The notes under the pieces were generated by a model that was not told the DNA's origin, did not search any database, and worked only from the letters and a program-made list of their open reading frames with translations. From NCBI RefSeq assembly GCF_002833405.1, contig NZ_CP025135.1, positions 1,221,501-1,285,500 on the forward strand: a stretch of DNA of 64,000 nucleotides, given 5' to 3'. Position numbers and translations under genes: made by a program. The DNA comes from Planococcus sp. MB-3u-03 (GTDB taxonomy: Bacteria; Bacillota; Bacilli; Bacillales_A; Planococcaceae). Positions 1 to 64,000 of the stretch are shown in pieces (position 1 is the stretch's first letter; every line of letters starts with the position of its first letter).

Positions 1-1668
1 GTATAGGTGCTGCCACTTGCGCAGCGTCCAGAACATCAAGCCGCCGATCGCAAAAATACCAAGCGTCATGAACAATTCGGTATTGAATCCGTGCCACGCT
101 GAAACGTGGATGTCCACATTCTGCGGGGAATCGTAAAGAAACGGCTGGATTGCCGCAACGGCCGGTTTGACGAGCCAGTCGCCGATCAAGTTCGGGATGA
201 AGAAAATCAATACGACAAGCGCGGCAAGGAAGACCGGTGAAATAAGCATGCCGATCGGTGCTTCATGCGCTTGTTTCGGCAATTGGTCCGGCTGATGTTT
301 GCCGGCAAATGTATGGAACACAAAATACAAGCTATAGATGAACGTGAAGACCGAGCCGATCCAAGCGATGATCGGGAACAAGACCCACCAGACGTCCATC
401 GAGAACATATTGAATTCCTGCAGCGACAGCATCGCCGTCAAGAACATTTCTTTACTGAGGAAGCCGTTGAAAGGCGGGAGGCCAGCCATCGACAAGGAGC
501 CAATCAATGCGACCGTGAAACTGACCGGCATCAAACTCATCAAACCGCCGAGTTTCCGGATGTCGCGCGTCCCTGTTTCATGGTCGACAATGCCCGCGAT
601 CATGAACAGGCTTCCTTTGAAGGTTGCGTGGTTGATCAAATGGAAGATCGCTGCGAACGCTGCATATTTGAGATAACTATCGGCAGCGCCTTCCACGTGA
701 TAAGCGGCTGCAGCGACACCGAGCAAGGACATGATCAGCCCGAGCTGGGACACAGTCGAGAAGGCCAGGATCCCTTTCAGGTCCTTTTGCTTCAAGGCGA
801 AGAATGATGCCCACACCATCGTGAACAACCCAACGCCGGCAACGAGCCACATCCATACTTCAGACAAGGCGAACACAGGGGTCAAGCGGGCGACCAAATA
901 AATGCCGGCTTTAACCATCGTCGCGGAGTGGAGATAGGCACTGACAGGCGTCGGCGCTTCCATCGCATCCGGCAACCAAATGTAGAACGGAAACTGTGCT
1001 GATTTCGTAAATGCGCCGAGCAGCACAAGGACCAATGCCCAGATGAAGAAATCATGCTGTGCGAGTTCCGGTGCCTGCGCGATCAATTCGCGGATCGAAT
1101 ACGTGCCGCCCATGATGCTGAGCAACACAAAGCCCCCCAGCATCATCAATCCGCCGAAGACGGTAATCATCATCGACTTCAATGCGCCGAATCTAGAGCG
1201 GTCGCGCGTATACCAATAGGCGATCAACAGGAATGAGGAAATCGAAGTCAATTCCCAGAACAAGTACAGCGTAATCAGATGATCCGACTGAACGACGCCA
1301 AGCATGGCGCTCATGAAGATCAATAGATATACATAGAAATTATGTAATTGTTCGCGGTGCTTGTCCAAATAGAAAATTGAGTAAAGCACGACGAGCGCGC
1401 CGATTCCGGTGATCAGCAAAGTGAACAATAAACTCAACCCATCGAGGTACGCGACAAAGGCGATATCGAGGGAAGGGATCCAGGAAAGTTCAGATACATA
1501 AGTGCCACCTTCCATAACTGAAGGAAGGCGGGTGGCGTAGTATAAGAACAGCGCTGCCGGAACCAGCAAAACGAACCAGCCTGTGTGGATCTGGCCGAGT
1601 CGTTTGAATAGCAGCGGAATAAACAGCGCTGCAAGGATCGGTATGAAAATCAGAAATACAAGAGACAA
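1..1668 (-). CDS. mrpA: Na+/H+ antiporter subunit A (MrpA), 5' part only
   Basis: The first 556 residues of the large subunit of the multisubunit Mrp Na+/H+ antiporter; the 3' end lies outside the window. In the known complex MrpA carries proton-conducting channels related to NuoL/complex I and drives Na+ export and pH homeostasis in the membrane. The reading frame is open over the whole stretch and is densely hydrophobic. It includes the family segment HLINHATFKG (about residue 340 to 350) and LPPFNGFLSKEMF further on. No ATG fits the start. A TTG at 1668 is preceded by AAGGAGG with a 7-base spacer, giving MSLVFLIFIPILAALF. The remaining mrp genes would be expected beyond coordinate 1. Identification is secure. 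Confidence 0.93.
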   Translation of the reverse strand, partial: MSLVFLIFIPILAALFIPLLFKRLGQIHTGWFVLLVPAALFLYYATRLPSVMEGGTYVSELSWIPSLDIAFVAYLDGLSLLFTLLITGIGALVVLYSIFYLDKHREQLHNFYVYLLIFMSAMLGVVQSDHLITLYLFWELTSISSFLLIAYWYTRDRSRFGALKSMMITVFGGLMMLGGFVLLSIMGGTYSIRELIAQAPELAQHDFFIWALVLVLLGAFTKSAQFPFYIWLPDAMEAPTPVSAYLHSATMVKAGIYLVARLTPVFALSEVWMWLVAGVGLFTMVWASFFALKQKDLKGILAFSTVSQLGLIMSLLGVAAAAYHVEGAADSYLKYAAFAAIFHLINHATFKGSLFMIAGIVDHETGTRDIRKLGGLMSLMPVSFTVALIGSLSMAGLPPFNGFLSKEMFLTAMLSLQEFNMFSMDVWWVLFPIIAWIGSVFTFIYSLYFVFHTFAGKHQPDQLPKQAHEAPIGMLISPVFLAALVVLIFFIPNLIGDWLVKPAVAAIQPFLYDSPQNVDIHVSAWHGFNTELFMTLGIFAIGGLMFWTLRKWQHLY

Positions 1669-1841
1669 AATGAATCCTCCTTCCAAAGTGGTACGTGATG
1701 AGTTTCTAATTAAAAGTATAACGCATTCAGAGCGGTTTTGCACCGCACACCCTCGCGGCAAGGAGGAGGAACGTGAAGATTTCTCGCATTTTGTAATAGG
1801 AAGAAACTCAGTAATCTGACTATTGCGAATTTAAAAAAGCA

Positions 1842-1885
1842 CAAAAAAAGAACCGGCTGAAGGAAGGTTTCTTCTTTCAACCGGT
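1842..1885 (-). terminator. Intrinsic terminator of the MFS gene
   Basis: An ACCGG...CCGGT stem extended by a GAA/TTC-rich part, followed on the minus strand by a run of seven T. It lies just after the MFS stop codon and would also separate that gene from mrpA. Confidence 0.75.
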
Positions 1886-1900
1886 GCTATTTGGCTGAAG

Positions 1901-3100
1901 CTAGGAATGTTTTAATTCCTGTTCCAAGAGCACATCCTCGAAATCCTGGTCTGGTTGTTTTTTTGTATACCAGAGGAAAGCGAAGGCGAAGACGAATAAT
2001 GTGCCGGTTACGATGAAGACGGAGGAAATCCCGATAAATCCGCTGATGATGCCGCCGAACATCGGGCCGACGATGTTGCCGAGAAAACGGAAGCTGGTGT
2101 TATAGCCCATCACTTCGCCTTGAATATCGATCGGCGCTTCACGGCGCATCAGGGCAGTCGTTGTCGGAATCATGCCGCCGACCGCTACACCGAAGAACAA
2201 GCGCAGAACGATCAGCTGCCAAAGCTCAGTGACGAAAGCTTGCGGGATGATGAACAAGAACGCGAGCAGCAACAGCAAGCCGAGAATCTTCTCATAGCCG
2301 ACCGAATCCCCGAGCCGTCCCCAGAGCCTAGCAAACAGCAAATTGCCGACGCCCGTCGCGCTGAACGTGACACCTGCGAGAAAGGCCACTTGTGCGGTGC
2401 CTTCCGTCAATTCCGCCACATATAAAGACAATAAGGGCTGGATGCTGAAATTGCCGATTTGGATCAAAGCAGTGATGATCATAACATTCAGCAGCAAGCG
2501 GTGGTGCAAGATGCCTTGGATCACGGTGCTGCGCGCATAGACATGTGCACCTTTTCGTTTTGGCTTGCGGATTTCTTTCAGCCCGAAAACGACGAACAAG
2601 GCGGCGATGCCAATGATGGTGGCGGTGATGAGGAAGGTGTAAGTGAAACCGAACGCATCCGCCATCAAGCCGCCAATCACCGGCCCGAACAAAGTGCCCG
2701 ACACACTGCCCATTTGAAGCGTGCCGAGCGTCTTGCCGGCGGTCTCCTTGGACGTCTGGGAACTGACGAAAGCAAGTGAAGTCGGGATGAATCCCGTGAC
2801 GACCCCCATGAACAAGCGGATCATAAACAATCCGAGCACGGAATCGGCCGTCCCCATCAAAAAGATGCTGGTGGCGATTCCGAAGCCGTTGATGATCAAT
2901 ATCGGTTTAAAGCCGTATTTGTCTGCAATGCGCCCCCAAACCGGCGACATGAACAACGCAGCAACGAAGGTCACGCCAAATACCAGCCCTGACCAGCGCT
3001 GCACATATTCATCCGAAAAATTGCCGAGTGATTCGATGTACAGCGATAAAAACGGCATAATCATCGTCGTGCTGCCGGCGACCAGGAAATTGGTAAACAT
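1901..3100 (-). CDS. MFS transporter, YttB-like drug exporter
   Basis: A 399-residue major facilitator with about 12 hydrophobic segments. The usual loop motif between TM2 and TM3 is visible as GRIADKYG near residue 60, with a second copy GRLGDSVG in the other half. The best guess is multidrug or metabolite export; the substrate cannot be read from sequence. The start is uncertain. The conserved N-terminus continues upstream of the ATG at 3100 (reading KRNFYIIMFTNF), but no in-frame start codon is available and the AAGAAGGGG ribosome binding site lies about 30 bases upstream of the ATG. A lost base near 3110 to 3125 would explain this. Divergent from the cyclophilin gene, with its own terminator. 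Confidence 0.85.
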   Translation of the reverse strand: MFTNFLVAGSTTMIMPFLSLYIESLGNFSDEYVQRWSGLVFGVTFVAALFMSPVWGRIADKYGFKPILIINGFGIATSIFLMGTADSVLGLFMIRLFMGVVTGFIPTSLAFVSSQTSKETAGKTLGTLQMGSVSGTLFGPVIGGLMADAFGFTYTFLITATIIGIAALFVVFGLKEIRKPKRKGAHVYARSTVIQGILHHRLLLNVMIITALIQIGNFSIQPLLSLYVAELTEGTAQVAFLAGVTFSATGVGNLLFARLWGRLGDSVGYEKILGLLLLLAFLFIIPQAFVTELWQLIVLRLFFGVAVGGMIPTTTALMRREAPIDIQGEVMGYNTSFRFLGNIVGPMFGGIISGFIGISSVFIVTGTLFVFAFAFLWYTKKQPDQDFEDVLLEQELKHS

Positions 3101-3262
3101 GATGATATAGAAATTTCTTTTTGAGTATCCAGTTGGAACCCCTTCTTTCTGAAAACCAAAACTCTTCCTATATTATATAATAGTTCGTTACCCGAAAAAG
3201 CAGAATAAATTACCACTGTATTCTGAATTATTCTATGCTAGAATAAAGCGGGGTGAAACGAA

Positions 3263-3956
3263 ATGAAAAAGTTTATGGTCAGTAATGCTCCTGGTCTCTG
3301 CAGTTGCGTTGGCAGCTTGCGGCAGCTCGGAGGAACCACAAGAAACAAGCGGCACGGAGCCTGCTTCAACAGAAGAAGTGCAAGGCTATCCGCAGCTTGA
3401 ACCAGGCATAACGGAAGAAACGCTAGTGGATATGAATACATCCGAAGGCACGATCCGCATCCGGCTATTCCCGGAAATCGCGCCAAAAGCGGTAGAGAAT
3501 TTCCTTGGACATGCCGAATCCGGTTATTATGAAGGCGTCATTTTCCACCGTGTCATTGAGGATTTCATGTTGCAGACCGGTGACTCAACAGGCACAGGGG
3601 GCGGCGGCGAGAGCATTTACGGCGAGCCGTTCGAAGATGAATTCAGCGATCAGCTGTTCAATTTCCGCGGCGCCTTGTCGATGGCAAATGCAGGGCCGGG
3701 AACGAACGGCAGCCAATTCTTTATTGTGCAGGCAACAGAAATTGAAGAAGGCAGCGCCTCTGATTATCCAGAGGAAATCACTGCCGCTTACGAAGAAATG
3801 GGCGGAACGCCTTGGCTGGACGGGATGCATACCGTCTTTGGCCAGGTCGACGAAGGCATGGATGTCGTCGACAAAATCGCTGCAGTCGAAAAGGGTGATA
3901 AAGACAAACCGCTTGAAGACATCGTCATCGAATCGATTGATATCATCGAGCAATAA
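3263..3956 (+). CDS. Cyclophilin-type peptidyl-prolyl isomerase lipoprotein (frameshifted near start)
   Basis: Peptidyl-prolyl cis-trans isomerase of the cyclophilin fold, exported and lipid-anchored. The mature part holds cyclophilin hallmarks: [33 protein letters not shown] and the later HTVFGQV. The signal peptide ends in the lipobox LAAC, followed by a Ser/Glu/Thr-rich linker. The natural start appears to be ATG 3263 (MKKFMVS...) after GGGGTGAAACG. That frame runs out of register with the rest at about 3284, where one extra base seems present; an internal ATG at 3285 opens the main frame. Without the correction the signal peptide would lack its Lys-rich n-region. Role inferred: folding of secreted proteins outside the membrane. 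Confidence 0.88.
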
Positions 3957-3989
3957 GAAAAAAGCTATCGCCTCGAGCGATAGCTTTTT
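3957..3989. terminator. Bidirectional terminator between cyclophilin gene and patB
   Basis: AGCTATCG / CGATAGCT stem with A-runs on the left and T-runs on the right, so it serves the two convergent genes. Confidence 0.85.
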
Positions 3990-4008
3990 GTCTGTTTATG
4001 ATGAATCA

Positions 4009-5178
4009 TCAACGGAGCGCGCGGACGATCCGGCTGACGCCATCTTCCAAAGTCTGTTGAGGGCACCCGATATTCATGCGCAAGAACCCGCGGCCAGCTT
4101 CACCGTATTTTGATCCCGGTTCAAGCGCCACTTTGCCTTTTTCGAGCAGGAGTTGCATTACTTCGTCTTCACTGACACCAAGCGCCCGGTAATCGATCCA
4201 TAATAAATAAGTCGATTGCGGCTTGCGGATCTTCAAGCCAGGAACTTCGCGTTCGAGCCGTTCCACCGCATAATCGATATGGTGGGCTAACACTTCGAGC
4301 AATTCATTCAGCCACGGTTCGCCCTGTTCGTACACGGCTTTCCATGCAACAGGCGCAAATGCATTCAAAGAGCCGGTGCCGTGTGCTTGCATATGCTGTT
4401 CCAACCGCATGCGCTTATCGGAATCGGGAGCAACGATCATGGCCGCTTGAATGCCGGCCAGGTTAAACGTTTTTGTCGGGGCGATGCACGTGAAGATGCG
4501 GTCATGCTCGCTGCCGGCAACCGACAGTAGAGGGGTATGGCTTTCCCCTGAATGGATCAAGTCGCTATGGATTTCATCCGAAAGAATCAAGACATCATGG
4601 CGTGCGCATAACTGGACGATGTTCTCCAATTCATCCGCTGTCCATAATTTGCCGCCAGGGTTATGCGGGTTGCACAGAATGAACAAACGGGCTTTTTCAA
4701 GCTTGGCTTCGAAATCTTGCCAATCGATGGTGTACTCGCCGTCTTGCTCTGTCAATTCGGAGTACAGCACCCCGCGCCCGAGATTTGTAGGGATGGAGAA
4801 AAATGGCGGGTAAACAGGCGGTGTCACCAGTACGTGATCGCCGGCGTCGGTAAAGACATCGATGATGCTTGCCATGGCCGGGATGACGCCTTGATGAAAC
4901 AGCATCCAATCCGTTTCGACCGTTAAGCCGTGGCGTTTTTTCAGCCAGTTCGCAGCTGCCGTCTTGCACTCCTCGCATATGTATGAATAACCGAAAATCG
5001 GATGTTCCAATCGTTCTCGCAAAGCGTCAGTCACTGGAGGCGGAGCCGGAAAGTCCATATCCGCTACCCACATTGGCAATATGTCGGATGCATCCTGGAT
5101 CCCGTATATTTTCTCCATCCGCTCCCATTTCACGGAACGGCTTTTCCTGCGGTCATGCACTTGTTCGAACAAATTCAA
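4009..5178 (-). CDS. patB: PatB/MalY-type cystathionine beta-lyase (PLP enzyme)
   Basis: A 389-residue fold-type I PLP enzyme of the MalY/PatB group, which cleaves C-S bonds (cystathionine or cysteine beta-lyase) and can have aminotransferase-like folds. Visible motifs are CNPHNPGG (residues 169 to 176), DEIHSDL (201 to 207) and the PLP lysine in TKTFNLAG (Lys236). A C-terminal Arg that binds the substrate carboxylate lies in GRGFLRMNIG. The start is TTG at 5178 with GAGGAG seven bases upstream. Divergent from the DUF1871 gene with only about 75 bp between them. In B. subtilis patB likewise sits in the yug region. Confidence 0.88.
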   Translation of the reverse strand: MNLFEQVHDRRKSRSVKWERMEKIYGIQDASDILPMWVADMDFPAPPPVTDALRERLEHPIFGYSYICEECKTAAANWLKKRHGLTVETDWMLFHQGVIPAMASIIDVFTDAGDHVLVTPPVYPPFFSIPTNLGRGVLYSELTEQDGEYTIDWQDFEAKLEKARLFILCNPHNPGGKLWTADELENIVQLCARHDVLILSDEIHSDLIHSGESHTPLLSVAGSEHDRIFTCIAPTKTFNLAGIQAAMIVAPDSDKRMRLEQHMQAHGTGSLNAFAPVAWKAVYEQGEPWLNELLEVLAHHIDYAVERLEREVPGLKIRKPQSTYLLWIDYRALGVSEDEVMQLLLEKGKVALEPGSKYGEAGRGFLRMNIGCPQQTLEDGVSRIVRALR

Positions 5179-5253
5179 AGCAATCTCCTCATTTCTTTTG
5201 GGTTTCTATGATATTATAGCTGGTAACGATACAGGAATGATAGGTGAAAACGA

Positions 5254-5514
5254 ATGGATACGGTGGACATGGATAAAAGAGCGCTAAGGATCATGGAGGG
5301 GTGGGATCCCTTTTCTGTCGGCACGGGCGAATACAAGACAGAAGCGGCCGATGTCATCGACAGGCTGCACGATATCGACCATCCGTCAGATTTAGCGAAA
5401 GCGATCCAAGGCATATACGAATCAAGCTTCAAGCAATGGATTCCACTGGAGAAATGCGTAGAAGTCTCCTATAAGCTATTGGCTGTAAAGTATGAAGCGA
5501 AACACATCATTTGA
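5254..5514 (+). CDS. DUF1871 family protein (YugE-like)
   Basis: An 86-residue acidic cytoplasmic protein with no signal peptide or membrane segment. The WDPF...Y...E..D motif near the N-terminus matches DUF1871, a small helical family of unknown function. Start ATG 5254 has AGGTG eight bases upstream; a second in-frame ATG lies five codons later. It is divergent from patB and ends in a bidirectional terminator shared with the XRE gene. I know of no established function. Confidence 0.72.
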   Translation: MDTVDMDKRALRIMEGWDPFSVGTGEYKTEAADVIDRLHDIDHPSDLAKAIQGIYESSFKQWIPLEKCVEVSYKLLAVKYEAKHII

Positions 5515-5525
5515 AAAAAGCCAAA

Positions 5526-5562
5526 ATAAAAAAGCTCCGGCACATTGCCGAAGCTTTTTTAT
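5526..5562. terminator. Bidirectional terminator, DUF1871 gene / XRE gene
   Basis: AGCTCCGGCA / TGCCGAAGCT stem around a CAT loop, flanked by A-run and T-run. One internal C/A mismatch. Confidence 0.85.
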
Positions 5563-5780
5563 TTTGTTGTTTCCAGTCCGTCAAGCAAGTTGGAAGCAGG
5601 TACTTCGAGTGCATTCGATAGCACTAGGATCGTTTGGACGGATGGTACTTCTTCGCCGCTTTCATAGGATTCAAGGCGTGCTGTGCCGATGCGTGTTTTT
5701 AAAGACAAGTCATCGAGCGACAAGTTGCGTTCTTCCCGCAGCATTTTCAATTGGGTGTGCAAATCTTTTTTCAAAGTCAT
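5559..5780 (-). CDS. Small XRE-family HTH transcriptional regulator
   Basis: 73 residues consisting almost only of a Cro/C1-type helix-turn-helix: LKMLREERNLSLDDLSLKTRIG followed by an ES.EEVPS.QTIL turn typical of HTH_3. There is no sensor domain, so it is either constitutive or uses a partner. Start ATG 5780 has AAGGAGTG immediately upstream. It lies downstream of the Na+ symporter gene on the same strand, about 95 bp away, but a link in function is only suggested by that proximity. Target unknown. Confidence 0.8.
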   Translation of the reverse strand: MTLKKDLHTQLKMLREERNLSLDDLSLKTRIGTARLESYESGEEVPSVQTILVLSNALEVPASNLLDGLETTK

Positions 5781-5875
5781 ACACTCCTTTTCTTAAAGAC
5801 TTCCTTCTAGCCCCATCATACCACGCGGGAGTGTTTTCTTACATAAAGAGTTGTGGCATTTTTCGAACAATGGAA

Positions 5876-7212
5876 TCAACTGAAGATATCGATGATGCCA
5901 TTGATAAAGACGATGACGATAGCGGCCGGTGCGACGTAGCGGACTAAGACACGCCATACTTCGACCCATGTCTTTTGCTGGGTCAATTCATCATGCGCAT
6001 CTTTATTGCTCAGGACATATCCGGCGAATAGAGAGATGAACAATGCGCCGAGCGGCAAGCCGATTCGGCTCGTCAAGATATCGACGAAATCAAAGAATGT
6101 ATAGCCGAAGAATACAGGTTCGCTCATAACACCGAACGATAGGGCGCTTGGGATACCGACAACAAAGATCGCCAAGCCGATGATGAATGCCAAACGGCGG
6201 CGGCGGTCGTATTTGTTTTTGACGGCAATCGACACGGTGATCTCAAGCATCGAGATGGATGAAGTCAAGGTAGCGAACAATAACAGGATGAAGAAAATGA
6301 TAATCAGGAATTGTCCCATGAACAACTGGTCGAAAATGGCTGGCAAAATGATGAAGACCAGCCCTGGCCCCTGATCCGGCAAGTAATCAAGTGCGAATAC
6401 TGCTGGGAAGATGATCAACCCGGCCATGATGGAAATGACAATATTCAAAGATACGACACTGACGGCTGACCGCGTTAGATTCTCGGATTTCTTCAAATAC
6501 GATGCATAAGTGATCATTCCAGCAACACCGACACTCAAGGAGAAGAACGCTTGCCCGAGTGCCACTAAAGCCGTTTCGAAATTGAAGAACGACCAGTCAG
6601 GAACGAACATAAAGCGAACGCCTTCCATCGCGCCGTCGAGTGTCAATGAACGGATCATTAAGATGACGAAGAAGATGAGCAAGGCTGGCATCATGATTTT
6701 GCTGGCGCGTTCAATGCCGGCCTTGATGCCGCCTTGGACGATCCAGATCGTCAATGCCATGAATGCGGCTTGTGCGATCAGCACTTCCAATGGATTGCTG
6801 ATGATGCCGCCGAACAATTCGGCGAAATCTGCATCGCCCAGCCCCGACAATTGCAAAGTGACGGCGCGTACCAGATACGATAGCACCCAGCCGCCGACTA
6901 CACTGTAAAAGGAAAGGATCAAGAAAGAAAAAATAAATCCGGACCAGCCGATCAAATACCACGGCTTTCCGGGTGCTTGTTTTTTGAGTCCGCTAACGGC
7001 ATCTGCCTGTCCGCGGCGCCCGATGACGAATTCAGCAAGCAAGATCGGCAAACCGATCAAGACGGTGCTCAAGATGAACAGCAAAATAAAACGCTGCCCC
7101 GTTTGGCAGCGGGTTAGTACGGGAACTGCCAGATCGCCCCGAGGCCGATTGCACTGCCGGCTGCTGAGAGTATGAAAACGGTCTTGGACGTCCATTGTTC
7201 ACGTGCTATCAT
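5876..7212 (-). CDS. Sodium-dependent transporter, NSS/SNF family (frameshifted near N-terminus)
   Basis: A neurotransmitter:sodium symporter homologue (LeuT fold, 11 to 12 TM) that takes up an amino acid or similar solute with Na+. The natural start is ATG 7212 with AGGAGG nine bases upstream. It encodes [20 protein letters not shown] followed by IWQFPY, the Na+/substrate-binding TM1 signature. This frame then hits a stop at about 7115. Several one-base errors between 7095 and 7118 separate it from the main frame, which resumes at [15 protein letters not shown] and runs uninterrupted to 5876. Restoring them gives a normal-length protein of about 445 residues. Otherwise intact; I read the lesions as sequence error. 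Confidence 0.85.
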
Positions 7213-7354
7213 AATTGGTTCCTCCTAAATCGATTAGATTTCACTATTGTACACGAGCCCTTCAGAAAAAAATAGAATTATTTAAAAATGCATTGAATTT
7301 CTTCTGTATAATAGAAATAAAAGGAAATTCACTAGAAAGAGAGCTGATGGGGAG

Positions 7355-9900
7355 ATGGATGAAAACAGCAAACCGGTAAGCGGAAATAATCGAAATGAAG
7401 ATCGGGAAATGGTTCAATTGGCAGAAGAGCTCAGGCGGTTTGCCTATCAAAATGGCATGGCGGCGGACAAGACGAATCCTTTTTTCAATCGGGTTCAGGA
7501 CCTTGCCGCCGGCGAGGAGAAAGGCGGTAATTTAGAGCTGATGCTCCACCGTGCAGCTGCAGCGCAATTGGCTCAATATCCCGAGCTCCATAACGATGGG
7601 AGCGCGATTGGGTTTCAGGAAGACCGGGAAAGCCATTTGGCGCTGCAGTCACTGCCGCTCAATGAGCGCATGGCTGCCGTTCTGTATTTGGTAAATGGCC
7701 GTGAATTATCGTTTGCTGCCCAGGCGCTTCACCTCGATGAACGGGAGCTGCTCGAACTAGCGGACAGCGCGAAGCATAAATTAGCAGAAAAGTTATCTGT
7801 GGAGGATCAACAAGAACTTGTGCAGCGGCTGCAATTCCTGGAGAAATCCATCAAGCGGATTAAGTTCTCGGAAAGGGAAGCGCCGATTCAAGAAACTCTG
7901 GGTGCTGACGAACAGCGAATAGAGCAGGTCCCGAAAGTGAAAAGACCGGCCATCTGGTTGGTCGCGGCATCGATAGCCTTGCTTGCAGCAGTCGTCGGTA
8001 GTTCTTTTTTCTTCGACAGTTTCCGTTTGCCTGCTGCATCGGAAGCATCAGAAGGACAGCTGACGCAGGAAATGGCAAATGAAATGGAACAACAATATGC
8101 GGAGACGAGAGAAAACGCGAAACAACGCCTCGGGTTGGGCGAGGGGGAATTTGCAGAGTTTGCCTACGTCGCTGATGCTGACCAAGAAAAGACGAGCTAT
8201 TTAGCCGCAGCAACCTGAAGCAGCACGAAGACGATGCGGAACTCTTCACTAAACAGATGGAAGAATTGACCTGGAGGATTGAAACGCCGAAAGGAATGGG
8301 CGAATCTTGGCAAATTCCGGCCATATGCCTGTCGATGAAATGGACCGTTTTATGGAACTGTATTTCGCGAAAACAAACGAACTGCAGGACTTTGCAGAAA
8401 ATATTTTGAAAATAATGAAGAACATTTGCCCGCCGCATCCGCTCATTACGGCGAGCCGCAGCTTTAATAGAAGATATCCCGGACGCATCGGCAGAACTGG
8501 AACAATTGCTCGCTGCCTGGCTGGAATACGGGCTGCGCTTTCGTCTGGCGGATCCTGAGCGGATGCATTTATTGACGAAAGATATTGATCAATTACAGCA
8601 GCTCCCGCAATTCCAAACGCATCCGTTTGCTTTTGACTACTTACAGCTATTCATGTTCTACCCTTATTTTGATGAACAGGGCTGGCTGGTGGAACCTTCC
8701 CATCTCATCAATGCATTGCACATAATGTTGTCGCTGTTGAACACAGAGCCAACCGATAGCAAGATAAAAGCTGAAATCGAAGTAATGTATGAACAGACAG
8801 TCTGGCAAATCACTAAAGGCTTGGAACATGAAATTTACGCAGACGGTGTTGTCAAACCTGAAATTCGCAAGCTTTGGAAAACGCTGACCACTTACGACCC
8901 ATTAGCGGCCATCCTACTGCCGGTGATCGATGAAATGGAAGACAGCGGCTGGCGTCAATCCGCTTCCTTGGATAACTTGGAATATGGAGACAGCTTGGAA
9001 ATGCTGAAACTGGAACAGCAAGGGCAGCTGAGTTCAACTTTGCCAAACGGTGATTTTCCATTAGAGTCGGAATTGGTGGACTTGGCAGATTTTGATTACA
9101 GCCGCGTCAAGGAGTTGCATGCGCGTTTTACAAAATCCTATGATCGTGACTTGCTTGCCGGTGTGCAGCCATTGGACATCTACTTTCTTTATTTTTACGC
9201 CAATCACATAAAAGACCCGGAAACAATGTACCATCTTTTGGCAGACAGTGAACTCAAGCCAAGCCTGGAACAGTATATGGAAGACTGGGACCCGCTTCCA
9301 GAACTGACGGAAAACGCTCTATGGGTTGAAATCCAGCAAGAAGCCATACAGCGCATCTATAAGAAAATGTTGATTCAGCCAATGGTGGCGTATGAAGAGC
9401 AAGATATCGGATTCCATCGAGCCAATCCGCTGCAGCCTGCTTTGGTGACGGAGCAGGATCATATCTGGCTTGTACAATATCAGCAGCAAGAATTCTCTCA
9501 AGGATCGGATCCGGAGTTACAGGGAAAGGGCGTGAAAGCTTATGAGTCGTTGGCGGATAAAGGAGAATTGCCAAAAGATACGTCACCGCTCATCGTCACC
9601 TATGCCTTATTGCATGCGATAGATGAAGAAAATTTTGAGGTCGCAAATAGTTTGCTTAGTGATGAATCTGAGGAACAGGAAGTCGCGTTCTGGCGCAATT
9701 TTGCCAGCAGCCATCAGGTCGCCGGTTTTGAAAACTTAAACTCAATGTCATTTACGGCAACGGATTTGAATATCCAAAACGAGATTGAGGCCAGCTTGGA
9801 AATTCTTTATGAAACAAAAGAAACCGAAGAATGGTATGAACATCTACAGATGGCCCTCACGCCGGATGGCTGGCGCTTCGAGTTGTTTCCTAGTTACTGA
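7355..9900 (+). CDS. Membrane protein with sigma-region-4-like N-terminus and large extracytoplasmic part (frameshifted)
   Basis: About 850 residues after correction of three or four one-base lesions (near 8214, 8308, 8415 and 8465); each lesion is bridged by a continuing sensible reading frame. Residues 1 to 195 are soluble. Residues about 97 to 147 (SLPLNERMAAVLYL then LSFAAQALHLDERELLEL) resemble region 4 of ECF sigma factors, including the L.P.ER opening and a helix-turn-helix-like part. A single membrane segment follows at about 199 to 220. The remaining 600 or more residues should lie outside the cell and are acidic and aromatic with no motif I recognise. Start ATG 7355 follows a GGGGAG site. 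I do not recognise the family; a signalling or anti-sigma-like role is inference only. Confidence 0.6.
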
Positions 9901-9925
9901 TTTTACTCTTATATGCAACCTGTGC

Positions 9926-9931
9926 TATAAT
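9926..9931 (+). promoter_or_regulatory. Extended -10 promoter of yugI
   Basis: TATAAT preceded by TGC (extended -10). The -35 region 17 bases upstream (TTACTC) is weak. It lies 54 bases before the yugI start. Confidence 0.5.
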
Positions 9932-9984
9932 ATACAGATGCCAATAGGTGTACAGTAATTAGATATAGACTAGGGCGGTTAACT

Positions 9985-10355
9985 ATGACAAAAACGTATC
10001 AAGCAGGAGATAAAGTCTCCGGCAAAGTAACAGGAATCCAGCCATACGGTGCATTCGTTGCACTGGACGACCAAACACAAGGACTTGTCCACATTTCAGA
10101 AATCACGCACGGTTATGTGAAAGAAGTCAGCGAATACTTGTCTGTTGGACAGGAAGTAGACGTGAAAGTTTTGGACGTCGATGCTAAATCGAAAAATCAG
10201 CTTGTCGATCCCGCGTTGCAAGAACAGCCGCCGGCAGCACAAAAGAACGAAAACCACGTCAATCTCTTCAATCACATGTGAACGAGAACGACTCAGAAGG
10301 TTTCAACTCATTGAAAGACAAAATGCAGGAATGGATCAAACGTTCCGGCCAATAA
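9985..10355 (+). CDS. yugI: S1 RNA-binding domain protein YugI / general stress protein 13 (frameshifted)
   Basis: A small protein with a single S1 (OB-fold) RNA-binding domain at about residues 5 to 75, showing GDKVSGKVTGIQPYGAFVAL and GLVHISEI. YugI-type proteins associate with ribosomes; the exact role is not settled. The frame shifts at about 10195 (a base is missing after AAATCGAAAAA) and again near 10260. Correction gives a Lys/Gln-rich tail ending EWIKRSGQ at 10355, the expected length of about 125 residues. The gene has its own promoter and a strong terminator whose right arm overlaps the end of the convergent regulator gene. Confidence 0.85.
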
Positions 10356-10363
10356 GCATAATA

Positions 10364-10402
10364 AAACGCACAACCGACATTAAGTCGATTGTGCGTTTTT
10401 GA
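10364..10402. terminator. Bidirectional terminator yugI / rocR-like gene
   Basis: ACGCACAA-containing stem pairing with TTGTGCGT. The stop codon of the minus-strand regulator (10380 to 10382) lies in the loop region of this hairpin. Confidence 0.8.
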
Positions 10403-11685
10403 TTTTCCGCAAACGGTATTGAAGGTTCTGGCGGCTCATGCCTGGTGCCTGGGCAGCTTTCGTCACATTGCCTCCGTAAAGATCCATCGCTTTCTCCAAA
10501 TAATACATTTCCGCTTCCTGCAAATACTCCTCGAGCGGCAGCAAATCCTTATCGGAGCTGACCAGGAAGTCTTCTGGCTGCAGCGAGCCTCTTTGCGTTT
10601 TAGCTTGAAATGATGCGGCAGCATGGAAGCCGTCACGATTTCCTGTGTCGTGACGAGTGATGTGATTTCATCAACAGCAATTCAAGCTCCTTTAGGTTTC
10701 CCGGCCAGTCGTAGCTGAGGAATAATTTCTCCACTTCATCCGACAAGGAACGGATGACCGACCCGACTTTCATCCGGTGCCGGGAGAAATAATCATCGAC
10801 AAACGGCAAAATGTCTTCTTTCCTGCGGCGCAGCGGCTCCACCTTGATGGTCATCGCCGAGAAGAAATAATACAGGTCTTTCACCAATGTATTGGAAGAA
10901 ATCAATTCGACCGGATCATCGCCAACACTCGCAACGAAATAACAATCACCCGCTGCATGCCGTTCGACTACTTCTAGGAGCTGCACTTGCAAGGCGCGCG
11001 GCAACAAGTCGATGCGCTCACAATAAATCGTGCCGTGCTGCATGCGATCGATTTCCTTATCCAACTCATCGATCAACCGGCTATCGGTCCCATGGCAATA
11101 CAGAATATGCATTGGAAGCTCAGAAGCATGGGCGGAATGGATGGCTTCTGCAAGCAACTCTTTGCCCGTTCCGGATTCGCCGACCAATAACACCGGCAGT
11201 TTGGCGGCGGCAGCTTTTTCTGCACGGGCAATGATGTTTTTCATGCTCGCGGATACGGCAGTCAGGCTGGCGAAGGTAATCGGTTCCTCGTATTTCTTCA
11301 GCGGTTGATAGATGACGCGCTCCAAGGTTGTGACATCTCGTGCCAGCTCAATCGCTCCAATCAGCACTTCGTCTTCAAAGACAGGGTAACTGTCATTGAT
11401 GGTGGTGATTTCTTGCCCTTTGCGGTTCCAATAGGTTTGCTTGATGTTCAATATGGGGGTTCCGCTCGTCAGCACTTGAAGCAATGTGCTCTGCGTTTGG
11501 TCGAAACGGAACATCTCCAAGAGCGACCGGTCCGTTAATTCCTGAAAATCGAAGCCTTCGATTTCCCGCATCTTGCGATTGTACAAAATGGTTTTCCCTT
11601 TGCTGTCGATGGCGTGTATCCCTACAGCCACGTGATCTCCAGCGAATTTATAAAAAGGGGCCAAGTCTATTTGCTGTTCGTTCAT
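10380..11685 (-). CDS. RocR-like PAS/AAA+/Fis regulator lacking GAFTGA (frameshifted near C-terminus)
   Basis: A transcription regulator built like sigma-54 activators: PAS domain (about residues 10 to 120), AAA+ core, and a C-terminal Fis-type helix-turn-helix (NVTKAAQA.GMSRQNLQYRL near 10395 to 10460). Walker A is intact (GESGTGKE, residues 169 to 176). The expected stretch with ELFGHEKGAFTGA is absent, and Walker B reads HGTIYCERID (217 to 226) instead of GGTLFLDEI. It therefore probably cannot remodel sigma-54 holoenzyme. Frame breaks near 10672 and 10590 separate the HTH from the rest and look like one-base errors. Start ATG 11685 has GAGGTG six bases upstream. Divergent from rocA, so control of the roc genes is likely. 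Confidence 0.8.
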
Positions 11686-11728
11686 GGCCATCACCTCAAA
11701 ATTATTTTGACTTTTTAGATTAAAATGC

Positions 11729-11757
11729 TTGAAAAACGCAACAATCTTTTGCATTAT
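11729..11757 (+). promoter_or_regulatory. Candidate sigma-A promoter of rocA with internal dyad
   Basis: TTGAAA, 17-base spacer, CATTAT. A dyad GCAAC-N5-TTTGC (11738 to 11752) fills the spacer. No -24/-12 (GG...GC) element is visible in the intergenic region. Confidence 0.45.
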
Positions 11758-11777
11758 TATAAGTGGAAACAGATTAA

Positions 11778-11800
11778 GAGTGCAAATTTTTTTTGCGCTC
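11778..11800 (+). promoter_or_regulatory. Inverted repeat in the rocA leader
   Basis: GAGTGCAAA and TTTGCGCTC, separated by five T, form a 9-bp inverted repeat with one T/C difference. Its centre is 44 bp from the dyad inside the rocA promoter. It could be an operator or a leader hairpin. Confidence 0.5.
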
Positions 11801-11824
11801 GCTCAATTATAAGGAGGATTCCCA

Positions 11825-13369
11825 ATGATTCCCTACAAACATGAACCATTTACAGACTTCTCGATCGAAGAGAATCGCAATGCATACTTGGAAGGCCTGA
11901 AAACGGTTGAAGGATACCTCGGCCAGGATTACCCGTTGATCATCGGCGGAGAACGCGTAACGACTGAAGACAAAATCGTTTCATTCAATCCGGCGGATAA
12001 AGAAGAAATCGTTGGGCGCGTCTCCAAATCAAATAAAGAACTCGCAGAAAAAGCGATGCAAGAAGCGGATGCTGCATTCAAAACATGGAAAAAAGTGAAA
12101 CCTGAAGTACGTGCAGATGTCTTGTTCAGAGCAGCTGCAATCATTCGCCGCCGCAAGCACGAATTCTCGGCGCTACTCACAAAAGAAGCAGGCAAGCCTT
12201 GGAATGAAGCGGATGCAGATACTGCAGAAGCGATCGATTTCCTAGAATACTACGGCCGCCAAATGCTGCGCCTCAAAGACGGTATGCCAATGGAAAGCCG
12301 TCCAGGCGAATATAACCGTTACGACTATATTCCACTCGGCGTAGGTGTTGTCATCTCTCCATGGAACTTCGCATTCGCAATCATGGCGGGTACGACAGTT
12401 GCAGCGATGGTAGCAGGCAATACGGTTCTCTTGAAGCCAGCTTCAACAACTCCGGTTGTCGCTTATAAATTCATCGAAGTATTGGAAGAAGCAGGCATGC
12501 CTAAAGGCGTCGTCAACTATATTCCAGGACCGGGATCTGAAGTCGGCGACTATTTGGTCGACCACCCGAACACTCGCTTCATTTCATTCACAGGTTCAAA
12601 AGAAGTCGGCTTGCGCATCGCAGAACGTTCTTCTAAAGTGAATGAAGGCCAAATCTGGATGAAACGCTTGATCGCTGAAATGGGCGGTAAGAACACGATG
12701 GTCGTTGACAACAATGCAGACCTCGAGCTTGCTGCACAATCCATTGTCAAATCTGCTTTCGGCTTCAGCGGCCAGAAATGTTCTGCAGGATCACGTGCTG
12801 TCATCGTAGAAGATGTCTACGACGAAGTACTTGAGCGTGTTGTGGAATTGACGAATGAACTCACGATCGGCAACACGGTTGACCAATCGAACTTCATGGG
12901 GCCTGTCATCGACGGAAACTCATTCAAGAAAATCATGGATTATATCGAAATCGGCAAAGGCGAAGGCCGCCTAGTTGCGGGTGGAGACGGAGACGATTCA
13001 ACAGGATTCTTCGTTAACCCAACAGTCTTCGCGGACTTGGATCCACAAGCCCGCATCATGCAGGAAGAAATCTTCGGGCCGGTTGTCGGATTGATGAAAG
13101 CAAAAGACTTCAAAGAAGCGATTGACATCGCCAACAACACAGAATACGGCTTGACTGGCGGCGTGATCACCAACAACCGCGAACACCTCGAGTATGCACG
13201 TGAAGAATTCCATGTCGGTAACTTGTACTTTAACCGCGGCTGCACAGGCGCAATCGTAGGTTATCAGTCATTCGGCGGGTTCAACATGTCCGGTACCGAC
13301 TCAAAAGCAGGCGGGCCAGATTACTTGGTTCTTCATATGCAAGCACAAACAACTTCTGAGATGTTTTGA
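11825..13369 (+). CDS. rocA: 1-pyrroline-5-carboxylate dehydrogenase
   Basis: A 514-residue aldehyde dehydrogenase that oxidises L-glutamate gamma-semialdehyde to glutamate with NAD+, the last common step of proline and arginine breakdown. The catalytic Cys is at residue 319 ([12 protein letters not shown]) and the general-base Glu at 285 (LIAEMGGKN). The NAD-binding strand [20 protein letters not shown] is present, as is the C-terminal [18 protein letters not shown] anchor. The length matches RocA/PruA monofunctional enzymes. Start ATG 11825 follows AAGGAGGATTCCC. The gene is transcribed away from the atypical regulator and ends in a strong terminator, so it is monocistronic. No lesions were seen. 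Confidence 0.97.
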
Positions 13370-13401
13370 TTATTCGTTTGATGGTATAATGATGCACAAA
13401 A

Positions 13402-13427
13402 GGCAGACTCCGTGTCTGCCTTTTTTT
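13402..13427 (+). terminator. rocA terminator
   Basis: GGCAGAC TCCGT GTCTGCC followed by seven T. Confidence 0.93.
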
Positions 13428-13449
13428 AAAAAAGGTACCGTTAAGCGCA

Positions 13450-13463
13450 TTCATCTAGATGAA
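13450..13463. promoter_or_regulatory. Perfect 14-bp palindrome upstream of rocD
   Basis: TTCATCTAGATGAA is self-complementary and lies 60 bp before the rocD start codon, between the rocA terminator and the rocD ribosome binding site. It is a candidate operator; the protein that would bind it is not known from this window. Confidence 0.4.
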
Positions 13464-13522
13464 ATATTTCACAAAACTTTCAGGCTCAGCGGGTCTCGCC
13501 TTAATTTAAGGAGGAATTTGGA

Positions 13523-14716
13523 ATGACACAAACACAGTCAATCATTGAAAAAACAGAGCAGTACGGGGCAAAGAACTACCATCCACTACCGATCGTCATC
13601 TCGAAAGCGGAAGGCGTATGGGTAACGGATCCGGAAGGCAATAAATTCATGGACATGCTCTCTGCTTATTCAGCAGTGAACCAAGGCCACCGCCATCCGA
13701 AAATCATCCAGGCTTTGAAAGACCAAGCCGACCGGGTGACTCTTACGTCGCGCGCTTTCCATAACGACCAATTGGCGCCGTGGTATGAAATGATCTGTAA
13801 GATTTCTGGCAAAGAAATGGCCTTGCCGATGAACACGGGAGCGGAAGCTGTGGAAACAGCCATCAAAGCTGCACGCCGCTGGGCATACGACGTTAAAGGC
13901 GTTGAAGAGAACAAGGTAGAAATCATTGCATGCGAAGGCAACTTCCATGGCCGTACGATGACTGCCGTCTCACTTTCATCTGACCCTGAATACCGCAGAG
14001 GCTTCGGCCCGATGCTTCCTGGCATCAACATCGTGCCGTTTGGCGATTTGGAAGCATTGAAAAATGCCATTACGCCAAACACTGCAGCCTTCCTCATCGA
14101 GCCGATCCAAGGCGAAGCTGGAATCATCATGCCGCCAAAAGGCTTCTTGAAAGCAGCACGCGAACTTTGCCGCGAAAACAATGTCTTGTTCATCGCTGAC
14201 GAAATCCAGTGCGGCCTTGCACGTACCGGCAAAATGTTCGCTTGCGAATGGGAAGATGTAGATCCGGATATGTACATTCTCGGGAAAGCACTTGGAGGCG
14301 GAGTATTCCCGATCTCTTGTGTCGTCGCAGACAATGAAGTGCTTGGCGTATTCAATCCGGGTTCACACGGCTCCACTTTCGGTGGCAATCCGTTAGCATG
14401 CGCCGTATCCATCGCTTCCATGCAAGTCATCCAAGATGAAAACCTTACGGAACGCTCGCAGGAGCTCGGCACTTACTTCATGGATGAACTGAAAAAACTC
14501 GACCATCCTGTAATCAAAGAAGTCCGCGGACGCGGCTTATTTATCGGAATGGAATTGACTGAAGCTGCGCGCCCTTACTGCGAACAGCTGAAAGAACTCG
14601 GGCTTTTGTGCAAAGAAACGCATGATACAGTCATCCGTTTTGCACCGCCATTGATCATCACGAAAGAAGAGCTAGACTGGGCACTAGAGCGCATTCACCA
14701 AGTGTTCACAAAATAA
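13523..14716 (+). CDS. rocD: Ornithine aminotransferase
   Basis: A 397-residue class III aminotransferase that moves the delta-amino group of ornithine to 2-oxoglutarate, giving glutamate semialdehyde, the substrate of RocA next door. The PLP lysine is Lys255 in LGKALGGG, preceded by the cofactor Asp in [31 protein letters not shown] near residue 110 is the family cofactor-binding segment, and [15 protein letters not shown] is also conserved. Start ATG 13523 follows AAGGAGGAATTTGGA. It is followed by rocG after about 80 bp with a 7-bp inverted repeat and no full terminator, so rocD-rocG may be cotranscribed. Confidence 0.97.
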
Positions 14717-14725
14717 CAATCGGTG

Positions 14726-14745
14726 TGGCAAATGGAAGTTTGCCA
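14726..14745. promoter_or_regulatory. Inverted repeat between rocD and rocG
   Basis: TGGCAAATGGAAGTTTGCCA: 7-bp arms with a 6-base spacer. The core GCAAA...TTTGC resembles the dyads upstream of rocA, but the spacer is one base longer. No T-run follows, so an operator or processing hairpin is more likely than a terminator. Confidence 0.45.
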
Positions 14746-14797
14746 TGTTACACTAGATGCGAGTAATTACTAAAATACAAAGAGGCGAAACTAAACA

Positions 14798-16042
14798 ATG
14801 GCTGAAAACTTGAACTTGTTGACGTCAACGCAGGATGTCATTAAAATTGCATTGGATAAACTTGGATACGAAGATTCGATGTATGAACTTCTGAAGGAAC
14901 CGATGCGGATCTTGGAAGTGCGTATCCCGATCCGGATGGACGATGGGAAAACCAAAGTGTTCACGGGATTCCGTGCGCAGCATAACGACGCTGTCGGCCC
15001 AACTAAGGGGGGAGTCCGCTTCCACCCTGATGTGAACCGCGACGAGGTTATCGCGCTTTCCATGTGGATGACATTGAAATGCGGAATCGTGGACTTGCCA
15101 TACGGCGGCGGTAAAGGCGGCATCATTTGCGACCCGCGCGAAATGTCCATGCACGAAATCGAAAAGCTGAGCCGTGGCTATGTGCGCGCCATCAGCCAGA
15201 TTGTCGGGCCGAACAAGGACATCCCAGCGCCGGATGTTTTCACAAACTCGCAAATCATGGCCTGGATGTTCGACGAATACAGCAAGATTGACGAATTCAA
15301 CTCACCAGGATTCATTACAGGTAAGCCGATTGTGCTGGGCGGTTCACAAGGCCGTGACAAAGCAACTGCACAAGGCGTCACGATCGTGATCAATGAAGCG
15401 GCGAAAAAACGCGGACTTGACATGAAAGGCGCACGCGTCGTTATTCAAGGATTTGGTAACGCTGGCAGTTTCTTGGCGAAATTCCTTCACGATGCAGGAG
15501 CCAAAGTTGTCGGCATTTCCGATGCTTACGGTGCACTGCACGATCCAGCAGGTTTGGATATCGATTATCTTCTCGACCGTCGCGACAGCTTCGGGACCGT
15601 CACAACGCTTTTCGACAATACCATCACCAATAAAGAATTGTTCGAAATCGACTGTGATATCCTGGTACCGGCAGCAATCGCCAACCAGATCACAGAAGAA
15701 AACGCACACGATATCAAAGCTTCTATCGTAGTCGAAGCTGCAAACGGGCCAACAACGGCTGAAGCAACAAAGATTTTGACGGATCGCGGAATCTTGCTTG
15801 TGCCTGATGTGCTTGCAAGTTCCGGCGGTGTAACAGTTTCTTACTTTGAATGGGTGCAGAATAACCAAGGTTATTACTGGACGCAGGAAGAAGTCGACGA
15901 GAAGCTCGAGAAGAAATTGGTGGAAGCTTTTGAGAACGTATACAATGTAGCCACCAACCGGAATATCGACATGCGCCTTGCCGCGTATATGGTCGGTGCA
16001 AGGAGAACTGCAGAAGCTTCACGCTTCCGTGGATGGGTATAA
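14798..16042 (+). CDS. rocG: NAD-specific glutamate dehydrogenase (RocG/GudB)
   Basis: A 414-residue hexameric-type catabolic glutamate dehydrogenase that converts glutamate to 2-oxoglutarate and ammonia. The active-site lysine is Lys106 in [10 protein letters not shown]; upstream are [15 protein letters not shown] and RFHPDV. The NAD-binding Rossmann motif [13 protein letters not shown] is near residue 220. RocG and GudB cannot be told apart from sequence alone; the position after rocD favours the RocG role. Start ATG 14798 follows an AGAGGCGAAAC site. It completes the arginine/ornithine/proline route together with rocA and rocD. No lesions. Confidence 0.93.
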
Positions 16043-16047
16043 AAACC

Positions 16048-16076
16048 AACCGCTCGGCATTTGCCGGGCGGTTTTC
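16048..16076 (+). terminator. rocG terminator
   Basis: AACCGCTCGGCA / TGCCGGGCGGTT stem followed by TTTTC. Confidence 0.9.
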
Positions 16077-16152
16077 TTATGCTCAATGTTTTGCTTTTTC
16101 AGGATTGAAAATTCATAATGAAATCTGAACGTATATCGGAGGAGGAGATTAG

Positions 16153-17316
16153 ATGAACGCATTTTCTTTCTATAACCCAGTCAAATTGATTTTTGGCAAA
16201 GGGCAATTGGAAGCATTGAAAAACGAAGTGCCGAATTATGGCAAAAAAGTATTGGTCGTATACGGCGGAGGCAGCATCAAGAAAAACGGCCTTTACGATG
16301 AAGTTATGGCCAAGCTAAATGAAATGGGCGTCGAAATCCATGAACTTTCTGGTGTAGAGCCAAACCCGCGCCTCTCAACAGCAAAACGCGGAATTGAAAT
16401 TTGCAAAAAAGAGAACATCGATATGCTGCTAGCAGTCGGCGGCGGTTCTGTCATCGATTGCACAAAACTTATTGCGGCCGGAGCTAAATACGATGGCGAC
16501 GCATGGGATTTTGTCACACGCAAAGCGACACCTGAAGAAGTATTGCCTTTTGGCACAGTCTTGACTTTGGCAGCAACAGGCTCTGAAATGAACGCCGGTT
16601 CTGTTATCACGAATGAAGAAACAGAAGAAAAATACGGCTGGGGCAGCCCGCTGACATTCCCGAAATTCTCTATTTTGGACCCGAGCTACACGAAATCCGT
16701 GCCGCGCGACCATACAGTCTATGGGGTAGTGGATATGATGTCGCATATGTTCGAGCAGTATTACCATAATGCAACGAACACGCCAGTACAAGACCAGATG
16801 ATCGAAGGCGTGTTGCGTGCTGTGATCGATACAGCTCCGAAACTCATGGAAGACCTTGAAAGCTATGAGCACCGTGAAACCATTCTATTTGCCGGAACGA
16901 TGGGGCTTAACAACTTCCTACAGATGGGCTATAACGGAGACTGGGCATCCCATAATATCGAGCATGCGGTCTCTGCGATTTATGACATTCCACATGCAGG
17001 CGGCTTGGCAATTTTGTTCCCTCAATGGATGCGCCATAACGTGCCGGTCAACCCGTCACGATTCGCACAAATGGCTGTCCGTGTATTCGGCGTCGACGCT
17101 GCAAACAAATCCGAGGAAGAAATCGCAAACGAAGGAATCGACCGTCTCGTAGAGTTCTGGACATCGATTGGGGCTCCAAGCAGCCTGAAAGATTACGATA
17201 TCGATGATTCCCGTTTCTCAGACATCGTCGACAAAACACTCGTCTACGGCGAATTCGGTAACTTCAATAAATTGAACGGGGAAGATGTAGAGAAAATCCT
17301 ACAAGCTTCGCTATAA
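16153..17316 (+). CDS. Iron-containing alcohol dehydrogenase (butanol dehydrogenase-like)
   Basis: A 387-residue group III (Fe-dependent) alcohol dehydrogenase like B. subtilis YugJ/YugK and clostridial BdhA/B, reducing aldehydes to alcohols with NAD(P)H. The NAD-binding GGGS motifs are [11 protein letters not shown] near residue 40 and [12 protein letters not shown] near 100. Metal ligands are expected at Asp and His in [12 protein letters not shown] (about 198 to 210) and in the [20 protein letters not shown] segment (about 270 to 290). Start ATG 16153 follows GGAGGAGATTAG. It stands alone between two terminators. The physiological substrate is not readable. yugI and yugJ also neighbour each other in B. 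subtilis. Confidence 0.92.
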
Positions 17317-17320
17317 TATA

Positions 17321-17356
17321 AAAAATCCCGATGCATGATGCATCGGGATTTTTTTA
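17321..17356. terminator. Bidirectional terminator, alcohol dehydrogenase / CDF transporter
   Basis: AAATCCCGATGCAT GATGCATCGGGATTT: almost perfectly palindromic with T-runs on both sides. Confidence 0.92.
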
Positions 17357-18343
17357 TTCGGGTTTCTTCAATGAATCAGGACGCTTACTAACGTGTACCC
17401 AGTGTTTTTCACCATCGTCTGCATCGAGTGAGACGATTACATCATCTACGCTAGGCTGGCTCAAAATAAGTTCAGCCAAACGGTTCTGCAACTCGTCCGC
17501 TTCTTTGACGGTCAGGTTAGGGTCAACCTCCACTAAGGTTTCAACGTGAAGAAATTCACCCTCTTTGACTACTTCCAGTTCACGGATGTCTTTGACGGAA
17601 GGTCGATTGGAAAGGAGATGTGCAATATGGTTAACCATTTGTTCATCCGTTTCTCCAATGACACCACGTGCATTATCCAAGAAAATTTTCGTCACGACGT
17701 AGAACATCATAAAGCCGATTGCGATGGATGCTGCGCCTTCAATTTGCAGGAATCCAGTATAGTGTGCGATTAGAACGGCGATCAAAGCTAAAATTCCGCC
17801 AGCCGTAGCAACCAAATCTTCCAAAAACACGAGTTTCGTTGCCGGTTTAGCGCGATTCAAATGCCCAAAGCTCGTAGTTAGCGGGGCAAGAGCGCCGCCT
17901 TTTACGCCAGCTTCATGCAATACTTCTTTTCCGGCTTTATACATTACGAATAATTCAAGTAAAATAGCGATTGATAATACAACAACACTGATAATAAAGC
18001 CATCTGCTTCGATCGGGTGGGTCATCTGATGCCAGCCCTCACGAATAGTTTCATAAGCCATGATCCCAACTATTAGAACTGCTGCAAGCAAAACTAAATT
18101 CAACAGGCGGCCAAAACCATTTGGAAAACGCTTAGTCGGGGCTTTTTTCGATAATGCAGATCCAATGAAAACAAAATATTGGTTCGCCGCGTCACCGATA
18201 GAGTGCATCGTTTCAGCGAACATGGCAACATTTCCGGTAAAAGTAAAGGCGACGCCTTTCATGATAGCAATAAACGTATTAATGAGTGCTGCGTAAAGTG
18301 AAGGTTTATTTCCTCCCTTTAGCAATCCAAAAAATTCTCCCAA
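17354..18343 (-). CDS. Cation diffusion facilitator (CDF) family transporter
   Basis: A 329-residue CDF-type divalent-metal/proton antiporter: six hydrophobic segments in the first 215 residues and a cytoplasmic C-terminal ferredoxin-like domain (ETLVEVDPNLTVKEADELQN). The TM2 metal site is visible as MHSIGDAANQYF (H..D), while the second pair is less clear than in ZitB/CzcD. The N-terminal KGGNKPSLYAALINTFIA is typical of the YdbO subgroup. Start is TTG 18343 with AAAGGGGGAAT upstream, placed only 14 bp after the MgtC-like gene, so the two form an operon. The metal is not readable; Zn, Fe or Mn are possible. Confidence 0.85.
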   Translation of the reverse strand: MGEFFGLLKGGNKPSLYAALINTFIAIMKGVAFTFTGNVAMFAETMHSIGDAANQYFVFIGSALSKKAPTKRFPNGFGRLLNLVLLAAVLIVGIMAYETIREGWHQMTHPIEADGFIISVVVLSIAILLELFVMYKAGKEVLHEAGVKGGALAPLTTSFGHLNRAKPATKLVFLEDLVATAGGILALIAVLIAHYTGFLQIEGAASIAIGFMMFYVVTKIFLDNARGVIGETDEQMVNHIAHLLSNRPSVKDIRELEVVKEGEFLHVETLVEVDPNLTVKEADELQNRLAELILSQPSVDDVIVSLDADDGEKHWVHVSKRPDSLKKPE

Positions 18344-18356
18344 AAAAATTCCCCCT

Positions 18357-19088
18357 TTAGTTAATCATTTCGATATCCACTTGCTTCACGCTACTAATAG
18401 AAGAAATCTCCTTATACAGGTCGATGGTTTCTTTTCCCTGTGCGTAGGACATGCGGATCGAAAGTTTGTAGTACAAAGTTCCATTTTGCTGTTCCGGATG
18501 AAGAATCGACAAGTCTTCAATAGTCATGCCACTGTGTTTAAGCTCTTCCAATACTTCGCTTATAGCCTCCTCTCCCGAAACATACACAGTCAGTTTCGCT
18601 TCTGTCTGTCTCAGTCGTTTAGGGCCAAAACGGAAGAGGAGAGGAGGTATCACCTCAATTCCAATGAGCACTAACAAGACAGCGGTCAATGCTTCAATGT
18701 AAAAGCCAGCAGCGACAGCAATGCCAATTCCGCCAGATCCCCAAATCATCGCTGCCGTCGTTAATCCCGATATGGAATCATTCCCTCGTTTCAAGATAAC
18801 CCCGGCGCCTAAGAATCCAATCCCTGAAACAATTTGTGCTGCAAGCCGGAGCGGATCCATTGTGATATTTACACCTTCATTGCTGCTCGATTCTGCAATA
18901 TAAGCAGACTCAATTGAAATAATGGTCAATAAACAGCTGAATGTGGCAATGACCATACTTGTCTTCAAACCAACAGGCTTCCTCTTTAATTCCCTTTCCA
19001 ACCCTATAACTAAACTTAAAACGGCGGCAATCGTTAATTTCATGAATGTCTCGAATGAGGAGATTTCGAGCGCGCTGAAAAATTCCAA
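18357..19088 (-). CDS. MgtC/SapB family membrane protein
   Basis: A roughly 243-residue MgtC/SapB protein: four or five membrane helices with the signature VIGLERELKRKPVGLKTSM near residue 30, then GIGFLGAGVILK, then a soluble C-terminal ACT-like domain (KLTVYVSGEEAISEVLEEL). MgtC relatives affect Mg2+ and phosphate homeostasis, and a direct transport role is disputed. An ATG at 19103 overlaps the ribosome binding site GGAGG, so I prefer TTG 19088, eight bases after it. It is the first gene of a two-gene operon with the CDF transporter. Confidence 0.85.
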   Translation of the reverse strand: MEFFSALEISSFETFMKLTIAAVLSLVIGLERELKRKPVGLKTSMVIATFSCLLTIISIESAYIAESSSNEGVNITMDPLRLAAQIVSGIGFLGAGVILKRGNDSISGLTTAAMIWGSGGIGIAVAAGFYIEALTAVLLVLIGIEVIPPLLFRFGPKRLRQTEAKLTVYVSGEEAISEVLEELKHSGMTIEDLSILHPEQQNGTLYYKLSIRMSYAQGKETIDLYKEISSISSVKQVDIEMIN

Positions 19089-19184
19089 GATCACAACCTC
19101 CATTTCACTTTGCGGTTGAATGTGGAGCCGGCAAATGGCAAACTGAAAAGTGATGTCAAAATCTAATGTAGCAAGAGGTGCCTA

Positions 19185-20087
19185 ATGGAAAAACCAACGA
19201 TTCATCCTTATATACCCATTCTGGTCGGAGTTATCTCAGTTGCGATGTCTGCAATCTTTGTGAAGATGACCACAGCTGATGCGGGCGTCACTGCCTTTTA
19301 CCGGATGTTATTTTCTATTCTATTAATGTCCCCGGTATTCCTCTATAGCTATCTGCCCGAAATAAAGAAACTAAATAGAAGAGACTGGGTATTCTCGGCA
19401 ATCGCCGGCATCTTCTTGGCTTTCCATTTTATACTCTGGTTTGAATCGCTTAACTACACTTCTGTAGCGAGCTCTACTGTTCTGGTAACATTGCAGCCTC
19501 TTTTTGCATTTGCCGGCACATACTTTTTCTTTAAAGAGCGCCTCTCTGCAAAAACCCTAATCTCTGGGGCGGTTGCAATCACAGGGAGTATTGTAATTGC
19601 ATATGGAGACTTTCAGGTAAGTGGAAGTGCTTTGTTTGGTGACATATTGGCGCTCATTGCATGTGCGTTGATCACTGCATATTTATTATTCGGTCAAGAT
19701 GTCCGGAAACGATTATCTTTAGTGACCTATACGTTTATTGTGTATGGTTTTAGTACCGTAACGCTATTTTTCTATATTATTGCTAAAGGAGAGTCGTTTG
19801 GTCCTTATCCTAAGGAAGAGTGGATGTGGTTTCTTCTATTAGCTCTTATTCCGAATCTTCTTGGACACACTTTATTTAATTGGGCAGTAAAGTGGGTGAG
19901 CACAAACGTAATTTCGATCGCTATTCTATTTGAGCCAGTAGGGGCGGCAATATTGGCGTATTTTATACTTGGAGAACTGGTTAGCAAATCACAAATTATT
20001 GGTGGAAGCATTGTGATTGCAGGGCTGTTATTGTTTGTTACTGATTATAGAAGAATTAGAAAAATCTTTTTTCGAAAAAGTGCTTGA
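19185..20087 (+). CDS. EamA-family DMT permease
   Basis: A 300-residue drug/metabolite transporter with two five-helix EamA halves (repeat boundaries near residues 145 to 160). Recognisable segments are SAIFVKMTTADAGVTAFYRM in TM1-2 and LFNWAVKWVSTNVISIAILF, EPVGAAILAYF in the second half. The tail is basic (YRRIRKIFFRKSA). Start ATG 19185 follows GAGGTGCCTA. Such permeases export amino acids or other small metabolites; the substrate is unknown. It lies just upstream of the rRNA operon, whose promoter starts about 70 bp after the stop codon. No clear terminator is seen in between. Confidence 0.88.
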   Translation: MEKPTIHPYIPILVGVISVAMSAIFVKMTTADAGVTAFYRMLFSILLMSPVFLYSYLPEIKKLNRRDWVFSAIAGIFLAFHFILWFESLNYTSVASSTVLVTLQPLFAFAGTYFFFKERLSAKTLISGAVAITGSIVIAYGDFQVSGSALFGDILALIACALITAYLLFGQDVRKRLSLVTYTFIVYGFSTVTLFFYIIAKGESFGPYPKEEWMWFLLLALIPNLLGHTLFNWAVKWVSTNVISIAILFEPVGAAILAYFILGELVSKSQIIGGSIVIAGLLLFVTDYRRIRKIFFRKSA

Positions 20088-20158
20088 TTTTTTTAAGTAT
20101 GCGGTTTATAGTTGTAAATGTCCTCGAAACAAGCCGATAAAAATATTTTGAAATAGTA

Positions 20159-20187
20159 TTGACATCGAGTTTTAAAAAGGATATAGT
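20159..20187 (+). promoter_or_regulatory. rRNA operon promoter
   Basis: TTGACA, exactly 17 bases, TATAGT: a near-consensus sigma-A promoter, followed by about 250 bp of leader before mature 16S. Confidence 0.88.
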
Positions 20188-20221
20188 AATCAAGTCGCCA
20201 AAACAAGGCGCACAACATGAA

Positions 20222-20250
20222 CCTTGAAAACTGAACAGCAAAACGTCAAC
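20222..20250 (+). other. 16S rRNA processing stem, left arm
   Basis: This leader segment (from CCTTGAAAACTGAAC to GTCAAC) is complementary over about 28 bases to 22016-22043 behind 16S. Together they form the long stem normally cut by RNase III. Two small irregularities are present in the right arm. Confidence 0.8.
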
Positions 20251-20440
20251 GAAAGACGTCACGAGCGCCTTGGCGCGCGAACGGCTTTTGCGATGGTCGC
20301 CCTTGGGCGGTCGGAGCAATCAGCCATTCCAAACTTCGGTGTTCGTGACTTAACTACTGATCAGCGTATGCAGATCAAAGCGAATCGCGCGTCTTTTAGA
20401 CGGCGATACGCCAGCAACTATTGAGCAATCAATACTACTC

Positions 20441-21987
<1,547 letters not shown>

Positions 21988-22015
21988 ATTATATCGGAAC
22001 CGATCTTCGGATCGG

Positions 22016-22043
22016 GTTGACGTTTTGCGTTCAGTTTTGAAGG
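22016..22043 (+). other. 16S rRNA processing stem, right arm
   Basis: GTTGACGTTTTGC...TTTTGAAGG pairs with the leader arm at 20222-20250. It lies in the 16S-23S spacer, which contains no tRNA gene. Confidence 0.8.
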
Positions 22044-22070
22044 TTCACTCCGCAAGGATTGACTTTCGAA

Positions 22071-22103
22071 CTTGTTCTTTGAAAACTGGATAGATCGACA
22101 TTG
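22071..22103 (+). other. 23S rRNA processing stem, left arm
   Basis: CTTGTTCTTTGAAAACTGG...GACATTG is complementary to 25096-25129 downstream of 23S, with a few mismatches. This is the expected RNase III stalk of 23S. Confidence 0.8.
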
Positions 22104-22164
22104 ATTAAGAAACAAGCATCAAGTAGCGTGATCGCTTCGCGATCAACTTATTTTGACCCTCAGT

Positions 22165-25072
<2,908 letters not shown>

Positions 25073-25095
25073 ACAAACTGAAACGCGCGTTTCCC

Positions 25096-25129
25096 CAATG
25101 TCGATTTATCCGGTTTTGAAAGAACAAGG
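25096..25129 (+). other. 23S rRNA processing stem, right arm
   Basis: Complement of 22071-22103 (CAATGTCGA...GAACAAGG). It is directly followed by a small TTTTGCC TTTA GGCAAAA hairpin at about 25132-25149. Confidence 0.8.
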
Positions 25130-25153
25130 ACTTTTGCCTTTAGGCAAAAAGAC

Positions 25154-25181
25154 TTGTAAAACTCGTCAGAGTTGGTATAAT
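25154..25181 (+). promoter_or_regulatory. Promoter-like sequence between 23S and 5S
   Basis: TTGTAA, 16 bases, TATAAT in the 23S-5S spacer. It could give separate expression of 5S plus the tRNA cluster; no other evidence is available from sequence. Confidence 0.3.
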
Positions 25182-25208
25182 AAAAAACTTGTCTTTCAAA
25201 ACCTTATA

Positions 25209-25322
<114 letters not shown>

Positions 25323-25330
25323 ATACATAT

Positions 25331-25406
25331 GGAGGATTAGCTCAGCTGGGAGAGCATCTGCCTTACAAGCAGAGGGTCGGCGGTTCGATCCCGTCATCCT
25401 CCACCA
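25331..25406 (+). tRNA. tRNA-Val(TAC)
   Basis: Full cloverleaf with anticodon loop CTTACAA, intact TTCGATC T-loop and encoded CCA. First tRNA of the cluster behind 5S. Confidence 0.95.
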
Positions 25407-25418
25407 TTTTTACTCTAT

Positions 25419-25494
<76 letters not shown>

Positions 25495-25503
25495 CTCATG
25501 TTT

Positions 25504-25578
25504 GAGCCATTAGCTCAGTTGGTAGAGCATCTGACTTTAATCAGAGGGTCGAAGGTTCGAATCCTTCATGGCTCACCA
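25504..25578 (+). tRNA. tRNA-Lys(TTT), anticodon loop one base short
   Basis: All arms match a Bacillus tRNA-Lys, but between stem halves TCTGA and TCAGA only six loop bases (CTTTAA) are present where seven (with four T) are expected. A T is missing from the anticodon run. Either a sequence error or a broken gene. CCA is encoded. Confidence 0.9.
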
Positions 25579-25599
25579 TTTTAATTTCATAATTGCCAC

Positions 25600-25682
25600 G
25601 CGGGTGTGGCGGAACTGGCAGACGCACTAGACTTAGGATCTAGCGCCTTCGGGCGTGGGGTTCGACTCCTTCACCCGCACCA
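25600..25682 (+). tRNA. tRNA-Leu(TAG), T-stem short
   Basis: Class II tRNA with loop CTTAGGA and CCA. The T-stem has four base pairs (GGGG...CCTT) instead of five: one G and one C are missing from runs compared with the usual form. Confidence 0.92.
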
Positions 25683-25683
25683 A

Positions 25684-25757
25684 GCGGAAGTAGTTCAGTG
25701 GTAGAACGCCACCTTGCCAAGGTGGAGGTCGCGGGTTCGACCCCGTCTTCCGCTCCA
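25684..25757 (+). tRNA. tRNA-Gly(GCC)
   Basis: Anticodon loop TTGCCAA; acceptor GCGGAAG/CTTCCGC, TCCA end. The T-loop/stem has four C where five are needed, so one base is probably missing. It starts one base after the preceding tRNA. Confidence 0.93.
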
Positions 25758-25779
25758 ATTTTTATCTGTCCAATGCCCC

Positions 25780-25868
25780 GCCGGGGTGGCGGAACTGGCA
25801 GACGCACAGGACTTAAAATCCTGCGGTAGGTGACTACCGTACCGGTTCGATTCCGGTCCTCGGCACCA
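25780..25868 (+). tRNA. tRNA-Leu(TAA)
   Basis: Class II tRNA with loop CTTAAAA, long variable arm GCGGTAGGTGACTACCGT, intact CCGGT/CCGGT-type T-arm and CCA. Confidence 0.95.
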
Positions 25869-25893
25869 ACTGTTTTATCAAATTTTATATTAT

Positions 25894-25970
25894 GCGCCCG
25901 TAGCTCAATTGGATAGAGTACTTGACTACGAATCAAGCGGTTAGAGGTTCGAGTCCTCTCGGGCGCGCCA
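25894..25970 (+). tRNA. tRNA-Arg(ACG)
   Basis: Anticodon loop CTACGAA (A34 becomes inosine in known tRNA-Arg). All arms are complete and GCCA ends the gene. Confidence 0.95.
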
Positions 25971-25994
25971 TATTTTGTCATCATCCTATTTAGT

Positions 25995-26069
25995 CGGGAA
26001 GTAGCTCAGCTTGGTAGAGCACTTGGTTTGGGACCAAGGGTCGCAGGTTGAATCCTGTCTTCCCGACCA
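25995..26069 (+). tRNA. tRNA-Pro(TGG), T-loop one base short
   Basis: Anticodon loop TTTGGGA, CCA present. The normally invariant TTCGA of the T-loop reads TTGA, one base short. Confidence 0.92.
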
Positions 26070-26075
26070 CTTTAT

Positions 26076-26151
26076 GGGGCCTTAGCTCAGCTGGGAGAGC
26101 GCCTGCCTTGCACGCAGGAGGTCAGCGGTTCGATCCCGCTAGGCTCCACCA
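26076..26151 (+). tRNA. tRNA-Ala(TGC)
   Basis: Anticodon loop CTTGCAC; complete cloverleaf with CCA. Not in the 16S-23S spacer as in many bacteria. Confidence 0.95.
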
Positions 26152-26172
26152 ACTATACAATTTAAAGATCCT

Positions 26173-26244
26173 GGCGGCGTAGCTCAGCTGGCTAGAGCGT
26201 ACGGTTCATACCCGTAAGGTCGGGGTTCGATCCCTCTGCCGCCA
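26173..26244 (+). tRNA. tRNA-Met(CAT), elongator
   Basis: Loop TTCATAC; the body matches elongator tRNA-Met (GGCGGCG acceptor). The T-stem is one pair short and no CCA follows the discriminator A, unlike its neighbours. Confidence 0.88.
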
Positions 26245-26250
26245 CTTTTA

Positions 26251-26327
26251 GGACCTTTAGCTCAGTTGGTTAGAGCAGACGGCTCATAACCGTCCGGTCG
26301 CAGGTTCGAGTCCTGCAAGGTCCACCA
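26251..26327 (+). tRNA. tRNA-Ile2(CAT)
   Basis: Loop CTCATAA in a GGACCTTTAGCTCAG body, the form whose C34 is changed to lysidine by TilS to read AUA. The identity as Ile rather than Met is inferred from this body and the cluster position. CCA encoded. Confidence 0.85.
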
Positions 26328-26342
26328 TTTAATATTTATCAC

Positions 26343-26433
26343 GGAGGAATACCCAAGTTTGGCTGAAGGGATCGGTCTTGAAAACCGACAGGGGAGTCAA
26401 ATCCCGCGGGGTTGAATCCCTCTTCCTCCTCCA
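26343..26433 (+). tRNA. tRNA-Ser(TGA)
   Basis: Class II tRNA with loop CTTGAAA. The T-loop reads TTGA rather than TTCGA, and the base before CCA is T where serine tRNAs have G. Both are probably sequence errors. Confidence 0.9.
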
Positions 26434-26475
26434 TTTTAAAAATGAGTGGACAATTATTTTATTCAATACTATTAT

Positions 26476-26552
<77 letters not shown>

Positions 26553-26554
26553 AT

Positions 26555-26630
26555 GGTCCCGTGGTGTAGCGGTTAACATGCCTGCCTGTCACGCAGGAGA
26601 TCGCCGGTTCGATCCCGGTCGGGACCGCCA
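26555..26630 (+). tRNA. tRNA-Asp(GTC)
   Basis: Anticodon loop CTGTCAC, acceptor GGTCCCG/CGGGACC, CCA encoded. Complete. Confidence 0.95.
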
Positions 26631-26644
26631 TTTTATAAATATGT

Positions 26645-26720
26645 GGGTCAGTAGCTCAGTCGGTAGAGCATTAGATTGAAGCTCTAAGTGTCGGCGGTTC
26701 GATTCCGTCCTGACCCACCA
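26645..26720 (+). tRNA. tRNA-Phe(GAA)
   Basis: Anticodon loop TTGAAGC between TTAGA and TCTAA; complete with CCA. In B. subtilis trnB a tRNA-His follows here; none is present. Confidence 0.94.
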
Positions 26721-26724
26721 TATT

Positions 26725-26797
26725 GCGGGTGTAGTTTAGTGGTAAAACCTCAGCCTTCCAAGCTGATGATGAGGGTTCGATTCCCTTCACCCGCCCA
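26725..26797 (+). tRNA. tRNA-Gly(TCC)
   Basis: Anticodon loop CTTCCAA, acceptor GCGGGTG/CACCCGC. CCA follows directly, without a separate discriminator base. Confidence 0.92.
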
Positions 26798-26802
26798 ATA
26801 AT

Positions 26803-26879
<77 letters not shown>

Positions 26880-26883
26880 TTGT

Positions 26884-26958
26884 TCCGAAGTAGCTCAGTG
26901 GTAGAGCACCGCACTGTTAATGCGATGGTCGTAGGTTCGAGTCCCACCTTCGGAGCCA
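26884..26958 (+). tRNA. tRNA-Asn(GTT)
   Basis: Anticodon loop CTGTTAA, acceptor TCCGAAG/CTTCGGA, GCCA end. The T-stem has an A/C mismatch. Confidence 0.94.
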
Positions 26959-26962
26959 TACT

Positions 26963-27052
26963 GGGAAGTACTCAAGTGGCTGAAGAGGCGCCCCTGCTAA
27001 GGGTGTAGGTCGGTAACACCGGCGCGAGGGTTCAAATCCTCCTTCTCCGCCA
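26963..27052 (+). tRNA. tRNA-Ser(GCT)
   Basis: Class II tRNA, loop CTGCTAA, CCA encoded, correct G discriminator. The 5' acceptor strand reads GGGAAG where GGAGAAG is needed to pair with CTTCTCC, and the T-stem lacks a C. Confidence 0.91.
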
Positions 27053-27058
27053 GTATTT

Positions 27059-27130
27059 GGCCCCTTGGTCAAGGGTTAAGACACCGCCCTTTCACGGCGG
27101 TAACACGGGTTCGAATCCCGTAGGGTCATA
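27059..27130 (+). tRNA. tRNA-Glu(TTC)
   Basis: Anticodon loop CTTTCAC. The D-loop AAGGGTT lacks one base against the usual AAGCGGTT, the 3' acceptor strand is one G short, and no CCA is encoded. Last tRNA of the cluster. Confidence 0.88.
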
Positions 27131-27134
27131 TTAA

Positions 27135-27170
27135 AAGCGTCATGCATTCATATGCATGACGCTTTTTCTT
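27135..27170 (+). terminator. rrn-trn operon terminator
   Basis: AAAGCGTCATGCAT / ATGCATGACGCTTT stem followed by TTTTTC, right after tRNA-Glu. Confidence 0.95.
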
Positions 27171-27172
27171 TT

Positions 27173-28106
27173 CTAATTTTGTTCATTGTGTGAAGCGAAA
27201 CTGTGTATTGCCATTCCTAGTATTACCATGGTTAAGCCAATTAATGCTATTGGGAAGGAAAAGCTATGCTTAAAAGAAGAAACTCACCTATTAATGCAAA
27301 TATAACTTCCATAGATTGCGTGGCTTCAACTGCGGCAAGCTTTGACATGTTGTTTCTGACCATATCGGTCGCCATAAAGAATAGAACAGTCGCTATTACT
27401 CCTGAACAGATGGCAACTATCAAAGATTGATAAATTTGAGAGTTAGAAGGCAACCCAGTTGTCGAGAACCCATAAATAGAGAACCAACCAAAGCGGGAGA
27501 CTGGCAATCGTCATTCCAAGCACGCGTTGATATGCATCTAGACGACCTTCGCAAACCTCCATCATTTTACGATTTCCAAGGGGTAGGCAAAGCTGCTATC
27601 AAAACGGGTACTAACCCGAGCAGCAACGTGGAAATAGTAACATTGGTTAAGTAGTCAAGTTGAAGAAGGGCTATTCCAGCTAAGATAATAGTTGAGAATA
27701 ATAAGCCTTTAATGGGGATGCGTTGCTTTTGTATTACGGTTTGACCGGATATATGAATTTTAACGATAAAAGAGGAGCCAGTAAAGTTCCAGCAATAATC
27801 GTAAATTGCCAAGTTCCAGCTATTAGCCAGCCTGGAGAGTGTGCTGCTGCAAAACACAGTGGGGCGTAAAAAGACCGAATCCTATGAAACTCCACAATAA
27901 CCATTTTACTTTATGTTTCTTCATTTCCTGGAGGAGGGGGTATATTACCCTAAGTATTACAATTAATAAGAGGAAAGGGATCATAAATAGATAGCGCAGG
28001 GACGCGCTCCATACCCAATGGCCTCCTTGTGCCTCCATTAAAGCATTAACAACAAAAGTAACTGCAAAAACATTGCTCCGGCAAGGCCTAATAAAATTGG
28101 TTTCAT
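27173..28106 (-). CDS. EmrE-like DMT permease (several frameshifts)
   Basis: Conceptual correction gives about 310 residues starting MKPILLGLAGAMFFAVTFVV (ATG 28106) and ending ...SFASHNEQN at 27173. It has ten hydrophobic segments and belongs to the multidrug-resistance efflux branch of the DMT superfamily. At least five one-base lesions break it (near 28070, 27955, 27865, 27780, 27585, 27520 and 27270). The density is higher than in neighbouring genes, so true decay cannot be excluded, but the remaining residues look well conserved. It stands alone between the tRNA cluster and menA. Confidence 0.65.
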
Positions 28107-28206
28107 AGAAAACCCCTTTTGTATATATTAGATACAATATATCGCATTCAAAGAGTTTTCACCACACTTATTAATAGAAGACTTCCCAGAGTTATTTTCA
28201 ATATTT

Positions 28207-28240
28207 AAAAGCTGATGGCTCATTGCCATCAGCTTTTAAG
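28207..28240. terminator. menA terminator
   Basis: AAAAGCTGATGGC TCATT GCCATCAGCTTTT, palindromic, just downstream of menA. Confidence 0.9.
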
Positions 28241-28242
28241 TA

Positions 28243-29157
28243 TTAAGATAAAAAATAATCTACTAGTAGACCGATTGCCAACAGGAAGTTGAATAAAGTA
28301 TTCGTGATGCCTGTATCCTTCATGGCAGGCATTACTTGCAATGGTTCAGTGAAGCGCTTAAAAGCCATAATTACCTTAAGTGGCTTAATAACACTCAATA
28401 GCACCAATAAAGCCCAAGGTGTAACGATGCCAAGGATCACCAATAAAATAATCCAAGCATAAGATAAGATAAAGAACCACATGAAGATGGTAACTGCAGC
28501 CGGTCTGCCAGCCAATATAGCCAAAGTGCGCCGACCGCTTTTTTTATCTCCGACCATGTCGCGGATGTTATTGGCCATCATAATTGCGGCTACGAGTAAT
28601 GTGCTGGGTACAGCTAACATAACAGCGGTAGAGGTAATTGTTTCTGTTTGGATATAAAAAGCTACGATCACTATAAGGAAGCCCATGAACAATCCTGAAA
28701 ACAATTCACCTAATGGCGTGTATGCGATCGGGTATGGCCCACCGGTGTAAAAATAACCGACTAGCATACCAATGCCACCAACTGCCAATAGCCACCAACT
28801 GGTGGAAGCTGCAATATAAAGTCCTAATACAGCAGAGATAGCGTAAAGCAGGAATGCCAGAACGAGAACGGTTTTCGGTGAAACACCATTCCGGACGATA
28901 GCGCCTCCAATGCCAACGGATTCTTCAGTATCGAGCCCTCTCGCGTAATCATAGTATTCATTGAACATATTGGTTGCTGCTTGAATCAGTAGGCTTGCGA
29001 TCAGCATGGCTAAGAACAGCGCCCAATTTAAAGCGGTATAATGGATTGCAATCATTGTCCCTAGGAATACTGGGGCAAAAGATGCCGTTAAAGTATGGGG
29101 CCGGGTGAGCTGCCACCAGACGCGCCATCCACTATCAGCTTGTATGGAATGTGTCAT
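28243..29157 (-). CDS. menA: 1,4-dihydroxy-2-naphthoate polyprenyltransferase
   Basis: A 304-residue membrane prenyltransferase of the UbiA family. It joins the polyprenyl chain to 1,4-dihydroxy-2-naphthoate, giving demethylmenaquinone. The first Asp-rich site is seen as NMFNEYYDYARGLD (about residues 62 to 76) and the second as MANNIRDMVGDKKSGRRTLA (about 190 to 210), with eight or nine hydrophobic helices. Start ATG 29157 has AGGAGAG six bases upstream. It is divergent from menF, so the last soluble-pathway steps and the membrane step are encoded side by side, as in Bacillus. Confidence 0.95.
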   Translation of the reverse strand: MTHSIQADSGWRVWWQLTRPHTLTASFAPVFLGTMIAIHYTALNWALFLAMLIASLLIQAATNMFNEYYDYARGLDTEESVGIGGAIVRNGVSPKTVLVLAFLLYAISAVLGLYIAASTSWWLLAVGGIGMLVGYFYTGGPYPIAYTPLGELFSGLFMGFLIVIVAFYIQTETITSTAVMLAVPSTLLVAAIMMANNIRDMVGDKKSGRRTLAILAGRPAAVTIFMWFFILSYAWIILLVILGIVTPWALLVLLSVIKPLKVIMAFKRFTEPLQVMPAMKDTGITNTLFNFLLAIGLLVDYFLS

Positions 29158-29317
29158 TTCTATCTCTCCTATTCATTTCTATCCAACCTATATTGTACTT
29201 CAAAACACAGAGATTTACAGCATATGTTGTGCTGAATTCCAGAGAAAGGGGTATGATAGAAGGTAGAGATAAAATGTATCGCAGTGAATTGAAGCTGCAG
29301 TAAACGGAGGTAATCCG

Positions 29318-30709
29318 GTGAATTCACAATCGTATTCATCAACTGAACAAATGGAAGCGAATCGCTTCAGCGGCTATCGCTTCTATACAGAAACAATTGA
29401 AGTATCGACCATGTCTGCTCTGGCATTTTTCGAAGCTGGGCAGGAACAGTACGAAGGTAAGCGCATGTTTTGGCAGAATCGTGAAAAGTCCTTTACGATG
29501 GTGGGCCTTGGACATGCTTATGTGCTGACGGCTGACGATTATAAAGGACGATTCAGCAGCATTCAGAAGGACTGGAAAGCGCTGAGTGCCCAATTGGTGA
29601 ATGAAGAAACAGCCGTTCAGCCAGTGCTATTCGGCGGTTTTTCATTTGATCCTTTGAATAATCAGCCGAGCGAGTGGCGAAATTTCCCGCAGGCTTATTT
29701 TGCTGTGCCGACATTTCAGCTTATTATCAAAGGAGAGCAGGCGTATGTCAGTGTCCATTTGATTACTAAGCAGCCAAACAGCTTTATGGATTTTGAAATG
29801 TTGCGTAAAGAACGTGACCGGTTGATCCATGGCGCGCAAGTTTCGGAGCCGAAAGCGTATCAAAAACCTCAAGTTTCAGAAAAGAAGGAACTGAAAAAAG
29901 ACGAATATATGCGCTCCATCGAAAAAGTGACGGACGTAATCCGTGCAGGAGAAGTGGATAAAGTGGTTATCGCAAGAGCACTGGGGCTTCGTTTTACAAA
30001 AGCTTTGGCGCCGGCATCTGCCCTTTACCAAGCAGCAAATGAACAGCCTGAAAGTTTTTTGTTCGGGCTGGAAGCTGGCGAGCAATTCTTCTTTGGGGCG
30101 ACTCCGGAGCGCCTCGTTAAAGTGGAACAACAAAAAGCATTGTCAACGTGTTTGGCAGGTTCTACACCCCGCGGTCAATCCGTTGAACAGGATGAGGCCT
30201 TGGGGCAAGCCTTATTAAATGATTCGAAAAACCGTTCTGAGCATCAGTATGTTGTCCAGATGATCGGTGACGTGTTCGAGGAGCATTGTTCAGATCCGCG
30301 CATTCCGCAAAATCCTAAGCTGATGAAAATTCGGGATATACAACATTTGTATACACCGGTGGAAGGCAAGCTGAAAAAAGGCAGTTCGTTACTGGATTTT
30401 GTTGAAGCGCTACATCCGACACCCGCACTCGGTGGGGAGCCAAAACAGCAGGCATTGAGCTTAATTCGTTCGTATGAACCCTTGAATAGAGGATATTATG
30501 CGGCGCCGATCGGCTGGATCGACGCAAAAGGCGATGGTGAATTCGCTGTGGCGATCCGTTCCGCTTTGCTTGATGGAGATAAAGCGTATTTATTCGCAGG
30601 CGGCGGCATTGTGGCAGATTCTACACCAGAAGCCGAATATGATGAGACATGGGTGAAGTTCCGCCCGATGCTTCGTGTGCTGGGAGGAAATTTGCATGAC
30701 GAATCGTGA
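29318..30709 (+). CDS. menF: Isochorismate synthase
   Basis: A 463-residue chorismate-utilising enzyme that isomerises chorismate to isochorismate, the entry to menaquinone synthesis. The C-terminal chorismate-binding domain shows FLFGLEAGEQFFFGATPERL, SEHQYVVQMI and LHPTPALGGEPKQQA, followed by YAAPIGWID. The start region ATGAATTCACAATCG follows an ACGGAGG site. It is the first gene of menF-D-H-B-E-C and overlaps menD by 14 bp. The size and motifs fit MenF/DhbC; the men context decides. Confidence 0.95.
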   Translation: MNSQSYSSTEQMEANRFSGYRFYTETIEVSTMSALAFFEAGQEQYEGKRMFWQNREKSFTMVGLGHAYVLTADDYKGRFSSIQKDWKALSAQLVNEETAVQPVLFGGFSFDPLNNQPSEWRNFPQAYFAVPTFQLIIKGEQAYVSVHLITKQPNSFMDFEMLRKERDRLIHGAQVSEPKAYQKPQVSEKKELKKDEYMRSIEKVTDVIRAGEVDKVVIARALGLRFTKALAPASALYQAANEQPESFLFGLEAGEQFFFGATPERLVKVEQQKALSTCLAGSTPRGQSVEQDEALGQALLNDSKNRSEHQYVVQMIGDVFEEHCSDPRIPQNPKLMKIRDIQHLYTPVEGKLKKGSSLLDFVEALHPTPALGGEPKQQALSLIRSYEPLNRGYYAAPIGWIDAKGDGEFAVAIRSALLDGDKAYLFAGGGIVADSTPEAEYDETWVKFRPMLRVLGGNLHDES

Positions 30710-32393
30710 GTTTTTAACTGAATATGTTTCGGCATTTACACATTCGCTGTTACATGCAGGGGTGAAAAAGGCGGTTATCAGTCCGGGTTCGCGTTCGACG
30801 CCTCTTGCCTATGCTTTCATGAAACAAGAGGGGATAGAGACGTACCGGCAAATCGATGAACGATCGGCTGGGTTTTATGCACTAGGTTTGGCAAAAGCTT
30901 CGAACAGTCCAGTTGTTTTGATTTGTACATCAGGGACTGCGGCAGCCAATTATTTTCCCGCGATTGTGGAAGCCTATTATGCGCGTGTGCCACTTCTCGT
31001 GGTGACAGCGGATCGTCCTCATGAACTTCGTGATGTCGGAGCTCCACAAGCAATCAACCAGATCAATTTATTTGGCTCCCATGTCAAATGGTCGGCTGAT
31101 TTGCCGTTGCCTGAGCAAGGCAACCGTTTAGAGTTTTTGAAGCGCCATTTGGGGCGTGCAGCAGCAATGGCTGAAACCGCGCCGAAGGGACCGGTTCATT
31201 TGAACGTGCCATTCCGTGAACCGCTTGGCATTGATTTCGAACAGCCTTATGAAAGCAAAAGAGAGCTATACCGTTTTGAAAGCGGTCAGCAGCTGACTGA
31301 TGAAGCTGTGGCATTTTTACGAGGAGTGTTCAGCCATTCACGGGGCTTGCTGATCGCTGGGGAAAATACGGCTCTGGTTTCATCGGAGCAATGGGAGTTT
31401 ATCCGCCGGCTCGGTTGGCCAGTGCTTGCCGATCCGTTGTCGAATCTGCGCTCGAATGTACCTGATGATCTAATGGGTATCATCGTCGATTCGTATGATG
31501 CCTTGCTGAAGAATGAGAAATTTGCTGACAGTGTAGCGCCGGACGTGGTGGTAAGAATTGGACCTCAGCCTGTGTCCAAGCCGCTCAGCCTGTTTTTAGG
31601 GAAAGCCGAGCCTGCAAGTTATGTCGTGCTCGATGAAAGCCCGATGCTCAGAGACCCCCAATCAGCTGTCACGCATCACATCCAACAGCATGCTTCTGCC
31701 CTATGGAAGTTGAGTTTGGAAGCGAAATCGTCGAATCCGTATCTCGAACAATGGATAAAAGCAGGGGAATTTGTGCAGGAGACGATGTCTATCCATTGCC
31801 AGCAAGAATTGGATGAAGGCGTATTGGCGAAAGCCTTTTTTGATGAGCTCGACAGGTGTGATTTAACTGTGAGCAGCAGTATGCCGATACGGGATGCAGA
31901 TACCTATTTCCAGGTGACGCAACGGGACGTCCGGATTTATGCCAACCGCGGCGCCAATGGCATAGACGGAGTGGTATCGACTGCTTTCGGGATCCAGGCA
32001 GCGAATAAACGGCCTAGCTATCTATTGATCGGTGATTTGGCTTTGCTGCATGATATGAGCGGTTTGCTTGCATCGAAACTGCAAGCTGCCGATATGACGA
32101 TCGTTGTCATGAACAATGATGGAGGCGGGATATTTTCTTATTTGCCGCAGTCAAAAGAAGAGCGCTACTACGAGGAACTCTTCGGCACGCCGACAGGAAT
32201 CCAGTTCAAAGCAGCAGCTGAAATGTACGATGCGGAATATTACTCAGCGAAGACTGTGGAAGAATTGCAGTCGGCGCTTAGAACACCGAAAGACAAACCG
32301 GTGCGCATCATTGAAGTGGCAACAAACCGCGTCAATAACGTAACGGTTCACCGGAAATTGTGGGGCCGGCTCGATGAGGTGCTAAATACATGA
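30696..32393 (+). CDS. menD: SEPHCHC synthase
   Basis: A 565-residue thiamine-diphosphate enzyme that couples isochorismate with the succinic semialdehyde unit from 2-oxoglutarate. The N-terminal PYR domain contains VISPGSRSTPLAYAF and the Glu-bearing RQIDERSAGFYALG. The C-terminal PP domain shows LIGDLALLHDMSGLL and NNDGGGIFSYL for TPP/Mg binding. Chosen start is ATG 30696 behind GGGAGG; a longer reading frame upstream has no ribosome binding site. It overlaps menF by 14 bp and menH by 4 bp, suggesting translational coupling. Confidence 0.96.
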   Translation: MTNREFLTEYVSAFTHSLLHAGVKKAVISPGSRSTPLAYAFMKQEGIETYRQIDERSAGFYALGLAKASNSPVVLICTSGTAAANYFPAIVEAYYARVPLLVVTADRPHELRDVGAPQAINQINLFGSHVKWSADLPLPEQGNRLEFLKRHLGRAAAMAETAPKGPVHLNVPFREPLGIDFEQPYESKRELYRFESGQQLTDEAVAFLRGVFSHSRGLLIAGENTALVSSEQWEFIRRLGWPVLADPLSNLRSNVPDDLMGIIVDSYDALLKNEKFADSVAPDVVVRIGPQPVSKPLSLFLGKAEPASYVVLDESPMLRDPQSAVTHHIQQHASALWKLSLEAKSSNPYLEQWIKAGEFVQETMSIHCQQELDEGVLAKAFFDELDRCDLTVSSSMPIRDADTYFQVTQRDVRIYANRGANGIDGVVSTAFGIQAANKRPSYLLIGDLALLHDMSGLLASKLQAADMTIVVMNNDGGGIFSYLPQSKEERYYEELFGTPTGIQFKAAAEMYDAEYYSAKTVEELQSALRTPKDKPVRIIEVATNRVNNVTVHRKLWGRLDEVLNT

Positions 32394-33211
32394 AATTGAT
32401 AGCGAATGGTGTCCGCTACCATATTGAAGTAGTGGGAGATAGAGCCCATCCTGTTCTGGTTTTGCTTCACGGCTTTACGGGCAGCACTGCTACATGGAAA
32501 ACGGCCATTGAAAACTGGAGAGACTATCGGATAGTGGCGATCGACTTGATTGGGCATGGCCAGACAGAAAGCCCGGCAGACGAAAGCCGTTATGCGATGG
32601 AGCGGCAACTGGATGACCTTGATTTCATTTTTAAGGAAATGAAGTTGGAGAAATTCACATTGCTCGGCTATTCAATGGGCGGTCGCACGGCGCTTGCCTA
32701 TGCTTGTGAATTTCCACACCGCATTGACCAGCTTGTTTTGGAAAGTGCTTCACCTGGCTTGAAATCAGAAGCTGCAAGAGAAGAGCGGCGAGAACGTGAT
32801 GCTCAGCTAGCCACTAATATCCTTGATGGTGGACTAGAGCAATTCGTTGAGAAATGGGAGAACATCCCGTTGTTCGACAGCCAGAAATCATTGCCTGAAC
32901 ATGTGCGGCAGCAAGTAAAACAAGAACGATTGGCACAGACTGTACAAGGTTTGGCGAATAGCTTGAAAGGCATGGGCACAGGTTCACAGCGATCTTATTG
33001 GGACTGTTTGCCGGAATTGGAGATGCCAGTTTTGCTGGTGACCGGAGAACTAGATCTGAAGTTTTGCGCCACCGCGCTTGAGATGCAGGAGTTATTGCCG
33101 AATGTGGAACATCGCATCATTTCAGCGGGACATGCGATTCATGTGGAAAAACCGGCTGAATTTGCTACAATGGTTATGGAACGATTAAATGGAATTAATG
33201 AGGAGGACTAG
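32390..33211 (+). CDS. menH: SHCHC synthase (alpha/beta hydrolase)
   Basis: A 273-residue alpha/beta-hydrolase-fold lyase that removes pyruvate from SEPHCHC in menaquinone synthesis. The nucleophile Ser95 sits in GYSMGGRTA, the oxyanion region in LLHGFTGST, the Asp in VTGELDLKF and the His in [11 protein letters not shown]. It starts with an ATGA overlap with menD. menB follows after one base. Confidence 0.93.
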
Positions 33212-33212
33212 T

Positions 33213-34034
33213 ATGTCAACACGTCAATGGGTTACAGAACTTACATATGAAGACATTAAATACGAAACATATAATGGGATTGCAAAAATCACCATTAACC
33301 GTCCGGAAGTACGCAACGCATTCCGCCCGAAAACGGTTCATGAATTGATCGACGCGTTTTCACGCGCGCGCGACAACTCGGATGTTGGTGTCATCGTTTT
33401 GACAGGTGAAGGCGAAAAAGCATTCTGTTCAGGCGGAGACCAATCCGTCCGCGGACACGGCGGCTATGTTGGGGAAGATGAAATTCCACGCCTTAACGTC
33501 TTGGACTTGCAGCGTTTGATCCGCGTCATTCCAAAACCGGTTGTTGCAATGGTTGCTGGATTCGCGATCGGCGGCGGACACGTGCTTCACGTTGTTTGTG
33601 ATTTGACGATTGCTGCAGACAACGCACGCTTCGGACAAACTGGACCGCGCGTCGGTTCATTTGATGCAGGCTATGGCTCCGGCTATTTGGCACGCATCAT
33701 CGGACATAAGAAAGCTCGCGAAATCTGGTACTTGTGCCGCCAATACGATGCACAGGAAGCGCTTGATATGGGCCTTGTCAACACAGTGGTACCTTACGAG
33801 CAGTTGGAAGACGAAACCGTTAAATGGTGTGAGGAAATGCTTGAAATGAGCCCGACTGCATTGCGTTTCGTCAAAGCGGCAATGAATGCGGATACAGATG
33901 GCCTTGCTGGACTTCAGCAAATGGCTGGCGACGCGACTTTGCTTTATTACACAACGGATGAAGCGAAAGAAGGCCGCGATGCGTTTAAAGAAAAACGCAA
34001 ACCGGACTTCGGCCAATTCCCGCGTTTCCCTTGA
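33213..34034 (+). CDS. menB: 1,4-dihydroxy-2-naphthoyl-CoA synthase
   Basis: A 273-residue crotonase-fold enzyme performing the Dieckmann-type ring closure of o-succinylbenzoyl-CoA. Recognised by [39 protein letters not shown] and [21 protein letters not shown], and the C-terminal [12 protein letters not shown] typical of MenB. Start ATG 33213 has AGGAGG seven bases upstream, rather than an ATG 24 bases earlier. A strong terminator-like hairpin follows, before menE. Confidence 0.97.
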
Positions 34035-34050
34035 TTATATGAATGAATTG

Positions 34051-34078
34051 AGCTGTCTTCTTCGAAGGCAGCTTTTTT
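34051..34078 (+). terminator. Terminator-like hairpin between menB and menE
   Basis: AGCTGTCTTC TTC GAAGGCAGCT (10 bp stem, one G-T pair) followed by six T, within the 90-bp menB-menE gap. Confidence 0.8.
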
Positions 34079-34125
34079 CAATCAACGGCGAATAAATGAA
34101 CTTGCTTGAGGAAAGGATTTTGAAA

Positions 34126-35556
34126 ATGACATATCCGAATTGGCTTTCGCAGCGTGCTTACCTGACGGGAAATCAATTGGCTTTATCGTTCGGCGAGGAT
34201 GAATGGACGTTTGGGGAAGTGAACAAAATAGCGCTCGATTATGCCGGGAAGCTGGCCCATTTTGGCATTACGGAACATTCGCGTGTGGCCTTGCTCGCTA
34301 GATCGAATGCCGAAGCTGTTTTTGTCATGTACGGCTGCCTGCATATCGGCTGTGAAATGGTCATGCTTAATGAACGGCTGGCTGGAGCGGAACTTGCTTA
34401 CCAAATCGAAGATGCCAAGGTGGACCAGGTATTTGCAACTAGTGAACTCTGCGAGAAGGTGGCGGCATCGCAGCCGGTTTCTTTTGAACAATTGAGACAG
34501 GCGCCATCTGTGGACTTTACAGTAAAAGCGGAGTGGGCGAGGAACCGCACCGTGTCGATCATGTATACTTCGGGAACGACAGGCAATCCAAAAGGAGTCA
34601 GGCAGACAGCTGAAAACCATTTTTCGAGCGCGGTGTCTTCTGCGCTGAATTTGGGCGTGTCTCCCGACGATGTCTGGCTATGCACAGTGCCTTTATTCCA
34701 TATCAGCGGATTCTCGATTTTGATGCGTTCGCTTGTTTATGGAATGGGCGTCCGGCTTTACGAAAAATTCGACCCCGCGGTGTGTGCGGATGAATTGTGC
34801 AAAGGGCAAGTGACGCACAGTTCGATGGTCGCTGTCACACTTGATCAAGTGCTACGGGAAATCGAGCAGCGCGAACTGAGCGTTTCCACTCGCTTCAAGC
34901 AGGTTCTTGCGGGGGGCGGCCCGGTTCCGGTGTCTTATTTGCAAATGGCGGAAGCGCATGGCATTCAAGTGCTCCAAACCTATGGCATGACCGAAACGTC
35001 TTCGCAGACGACGACTTTGCAGCCGGCTGATGCGAAAACGAAGATCGGTTCTGCCGGCAAGCCGCTATTTTTATACCAAGTAAAAATCGACGGGGCAAAG
35101 ACAGGGGAAGCGGGAGAGATCCTCATAAAGGGGCCTCAAGTGACCCCTGGCTATATCGGCAAGTTCAAAGACCGGGACGTGCAAAAAGACGGCTGGCTTG
35201 CAACAGGTGATATCGGTTATTTAGACGCAGAAGGATTTTTATTCGTCGTCGACAGGCGCTCGGATCTGCTCGTTTCTGGCGGGGAGAACGTTTATCCGGC
35301 AGAAATCGAGAAGGTTTTGATGGCACATCCATCCGTCCGGGAAGCCGGGGTTTGCGCAATGGCAGACAGCACGTGGGGAGAAGTGCCAGCTGCATTTGTC
35401 GTGCTCGATGATCCTGCAGTGTTGGATGAGCTGGCGGAATTTTGCCGCGGTCAGCTGGCCGGCTATAAAGTGCCAAAACTGTTCAGAGCAGTGAATGAGT
35501 TGCCGCGGAATGCATCGAATAAACTGCTCAGAAGGGAATTGAAGAAATGGCTTTAA
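34126..35556 (+). CDS. menE: o-Succinylbenzoate-CoA ligase
   Basis: A 476-residue adenylate-forming enzyme that activates o-succinylbenzoate with ATP and CoA. The P-loop-like motif is IMYTSGTTGNPKGVRQT (about residue 145), followed by LQTYGMTETSS, the Asp in WLATGDIGYLD and the hinge VVDRRSDLLVSGGENVYP; the catalytic Lys is in NASNKLLRREL near the end. Start ATG 34126 follows GAGGAAAGGA; an ATG 30 bases earlier overlaps no ribosome binding site. It overlaps menC by 10 bp. It is preceded by a terminator-like hairpin. Confidence 0.94.
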   Translation: MTYPNWLSQRAYLTGNQLALSFGEDEWTFGEVNKIALDYAGKLAHFGITEHSRVALLARSNAEAVFVMYGCLHIGCEMVMLNERLAGAELAYQIEDAKVDQVFATSELCEKVAASQPVSFEQLRQAPSVDFTVKAEWARNRTVSIMYTSGTTGNPKGVRQTAENHFSSAVSSALNLGVSPDDVWLCTVPLFHISGFSILMRSLVYGMGVRLYEKFDPAVCADELCKGQVTHSSMVAVTLDQVLREIEQRELSVSTRFKQVLAGGGPVPVSYLQMAEAHGIQVLQTYGMTETSSQTTTLQPADAKTKIGSAGKPLFLYQVKIDGAKTGEAGEILIKGPQVTPGYIGKFKDRDVQKDGWLATGDIGYLDAEGFLFVVDRRSDLLVSGGENVYPAEIEKVLMAHPSVREAGVCAMADSTWGEVPAAFVVLDDPAVLDELAEFCRGQLAGYKVPKLFRAVNELPRNASNKLLRRELKKWL

Positions 35557-36608
35557 TTGCCGGCATTGAATTTCGTAAAGTGAAGAAGCCTTTGAACCAG
35601 CCCTTCATTACTGTCTTGCAGAAAGTACGGGAGCGGGAAGTGACAATAGTGATCGTCCGGGATGCTCAAGGGCGCGAAGGCTACGGTGAATGTGTTGCTT
35701 TTGATACACCTTGGTATACTGAAGAGACCGTAACGGGCAGCCGCTTTGTGATGGAACAGGTGCTGGCTCCGCTATTGCTAAATGAACGTTTGGAGCATCC
35801 GACAGAGCTGGAAAGATTATTTTCCAAAGTAAAAGGCAATCATATGGCTAAAGCCGCTTTAGAAATGGCTGTATGGGATTTATTTTCGAAACGTCAAGGC
35901 GTGCCGCTGTATGAATTCATCGGGGGAGTTCGGAAAACAATCCCTGCAGGTGTGGTTGTTGCAGGAGAGAGCGATGAACTGGCACCCAACGTAAAAGCAG
36001 CGATCGGCAGAGGTTATCGACGCATCAAGCTGAAAATTTCACCTGAAACCGATGCGGCTTTATTGAAAAGCTTGGTTGCGGCCAATCCAGAGATTTCGTT
36101 CTATGCCGATGCCAATGGCAGTTTTTCAGGGCGGGCATTGGAAGAGCTGCTGGCATTCGACCAGGCCTGTTTTGCGTTGATCGAGCAGCCCTATAGCGAA
36201 CAGGAGTGGGATGCCCATAGTGCTGCACGTTCTAAAATGACGACGCCGATCTGCCTGGATGAAAGTATCCATAGCCTCGACGATGTGAAACGCATGGCAG
36301 AACAGCAAGCAGGGGATATTATCGTCTTGAAGATGGGTCGTCTCGGTGGTTGGACAGAAACCTTGAAAGTCGTCGAGTTCTGCAGAAATGAACAGATCGG
36401 GATGTGGGTCGGCGGCATGATCGAGTTTGGCGTATCGAAAGCGCATAATCTGGCGCTTGCATCGCTGCCCGAAGTGAAACTGACTGGGGATTTTTCAGAT
36501 TCAGGCCATTTTTGGCAGGCAGATATCGTTTCTCCGGAAATCCGTGTGGAGCATGGGGAAATCAAATTAAGCGAAAGCCCAGGAATCGGATATAAGCTGA
36601 ACATATAA
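35547..36608 (+). CDS. menC: o-Succinylbenzoate synthase
   Basis: A 353-residue enolase-superfamily enzyme that dehydrates SHCHC to o-succinylbenzoate. The catalytic lysines are expected in RIKLKISPE (K-x-K, about residue 157) and IVLKMGRLGG. Metal ligands: FYADANGSF (Asp), ALIEQPYSEQEW (Glu), ICLDESIHS (Asp). It is of the MenC/NSAR type seen in Bacillus. It overlaps the menE end by 10 bp, and a terminator follows. No lesions. Confidence 0.94.
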   Translation: MALIAGIEFRKVKKPLNQPFITVLQKVREREVTIVIVRDAQGREGYGECVAFDTPWYTEETVTGSRFVMEQVLAPLLLNERLEHPTELERLFSKVKGNHMAKAALEMAVWDLFSKRQGVPLYEFIGGVRKTIPAGVVVAGESDELAPNVKAAIGRGYRRIKLKISPETDAALLKSLVAANPEISFYADANGSFSGRALEELLAFDQACFALIEQPYSEQEWDAHSAARSKMTTPICLDESIHSLDDVKRMAEQQAGDIIVLKMGRLGGWTETLKVVEFCRNEQIGMWVGGMIEFGVSKAHNLALASLPEVKLTGDFSDSGHFWQADIVSPEIRVEHGEIKLSESPGIGYKLNI

Positions 36609-36638
36609 AAAACTCGCCGATCATTCGGCGAGTTTTTA
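36608..36638. terminator. Bidirectional terminator menC / zinc-binding protein gene
   Basis: AAAACTCGCCGA TCAT TCGGCGAGTTTTT. Confidence 0.92.
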
Positions 36639-37627
36639 CTATTTCAAGACTGTTTCCAGTGCTTGCAGATTTTTTTCCATCAAAGTGAAATACGTTTCAT
36701 CGTTGTCGATATTCTCTTGTGTCAGCACTCCGAGGTTATGCATTTCAATCGCTTCGGCGCCAACTTCGTTTTGGATGACTTCCGTCAAATTCGACGAGAC
36801 GTTTTGTTCGAAGACGATGTATTGAATGTCTTTTTCCCGCGCCATGTCGACGATTTCCGTTAACTCTTTCTGGGATGGTTCGTCTTGGCTATTCAAGCCC
36901 GCGACGGCCACTTGCTCAAATCCGTAAGGTGCTGCAATATAGCCGAATGCTGAGTGGGACACGAAGAAGGTGTCACGTTCGACTTTTTCGCCCAAGTTTT
37001 GGAATGATTCATCAAGCGCTTCTAGTTCAGCGACGAGTTCTTCATAATTCTTATCGAATTCCTCCGCGCCTTCCGGATCTTTTTCCGCTAAAGCATCACG
37101 GACAGAAGCGGCGAGTTCCTGGCTCAGGACAGGTGAGATCCAGACGTGTGGATCAGTGGAGCCATGGTCATGACCTTCGTGGCCCTTCTTCATGCCCCTG
37201 TTCGTCTTCACTATGTGCCTCAGTTTGTGCACCAGCCACAGCTTCGAGTTGTTCATCGGTGATTCCATCTGCCGTAGCGACAAATTCTGAGATCTTCATT
37301 TTGCAGCGTTTCCTGTGCGCTGTCGATAAAGCCTTCAAGCCCTAAACCGACATAAAAGAGCAGATCGGCGTCCGCCATATTGATCATGTCTTTTTGAGTT
37401 GGTTCAAAGCTATGCTCGTTGGCGCCAGCCGGGTAAACGGATTTGACGTCGACACGCTCGCCGCCGATGCGTTCTGCAAAATAGACGAGCGGATAAACCG
37501 TTGCATATACGTCGAGTTTTCCTTCTGCCGCTTCGCCTTCAGCCCCGCTGTCGGTTTCTGTGTTGCTGCCGCACGCAGCCAATAATAAAATGAGTGCTAT
37601 TCCTGCAAAATATGCTAGTTTCTTCAT
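36639..37627 (-). CDS. Zinc ABC transporter substrate-binding lipoprotein (ZnuA/AdcA-like; frameshifted)
   Basis: A cluster A-I solute-binding protein for zinc (or Mn). The signal peptide has lipobox LLAAC, followed by an acidic linker. The fold shows VYPLVYFAERIGG, AGANEHSFEPTQKD (first metal His), a His-rich loop GHEGHDHG, DPHVWISPV, VSHSAFGYIAAPYG and the end VFEQNVSS. The frame breaks twice (about 37291 and 37184), each fixed by removing one base. Start ATG 37627 follows GGAGGGACATTTT. A 21-bp Zur-like operator sits 33 bp upstream. Permease and ATPase genes are not adjacent. Confidence 0.88.
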
Positions 37628-37659
37628 AAAATGTCCCTCCAAATTTAATGCGTGTTCAT

Positions 37660-37680
37660 AAAATGTAATCGTTACGTTTT
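37660..37680 (-). promoter_or_regulatory. Zur-like operator of the zinc-binding protein gene
   Basis: Imperfect palindrome AAAA-TGTAA-TCG-TTACG-TTTT, close to the known Bacillus Zur box pattern with CGTAAT/ATTACG arms. The position just upstream of a zinc-uptake gene supports zinc repression. Confidence 0.72.
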
Positions 37681-37727
37681 GTTGACTCTTAGAATCATAC
37701 AATACAATCCGATTGAACACAAGAAAA

Positions 37728-37747
37728 AAACCCGCCTATTTTTTAGG
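37728..37747 (-). terminator. Probable yidD terminator
   Basis: CCCGCCTA TTTT TAGGGGG-type stem with one mismatch, followed on the minus strand by a long T-run. Confidence 0.6.
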
Positions 37748-37966
37748 GGGCCATTCTTCCGGGACAAAGTCCACTCCGCCTTTATGGAACGGGTGGCAGC
37801 TCAATATGCGGCGGATGGCAAGATAGCCGCCTTTTAATGCGCCGTGTTTTTCCACCGCTTCAATCCCATAATGGGAGCACGTCGGATAGAATCTGCAGCT
37901 CGGCGGCGACAGTGGGGAGATGAAGCGTTGATAGAAACGGAACAGCTTCACTAATGCGGTTTTCAT
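37736..37966 (-). CDS. yidD: Membrane protein insertion efficiency factor YidD
   Basis: A 76-residue protein with the full YidD signature: [20 protein letters not shown] followed by SHYGIEAV and a Cys in [13 protein letters not shown]. It has a short amphipathic N-terminus and conserved Cys residues. YidD assists the YidC/Sec insertion of membrane proteins. The C-terminus [13 protein letters not shown] is common in Bacillota copies. Its terminator overlaps the stop region. Confidence 0.95.
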
Positions 37967-38077
37967 CGTGATTCCACTCTTTTCTAGTTTGGTTGCGGTT
38001 CTTTGATGTTTATTGTAGGGCTTTTAGAGGTAATTATAAAGCATAAGAGCTTATCAAAAAATGGAGAGTGATGAATT

Positions 38078-38524
38078 GTGTCAACAGCATTAAACGAAGA
38101 ATTGAACGTACAAGTCGCTACATGGTCAGTCGTCTATACGAAATTACATAATTTCCATTGGTATGTCAAAGGGCCATCTTTCTTTACCTTGCATGTAAAG
38201 TTTGAGGAGCTGTATAATGAAGCGACGCTCCATATGGATGAAATTGCGGAGCGCCTGCTAGCACTCGGCGGCAAGCCGATAGCGACAATGAAAGAGCAGC
38301 TGGAATTGTCGGTTGTAGATGAAGCGACCAGCAGCGAGAGCGCGGAGCAGATGGTCGATACCATCGTTTCTGATTACGATAAGATCATGAAATCCTTGAA
38401 AAAAGGCATGGAACTTGCTGCTGAAGACGGCGATGACATGACAGAGGATATGCTGAATGCCATCCATCAAAACTTAGAGAAGCATTCGTGGATGCTGTCT
38501 GCATTTCTCGGCGAAAAGAAGTAG
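38078..38524 (+). CDS. dps: Dps-family DNA-protecting ferritin
   Basis: A 148-residue Dps/MrgA-type miniferritin, a dodecameric iron-storing protein that binds or shields DNA under oxidative stress. Ferroxidase ligands are seen in [18 protein letters not shown] (His) and [15 protein letters not shown] (Asp/Glu). Start is GTG 38078 after GGAGAG. An upstream half-site resembling a PerR box (TAATTATAA, about 38030) is present but the other half is poor. Terminator directly after. ytkD follows, as in B. subtilis. Confidence 0.92.
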
Positions 38525-38538
38525 AATAGAAGAAATGG

Positions 38539-38570
38539 GCGTACGACCGTTAGCCGGTTGTACGCTTTTT
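38539..38570 (+). terminator. dps terminator
   Basis: GCGTACGACCG ttag CCGGTTGTACGC followed by TTTTT. Confidence 0.9.
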
Positions 38571-38591
38571 CTGAAGCCGGGAGGATGTTTG

Positions 38592-39044
38592 ATGGAATAT
38601 AAAGACTTGAATGGCTGCGCTTGCCGCCTATTTTTTGAAAAAGGACAGTCACAGATTGAAAGCCGGCATGTGTTGGTGATAGGAAAATATAATGGCAACT
38701 GGCTGTTGACGAGCCATTCCGTGCGCGGCCTTGAATTTCCCGGGGGCAAAGCCGAACCAGACGAATCGCTGGAGCAGGCGGCGAAGCGGGAAGTATTCGA
38801 AGAAACCGGAGCCAGCGTGAATAAATTAAAATGGCTAGCGGAATATACGGTTTATACCGATAAAGCTTTCAGTAAAACGGTATTTACAGCCACTATTGAG
38901 AGCTTGGAGAAAGTAGCATGGATGGAAACTGACGGTCCGGTGCTTGTGCCTGACCTTGTGATCGATGAAAATTACAGCTTCCTGATGCGCGACGAAGGCA
39001 TGGAAGCGATTATAGAGAAGGTGAAGACTGTTGAAAAATGGTGA
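38592..39044 (+). CDS. ytkD: Nucleoside triphosphatase YtkD (Nudix)
   Basis: A 150-residue Nudix hydrolase. The Nudix box at residues 51 to 73 is GGKAEPDESL...REVFEETGA (G-x5-E-x7-REUxEExGU). B. subtilis YtkD hydrolyses oxidised and ordinary purine NTPs and can act in sanitising 8-oxo-dGTP or in RNA 5' end processing (RppH-like). Start ATG 38592 has GGGAGGATG upstream; a longer frame begins inside the dps terminator and is unlikely. It overlaps the following hydrolase gene by 14 bp. Placement beside dps fits an oxidative-stress role. Confidence 0.9.
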   Translation: MEYKDLNGCACRLFFEKGQSQIESRHVLVIGKYNGNWLLTSHSVRGLEFPGGKAEPDESLEQAAKREVFEETGASVNKLKWLAEYTVYTDKAFSKTVFTATIESLEKVAWMETDGPVLVPDLVIDENYSFLMRDEGMEAIIEKVKTVEKW

Positions 39045-39844
39045 TATTGAATCAATGAGATGGTATCCGTCACCGAATCCGAACGTACGCTTGCGGGAAG
39101 TGACGTATTGGTCTGAAGGCTTGCGTATCAAAGGTTTGCTGGCGCAGCCGAAAACAGATGATGCCGAAAGTGCCATCTTGTACCTGCGCGGAGGCATCCA
39201 GTCCATCGGCATGGTGCGGCCGGCACGGATCGCGCAATTTGCGGGAATGGGATTTACCGTTTTCGCCCTTATTACCGCGGCAACCGCGGCGGCGAAGGAA
39301 AGATGAGTTTGCCGGTGGCGACCGCTATGACGCCGTGAATGCCGTGGAAGTGCTGAAAAATTCAGTGCAGGACCAGTGCATTTGCTGGCATTTTCAAGAG
39401 GCGGCATCATGGCGCTATGGACCGCAGTGCTGAGAAGCGATATTTGTTCCGTCGTGACATGGGCAGGTGTCACAGACACGGTGCTTACATATAAAGAGCG
39501 GCTGGATATGCGCCGCATGATGAAGCGTCTATACGGCGGCACGCCGAATACTGCGCTTCCGGCATATGAAGAACGCAACCCTCTGATGCGCATCGGGGAA
39601 AGCGATGCCGCTTATTTGATCATTCACGGCTTGAAAGACGACAATGTTTCGCCCCAGCAAGCCTTCCTGTTGGAAGAAGCGTTGCACCTTAACCATCAGC
39701 CGTGTGAAACGTGGTATTTCCCAGGGTACACGCATTTTTCCTCCTACGGCTAATCGCAAGACTGCAAAGGCGCTGACGCTATGGATGAAAGAGCAGGAGA
39801 AGCGCAAAGAAGATTTAACCGAAGCTGTCTGCAATAATGCATAA
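39031..39844 (+). CDS. Alpha/beta hydrolase, prolyl-oligopeptidase-like (YtmA-like; frameshifted)
   Basis: About 270 residues after restoring at least four single bases (near 39268, 39300, 39360 and 39738). The S9-like hydrolase core shows ILYLRGGIQSIGMV, the nucleophile elbow FSRGGIM (Ser), then HGLKDDNVSPQQA (Asp) and GYTHFF-PPTAN (His). The start is TTG 39031, overlapping ytkD, with GAAGGTGA upstream. It is probably a cytoplasmic esterase or peptidase; the substrate is unknown. The lesions all lie in homopolymer runs, and restored segments match the hydrolase pattern. Confidence 0.8.
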
Positions 39845-39866
39845 GTTTAACGCGGTAGTTGAGAAT

Positions 39867-39906
39867 AAAAAGGATGGGAGAAATCATTGATTTTCTCCAT
39901 CCTTTA
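39867..39906. terminator. Bidirectional terminator, YtmA-like gene / pckA
   Basis: AAAAAGGATGGGAGAAATCA paired with the TGATTTTCTCC ATCCTTT arm; T-run best on the minus strand. Confidence 0.82.
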
Positions 39907-39914
39907 TGATGTAA

Positions 39915-41502
39915 TTAATTATGGGTAGGGCCGCCTTTTGGCTGATGCCAGCATCCACAGTGCCGAATTTTTCAAAGTTGTCTTTGAATTTCTTTGCCAA
40001 TTCCTGTGCTTTTGTTCATAAGCTTCTTTATCAGCCCATGCATTGCGCGGATTCAATACTTCAGTTGGCACGCCTGGAATTTCTTTTGGCATGTTCAAGC
40101 CGAAGACGGATTCGTGTTCCATTTCGACGCCGTTCAAGTCGCCGCGGATCGCCGCGCGGACCATTGTGCGAGTGTATGATAGTTTCATGCGGCTTCCGAC
40201 GCCGTATACTCCGCCAGTCCATCCTGTGTTTACTAGGTAAACGTCTGCGCCGTGCTCGTCGATTTTGTCGCCGAGCATTTCAGCGTATACTGTCGCGTGA
40301 AGTGGAAGGAATGGTGAGCCGAAGCATGTCGAGAATGTCGCTTCCGGTGAAGTGACCCCGCGCTCTGTGCCGGCCAGTTTCGATGTATAGCCGCTAAGGA
40401 AATGATACATCGCTTGTTCTTTCGTCAATTTGCTGATCGGAGGCAATACGCCGAATGCGTCCGCAGTCAAAAAGACGATCGTTTTCGGGTGGCCCGCAAC
40501 AGAAGGGACAACGATATTATCGATAGCATCGATCGGGTACGCTGCACGCGTGTTTTCTGTTAACGATCCGTCGTCGTAATCCGGGATGCGCGTGTCTTCG
40601 TCAACGACTACGTTTTCAAGAACAGAGCCGAAACGGATAGCATCGAAGATTTGCGGTTCGTTAGCACGTGACAAGTTGATCGTTTTTGCATAGCAGCCGC
40701 CTTCGATGTTGAAGACGCCGTTATCGGACCAGCCGTGCTCATCGTCACCGATCAATTTGCGGTCTTCGTCAGCCGACAAAGTCGTTTTCCCTGTACCGGA
40801 AAGGCCAAAGAACAAAGCAACGTCATCGTTTTTGCCGACGTTCGCCGAGCAGTGCATCGGCAGGATGCCTTTTTCAGGAAGGATGTAGTTCATGATCGAG
40901 AAGATGGATTTTTTCATTTCGCCTGCGTATTCCGTACCGCCGATCCAGATCATTTTCTTTTCAATCGAAACGATAATGAATGTTTCGGAATCCGTTCCGT
41001 CCACCGCAGGGTCTGCGTGGAAAGTCGGGGCGTAAACAACAGTGAATTCAGCTTCATGCGCCTTCAGTTCTTCCGCAGTCGGGCGGATGAACAATTGATG
41101 GGCAAACAGGTTATGCCATGCATATTCGTTGATCGTCTGAATCGCCAGGCGGGACTCAGGATCTGCACCTGCAAAGCCTTTGAAGACGTACAAAGCGTCT
41201 TTTTCTTTCAAATGATTAAGGACTTTAGCATATAGGTTTTCGAAGATTTCAGCAGAGATCGGGCGGTTGACGCTGCCCCAGTCAATTTTGTCTTTCGAAA
41301 TTGCCTCTTCTACCATATACTTGTCTTTAGGCGAACGGCCAGTGTATTTGCCGGTTTCCGCTTTGACTGCGCCTTCGCGCGTCAATACTGCCTCCCCACG
41401 GGATGTTGCAGCTTCCACCAATTGTGGAACGGATAATTGCATATTGATATTCGAGCCGTTCAAAAGCTCTTTCAAATCATTTGTTAGGTTCACTGAAGTC
41501 AT
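39915..41502 (-). CDS. pckA: Phosphoenolpyruvate carboxykinase (ATP) (C-terminal frameshift)
   Basis: A 528-residue ATP-type PEP carboxykinase, the first gluconeogenic step from oxaloacetate. The P-loop is GLSGTGKT (residues 233 to 240), the kinase-2 metal site is [10 protein letters not shown], and the substrate region is RSPKDKYMV and HCSANVG. The last 35 codons are out of frame: one A is missing from the run after GAACA (about 40020); restoring it yields ...GISQKGGPTHN ending at 39915. Start ATG 41502 follows AAGGAAGG. A minus-strand promoter TAGACT-16-TATACT lies near 41570. Divergent from metK as in B. subtilis. Confidence 0.95.
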
Positions 41503-41693
41503 ATATATGTACCTTCCTTTTCGTTTATTCCCAAATGAATGGGGAAGATGTATATTCGAACATTAGTATAACACATTGACGCGATTAGTCTATACTAATA
41601 ACTAGAAATCTGTCAATGTTCATGATTTGTGTTCTTTCAATAGTAGAAAAAGATGCATGCTTAAAAGTCTGACAATCGTTTCCGGTAAAAACG

Positions 41694-41722
41694 TTGACAG
41701 TGCTTGCTGCATTCCGTATGAT
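41694..41722 (+). promoter_or_regulatory. metK promoter
   Basis: TTGACA, 17 bases, TATGAT. It starts transcription just before the S-box leader. Confidence 0.85.
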
Positions 41723-41739
41723 GGGAAATTGAACGGATA

Positions 41740-41857
41740 CTCTTATTCCGAGCTGGTGGAGGGTGCAGGCCCAATGAAACCCGGCAACCTGCTGCAATTG
41801 CAGCGATGGTGCCCAACCTGAAGCAAGGCGAATGCCTTGGACGATAAGAGTGAAAGG
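41740..41857 (+). promoter_or_regulatory. SAM-I (S-box) riboswitch of metK
   Basis: The P1 helix CTCTTAT (41740-41746) pairs with ATAAGAG (41844-41850). The signature GGCCCAATGAAACCCGGCAA lies inside. Binding of S-adenosylmethionine is known to stabilise this aptamer and cause termination. The P1 3' strand AAGAGTGAAAGG can instead pair with CCTTTCCTCATT of the terminator. Confidence 0.95.
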
Positions 41858-41873
41858 TGCTTATGATGATTAT

Positions 41874-41914
41874 TCCTTTCCTCATTACTAATGGATGAGT
41901 GAAGGGATTTTTTT
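41874..41914 (+). terminator. Riboswitch-controlled terminator of metK
   Basis: TCCTTTC-CTCAT / ATGAG-TGAAGGGA stem followed by seven T, 17 bp after the aptamer and about 140 bp before the metK start. Confidence 0.88.
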
Positions 41915-42054
41915 ATGGAATGCCCTTAATCCTCGTGTGCAGGCTGAAAAAGCTGGAAGTTCAATTCCTATAAACGGAAACGGACTTGACATGGGAAAAC
42001 GAGTACCGTATCAATTTCGAGAGCAATCTCGCAGGATATAAGGAGGAACTTTTT

Positions 42055-43251
42055 TTGACAAACCGTCGATTATTCACATCAGAATCAGTAACAGAGGGCC
42101 ATCCGGATAAGATTTGCGACCAGATTTCAGACGCAATCCTGGATGCGATCCTAACAGAAGACCCGAATGCGCGTGTCGCATGCGAAACGACTGTAACGAC
42201 AGGGCTCGTCCTTGTCGCAGGCGAAATCACGACATCCACATATGTAGACATTCCGAAAGTGGTCCGCCAGACAGTTAAAGAAATCGGCTATACACGCGCG
42301 AAATACGGATTCGATTCCGAGACAAGCGCAGTGTTGACAGCGATCGATGAGCAGTCGGCAGATATCGCTGCAGGCGTCAACGTAGCACTCGAAGCGCGTG
42401 AAGGCCAGATGACCGATAAGGAATTGGATGAAATCGGAGCAGGCGACCAAGGCTTGATGTTCGGTTATGCGTCAAACGAAACAGAAGAATTGATGCCATT
42501 GCCAATCAGCCTGGCGCACAAACTCGCACGCCGCTTGGCAGAAGTGCGCAAAGAAGAAATCTTGCCGTATTTGCGTCCTGATGGCAAAACGCAAGTAACG
42601 ATTGAATATGATGAGAACAATAAACCAGTGCGTGTCGATACGATCGTCATTTCGACGCAGCACCATCCAGAAGTCAGCCTAGAGCAAATCCAGCGCAACT
42701 TGAAAGAATACGTCATCAATGAAGTCGTGCCGGCTGAACTGCTAGACGCTGAAACCAAATACTTCATCAACCCGACAGGCCGCTTCGTCATCGGCGGACC
42801 TCAAGGTGATGCAGGGCTTACAGGCCGCAAGATCATCGTCGATACGTACGGCGGTTATGCACGGCATGGCGGGGGAGCATTCTCCGGTAAGGACGCGACA
42901 AAAGTCGACCGTTCCGGTGCCTATGCAGCCCGCTATGTGGCAAAGAATATCGTCGCTTCTGGGCTTGCCGATAAATGTGAAGTGCAGCTAGCCTATGCAA
43001 TCGGCGTGGCACATCCGGTATCGATTGCTGTCGATACGTTCGGCACAGGGAAAGTCAGCGAAGACAAATTCATCGAACTCGTACGCGCGAACTTTGATTT
43101 GCGCCCAGCCGGCATCATCAAGATGCTCGACCTGCGCCGCCCGATCTACAAACAGACAGCGGCTTATGGCCATTTCGGTCGCACAGATGTTGACCTTCCG
43201 TGGGAACGCACAGACAAAGCGGATGCTTTGAAACAACAGGCTAACGCATAA
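42055..43251 (+). CDS. metK: S-adenosylmethionine synthetase
   Basis: A 398-residue enzyme making S-adenosylmethionine from methionine and ATP. Motifs: [13 protein letters not shown] near the start, [12 protein letters not shown], and [20 protein letters not shown]. The start is TTG 42055, six bases after AAGGAGGAAC; no ATG fits the conserved N-terminus. The gene sits under an S-box riboswitch and so should be switched off when SAM is plentiful. Terminator directly after the stop. Confidence 0.97.
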
Positions 43252-43252
43252 G

Positions 43253-43289
43253 AAAAAAGCAGGCGGATATTTTTCCGCCTGCTTTTTCT
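43253..43289 (+). terminator. metK terminator (copy 1 of a repeated hairpin)
   Basis: AAAGCAGGCGGA TATTTT TCCGCCTGCTTT followed by TTC; nearly identical to 43524-43560. Confidence 0.92.
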
Positions 43290-43325
43290 AGTTTATCGAG
43301 AAAGGTGATAAGTCGTATTTTCCGA

Positions 43326-43432
43326 AGCTTATCGCTCGCTTTCCGTGGGCTCGCATCCAAGCCTCCTCAGTCGCTATGCGCCTTGCGGGGTCTCGGTCGT
43401 CTCGCTGATCCACAGGAGTCGAGCGAACGCTT
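43326..43432. repeat. Intergenic palindromic repeat element
   Basis: About 107 bp with complementary ends: GCTCGCTTTCCGTGG near the left and CCACAGGAGTCGAGC near the right, with a CCTCCTCAGTCGC...TTGCGGGGTCTCGG centre. I recall similar GCTCG-CTTTCCG / CAGGAGTCGAGC elements as common intergenic repeats in Bacillaceae and Planococcaceae. No reading frame is evident. Confidence 0.55.
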
Positions 43433-43523
43433 CTCCAAATACTCAGCTAGAACATTGATTTTGAATGTAGAAAAGTAGGTGCACCTTTTATTTATAGCAG
43501 ATCGTAAATTTCCTCTACACTCT

Positions 43524-43560
43524 GAAAAAGCAGGCGGATATTTTCCGCCTGCTTTTTCTA
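43524..43560 (-). terminator. Terminator of the gamma-carbonic-anhydrase-like gene (copy 2)
   Basis: Same hairpin as at 43253-43289 except for run lengths. The stop codon of the minus-strand gene (43558-43560) is at its edge. Confidence 0.85.
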
Positions 43561-44065
43561 TTGAAGTGATTTATAATGAGCGGCTTTTTCTGCGTACTCT
43601 CGGACGATGCGTTCCATATCTTTTGTCCGCCTCGTTCAGTTCACGCACCACTTTTGCGGGCCGGCCGAAAGCCAATGTGCCCGGCGGGATTTTCTTTCCT
43701 TGTGCCACAAGGCTTCCTGCGCCGATAAATGCTCCTTCGCCAATTTCTGCACCATCCAAAATGATCGAGCCCATGCCGACTAGAGCGCCTTTTCTAATTT
43801 TGCAGCTGTGAAGCGTCACTTGGTGGCCGATGGTGACATCGTCTTCTAAGATGAGCGGATTGTCCGGGCTTTGGTGGAGCATCGACAGATCTTGGATATT
43901 GGTGTTTTTTCCAATAATAGTCGGGGCGACGTCGCCGCGGATGACTGTGTTGAACCATACTGAGGAGTTCTCGCCGATTGTCACATCGCCGGTGACGGTC
44001 GCATAATCGGCAATGAATGCCGATTTGTCAATCTTTGGTGATTTGTCTTTATATGGATAGATCAT
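43558..44065 (-). CDS. Gamma-carbonic-anhydrase-like hexapeptide protein (YtoA-like; C-terminal frameshift)
   Basis: A left-handed beta-helix protein of about 168 residues. Hexapeptide repeats such as IADYATVTGDVTIGENSSVW and the gamma-CA signature VIRGDVAPTIIGKNTNIQD are present, plus the metal histidines in MLHQSPDNPL, TIGHQVTLHSC. Enzyme activity is possible but unproven for this subgroup. The C-terminal helix is out of frame: removing one A near 43627 restores DKDMERIVREYAEKAAHYKS and the stop at 43558. Divergent from a YtpA-like hydrolase gene, as in B. subtilis. Confidence 0.87.
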
Positions 44066-44165
44066 GGCAAAGCTCCTTTATCATTGATAAGATGTAATTA
44101 GTTCTAATCGTATCAAAACAACGGAAAAGGTCAATCGATCAAGCTGTATAGGGGAGGCGCGGATT

Positions 44166-44966
44166 ATGTGGAAATGGCAAGCGGAAGGCGATGCGAAAGG
44201 CGTTATCGTGTTGATCCATAGTGCATACGAGGAGCATAAGCGCTATGCATGGCAAATCGAGAAATGGCGCAGGAACGGGTTTCATGTCTATATGGGCGAT
44301 CTGCCGGGGCATGGGACGCAAGCAGCAGATGATGCTGTGCACCGCGAACCATTTTTCGCGTATGATAAAACAGCCGCTGAACTGCTGCGGTTGGCAGCGG
44401 GAAATGACTTGCCGATCATACTCGCAGGACACGGGCTCGGAGCAGCGATTGCCATCCAGGCCCTTGCTGAAAACCGCCATCCGATAGCGGCGCTTATTCT
44501 CACGTCGCCATGGTTTGAATTGCAAAAAGTGCCGAGCAAGCCAACACTTGCCTTGTCCGGAATCAGCAAGCTTACCGGAAAAGGGAAAATCGATCATGGC
44601 ATCGAATTGCGCCATTTGACGAGACGCAAGTTCCAGGACGAATCGGTGGGTGCCGATCGAGCGATCCAATCGCTCAGTTCACCGGCCTGGTGGAAGGAAT
44701 TGCAAGGCTATTTGGAGCGAGCCGCACAAATACAGCTTCCTGATTTGCCGGTCATGCTCCACGTGGGCCAGCGCGATTTGATTACACGGACATCAGCTGG
44801 GCGCACTTGGCTGTCCAAGCAAGCGGTGAATGAGTTCCATTTCAAGGAATGGCTGTTTTGCTATCACGACCTGCTGCAGGAACCGGAACGGGACGAAATT
44901 TTCAAGGCAGTCCTATACTTTGCCGAATCCGCAGCCGAAGCGGAAAGAATGCGCCGCAGCCAATAA
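44166..44966 (+). CDS. Alpha/beta hydrolase, lysophospholipase-like (YtpA-like)
   Basis: A 266-residue serine hydrolase of the lysophospholipase/monoacylglycerol lipase type (Hydrolase_4). GVIVLIHSAYEEHKRYAWQI and the G..HG turn YMGDLPGHGTQA lead to the nucleophile elbow GHGLGAAI; the usual Ser is replaced here by Leu/Gly context (AGHGLGAAIA), so the nucleophile is uncertain. Later come LHVGQRDLIT and a C-terminal FCYHDLLQEPERDEI (His). B. subtilis YtpA is tied to bacilysocin formation; whether that holds here is open. Start ATG 44166 follows GGGGAGG. Confidence 0.8.
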   Translation: MWKWQAEGDAKGVIVLIHSAYEEHKRYAWQIEKWRRNGFHVYMGDLPGHGTQAADDAVHREPFFAYDKTAAELLRLAAGNDLPIILAGHGLGAAIAIQALAENRHPIAALILTSPWFELQKVPSKPTLALSGISKLTGKGKIDHGIELRHLTRRKFQDESVGADRAIQSLSSPAWWKELQGYLERAAQIQLPDLPVMLHVGQRDLITRTSAGRTWLSKQAVNEFHFKEWLFCYHDLLQEPERDEIFKAVLYFAESAAEAERMRRSQ

Positions 44967-45016
44967 TCCTATAGTATATTCATAATTATAGGTAATGATA
45001 AAAAGGAGAGATGGAG

Positions 45017-46039
45017 ATGCCGCTTCGTTTCAGCATATTAGACCAATCCCCAATTTCGCAAGGCCAGACAGCTAGCGAAGCTTTGGCCGATACGGTCCGG
45101 TTGGCGCAACACGCAGAACAATGGGGCTATACGCGCTTTTGGGTATCAGAACATCACGATGCCAAAACTTTGGCGGGCTCTTCGCCGGAAATCCTGATCA
45201 GCCATATCGGCGCCAGGACTTTATCGATCCGCTTGGGTTCTGGCGGTGTCATGCTGCCGCATTATTCGGCGTTTAAAGTGGCAGAGAACTTCAATTTATT
45301 GGAGAACCTTTATCCCGGACGCATCGATGCGGGAGTGGGCCGTGCGCCTGGCGGCATGCCAAGAGCATCGTTCGCTTTATCGAATGGCCGCTTGCGGGAT
45401 GCGGGGCGCTTTCCTGAACAGCTGGATGAGCTGCGCATGTATTTGGAAAATAGCATTCCGGAAAGTCATGATTATTATGGAATGAACGCCACCCCGGTGC
45501 CGCCGCAAGCGCCGCCGATCTGGATGCTTGGCTCAGGGGAGGGATCTTCGCAATTGGCCGCAGAAAAAGGCTTGCCTTATATGTTCGCCCATTTCATCAA
45601 CGGCGAAGGCGGACAGGGATTTGCAGCCAACTACAGAAAAAATTTCATTTCCCATAATGGCAATGAACCGTATACAGGTTTTGCGATTTTCGCCGTTTGC
45701 CAGGAAACTCGTGAAAAGGCGGAATATGTCGCGTCTTCACTCGACCTGTCGCTTGCGATGGGAGCGCAGGGCATGCCGTCTGACGGTACCCCGCCTCCAG
45801 AACAGGCAGCCGCTTACGAATACTCGAAATTCGAAAAGCTGCTCGTTGCGGATAATCGACGGCGCATGGTCGTCGGAGATGCCGTGCAAGTTGTGGATCA
45901 ATTGGAAGCGCTTGGAGAGGAATATGGCGCCGATGAAGTGATGATCGTTTCCGTCGCCTATGATTTCAATGATAAGTTAACGACGTTCCGATTGATCGCT
46001 GAAGAAATGAGCAAAAGAACGTCCGAAAAAAAGCAGTAG
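45017..46039 (+). CDS. Luciferase-like (LLM class) flavin-dependent oxidoreductase
   Basis: A 340-residue TIM-barrel monooxygenase of the bacterial luciferase family, MsnO8/YtmO-like subgroup. Motifs: LDQSPISQGQTASEAL at the N-terminus, WVSEHHDAKTLAGSSPEIL, and LYPGRIDAGVGRAPGG, characteristic of this group. It probably uses FMNH2 from a separate reductase; the substrate is unknown. I prefer ATG 45017, eight bases after AGGAG, to ATG 45011. The C-terminal KKQ codons and stop lie inside the left arm of its own terminator. Confidence 0.88.
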   Translation: MPLRFSILDQSPISQGQTASEALADTVRLAQHAEQWGYTRFWVSEHHDAKTLAGSSPEILISHIGARTLSIRLGSGGVMLPHYSAFKVAENFNLLENLYPGRIDAGVGRAPGGMPRASFALSNGRLRDAGRFPEQLDELRMYLENSIPESHDYYGMNATPVPPQAPPIWMLGSGEGSSQLAAEKGLPYMFAHFINGEGGQGFAANYRKNFISHNGNEPYTGFAIFAVCQETREKAEYVASSLDLSLAMGAQGMPSDGTPPPEQAAAYEYSKFEKLLVADNRRRMVVGDAVQVVDQLEALGEEYGADEVMIVSVAYDFNDKLTTFRLIAEEMSKRTSEKKQ

Positions 46040-46066
46040 GCTGAAAAAACAGCCGGCTGCTTTTTT
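46030..46066 (+). terminator. Terminator of the LLM oxidoreductase gene
   Basis: AAGCAGTAGGCTG AAAAAA CAGCCGGCTGCTTTTTT. The left arm contains the TAG stop codon. Confidence 0.82.
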
Positions 46067-46142
46067 GCATGTTTGTAGAAAAAGGTTTACAGATGAGCTG
46101 GAGGGATAAAGAGATGGAAGAGCAGAAATAAGGAAAGAGGGA

Positions 46143-47747
46143 ATGTATATGTTTGAACGCACCGCAGGCAGCCACGTTGTCGAGCTATTGAAGCAATGGA
46201 ACGTAGACCATATTTACGGAATGCCGGGGGATTCCATCAATGAATTGATGGAGGAACTGCGCAAAGTGGATATTCGCTTTATCCAGATCCGCCACGAAGA
46301 GACAGGGGCGCTCGCTGCTTCGGCCTATTCGAAATTGACTGGGCGCATCGGCGTGTGCCTATCGATCGCAGGACCTGGAGCAATCCATCTGCAAAACGGG
46401 TTGTATGATGCGAAGAAAGACAAAACACCGATGCTCGCGATCGTCGGGCAAGTGACAAGCAGTTCTGTCGGGACCGATACCTTCCAAGAGTTGAAATTGG
46501 AATCAATGTTTGAAGACGTTTCGGTCTATAACCGCCGCGTGCAAAATGCCGAGCAATTGCCGGATATGCTGAATCAGGCGGTGCGCGCAGCTTACGCAGA
46601 AAAAGGCCCGGCTGTGCTCGTTGTGTCGGACGATCTATTCAGCACGAAAATCAAACGGGAAAAGGAGATGACCTCTCCGCAATATTCCGTGCCGCATATC
46701 CGGGCGGCGGAAGAAGATTTGAAGGAAGCGCTGAAGCTATTGGAGACTGCGAAAAAGCCAGTCATCTTGGCAGGCAAAGGCGCACAGGACGCACCTGGCG
46801 AAGTATTGGCATTTTCGGAAAGGCTGAAAGCGCCAATCATTGCATCGCTTCCGGCTAAAGGTCTGATTCCTGATGATCACCCGAATAACCTAGGACAGCT
46901 TGGGCAACTCGGGACAGAACCGGCTGAACAGGCGATGAAACAAGCCGACCTGGTGATCCTAGCCGGTACAGCCTACCCGTACAGGGAGTATTTGCCGGAC
47001 AAAGCGCCTGCCATCCAAATTGATCTCGAGCCGCGTGTGATCGGAAAATATTATCCGGCGACGGTAGGCGTAGTCGGGGAACTCGGGCCAGCGCTTGCCT
47101 GGTTGACAAGCCAGCTCGGCGAAAAAGATCCAGGATTCTTGAATCAATTTCAGGAGAAAAGAAGTGCTTGGCATGACAAGCTGCGTGCTGATATCGATAA
47201 GCAAACCGACATGCTCCAACCCCAGCAAGTGCTGGGGGAAATCCAGCACATCATGGAGCGGGACGCTGTCGTTTCACTGGATGTCGGGAGCATCACCATC
47301 TGGACAGCGAAGTACTTGCAGTTGACTGGCCAGAAGTTGGTGTTGTCGTCCTGGCTCGGCACGATGGGCTGCGGTTTGCCGGGAGCCATTGCAGCGAAAC
47401 TGGCATATCCGGAAAGACAGGCCATCGCCATCGTCGGGGACGGCGGATTTTCCATGGGCATGCAGGATTTTGTCACTGCAGTTAAATACGAGCTGCCGAT
47501 GATCATCGTCGTCTTCAACAACCAGAAGCTTCAATTGATTGAAGACGAACAAAAAATGGCAGGCAATAAGCCGACCAATGTTGAGCTTGCCAATATCGAC
47601 TTTGCGGCGTTTGCCATTGCTTGCGGCGGTGAAGGCTACACAGTAAAAACACGTGCCGAATTGCAGGACGTTTTATCAAAAGCGAAAGCAAGCAAACAGC
47701 CAGTCGTCATCGATGCATACGTGGAAGACATCTCGGCTGTATTATAG
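46143..47747 (+). CDS. Thiamine-diphosphate enzyme, pyruvate oxidase type
   Basis: A 534-residue TPP/FAD enzyme of the acetolactate synthase/pyruvate oxidase family, most like PoxB/YdaP. The catalytic Glu is in FIQIRHEETGALAASAYSKL. The FAD-linked middle domain has LAGTAYPYREYLPDKAP. The TPP-Mg motif is IVGDGGFSMGMQDFVTAVKY ending in NN. Known enzymes turn pyruvate into acetate or acetyl phosphate, using quinone or O2. The ALS-typical residues are not distinctive, so an ALS-like function is a weaker alternative. ATG 46143 or 46149 may be the start, after AAAGAGGGA. Confidence 0.85.
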   Translation: MYMFERTAGSHVVELLKQWNVDHIYGMPGDSINELMEELRKVDIRFIQIRHEETGALAASAYSKLTGRIGVCLSIAGPGAIHLQNGLYDAKKDKTPMLAIVGQVTSSSVGTDTFQELKLESMFEDVSVYNRRVQNAEQLPDMLNQAVRAAYAEKGPAVLVVSDDLFSTKIKREKEMTSPQYSVPHIRAAEEDLKEALKLLETAKKPVILAGKGAQDAPGEVLAFSERLKAPIIASLPAKGLIPDDHPNNLGQLGQLGTEPAEQAMKQADLVILAGTAYPYREYLPDKAPAIQIDLEPRVIGKYYPATVGVVGELGPALAWLTSQLGEKDPGFLNQFQEKRSAWHDKLRADIDKQTDMLQPQQVLGEIQHIMERDAVVSLDVGSITIWTAKYLQLTGQKLVLSSWLGTMGCGLPGAIAAKLAYPERQAIAIVGDGGFSMGMQDFVTAVKYELPMIIVVFNNQKLQLIEDEQKMAGNKPTNVELANIDFAAFAIACGGEGYTVKTRAELQDVLSKAKASKQPVVIDAYVEDISAVL

Positions 47748-47795
47748 AAGAAAATGCAACAGGCATATGAATAGATGAAAGGAAGGCGAAATGGA

Positions 47796-48829
47796 TTGAA
47801 TTCGAAAATGATAGCACTTGGATTTTATAAACCCGGGAATACGGAACAACCGCCTCAGTTCGAAGCGGTGGAATTGGACAAGCCAGAGCCAAAAGGTCAC
47901 GATTTGCTTGTGGAGGTAAAGGCGGTATCGGTGAATCCGACCGATTACAAAACGCGTGATTCGAAAAAACCGGACGACGATTCCTTGACGATCGTCGGCA
48001 GGGATGTCGCGGGTGTTGTAGTATCGACGGGAAGCGATTGTTCCTTGTTCAAAGAAGGCGATGAAGTATTTTATGCAGGCACCAATGTCCGGGCAGGCGG
48101 CCACAGCGAATTTCATTTAGTTGATGAGCGCATCGTCGGCCACAAGCCAAAAACTTGGATTTTGCGCATGCAGCCGCCTTGCCATTGACGGGATTGACCG
48201 CAATGGAAGCCTTGTTTGTCCGCTTGGGCATCTCGGAAAACCCTCAGGACAACGAAGGCAAGAACATTCTAATCATCGGCGCTGCGGGAGGTGTCGGTTC
48301 GATCGCCACGCAGATCGCCAAATTAGCAGGGCTCACCGTAATCGGAACCGCGTCGCGTCAGGAGACGGTCGAGTGGGCCAAAGATCATGGCGCCCATCAC
48401 ACGATTAACCATCACCAGGAATTGCTGCCTCAATTGAAGGAACGGGGTATGGACGGCGTGGACTATATCTTCTGCCTGACCAATACCGATGACCATATGG
48501 CAGGCATGGCCGAAGCGATCCGGCCGCAAGGAAAAATCTGTTCAATCCTGCCAGCGTTCGAACCGCTTGATCCAGGATTCTTCGGAAAAAGCGTGACCTT
48601 CGTTTACGAATTGATGTACACGCGTTCGATGTTTCAGACCGAAGACATGATCGAGCAGCATCATTTATTGAATGAGCTGTCAGAGTGGGCAGATAGCGGC
48701 AAGGTCCAATCAACGCTCAATGAAAAGATGGCGCCAATCAATCCGGAAAACTTGAAAGAAGCCTACGGAAAATTGATGGCTGGCAAGACGATCGGGAAAA
48801 TTGTTCTCGAAGGTCCTGTCGAGAAATAA
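47796..48829 (+). CDS. Zinc-binding alcohol dehydrogenase / quinone oxidoreductase family (frameshifted)
   Basis: About 345 residues of the MDR superfamily: N-terminal GroES-like fold (VEVKAVSVNPTDYKTRDS, VGRDVAGVV) and an NAD(P)-binding Rossmann part (ILIIGAAGGVGSIATQIAKL). It lacks the Cys/His ligands of the structural zinc, so it is a ZADH-type quinone reductase despite the family name. One T is missing at about 48158 (in AAAACTTGGAT), splitting the gene after HKPKT; restoring it gives LDFAHAAALPLTGLTA. The start is TTG 47796, nine bases after GGAAGG. Terminator follows. Confidence 0.87.
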
Positions 48830-48833
48830 GTGA

Positions 48834-48866
48834 AAGAGCAGCGTGCACATGCACGCTGCTCTTTTG
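48834..48866. terminator. Bidirectional terminator, quinone oxidoreductase gene / mnmM
   Basis: AGAGCAGCGTGCA CATGCACGCTGCTCT followed by TTT; arms pair perfectly. Confidence 0.88.
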
Positions 48867-48875
48867 ATTTAGCTG

Positions 48876-49445
48876 TTATTTCTTTTGGCGTTGCTGTTTT
48901 TTCTCGATCGCGACTAAAAATGGCGGAGAATGCTGTTGGTTGATGAATTCGTATTTCATGACGTCGTAGCGGGTTTGCGGCAATTGCTTGACGTAATCCA
49001 TCACCGCGTCGCGCTCTTCGCTGCCGCCCTCGTGGCCGGAGTAAATGACGGCTAACACCAAGCCGCCAGCTTTCAAACGTTCGAGGCATTGCCCGATTGC
49101 CTGCAAAGTGCTGTTGGCTTTGGTGATGATGGTGTGGTCGCCTTTTGGCAAATAGCCAAGATTGAAAACGGCAGCCGAAATCGGTTCCGCTACGTATTGA
49201 GAGATTTTCGCATGGCTGTCGCAAATCAATTCGACATGACGAAACGCTTCTGTGCGCTGCCTGGTCGCTTCGATTGCTTGTTGCTGGATATCGAATGCAT
49301 AGACTTTTCCGGAGTCACCGGTAAGCCCAGCCAGGAAATGGGTATCATGCCCGTTTCCGGCAGTGGCATCCACTACTGTATCTCCTTTTTGGACAACTTG
49401 TTCGAGCAAGGATTTGGTGAAAGGCAAGACGCGTTGCAAGGTCAT
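48876..49445 (-). CDS. mnmM: tRNA mnm5s2U34 methyltransferase MnmM (YtqB)
   Basis: A 189-residue class I SAM-dependent methyltransferase. Motif I is DTVVDATAGNGHDTHFLAGL, motif II VYAFDIQQQAIEATRQR, and the family NLGYLPKGDH segment follows. B. subtilis YtqB has been assigned as MnmM, which completes the wobble-uridine side chain of certain tRNAs; assignment here rests on the family and the ytqA neighbour. Start ATG 49445 overlaps the ytqA stop (ATGA type). A longer upstream frame lies inside ytqA. Confidence 0.9.
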   Translation of the reverse strand: MTLQRVLPFTKSLLEQVVQKGDTVVDATAGNGHDTHFLAGLTGDSGKVYAFDIQQQAIEATRQRTEAFRHVELICDSHAKISQYVAEPISAAVFNLGYLPKGDHTIITKANSTLQAIGQCLERLKAGGLVLAVIYSGHEGGSEERDAVMDYVKQLPQTRYDVMKYEFINQQHSPPFLVAIEKKQQRQKK

Positions 49446-50395
49446 AATGCCACACTCCCCGCATAATGCTTGCCTTGCCAACTGCCGCGAGTTTCGAGTT
49501 CTTTATCGATGCCGTTTAGCACTTCCCATTTATTCGTGCTCCACATCGGGCCGATCATCAAATCGATCGGGCCGTCGCCGGTGATGCGCTGGACGACCAT
49601 ATCGGGCGGGATGATTTCCAGCTGGTCGGCGACGAGTTGGATATAGGCATCTTTTTCCATAAAATCGAGCATGCCTTTTTCATATTGTTTAACCATCGGC
49701 GTGCCATTCAATAGATGCAAGAGGTGGATCTTGATTCCTTGGACATCGAGTTTTGCGACTGTCTGTGCCGTTTCCATCATCATGTCTTTGTCTTCAAGCG
49801 GCAAGCCGTTGATGATGTGGCTGCATATATTGATGCCGTGTGCACGCAGTTTGTCGACACCTTGTTTGTACGTGTCAAAATCATGTGCACGGTTGATGAG
49901 CTGCGCAGTGCGCTCATGAACAGTCTGCAGGCCGAGTTCCACCCATAAATACGTGCGTTCATTGAGTTCAGCTAAGTATTCAACAACTTCATCCGGCAAG
50001 CAGTCGGGCCGTGTGCCGATGCTAATGCCGACCACATTTTCCTGTGCGAGTGCCGCTTCAAATTGTCTTTTGATAACGTCAATCGGCGCATGGGTATTCG
50101 TATATGCTTGAAAATAGGCAATGTATTTGGCATCTTTCCATTTGCGGTGCATTTTCGCTTTCACTTGCTCGAATTGCACAGGAATCGGGTCAACACGGTC
50201 TCCGGCAAAATCACCAGAACCAGCGACAGAGCAAAATGTGCAGCCGCCAAATGCAACTGTGCCATCACGATTCGGGCAGTCAAATCCAGCATCGAGCGAG
50301 ATTTTCATGATCTTTTCGCCGAACTGCCCGCGCAAATGGCGGTTCCATGTATAATAACGCTTCCCGTCACTCGGGAAGGGGAATTCATTGTCCAT
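49442..50395 (-). CDS. ytqA: Radical SAM protein YtqA (TIGR01212 family)
   Basis: A 317-residue radical SAM protein. The start of the cluster motif is DAGFDCPNRDG and the rest GGCTFCSV (Cys-x14-Cys-x2-Cys, different in spacing from the usual CX3CX2C). Later GLQTVHERTAQLINRAHDF, KQGVDKLRAHGINICSHII and HLLNGTPMV fit the family. Function is not established; the operon with mnmM suggests tRNA modification. Start ATG 50395 has AAGGAGTGG upstream. Confidence 0.9.
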   Translation of the reverse strand: MDNEFPFPSDGKRYYTWNRHLRGQFGEKIMKISLDAGFDCPNRDGTVAFGGCTFCSVAGSGDFAGDRVDPIPVQFEQVKAKMHRKWKDAKYIAYFQAYTNTHAPIDVIKRQFEAALAQENVVGISIGTRPDCLPDEVVEYLAELNERTYLWVELGLQTVHERTAQLINRAHDFDTYKQGVDKLRAHGINICSHIINGLPLEDKDMMMETAQTVAKLDVQGIKIHLLHLLNGTPMVKQYEKGMLDFMEKDAYIQLVADQLEIIPPDMVVQRITGDGPIDLMIGPMWSTNKWEVLNGIDKELETRGSWQGKHYAGSVAL

Positions 50396-50511
50396 AATAA
50401 AACCACTCCTTAGCTGTCATTATAACACGCAGTTGCTGCCCGAAAAGCCGCCAAAAATCGTGTGCCCATTGTCCTTGTTGCGTTTCCCATGGAGTTTTGG
50501 TTAAATTGTTA

Positions 50512-50527
50512 ATGGAAGCGTTTTATT
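50512..50527 (+). promoter_or_regulatory. Possible CcpA (cre) site before scoA
   Basis: ATGGAAGCGTTTTATT fits the cre pattern WTGNNARCGNWWWCAWW at all but two fixed positions. It lies about 45 bp before scoA. Catabolite repression of a CoA transferase would make sense. Confidence 0.35.
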
Positions 50528-50568
50528 GAATCAAAATTCAGTTAATGTTGCAGAGGGGGAAACGCGCG

Positions 50569-51255
50569 ATGAAACCGATTTACAATTCTGCCAAAGAGGC
50601 AGTCGAACCGATACAAGACGGTGCCACCATCATGGTTGGAGGATTCGGGCTGGTCGGCATTCCAGAACAGCTGATCCTAGCGCTTGTCGATAAAGGGGTA
50701 AAAGATCTAACAATAATTTCCAATAACTGTGGGGTCGACGAATGGGGCCTTGGCTTATTGCTGAAAAACAAGCAAATCAAGAAAATGATCGGCTCGTACG
50801 TCGGCGAAAATAAAGAATTCGAACGCCAAGTGTTGTCGGGCGAAATCGAAGTGGAGCTCACGCCTCAAGGCACGCTTGCTGAAAAAATGCGCGCAGGCGG
50901 AGCCGGAATTCCGGCGTTTTTCACACCGGCAGGCGTCGGCACAACCGTCGCTGAAGGCAAGGAAATACGCGAATTCGATGGCAAGGAACACGTGCTTGAA
51001 ATGGCGTTGAAAGCTGATTTCTCACTCGTCCGTGCACATACTGCAGATAAAATGGGCAATCTCGTCTACAACAAGACTGCACAGAACTTCAACCCGCTAG
51101 CGGCAGCTGCCGGGAAAGTGACGATTGCGGAAGTCGAGCATATAGTGGAAATCGGCGATATCGACCCGAACCACGTGCAAACGCCGAGCATTTACGTACA
51201 AGGCTTGCTGCAAGCAGACCAAGAAAAACGAATCGAGCGTTTGACGACGCGTTAA
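50569..51255 (+). CDS. scoA: 3-oxoacid CoA-transferase subunit A
   Basis: A 228-residue alpha subunit of a class I CoA transferase, moving CoA from succinyl-CoA to acetoacetate (or similar). Motifs: IMVGGFGLVGIPEQLI near residue 20, ISNNCGVDEWGLG, and GGAGIPAFFTPAGVGT. Start ATG 50569 follows GAGGGGGAAACG. It is followed by scoB after only a few bases; together they form the active heteromer. The ketone-body or short-chain acid substrate is inferred from the family. Confidence 0.93.
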   Translation: MKPIYNSAKEAVEPIQDGATIMVGGFGLVGIPEQLILALVDKGVKDLTIISNNCGVDEWGLGLLLKNKQIKKMIGSYVGENKEFERQVLSGEIEVELTPQGTLAEKMRAGGAGIPAFFTPAGVGTTVAEGKEIREFDGKEHVLEMALKADFSLVRAHTADKMGNLVYNKTAQNFNPLAAAAGKVTIAEVEHIVEIGDIDPNHVQTPSIYVQGLLQADQEKRIERLTTR

Positions 51256-51273
51256 GAAAGGGTGGGGACAGAA

Positions 51274-51927
51274 GTGGACAAACAGGCTATCAGAGAACGA
51301 ATCGCAAAACGAGCGGAAAAAGAAATCAACGACGGAGATTACGTCAACCTTGGCATCGGCATGCCAACTTTGGTCGCAAACTTCATTTCCGATAATAAGC
51401 AAGTCGTCTTGCAGTCCGAAAACGGATTGCTCGGCATCGGGCCGTATCCGACAGAAGACCAAGTCGATCCCGATTTGATCAATGCCGGAAAAGAAACCGT
51501 CACGACGATCCCAGGCTCCGCATTTTTCACGAGCGCCGAGTCATTCGCGATGATCCGCGGCGGGCATATCGATGTCGCCATTCTTGGAGGCATGGAAGTC
51601 GCAGAAAACGGCGATCTAGCCAACTGGATGATCCCAGGGAAAATGATCAAAGGCATGGGAGGCGCGATGGATCTTGTCCATGGCGCGAAAAAAGTCATCG
51701 TCATCATGGACCATGTATCAAAAGACGGTTCAGCGAAAATCAAAAAAGCGTGCGAATTGCCGCTGACCGGGAAAGCGGTCGTTAATTTGATCATCACAGA
51801 ACGCGCGGTGATTGAAGTGACGGATACTGGCCTCGTGTTGAAAGAAGTATTCGAAGGCTTCTCGGTCGACGACGTCGTCGCTGCAACCGATGCCGAGTTG
51901 AATACTGATAGCGTCAAAGTACACTGA
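51274..51927 (+). CDS. scoB: 3-oxoacid CoA-transferase subunit B
   Basis: A 217-residue beta subunit. The catalytic glutamate that forms the CoA thioester is in [10 protein letters not shown]; other motifs are [25 protein letters not shown] and [18 protein letters not shown]. Two in-frame GTG codons compete for the start (51262 and 51274); GGGGACAGAA favours 51274. It ends the scoAB operon. No terminator is seen before the T-box leader of leuS, which has its own promoter. Confidence 0.92.
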
Positions 51928-51931
51928 GCTA

Positions 51932-51960
51932 TTGCATAAAAACAGGCGCTCAGCTAAAAT
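51932..51960 (+). promoter_or_regulatory. Promoter of the leuS T-box leader
   Basis: TTGCAT, 17 bases, TAAAAT, directly downstream of scoB. Confidence 0.6.
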
Positions 51961-51969
51961 GAAATCAAT

Positions 51970-52187
51970 AGCAAATGGCCGTGAAGAGGAGCAGTAGGAC
52001 ATATATGCATAAAAGAGAGCCGGCGGATGGTGCGAGCCGGCATGCAGGATGTCTGAACTCGCCTTGGAGTCTGCGCAATGATTGCGCCGTTTTCCGCGTT
52101 AAGGAATCAAGTTGAGCGCCAGAGCGCTAATTTGGGTGGTACCGCGGGAAAAATCCCGTCCCTTAGTTTAAGGGGCGGGATTTTTTT
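51970..52187 (+). promoter_or_regulatory. T-box riboswitch (Leu) upstream of leuS
   Basis: Stem I contains the AGTA-type bulge region GAAGAGGAGCAGTAG and the GCCGGCGGATGG...GCGAGCCGGC arm. The specifier is CTC (52058-52060) in CTGAACTCGCC, matching leucine. The T-box core TGGGTGGTACCGCG is at 52133-52146. The terminator ATCCCGTCCCTTAG / AAGGGGCGGGAT with seven T is at 52152-52187. Known mechanism: uncharged tRNA-Leu binding favours the antiterminator. Confidence 0.96.
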
Positions 52188-52250
52188 ATTTTGCTGAAAA
52201 CTTGCTACGCTAGCGGACATCCGCTTGTATTTAGAGGAGGAAAATTGGAA

Positions 52251-54662
52251 ATGTCTTTTAATCACAAGGAAATCGAAAAGAAATGGCAGCAACATTGGCA
52301 AGAAAACAAAACCTTCAAAACGGAGAACACGCCGGGCAAAGAAAAATTCTACGCACTTGATATGTTCCCGTATCCGTCAGGTGCCGGGCTTCACGTCGGG
52401 CATCCGGAAGGCTACACGGCGACCGATATCTTAAGCCGCCAAAAACGCATGCAAGGCTTTGATGTGCTTCATCCGATGGGCTGGGATGCATTCGGTTTGC
52501 CGGCAGAACAATACGCGCTCGATACCGGCAATGACCCTGCGGAATTCACGGCGAAAAACATCGAGACCTTCAAGCGCCAAATCCAGGAACTCGGCTTCTC
52601 ATATGATTGGGACCGTGAAATCAACACGACCGACCCAAACTATTATAAATGGACGCAATGGATTTTCATCCAGCTTTACAATAAAGGCTTGGCATATGTC
52701 GATGAAGTAGCGGTCAACTGGTGCCCGGCACTTGGCACCGTCTTGGCCAATGAAGAAGTGGTCGACGGGGTTTCTGAACGCGGAGGCCATCCGGTCGAAC
52801 GCCGCCCGATGCGTCAATGGGTGTTGCGGATCACTGAATACGCAGACCGCTTGCTGGAAGACTTGAACGAACTCGATTGGCCGGAAAGCTTGAAGGACAT
52901 GCAACGCAACTGGATCGGCAAATCCGAAGGCGCGGAGCTCGAATTCAAGATTGACGGCACCGGGCTTTCATTCCGTGCATTCACGACGCGCCCGGATACA
53001 ATTTTTGGCGCGACTTACGCGGTACTTGCCCCAGAGCATAAATTGGTTGGGGAAATTACGACATCTGATAAGAGCGAAGCGGTAGTTGAGTATATCGACA
53101 AAGTAAAAACGAAAAGTGATTTGGAGCGCACGGATCTCGCGAAAGATAAAACGGGCGTCTTCACTGGTGCTTATGCGATCAATCCGGCAAGCGGCGAGAA
53201 AATGCCAATCTGGATTGCAGATTATGTCCTTGCGACATACGGAACAGGCGCGATCATGGCCGTGCCGGCACATGATGAACGCGATTATGAATTTGCGAAA
53301 CAATTCGACTTGCCGATCGTCGAAGTCGTCTCAGGCGGCAACATCGACGAAGAAGCCTACGCTGGCGACGGCGAACTCGTCAACTCCGGTTTCCTTGACG
53401 GATTGAACAAAAACGAAGCGATTGGAAAAGCGATCGACTGGCTCGAGCAACAAGGCGTAGGCGAGAAGAAAATCACCTACCGTTTGCGCGACTGGCTGTT
53501 CAGCCGCCAACGCTATTGGGGCGAACCGATTCCGATCATCCACTGGGAAGACGGCACGATGTCTCCGGTCGATGATAAGGACCTGCCGCTGGAACTTCCA
53601 GTCACAACGGATATCAAGCCGAGCGGGACAGGCGAATCGCCGCTTGCCAATATCGAGGAATGGGTTAATGTCACGCATCCTGAAACCGGCATGAAAGGCC
53701 GCCGCGAAACGAACACGATGCCGCAATGGGCAGGCAGCTGTTGGTATTATTTGCGCTTTATCGATCCGACCAACGACGAAGCCATCGCAGATCCGGAGTT
53801 ATTGAAACGCTGGCTGCCGGTTGATGTCTACATCGGTGGGGCGGAACACGCCGTCCTTCACTTATTGTATGCGCGTTTCTGGCATAAAGTATTGTACGAC
53901 CTTGGCGTCGTGCCGACAAAAGAGCCATTCCAGAAATTGTTCAACCAAGGGATGATTCTTGGTGAAGGCAACGAGAAAATGTCGAAATCCAAAGGCAATG
54001 TCGTCAACCCGGACCAAATTATCGAAAGCCACGGCGCGGATACGTTGCGCATGTACGAAATGTTCATGGGGCCGCTCGAAGCGTCCATCGCCTGGTCGAC
54101 AAACGGACTAGACGGATCTCGTCGTTTCCTTGACCGCGTGTGGCGTTTACTGATCGAAGACGATGCGATTTCGAGCAAAGTCAGCGACCAAAATGACGGC
54201 AAACTGGAGAAAATCTACAACCAGACCGTCAAGAAAGTGACCGAAGACTTCGACGGCCTTCGTTTCAATACGGCAATTTCGCAAATGATGGTATTCATCA
54301 ATGAAGCGTATAAAGCCGACAACTTACCGAAAGAGTATATCGAAGGCTTCGTGAAGATGCTGTCGCCGATCGCGCCGCATTTGGCCGAAGAGCTTTGGAA
54401 CAAACTTGGGCATAGCGAGACGGTAACGTATGAAGCGTGGCCGACATATGACGAGTCGAAACTGGTCGATGACGAAGTCGAAATCGTCGTCCAAGTGAAC
54501 GGCAAAGTGAGAAGCAAGCTGACTGTCGCAAAAGACAGCACGAAGGAACAACTGGAAGAAGCGGCACTCGCCGACGAGCACGTCCAAAAGGCGGCAGAAG
54601 GCAAGCAAGTACGCAAAGTCATCGCCATTCCAGGGAAATTGGTTAATATCGTTGTAGGATGA
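52251..54662 (+). CDS. leuS: Leucyl-tRNA synthetase
   Basis: An 803-residue class Ia aminoacyl-tRNA synthetase. The HIGH motif is HVGH (residues 48 to 51, in [14 protein letters not shown]) and KMSKS is at residues 576 to 580. The editing domain insert (residues about 225 to 415) contains [12 protein letters not shown] and [15 protein letters not shown]. The C-terminal anticodon/tRNA-binding part runs to GKLVNIVVG. Start ATG 52251 follows AGAGGAGGAAAA; the longer frame upstream overlaps the T-box terminator. Expression is under the Leu T-box. Terminator after the stop. No lesions. Confidence 0.98.
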
Positions 54663-54669
54663 AAAATGA

Positions 54670-54703
54670 AAGCCGCCAGGGAAATTTCTCTGGCGGTTTT
54701 TTT
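54670..54703 (+). terminator. leuS terminator
   Basis: GCCGCCAGGGAAATTTCTCTGGCGGT stem followed by seven T. Confidence 0.92.
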
Positions 54704-54773
54704 CATATTGAATAACAATGGGACAGTGAAATTTTAGAGATTCTTGAGACTGGAAGAGTCAATTCTAGAAAAG

Positions 54774-54978
54774 TGAGTGGAAAAGCTTCCGCTTTTCGAC
54801 TGCGTTTCAGGGGACTGCTTGGGGCTCGCAGGATGCGAGTCATGCAGCTGATGCGACAGGACGTCGCGTTTTCAGCTGCCCGGGGATGGGGCGGGTGTTG
54901 AGCCAAGGTGGCAAATAGCGCGCCACCTTTGTCTCGCCAGCCCGCTCGGTCCCCCAGGCGTCGCCCCTTTTCACTCCG
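54774..54978. repeat. Structured intergenic element with nested hairpins
   Basis: The ends GAGTGGAAAAG (54776-54786) and CCTTTTCACTC (54967-54977) are nearly complementary. Inside are CTCGCA-GGA-TGCGAG, then GCAGCTGA...TCAGCTGC enclosing TGCGAC-AGGAC-GTCGCG, then GGTGGC...GCGCCACC. No credible reading frame. GC-richer than its surroundings. Probably a dispersed intergenic repeat; copy number in the genome is unknown. Confidence 0.5.
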
Positions 54979-55150
54979 TCTCCTAGTTTTAGAGTGGAAA
55001 ATAATTTCTTTAGCTCACTCAGCAGAAGGTGTGGAACTGCATCATTTTTAGCTTGCTTCATGTAGAGATAAAAATGGAAATGGTCATCGTCCACTAAATA
55101 CAACAAAAGCTGGCCGAATAGAACATCATATGACCAGACGCCGCTTCTTG

Positions 55151-55380
55151 GGAAGCGATTCCCCACTAGCCCGCAACTGGATACGGAAGTAGAGTTGATT
55201 AAACAGTCTTCACACAACGAAATCGCTCAGCCGCCGAGTGTCAAGGGTGAGCCGACGCAATAAGACAGGTGCTCTTCCTGGCTTATTGCCAAAGGCCAAC
55301 CCAAAGCTAGGTGGTGAATACTAAGATGAAACTTAAATCAATGTTCAATAACATTTCCGCAAGAAAACTCTCACTATCTA
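55151..55380 (+). repeat. 230-bp direct repeat, copy A, with structured core 55230-55315
   Basis: Aligned with copy B over its entire 230 bp, with many substitutions. The core 86 nt folds as GCCGCC...GGTGGT, GGGT...ACCC, GCC...GGC, GCAATAAG...CTTATTGC, CAGG...CCTG with a seven-base loop. Two G-T pairs in the outer helix suggest the plus strand is the RNA-like strand. Located in the gap between convergent leuS and the BaiN-like gene. Confidence 0.7.
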
Positions 55381-55395
55381 TTCCAAACTTATCCA

Positions 55396-55625
55396 GGAAG
55401 CGAGTTCCCCGCTAGCCGGCAACTGAATAAAGAAGCTAATCTGCTTAAACCGTCTTCATACAATGAAATCTCTTAGCCGCCGAGCGTAAAGGGGTGAGCC
55501 GACGCAATAAGACAGACGTTCTTTCTGGCTTATTGCCAAAGGCCAACCCAAAGCCGGGCGGCGACTATGAAGGAAACTGTACTTCAATATTCAGTAACAT
55601 TTCCACAAGAAAACTCCCGCTATCT
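55396..55625 (+). repeat. 230-bp direct repeat, copy B, with structured core 55476-55562
   Basis: Second copy, 245 bp downstream of the first. The core has the same helices, with GCCGCC...GGCGGC (Watson-Crick instead of G-T) and a CAGA...TCTG apical helix in place of CAGG...CCTG, a compensatory pair change. Segments GAGCCGACGCAATAAGACAG and CTTATTGCCAAAGGCCAACC are identical in both copies. No open reading frame is conserved between the copies. Confidence 0.7.
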
Positions 55626-55638
55626 TTGATTCTGTCTA

Positions 55639-56971
<1,333 letters not shown>

Positions 56972-57100
56972 ATAATAAAAACTCACTTTCGTTTTTCTTT
57001 TCAGTATACACGATGAGGCAAAACACGTTGAGTAATTTTGTCTATAGGTGTAAACTATCGTGTAGATTGCTTTTATTTTGAACAAAGTCAGGAGTGCAAA

Positions 57101-58700
57101 ATGTCCTCATTAATTAAAGGTACCGCCATTTTAACTTTAGGTTTATTTCTGTCGAAAGTGCTCGGCGTCATCTACATCATCCCGTTTTACAGTATGGTCG
57201 GGGAAGATAATATCGGACTTTACCAGTATGCATACATACCGTACAACTTGATGCTTGCACTGGCGATATCCGGTGCACCGATCGCTTTTTCCAAGTTCAC
57301 GGCTAAATACAATTCACTCGGTGATTACGAAACCGGGAGGCGATTATTGAGTTCAGGTTTGTTGACGATGATGGTTACCGGCATCTTATCGTTTTGGCAC
57401 TTTATCTGCTGGCTGAGCCACTCGCACGCATCACCATTTCGGAAGATGAGCTCATCTACTCGGTAGATGATATCGCAGATGCGATCCGCTGGGTCAGCTT
57501 CGCCTTGATCGTCGTTCCGTTCATGAGTCTTTGGCGCGGCTTTTCCAAGGCTATAACTACATGATGCCGACCGCTGTTTCGCAATTGATCGAGCAGATTG
57601 TCCGCATCATCTTCCTGCTCGGCGGCGCGTTCGCTGTCATTTATCTTTTGATGGCACGCCGAAGACCGCTATCCAGTTCGCCGTTTTGTCGGCTGCAGTC
57701 GGGGCGCTTGGCGGGCTTGTCACCTTGTATTATTTCTGGCGCAAAAGAAGCCGGAATACAATCACTTACTTGCAACATCCGTTGAATCCTATGATGTGCG
57801 GTTGCGTGATATGTACCGCGAAATCCTACTATATGCCGTACCGGTCATTTTCCTCGGCATCGCCAACCCGTTGTTCCAGTTCGTCGATTTGATGACCTTC
57901 AACCGGGCAATGGCAGCCGGCAATAATATCATGGAGACGGACCTTCTCGGTATCTTGAATTTGACTGCCCATAAACTGGTCATGATTCCAGTTATGCTTG
58001 CGACAGGCTTTTCGATGGCGCTCATTCCGCTCATCACGAAGCATTTCACGCGCAATGAACACTTGCAAGTGACCAAAACATTGGATCAGTCGTTCCAGTT
58101 GATCTTGTTCTTGACCTTGCCTGCAGTCATCGGCATGACGATGCTGTCGGATGAGCTGTATCACGTCTTCTACAAAGTCAGTGATGTCGGTTCTGAGATT
58201 TTGGCGCATTATCTGCCGGTCGCGATCCTGTTTGCCGCATTCCCTGTGACAGCATCGATCTTGCAAGGCATCAACAAACAAAATGGATCATCATCAACTT
58301 GCTGATTGGCCTCGGGCTTAAGGCCTTGCTGAATACGCCGCTGATTATGTGGTTCGAGACGGACGGCGCGATCGCTGCGACAATCATCGGCTATGTCGTC
58401 GCAATTACGATGAATATGATCGTCATTTCGAAGACGATGAATTATCGCTCGAAAATGGTGTTCCGCCGCATTTTACTCATTCTCATCTTGAATGCCGTCA
58501 TGGCGTTCGCTGTGTATTTTGCAATGAATGGCCTCGATTATATTATCGGCATGGACAATAAATTCTTGTCGATGATCCGCATCGTCTTGATCGGCGGAGT
58601 GGGCGCTATTGTCTACGGATACCTCAGCTTGAAGACAGGGCTTGCCCAGAAGCTGCTCGGCGCGAGAATTACGCGCATTACAAGACGCTTCGGCTTCTAG
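57101..58700 (+). CDS. murJ: Lipid II flippase MurJ/YtgP, MVF/MATE-like fold (several frameshifts)
   Basis: A polytopic protein of about 535 residues with 14 hydrophobic segments of the polysaccharide-export/MVF type. B. subtilis YtgP is a MurJ that flips lipid II across the membrane; this orthologue keeps [20 protein letters not shown], the [18 protein letters not shown] segment and the charged TM pair. Five one-base deletions, all in runs (about 57393, 57545, 57650, 57744 and 58281), break the frame; restoring T, T, A, A, A gives an uninterrupted protein. Start ATG 57101 follows a GGAG site; the pseudouridine synthase gene follows 11 bp later, as in Bacillus. Confidence 0.88.
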
Positions 58701-58711
58701 GAGGAACTAAT

Positions 58712-59423
58712 ATGAGAATCGATAAACTATTGTCGAATTCAGGATTCGGCTCAAGAAAAGAAGTGAAAATCTTACTTAAATCGAAAGCGGTGGAAGTGAA
58801 CGGGAAACGGTGCGCGATCCGAAGTTTCACGTTGATGAAAAAGCGGATGAAGTATCGGTCGCCGGTGAACCGGTCGTCTACCGGGAGTTTATTTATTTTA
58901 TGATGAACAAACCGCAAGGCGTCATTTCAGCGACAGAAGACCGCTTCGATGAAACCGTCATCGATTTGCTGACAGAAGGTGAGCAGCGCTTTGAGCCGTT
59001 TCCGGTCGGGCGCCTCGATAAAGATACGGAAGGGCTGCTGCTGATCACAAACGACGGTAAATTGGCCCATGAGCTGCTGTCGCCGAAAAGCATGTCGATA
59101 AAACCTATTACGCGAAAATCGACAGCCCCGTAACGGATGAAGATATAGAAGCATTCAAACAAGGCGTCGTGCTCGATGATGGTTACGAGACAAAGCCTGC
59201 GCAGCTGCACATTTTACACAGCGGGGAAGAATCCGAAATCGAATTGACCATTACGGAAGGGAAATTCCACCAGGTCAAGCGCATGTTCGAAAGCGTGAAT
59301 AAGCAAGTGGTATTTTTGAAGCGTTTGTCGATGGGCACGCTCCAATTAGACAAAACGCTCGAACTCGGAGAATACCGCGAACTAACGGAAGATGAATTAA
59401 CTAAATTAAAACAAAGAAAATGA
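58712..59423 (+). CDS. RsuA-family pseudouridine synthase (YtzG-like; frameshifted)
   Basis: About 238 residues, restored. N-terminal S4 RNA-binding domain (MRIDKLLSNSGFGSRKEVK) and a catalytic domain with the Asp in PVGRLDKDTEGLLLITNDG, preceded by NKPQGVISATED and followed by EGKFHQVKRMFESV. Members modify 16S or 23S rRNA; 16S U516 is likely but not proven. Two A are missing from runs (about 58805 and 59085). Start ATG 58712 follows AGGAGGAACTAAT. It lies in one operon with murJ and shares a palindromic terminator with the convergent small regulator. Confidence 0.87.
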
Positions 59424-59447
59424 CCGCCTAGGCGGTCATTTTCTTTG
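59413..59447. terminator. Bidirectional terminator, pseudouridine synthase / DeoR-type gene
   Basis: AAAGAAAATGACCGCC / GGCGGTCATTTTCTTT: nearly perfect palindrome around TA. Confidence 0.92.
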
Positions 59448-59450
59448 TTT

Positions 59451-59672
59451 TCAGGACGTCATTTTGACTTTTTTCTTCGTCGTTGTCCATTTGCCCCGAA
59501 CCGGGCTTTCTATCAGTTCGTTAAAGGCCAACACATTCAAATCCCTTTGAATGGTGCGAGGAGTGATGCCGAATTCATCGACCAGATCCTGTGTGGTCAC
59601 AGTCCCGTTTTCGAGAATGTACTTGTACATGTCTTTGATTCGAATGAGCATGCGGTCAGTTGTGGGTTTCAT
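59451..59672 (-). CDS. Small DeoR-type HTH protein (YtzE-like)
   Basis: 73 residues covering only a DeoR winged-helix motif: MLIRIKDMYKYILENGTVTT followed by LVDEFGITPRTIQRDLNVL. It lacks the sugar-phosphate-binding domain of full DeoR proteins. The basic tail is TTKKKVKM. Start ATG 59672 has GGAGTGGTTC upstream. The position downstream of the pseudouridine synthase gene and before pepV matches B. subtilis ytzE. Target genes are unknown. Confidence 0.83.
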   Translation of the reverse strand: MKPTTDRMLIRIKDMYKYILENGTVTTQDLVDEFGITPRTIQRDLNVLAFNELIESPVRGKWTTTKKKVKMTS

Positions 59673-59975
59673 AAGTTAAGAACCACTCCTTCATCTTTAG
59701 TACCAATGGCAAAGACTAGCGGACGCGTGAGTGTGGTGTATACAGCGATTAAGGAATAATAGCGGTAGACAGCTCCTTTTTTTTAGAAAATCCGTCAATT
59801 TGACTTGTCTGACAATTTGATTATATCGGAAAAACTTCTCAAATTCCATGATTTTGGGTTTCTTTACTAGAACTTAATATGAATGATATAGAAAAAAATC
59901 CCCGAAAATAACCGGCTGTTCTTTAAATTATTTGAAAAAGGTGTACAATAGCCATAACAAAAAGGAGTGTGAGGC
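59673..59975. other. Gene-free stretch with the pepV promoter region
   Basis: AT-rich region of 303 bp. A -10-like TACAAT (59944-59949) with a weak TTTAAA 16 bases upstream probably drives pepV. A T-run at about 59777 has no stem before it. I see no gene or other structure here. Confidence 0.5.
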
Positions 59976-61343
59976 ATGGATTGGCAGCAGGAAGCAGAGC
60001 GGCGTAAAGAAGAATTGCTCAGTGAATTGCAGGAGTTGATCGCAATTCCGAGCGTATTAAGCGAAGACGGAAATCCTGACGCTCCTTACGGAAAAGAAGT
60101 TCGGCAAGCGCTGGATTGGTTTTTGGAAAAAGGAGACCGTGCAGGTTTCAAAGTGAAAAACATCGCCAATGTCGCAGGGCATTTGGAGACAGGCGAAGGG
60201 CCGGAACTTCTCGGGATTCTTGGCCACGTCGATGTCGTTCCAGCCGGAGACGGTTGGACAAAAGAGCCGTTTGGCGGCGAAATCGCCGACGGGAAATTGT
60301 TCGGGCGCGGTGCCATCGATGATAAAGGCCCGACAATCGCTGCATGGATGGCGCTGAATATGGTCAAAGATGCAGGATTCGAGTTCAAACGCCGTGTCAG
60401 GTTGATCATCGGCACTGACGAAGAAAGCGGCTTTCGCTGCGTGGAGCGTTATTTCCAAACAGAAGAAATGCCGGATATCGGATTTGCGCCGGATGCGGAT
60501 TTTCCGATCATCAATGCAGAGAAAGGCATCGCGGACATCAAGTACACGCTTGGTGCTGCAGAAACTGGCGAATTGCTGGAATTCACTTCAGGGGAACGGA
60601 CCAATATGGTGCCGGACCGTGCGGTGGCAAGAGTTGCACTAGAAAGCGGCGAGATTGATGCGGCATTCCGGAAATTTTGCGAAACGGAAAAGGTGTCGGG
60701 CGACTGCACGCCGAATGCTGATGGTGCAATTTTGACCCTAAATGGCAAATCGGCCCACGCGATGGAACCGGATGCAGGCGTTAATGCGGGCATTTTGCTC
60801 GCGAAATTTTTGCAGGATAAAGTTTCAGGAGACGGAGCTGAATTCGTCCGCTTCATCGCCCATTATTTCAGCGGTGATTCCAGAGGCCGAAAACTCGGGC
60901 TCTCGTTTTCGGATGAAGCGTCCGGCGACACGACATTCAATGCCGGAATCATGCGCTTTAAGGCGGGGGAACTTGCCGCTGTTCGCGTCAGCATGCGCTA
61001 CTCGGTCAGCTGCCCATTCGATGACTTGGTGGCTGGCCATCGAATAGATGGGGTTGAAATGGATATATTATCCAACTCACGACCGCATCATGTCGATGCA
61101 GCCGATCCATTCATTCAAACACTGCAGCAGGCTTACGAGAAGCAGACCGGCGAACCGGCAGAACTATTGGCGATCGGTGGCGGCACATATGCACGCGTGC
61201 TCGATAAAGGCGTCGCTTTCGGCATGTTGTTCCCGGGAGAGCCGGATGTCGCCCACCAAGCAGACGAATTCGTCGATATCGACAATTTGGTAAAAGCAAC
61301 AGCGATATATGCAGAAGCCATTTATCAACTGGCTTGCAAATAA
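59976..61343 (+). CDS. pepV: Dipeptidase PepV
   Basis: A 455-residue M20-family zinc aminopeptidase/dipeptidase. Zinc ligands: LLGILGHVDVVPAGDGW (His), GRGAIDDKGPTIAAW (Asp), GTDEESGFRCVERYF (Glu/Glu) and FAPDADFP (Asp); the last His is in FPGEPDVAHQADEFV. The central lid domain runs from about residue 190 to 350. It cleaves dipeptides, preferring an N-terminal small or hydrophobic residue in known PepV. Start ATG 59976 follows AAGGAGTGTGAGGC. It is closely followed by dat (22 bp), suggesting an operon. Confidence 0.93.
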   Translation: MDWQQEAERRKEELLSELQELIAIPSVLSEDGNPDAPYGKEVRQALDWFLEKGDRAGFKVKNIANVAGHLETGEGPELLGILGHVDVVPAGDGWTKEPFGGEIADGKLFGRGAIDDKGPTIAAWMALNMVKDAGFEFKRRVRLIIGTDEESGFRCVERYFQTEEMPDIGFAPDADFPIINAEKGIADIKYTLGAAETGELLEFTSGERTNMVPDRAVARVALESGEIDAAFRKFCETEKVSGDCTPNADGAILTLNGKSAHAMEPDAGVNAGILLAKFLQDKVSGDGAEFVRFIAHYFSGDSRGRKLGLSFSDEASGDTTFNAGIMRFKAGELAAVRVSMRYSVSCPFDDLVAGHRIDGVEMDILSNSRPHHVDAADPFIQTLQQAYEKQTGEPAELLAIGGGTYARVLDKGVAFGMLFPGEPDVAHQADEFVDIDNLVKATAIYAEAIYQLACK

Positions 61344-61365
61344 TTACAGGAAAGAAGGAATGGCA

Positions 61366-62214
61366 ATGGAATGGATTTTGTCCAATGGAGAGATTGTAAA
61401 AGAACAGGATTTGGAGATTTCAAAAGAAGACCGCGGGTACCAGTTCGGCGACGGCATTTACGAAGTCATCCGCGTTTACGAAGGTGACTTGTTCACGGCA
61501 ACGGAACATATCGACCGTTTCTATGCCAGCGCAGAGAAAATCCGCATAACGGTTCCTTACACGAAAGATGTGTTCCATAAGATGCTCCATGACTTAGTCG
61601 AATTGAACAATATCGACAACGGCCAAGTGTATGTACAGATTACACGCGGAGCGGCTCCGCGAAACCATCAATTCCCGGAAAATGCTGAGCCGGTTGTTGT
61701 CGGTTACACGAAATCGGTCGAGCGCCCTGTGGAATTCCTGGAAAACGGCGTGAAAGCGCTCTTGGTCGAAGATGTACGCTGGTTGCGCTGCGACATCAAG
61801 AGCTTGAACTTGCTCGGCAATGTGATGGCGAAACAGCAGGCTTATGAAGAAGGCTATTTCGAAGCGATCCTTCACCGCGGCGATACGGTGACGGAAGGTT
61901 CGTCATCGAATATGTACGGTATCAAAGACGGAGTTCTTTACACACACCCAGCGACCAACTTGATCTTGAACGGCATCACGAGACGCGTCATTTTCGAGCT
62001 ATGCGACGAATTGGGGATCGACGTAGTGGAGACGGCGTTCACGAAGCAGCAGGCACTTGAGATGGATGAATTCTTCATGTCTTCGACAACTTCCGAAGTC
62101 ATGCCGGTCATTGAAATTTCTGGTCAGAAAATTGCGGACGGCACGCCTGGCGAATTGACGCGCAAACTGCAAAAAGCTTTTGAAGCGCGGATTAAATTGG
62201 GCGTTATTTCCTGA
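61366..62214 (+). CDS. dat: D-alanine aminotransferase
   Basis: A 282-residue fold-type IV aminotransferase that interconverts D-alanine and D-glutamate for the cell wall. The PLP lysine is Lys145 in RCDIKSLNLLGNVMAKQQA; other sites are RGYQFGDGIYEVIRVY, RGAAPRNHQFP and EGSSSNMYGIKDG with a phosphate-binding SSTTSEVMPV. The length is exactly that of Bacillus Dat when ATG 61366 is used, seven bases after AGAAGG; ATG 61360 is too close to the ribosome binding site. Terminator follows. Confidence 0.95.
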   Translation: MEWILSNGEIVKEQDLEISKEDRGYQFGDGIYEVIRVYEGDLFTATEHIDRFYASAEKIRITVPYTKDVFHKMLHDLVELNNIDNGQVYVQITRGAAPRNHQFPENAEPVVVGYTKSVERPVEFLENGVKALLVEDVRWLRCDIKSLNLLGNVMAKQQAYEEGYFEAILHRGDTVTEGSSSNMYGIKDGVLYTHPATNLILNGITRRVIFELCDELGIDVVETAFTKQQALEMDEFFMSSTTSEVMPVIEISGQKIADGTPGELTRKLQKAFEARIKLGVIS

Positions 62215-62239
62215 TTCCTGCACTTATTATGCAATCCCG

Positions 62240-62267
62240 GGACCAGCAAAGAGCTGGTCCTTTTTTT
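62240..62267 (+). terminator. dat terminator
   Basis: GGACCAGC AAAGA GCTGGTCC followed by seven T. Confidence 0.93.
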
Positions 62268-62302
62268 ACGCCCGTCAGTTATAATGAATAGAGGTGATGA
62301 CA

Positions 62303-62839
62303 ATGAGCACGCATTATTTTATTGGGATCCGGATTCCGCAACAAGCAGCTGAAAAAATTGGGCAAGCGAGAGATTCGTGGGAGCTGACTACCCATAAGCG
62401 TTCAACGCCTCCTGCAGATATGCATATTACCTTGATTTTTATTGGTGAAGACCGCTTCGATGAATTGGGAGAGATTGCCGAACGGCTCAGGCAAATCGAT
62501 CAAGCGCCGTTTCGCTTACAGCTCGCCGGCGTGAAGACGTTCGGCAATCCCGAAACTCCACGCATCGTCTATGCCGCACTTTCTGACAGCCCTGAATTGA
62601 TGGAACTTCAACACGCTGTGCAGCAACAGCTGGATCCATTGCAGCTTGCTACTGATCCGAAACCGTTTGTCCCTCATATCACGCTCGCCAGCCGCTGGAA
62701 AGGCGGAAGCTTGCCGGAAAACTGGCCGCTGGAAGAGCTGGAATTTCCGGTCGATTCGTTCTCTTTATTCGAGATTCATCCACGCGAAACCCCGCGATAC
62801 AAAGAAATTCAAACTTATCGATTGAAAGGCGGCGCTTAA
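62303..62839 (+). CDS. thpR: RNA 2',3'-cyclic phosphodiesterase ThpR
   Basis: A 178-residue 2H phosphoesterase. The two catalytic HxTx motifs are HITL at residues 41 to 44 (MHITLIFIGE) and HITL at 125 to 128 (PHITLASRW). The family opens 2',3'-cyclic phosphates on RNA, or ligates tRNA halves in vitro; the true role in Bacillota is unknown. Start ATG 62303 has GAGGTGA five bases upstream; the longer GTG-ATG frame begins inside that ribosome binding site. It is followed by the lipid kinase gene after 17 bp. Confidence 0.92.
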   Translation: MSTHYFIGIRIPQQAAEKIGQARDSWELTTHKRSTPPADMHITLIFIGEDRFDELGEIAERLRQIDQAPFRLQLAGVKTFGNPETPRIVYAALSDSPELMELQHAVQQQLDPLQLATDPKPFVPHITLASRWKGGSLPENWPLEELEFPVDSFSLFEIHPRETPRYKEIQTYRLKGGA

Positions 62840-62856
62840 GCGTCAGGGAAACTACT

Positions 62857-63768
62857 ATGGAGATTGTCTTTATCATTAATCCAACAGCCGGCAACGGGGC
62901 GGCACTTAGGAAATGGCGCAAGTTTTCCGAAACGATCGATTTCCCCTACGAACAATTCGTCACTCGTTCTCCAGGACATGCGTTTCAATTGGTCGAACAA
63001 TTGAAACAAAGGGAACGGAAAACCTTGGTGATCGGCTTTGGCGGAGATGGGACGATGCGTGAAATTGCTGCAGCTGCGGCCGGGGCGGAGCTTTTATTCA
63101 TCGCTTCGGTTCCCGCCGGGTCGGGCAATGATTTTGCCCGCAGCTTCAGCTGTTTTGCCATGGCGCATGAAATCAGCCGTTTTTTGGCATGCCCTGGAGG
63201 ATTGCTGACCGATATCGGGCAAGTAGGAGTTAAATCGGAGCAGCTATTTGCCAGCAGTTCCGGCATCGGCTTTGACGCAGCTGTCGCACATGCTGTCAAT
63301 CATTCGCGAATGAAACGATGGCTGAATAAATTCGGTCTCGGCAAATTGGCGTATTTGATTTTCGTCGTCACGACATTGTTTGCATTCAAGAAGTTCCGCC
63401 TGACGGTCGAATCGGATGAAGCGCTGTACCATTACGAGGACGTATGGCTCGCCACCGTCAGCAATCAGCCGTATTTTGGCGGCGGTATGAAGATTTCACC
63501 TAATTCGTCTGTCCATGATGGCCAGCTCGAATTGACGGTCGTTCACCGTCTGCCGAGATTGAAACTACTGGCCGTTTTTGGTACGGTATTTAGCGGAAGC
63601 CATACGAAATTTTCGGAAGTCGTGCAGTTCAGCGGTAAACATTTTTCGCTCGCAGTGGATCGCCCAGTGCCGCGCCATATGGATGGGGACGATGCGGGAA
63701 TGGCGGATGCGCAAGAACCACTCGAGTTTCGCGTATCAACAAAACAATGGCAACAAGCAAAATTATAA
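62857..63768 (+). CDS. Diacylglycerol/lipid kinase family protein (YegS/DgkB-like)
   Basis: A 303-residue protein of the diacylglycerol-kinase catalytic fold: VFIINPTAGNGAALRKW near the start, then the ATP-binding VIGFGGDGTMREI, VPAGSGNDFARS and a C-terminal beta domain with DVWLATVSNQPYFGGGMKIS. It phosphorylates a lipid (diacylglycerol or related) at the membrane; the precise substrate is unknown. B. subtilis carries the similar YtlR here. Start ATG 62857. It belongs to the thpR-(kinase)-trmB group. Confidence 0.9.
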   Translation: MEIVFIINPTAGNGAALRKWRKFSETIDFPYEQFVTRSPGHAFQLVEQLKQRERKTLVIGFGGDGTMREIAAAAAGAELLFIASVPAGSGNDFARSFSCFAMAHEISRFLACPGGLLTDIGQVGVKSEQLFASSSGIGFDAAVAHAVNHSRMKRWLNKFGLGKLAYLIFVVTTLFAFKKFRLTVESDEALYHYEDVWLATVSNQPYFGGGMKISPNSSVHDGQLELTVVHRLPRLKLLAVFGTVFSGSHTKFSEVVQFSGKHFSLAVDRPVPRHMDGDDAGMADAQEPLEFRVSTKQWQQAKL

Positions 63769-63789
63769 GCAGAAAGAGGATGTCTATAC

Positions 63790-64000
63790 ATGAGAGCAAG
63801 ATATAAACCATGGGCGGCGGATTTGATCGAAGCCCATCCGGAAATCGTCATTCCGAACCCGGAAGCGCTAAAAGGCAAATGGCACGAAGAGTTCGGCAAT
63901 GACCACCCGATCCACATCGAGGCCGGAAGCGGGAAAGGCCGTTTCATTACGGGCATGGCACAAGCCAATCCGGATATTAATTACATTGGGATTGAACTGT
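63790..64000 (+). CDS. trmB: tRNA (guanine-N7)-methyltransferase TrmB, 5' part only
   Basis: The first 70 codons run off the window. [20 protein letters not shown] is the typical TrmB N-terminus. The SAM-binding motif I reads [17 protein letters not shown], followed by [10 protein letters not shown]. TrmB makes m7G46 in tRNAs. Start ATG 63790; AGAAAGAGGATG provides the ribosome binding site. The rest of the gene should lie beyond 64000. Confidence 0.94.

What the first reader, a model, noticed from the sequence alone, without database searches (positions are those of the whole stretch)
55151..55625. Tandem 230-bp repeats with a conserved, covarying hairpin core
Two equal-length copies (55151-55380 and 55396-55625) lie in a gene-free gap. 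Each core (55230-55315; 55476-55562) folds into the same long arm: GCCGCC/GGYGGY, GGGT/ACCC, GCC/GGC, GCAATAAG/CTTATTGC and an apical helix. That apical helix is CAGG/CCTG in one copy and CAGA/TCTG in the other, a compensatory change. The outer helix uses G-T pairs in one copy and G-C in the other, which fits RNA pairing on the plus strand. No reading frame is shared by the copies. It could be an undescribed small structured RNA, or a hairpin-bearing nonautonomous mobile repeat.
Basis: partly seen in the sequence, partly recalled or inferred. Interest (0 to 1): 0.7.

Follow-up and report, generated by a model that had tools for sequence, protein, structure and literature searches.

The report
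Transposon-like tandem RNA-hairpin repeat arrays
The two repeats belong to a large family of bacterial DNA repeats, absent from the Rfam library searched, that carry a conserved RNA-like hairpin and look related to small IS630-type jumping elements; in this group of Planococcus they form stable tandem arrays between genes, and what they do is still unknown.

Summary
In detail: two copies of a 228-nt unit (55151-55378, 55396-55624; 80-88% identical, spacing 246/247), each with one long hairpin. They belong to a large family: 66 blastn matches in the own genome, about 37 arrays of 1-4 units. A covariance model finds the core in 46 of 46 genomes of the genus and 94 of 261 of the family; in a class sample (18 of 398) no match lies outside the family. 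No Rfam 15 family matches the units. Covariation is strong (154 double-change cells, 43 in shuffles, 0 of 500 as high). G-U pairs exceed A-C mismatches 64 to 16, as expected for plus-strand RNA. In other Planococcus and other genera the core can lie in short elements whose inverted repeats match those of a 1144-bp IS630 insertion sequence; one site has an empty counterpart. In the own genome these ends are not found (0 of 58 copies). At 3 loci tested, arrays are kept in 36 of 36 locus-genome tests with 1-4 or more units, and the core diverges less than half as fast as the flanking spacer. Best reading: immobile descendants of an IS630-type MITE with a constrained RNA fold, most like pneumococcal RUP/BOX. 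Transcription and function are not shown.

The parts
54668..54701 (+). leuS intrinsic terminator, between leuS and the array
   Evidence: leuS ORF ends at 54662
54771..55050 (+). leader module A: long imperfect palindrome upstream of the first unit, homologous between array loci at near-constant spacing
   Evidence: 53 blastn matches to 54765-54995 in the own genome, some away from arrays; fold
54822..54887 (-). 66-nt segment with the Bacillaceae-1 (RF01690) hairpin, present or absent inside module A in different copies
   Evidence: Rfam match 54825-54880, 41.5 bits against cut-off 35; copies aligning 54771-54821 and 54888 onward without it
55051..55150 (+). poorly conserved spacer between leader and first unit
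   Evidence: mean pairwise divergence 0.359 over the 100 nt before the first unit, 12 genomes
55151..55378 (+). unit 1 (228 nt)
   Evidence: profile match 1-228
55227..55333 (+). core hairpin of unit 1
   Evidence: covariance model R1, 112.8 bits
55379..55395 (+). 17-nt linker between units
55396..55624 (+). unit 2 (229 nt)
   Evidence: profile match 1-228
55473..55580 (+). core hairpin of unit 2
   Evidence: covariance model R1, 113.9 bits
55689..55708 (.). terminator-like hairpin after the array, listed on both strands; probably of the convergent gene

Best explanation
The repeats are old relatives, most likely descendants, of a nonautonomous IS630-type element (MITE) whose cargo is a leader palindrome and a conserved hairpin module. 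Shown: in relatives the module sits between inverted repeats matching those of an IS630 insertion sequence, and one such site has an empty counterpart. Shown: the hairpin covaries and prefers G-U over A-C on the plus strand. Shown: in the own genome the ends are not found, the module lies in 246-nt tandem units, and at three loci tested the arrays stay put across the clade while unit number varies. Inferred: IS630 transposase once moved the ancestors in trans, the ends were then lost in this clade, and units are gained and lost by recombination between neighbours. Inferred, weaker (about 0.3): the hairpins act in cis in transcripts that run into these gaps, as a 3' barrier or processing site.
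For: Matching ends: 25 inverted-repeat pairs at up to 3 mismatches to CTATATAAGTTGAAYTAA, of which 7 are IS630 copies of 1144 bp and 18 (17 distinct, L291 repeats L082) are elements of 163-600 bp. A profile built only from own-genome copies matches 17 of 17 of these elements, E 1.3e-16 to 7.9e-5. The IS ORFs match the IS630 transposase model (NF033545: 146.1 bits against cut-off 100 for the long ORF, 95.8 for the overlapping N-terminal ORF; PF13358 135.1 bits). The own genome keeps a decayed IS630 copy with the same right end. Empty site L201/L140. Covariation 0 of 500 shuffles. G-U to A-C 64:16, 23:9 and 13:3 in three alignments and 66:14 in 121 full units; the unpaired tail shows no C-to-T excess that would explain it (0.134 against G-to-A 0.246). 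Retention: leuS site in 12 of 12 genomes, own included; two other sites in 12 of 12 other genomes each. Divergence: core 0.097-0.125, spacer after 0.272 and before 0.359.
Against: 0 of 58 own copies have either end, so the window copies themselves are not shown to be MITEs; descent rests on homology of the core. Both ends were found for only 11 of 95 matches in other Planococcus loci and 7 of 52 in other genera. PF13358 was not found in 9 of 12 genomes searched, among them G227, G229 and G243 with 100-148 copies. Only one empty site is clean, and its duplication can be read as TA or TAGAT. Only 3 of about 37 loci were tested for retention. Gene conversion among units could also lower divergence. 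The 5' region has a slight C-to-T excess (0.068 against 0.044). No RNA data.
Confidence: 0.68

Rival explanations
1. A host noncoding RNA gene family: the leader plus n hairpin units is an independently transcribed RNA kept for a cellular function, and IS630 ends captured some copies later.
For: Plus-strand wobble bias and covariation in three groups; retention in 36 of 36 locus-genome tests at 3 loci; constrained core; in 50 of 141 arrays the upstream gene points away, so read-through from it cannot make them (42 with both neighbours opposed, 8 divergent; orthologous loci counted more than once).
Against: No plus-strand promoter by consensus scan of 54660-55760; copy number of tens to over 100 with variable unit number; at the leuS site 17 of 17 more distant loci lack full units, 3 of them with weak core matches on the strand opposite to leuS.
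Confidence: 0.2
2. A purely parasitic hairpin repeat: the fold matters only as DNA or in transposition, and retention is neutral inertia.
For: Mobile relatives; intergenic placement: 34 of 141 arrays between convergent and 8 of 141 between divergent genes, against 15 and 25 of 108 array-free gaps of 250 nt or more, as described for pneumococcal repeats (PMC3049150, passages read).
Against: A DNA hairpin gives no plain reason to prefer G-U over A-C on one strand; the hairpin stays constrained in a clade where the ends are not found.
Confidence: 0.1
3. A BIME-like DNA architectural repeat (gyrase or nucleoid protein site) whose regular spacing of about 246 nt is what is selected.
For: 17 of 22 internal spacings are 243-248 nt; 27 of 37 arrays run with replication if the origin is at the contig end, which was not checked.
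Against: Arrays of 1 unit occur at the same loci; other spacings of 224, 234 and 293 nt exist; RNA-type wobble bias.
Confidence: 0.02

Closest known systems
RUP (107-bp repeat of Streptococcus pneumoniae with IS630-Spn1-like ends)
   Same: Short intergenic repeat with terminal inverted repeats similar to those of an IS630 element (PMC3049150; passages, section 5).
   Different: RUP is a simple 107-bp element; this family carries palindrome and hairpin modules in elements of 163-600 bp, a covarying core, and tandem arrays without the ends in one clade. No sequence comparison with RUP was made.
BOX elements of Streptococcus pneumoniae
   Same: Modular repeat whose inner module occurs in variable number, predicted RNA fold, overrepresented between convergent genes, 60.8% on the leading strand (PMC3049150, passages).
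   Different: BOX ends were likened to ISSpn2; here the unit is about 246 nt, the ends in relatives are IS630-type, and in the own genome they are not found. No homology was tested.
Bacillaceae-1 RNA (RF01690)
   Same: A Bacillaceae-1 hairpin lies inside module A of the window (41.5 bits) and, just under the cut-off (34.3 against 35), inside two elements bounded by the inverted repeats.
   Different: It is an optional insert in the leader, not the hairpin core of the units.
bcr repeats of the Bacillus cereus group (recalled; only the word bcr1 was seen, as a term count in the listing)
   Same: High-copy intergenic repeat of Bacillales (recalled).
   Different: No sequence was compared.

Membership tests
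IS630-type MITE (relatives outside the own genome) | terminal inverted repeats matching an IS with a transposase | tested here: met
   17 distinct elements and 7 IS630 copies; 96 single end matches against 5, 1 and 0 in three mononucleotide shuffles; but both ends for only 11 of 95 and 7 of 52 core matches
IS630-type MITE (relatives outside the own genome) | TA target duplication and an empty site | tested here: met
   L201 filled against L140 empty, one clean case, duplication readable as TA or TAGAT; IS630 copies lie in CTA..TAG, 6 of 7 at each end
IS630-type MITE (relatives outside the own genome) | short, with no transposase gene inside | tested here: met
   163-600 bp; no protein search of the elements was run, the length alone rules out the 1144-bp IS
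IS630-type MITE (window copies) | terminal inverted repeats | tested here: not met
   0 of 58 own copies with either end at up to 4 mismatches; none near the window array
Known Rfam RNA family | match over the units | tested here: not met
   none overlapping the window units, even at E up to 10; none overlapping the core in 10 further loci at E up to 1 or in 8 loci at E up to 0.1
Structured RNA | covariation beyond controls | tested here: met
   the controls are not tree-aware
Structured RNA gene | transcription from a defined promoter | not testable with these tools
   no RNA data; consensus scan found no plus-strand promoter
BOX element | sequence homology to boxA, boxB or boxC | not tested
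   compared by description only (PMC3049150)

The most novel reading that the evidence does not exclude
A transposon cargo has become a high-copy noncoding RNA: about 70 units in about 37 arrays per genome, freed of the transposon ends, kept by selection on the plus-strand RNA fold, with unit number as a tunable trait, and with the Rfam Bacillaceae-1 hairpin as one more module of the same mobile elements.
Probability: 0.25. Interest if true: 0.75.

Novelty: new variant of a known kind. Interest (0 to 1): 0.5.

Why it matters
Bacterial MITEs are often treated as decaying parasites. This family offers, within one bacterial family, a mobile form, a matching insertion sequence, an empty site, and a clade where the cargo persists without detectable ends under RNA-type constraint. 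That makes the question of when a mobile repeat turns into a functional RNA directly testable, and it adds a covarying RNA motif not matched by Rfam release 15 in the searches made here.

Tried and rejected
Coding repeat: no called gene overlaps 141 arrays by more than 60 nt. Known RNA: Rfam at gathering score and at relaxed E-values gave nothing on the units. The window's T-box and SAM riboswitch lie elsewhere. A single-species oddity: refuted. Mutation bias as the cause of the G-U excess: the tail shows the opposite bias, the 5' region a slight C-to-T excess. An earlier tally of mine (66 G-U against 135 A-C) used wrong partners for the outer helices and was redone. An empty-site attempt at L082 failed: 7 of 44 genomes matched, the best other flanks only 68-69% alike. 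(order) covered the same 261 genomes. A2 holds some weak opposite-strand matches, so its 23:9 count and its 11 of 95 are diluted; the right end was sought only within 150 nt of the core, which misses elements with an extra domain. Literature: listings for Planococcus with noncoding RNA and repeat; Bacillaceae-1 RNA; intergenic repeats with bcr1; IS630 with MITE and Planococcus; miniature inverted-repeat with Sporosarcina; Planococcus with repetitive element and intergenic showed nothing on this family; papers outside the open library were not seen.

Full report
What is in the window. Two 228-nt units lie head to tail at 55151-55378 and 55396-55624, 80-88% identical over the matched stretches, with a 17-nt linker. 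Each holds one long hairpin. Upstream, 54771 to about 55050, lies a palindromic leader module with a 66-nt segment that holds a Bacillaceae-1 hairpin. The leuS terminator (54668-54701) precedes the leader and a terminator-like hairpin (55689-55708) follows the array.

Copy number. The second unit finds 66 blastn matches in the own genome. In 31 fetched regions plus the window a profile finds 72 matches, 41 of them full length, in 37 clusters, one of them on the small contig C4. With the covariance model, 69 matches at E 1.3e-7 or better turn up in 44 own sources, and 9 weaker ones, 8 of them opposite to a strong match. Of 22 internal spacings 17 are 243-248 nt; the rest are 48 (a broken copy), 224, 224, 234 and 293. 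Units within an array are 80% identical on average (24 pairs), between arrays 74% (796 pairs).

Range. A covariance model from 86 core sequences (R1) matches 94 of 261 genomes of the family: 46 of 46 in the window's genus and 48 of 215 others, in 5 of 19 genera. In a class-wide sample 18 of 398 match at E 1e-4, all in this family; with over 40 genomes the search uses stricter filters that lose weak matches. Three genomes of another genus hold 100-148 copies.

RNA-type selection. On the sequence alignment A1, 98.1% of cells pair, 12 of 21 pairs have double changes (shuffles 8.8; 6 of 500 as high), and 154 cells have both sides changed against 43 in shuffles (0 of 500). Sliding the partner by 1-3 columns gives 5-17 such cells. 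Matches from other genera repeat this (109 against 28.6, 0 of 500; further pair types 27 against 23.8, 18 of 500), with the caution that A3 was fitted to the model. G-U exceeds A-C 64:16, 23:9 and 13:3, per-pair sign tests 0.001, 0.011 and 0.033, and 66:14 in 121 non-redundant full units. In mutual information over the whole unit, core-helix pairs take ranks 1, 2 and 4 and 9 of the top 50; rank 3 (107-141) is not a pair (28% pairing) and many others in the list are not either. None of these tests is tree-aware, so sizes, not exact significance, are to be trusted.

Mobile relatives. In other Planococcus species and other genera the core can lie in elements with ends like CTATATAAGTTGAAYTAA. Seven IS630 copies of 1144 bp in genome G113 have such ends; four of them are 99.9-100% identical. 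Their ORFs match the IS630 transposase model. Planomicrobium sp. Y74 (L201) has an insertion of about 328 bp where P. okeanokoites (L140) has none; TA, or TAGAT, is repeated at both sides. A profile made only from own-genome copies finds 17 of 17 such elements. These loci were fetched because they hold a core, so co-occurrence in a locus is not itself evidence; containment within 163-600 bp between the ends is. In other Planococcus loci a left end was found for 22, a right end for 19 and both for 11 of 95 matches; in other genera for 22, 19 and 7 of 52; in the own genome for 0, 0 and 0 of 58. Random places in the same loci gave 4.2, 1.1 and 0.4%; 19.0, 7.0 and 1.5%; and 0.2, 0 and 0% (many random places in the short loci fall next to the same elements). 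DDE_3 transposase was found in 3 of 12 genomes, the own copy decayed.

Fixation in the window's clade. The leuS-site array is present in 12 of 12 clade genomes tested, own included, and two further own sites, chosen because no orthologue had turned up, in 12 of 12 other genomes each. Unit number varies from 1 to at least 4. These are 3 of about 37 loci. At the leuS site 17 of 17 more distant loci of the genus lack full units; 3 hold weak core matches on the strand opposite to leuS. Mean pairwise divergence over 12 genomes is 0.059 for the leuS 3' end, 0.089 for the next gene's end, 0.129 for unit positions 1-60, 0.190 for 61-80, 0.097-0.125 for the core, 0.251 for the unit tail, 0.272 after and 0.359 before the array. 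Last units may not be strictly orthologous, which would raise, not lower, the unit values; gene conversion could lower them.

Placement. Of 141 arrays with both neighbours called, 57 have both genes in the array's direction, 34 lie between convergent genes, 42 have both genes opposed and 8 are divergent; in the own genome 15, 14, 7 and 0 of 36. Array-free gaps of 250 nt or more are convergent in 15 and divergent in 25 of 108. Genes were called with a simple hexamer score of mine, and orthologous loci of several species are counted more than once. The 42 opposed and 8 divergent cases cannot be read-through products of the upstream gene. A consensus scan of 54660-55760 finds no plus-strand promoter.

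Known kinds. The family works most like RUP (IS630-like ends) and BOX (inner module in variable number, RNA fold) of Streptococcus pneumoniae as described in PMC3049150 (passages, section 5); a MITE review, PMC10969869, was seen in passages only. It is not claimed to be homologous to either. The searches named under Tried and rejected showed no paper on this family.

Judgement. That the relatives with inverted repeats are IS630-type MITEs is well supported. The window copies fail the end test themselves and are best called likely descendants. Selection on an RNA fold is well supported; transcription, mechanism and benefit are open.

Noticed in passing
54822-54887 and L116:2987-3045, L188:775-833: The Rfam Bacillaceae-1 RNA hairpin behaves as a present-or-absent insert within these repeat elements, which suggests that RF01690 is itself a repeat module.
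   Followed up: partly
L109, L111, L138, L148, L194, L211, L169, L187, L147, L113, L173: In these Planococcus and Planomicrobium loci the core hairpin carries an extra inserted domain on its 3' arm.
   Followed up: partly
L228, L229, L232, L236, L241 (leuS-downstream gap): Species without the array carry other short degenerate repeats in the same gap, for example of TGCAAGTAA, GCGTGCATA or TCCGGACAGTA type.
   Followed up: no
G000 contig C4 (L047) against window 55150-58782 and L067: A 7-kb contig joins window-like sequence (98.7%) to sequence like the upstream side of another array (C13:2566458) within the repeats: recombination between arrays, a second strain, or misassembly.
   Followed up: partly
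window 55750-59420: The convergent gene and the next genes appear split over several frames (ORF list), as if the assembly has indel errors or the genes are decayed; not tested and not mended.
   Followed up: no
L263, L264, L266, L276, L288: In genus g3 (unnamed) cores stand head to head or in tandem a few hundred bases apart.
   Followed up: no
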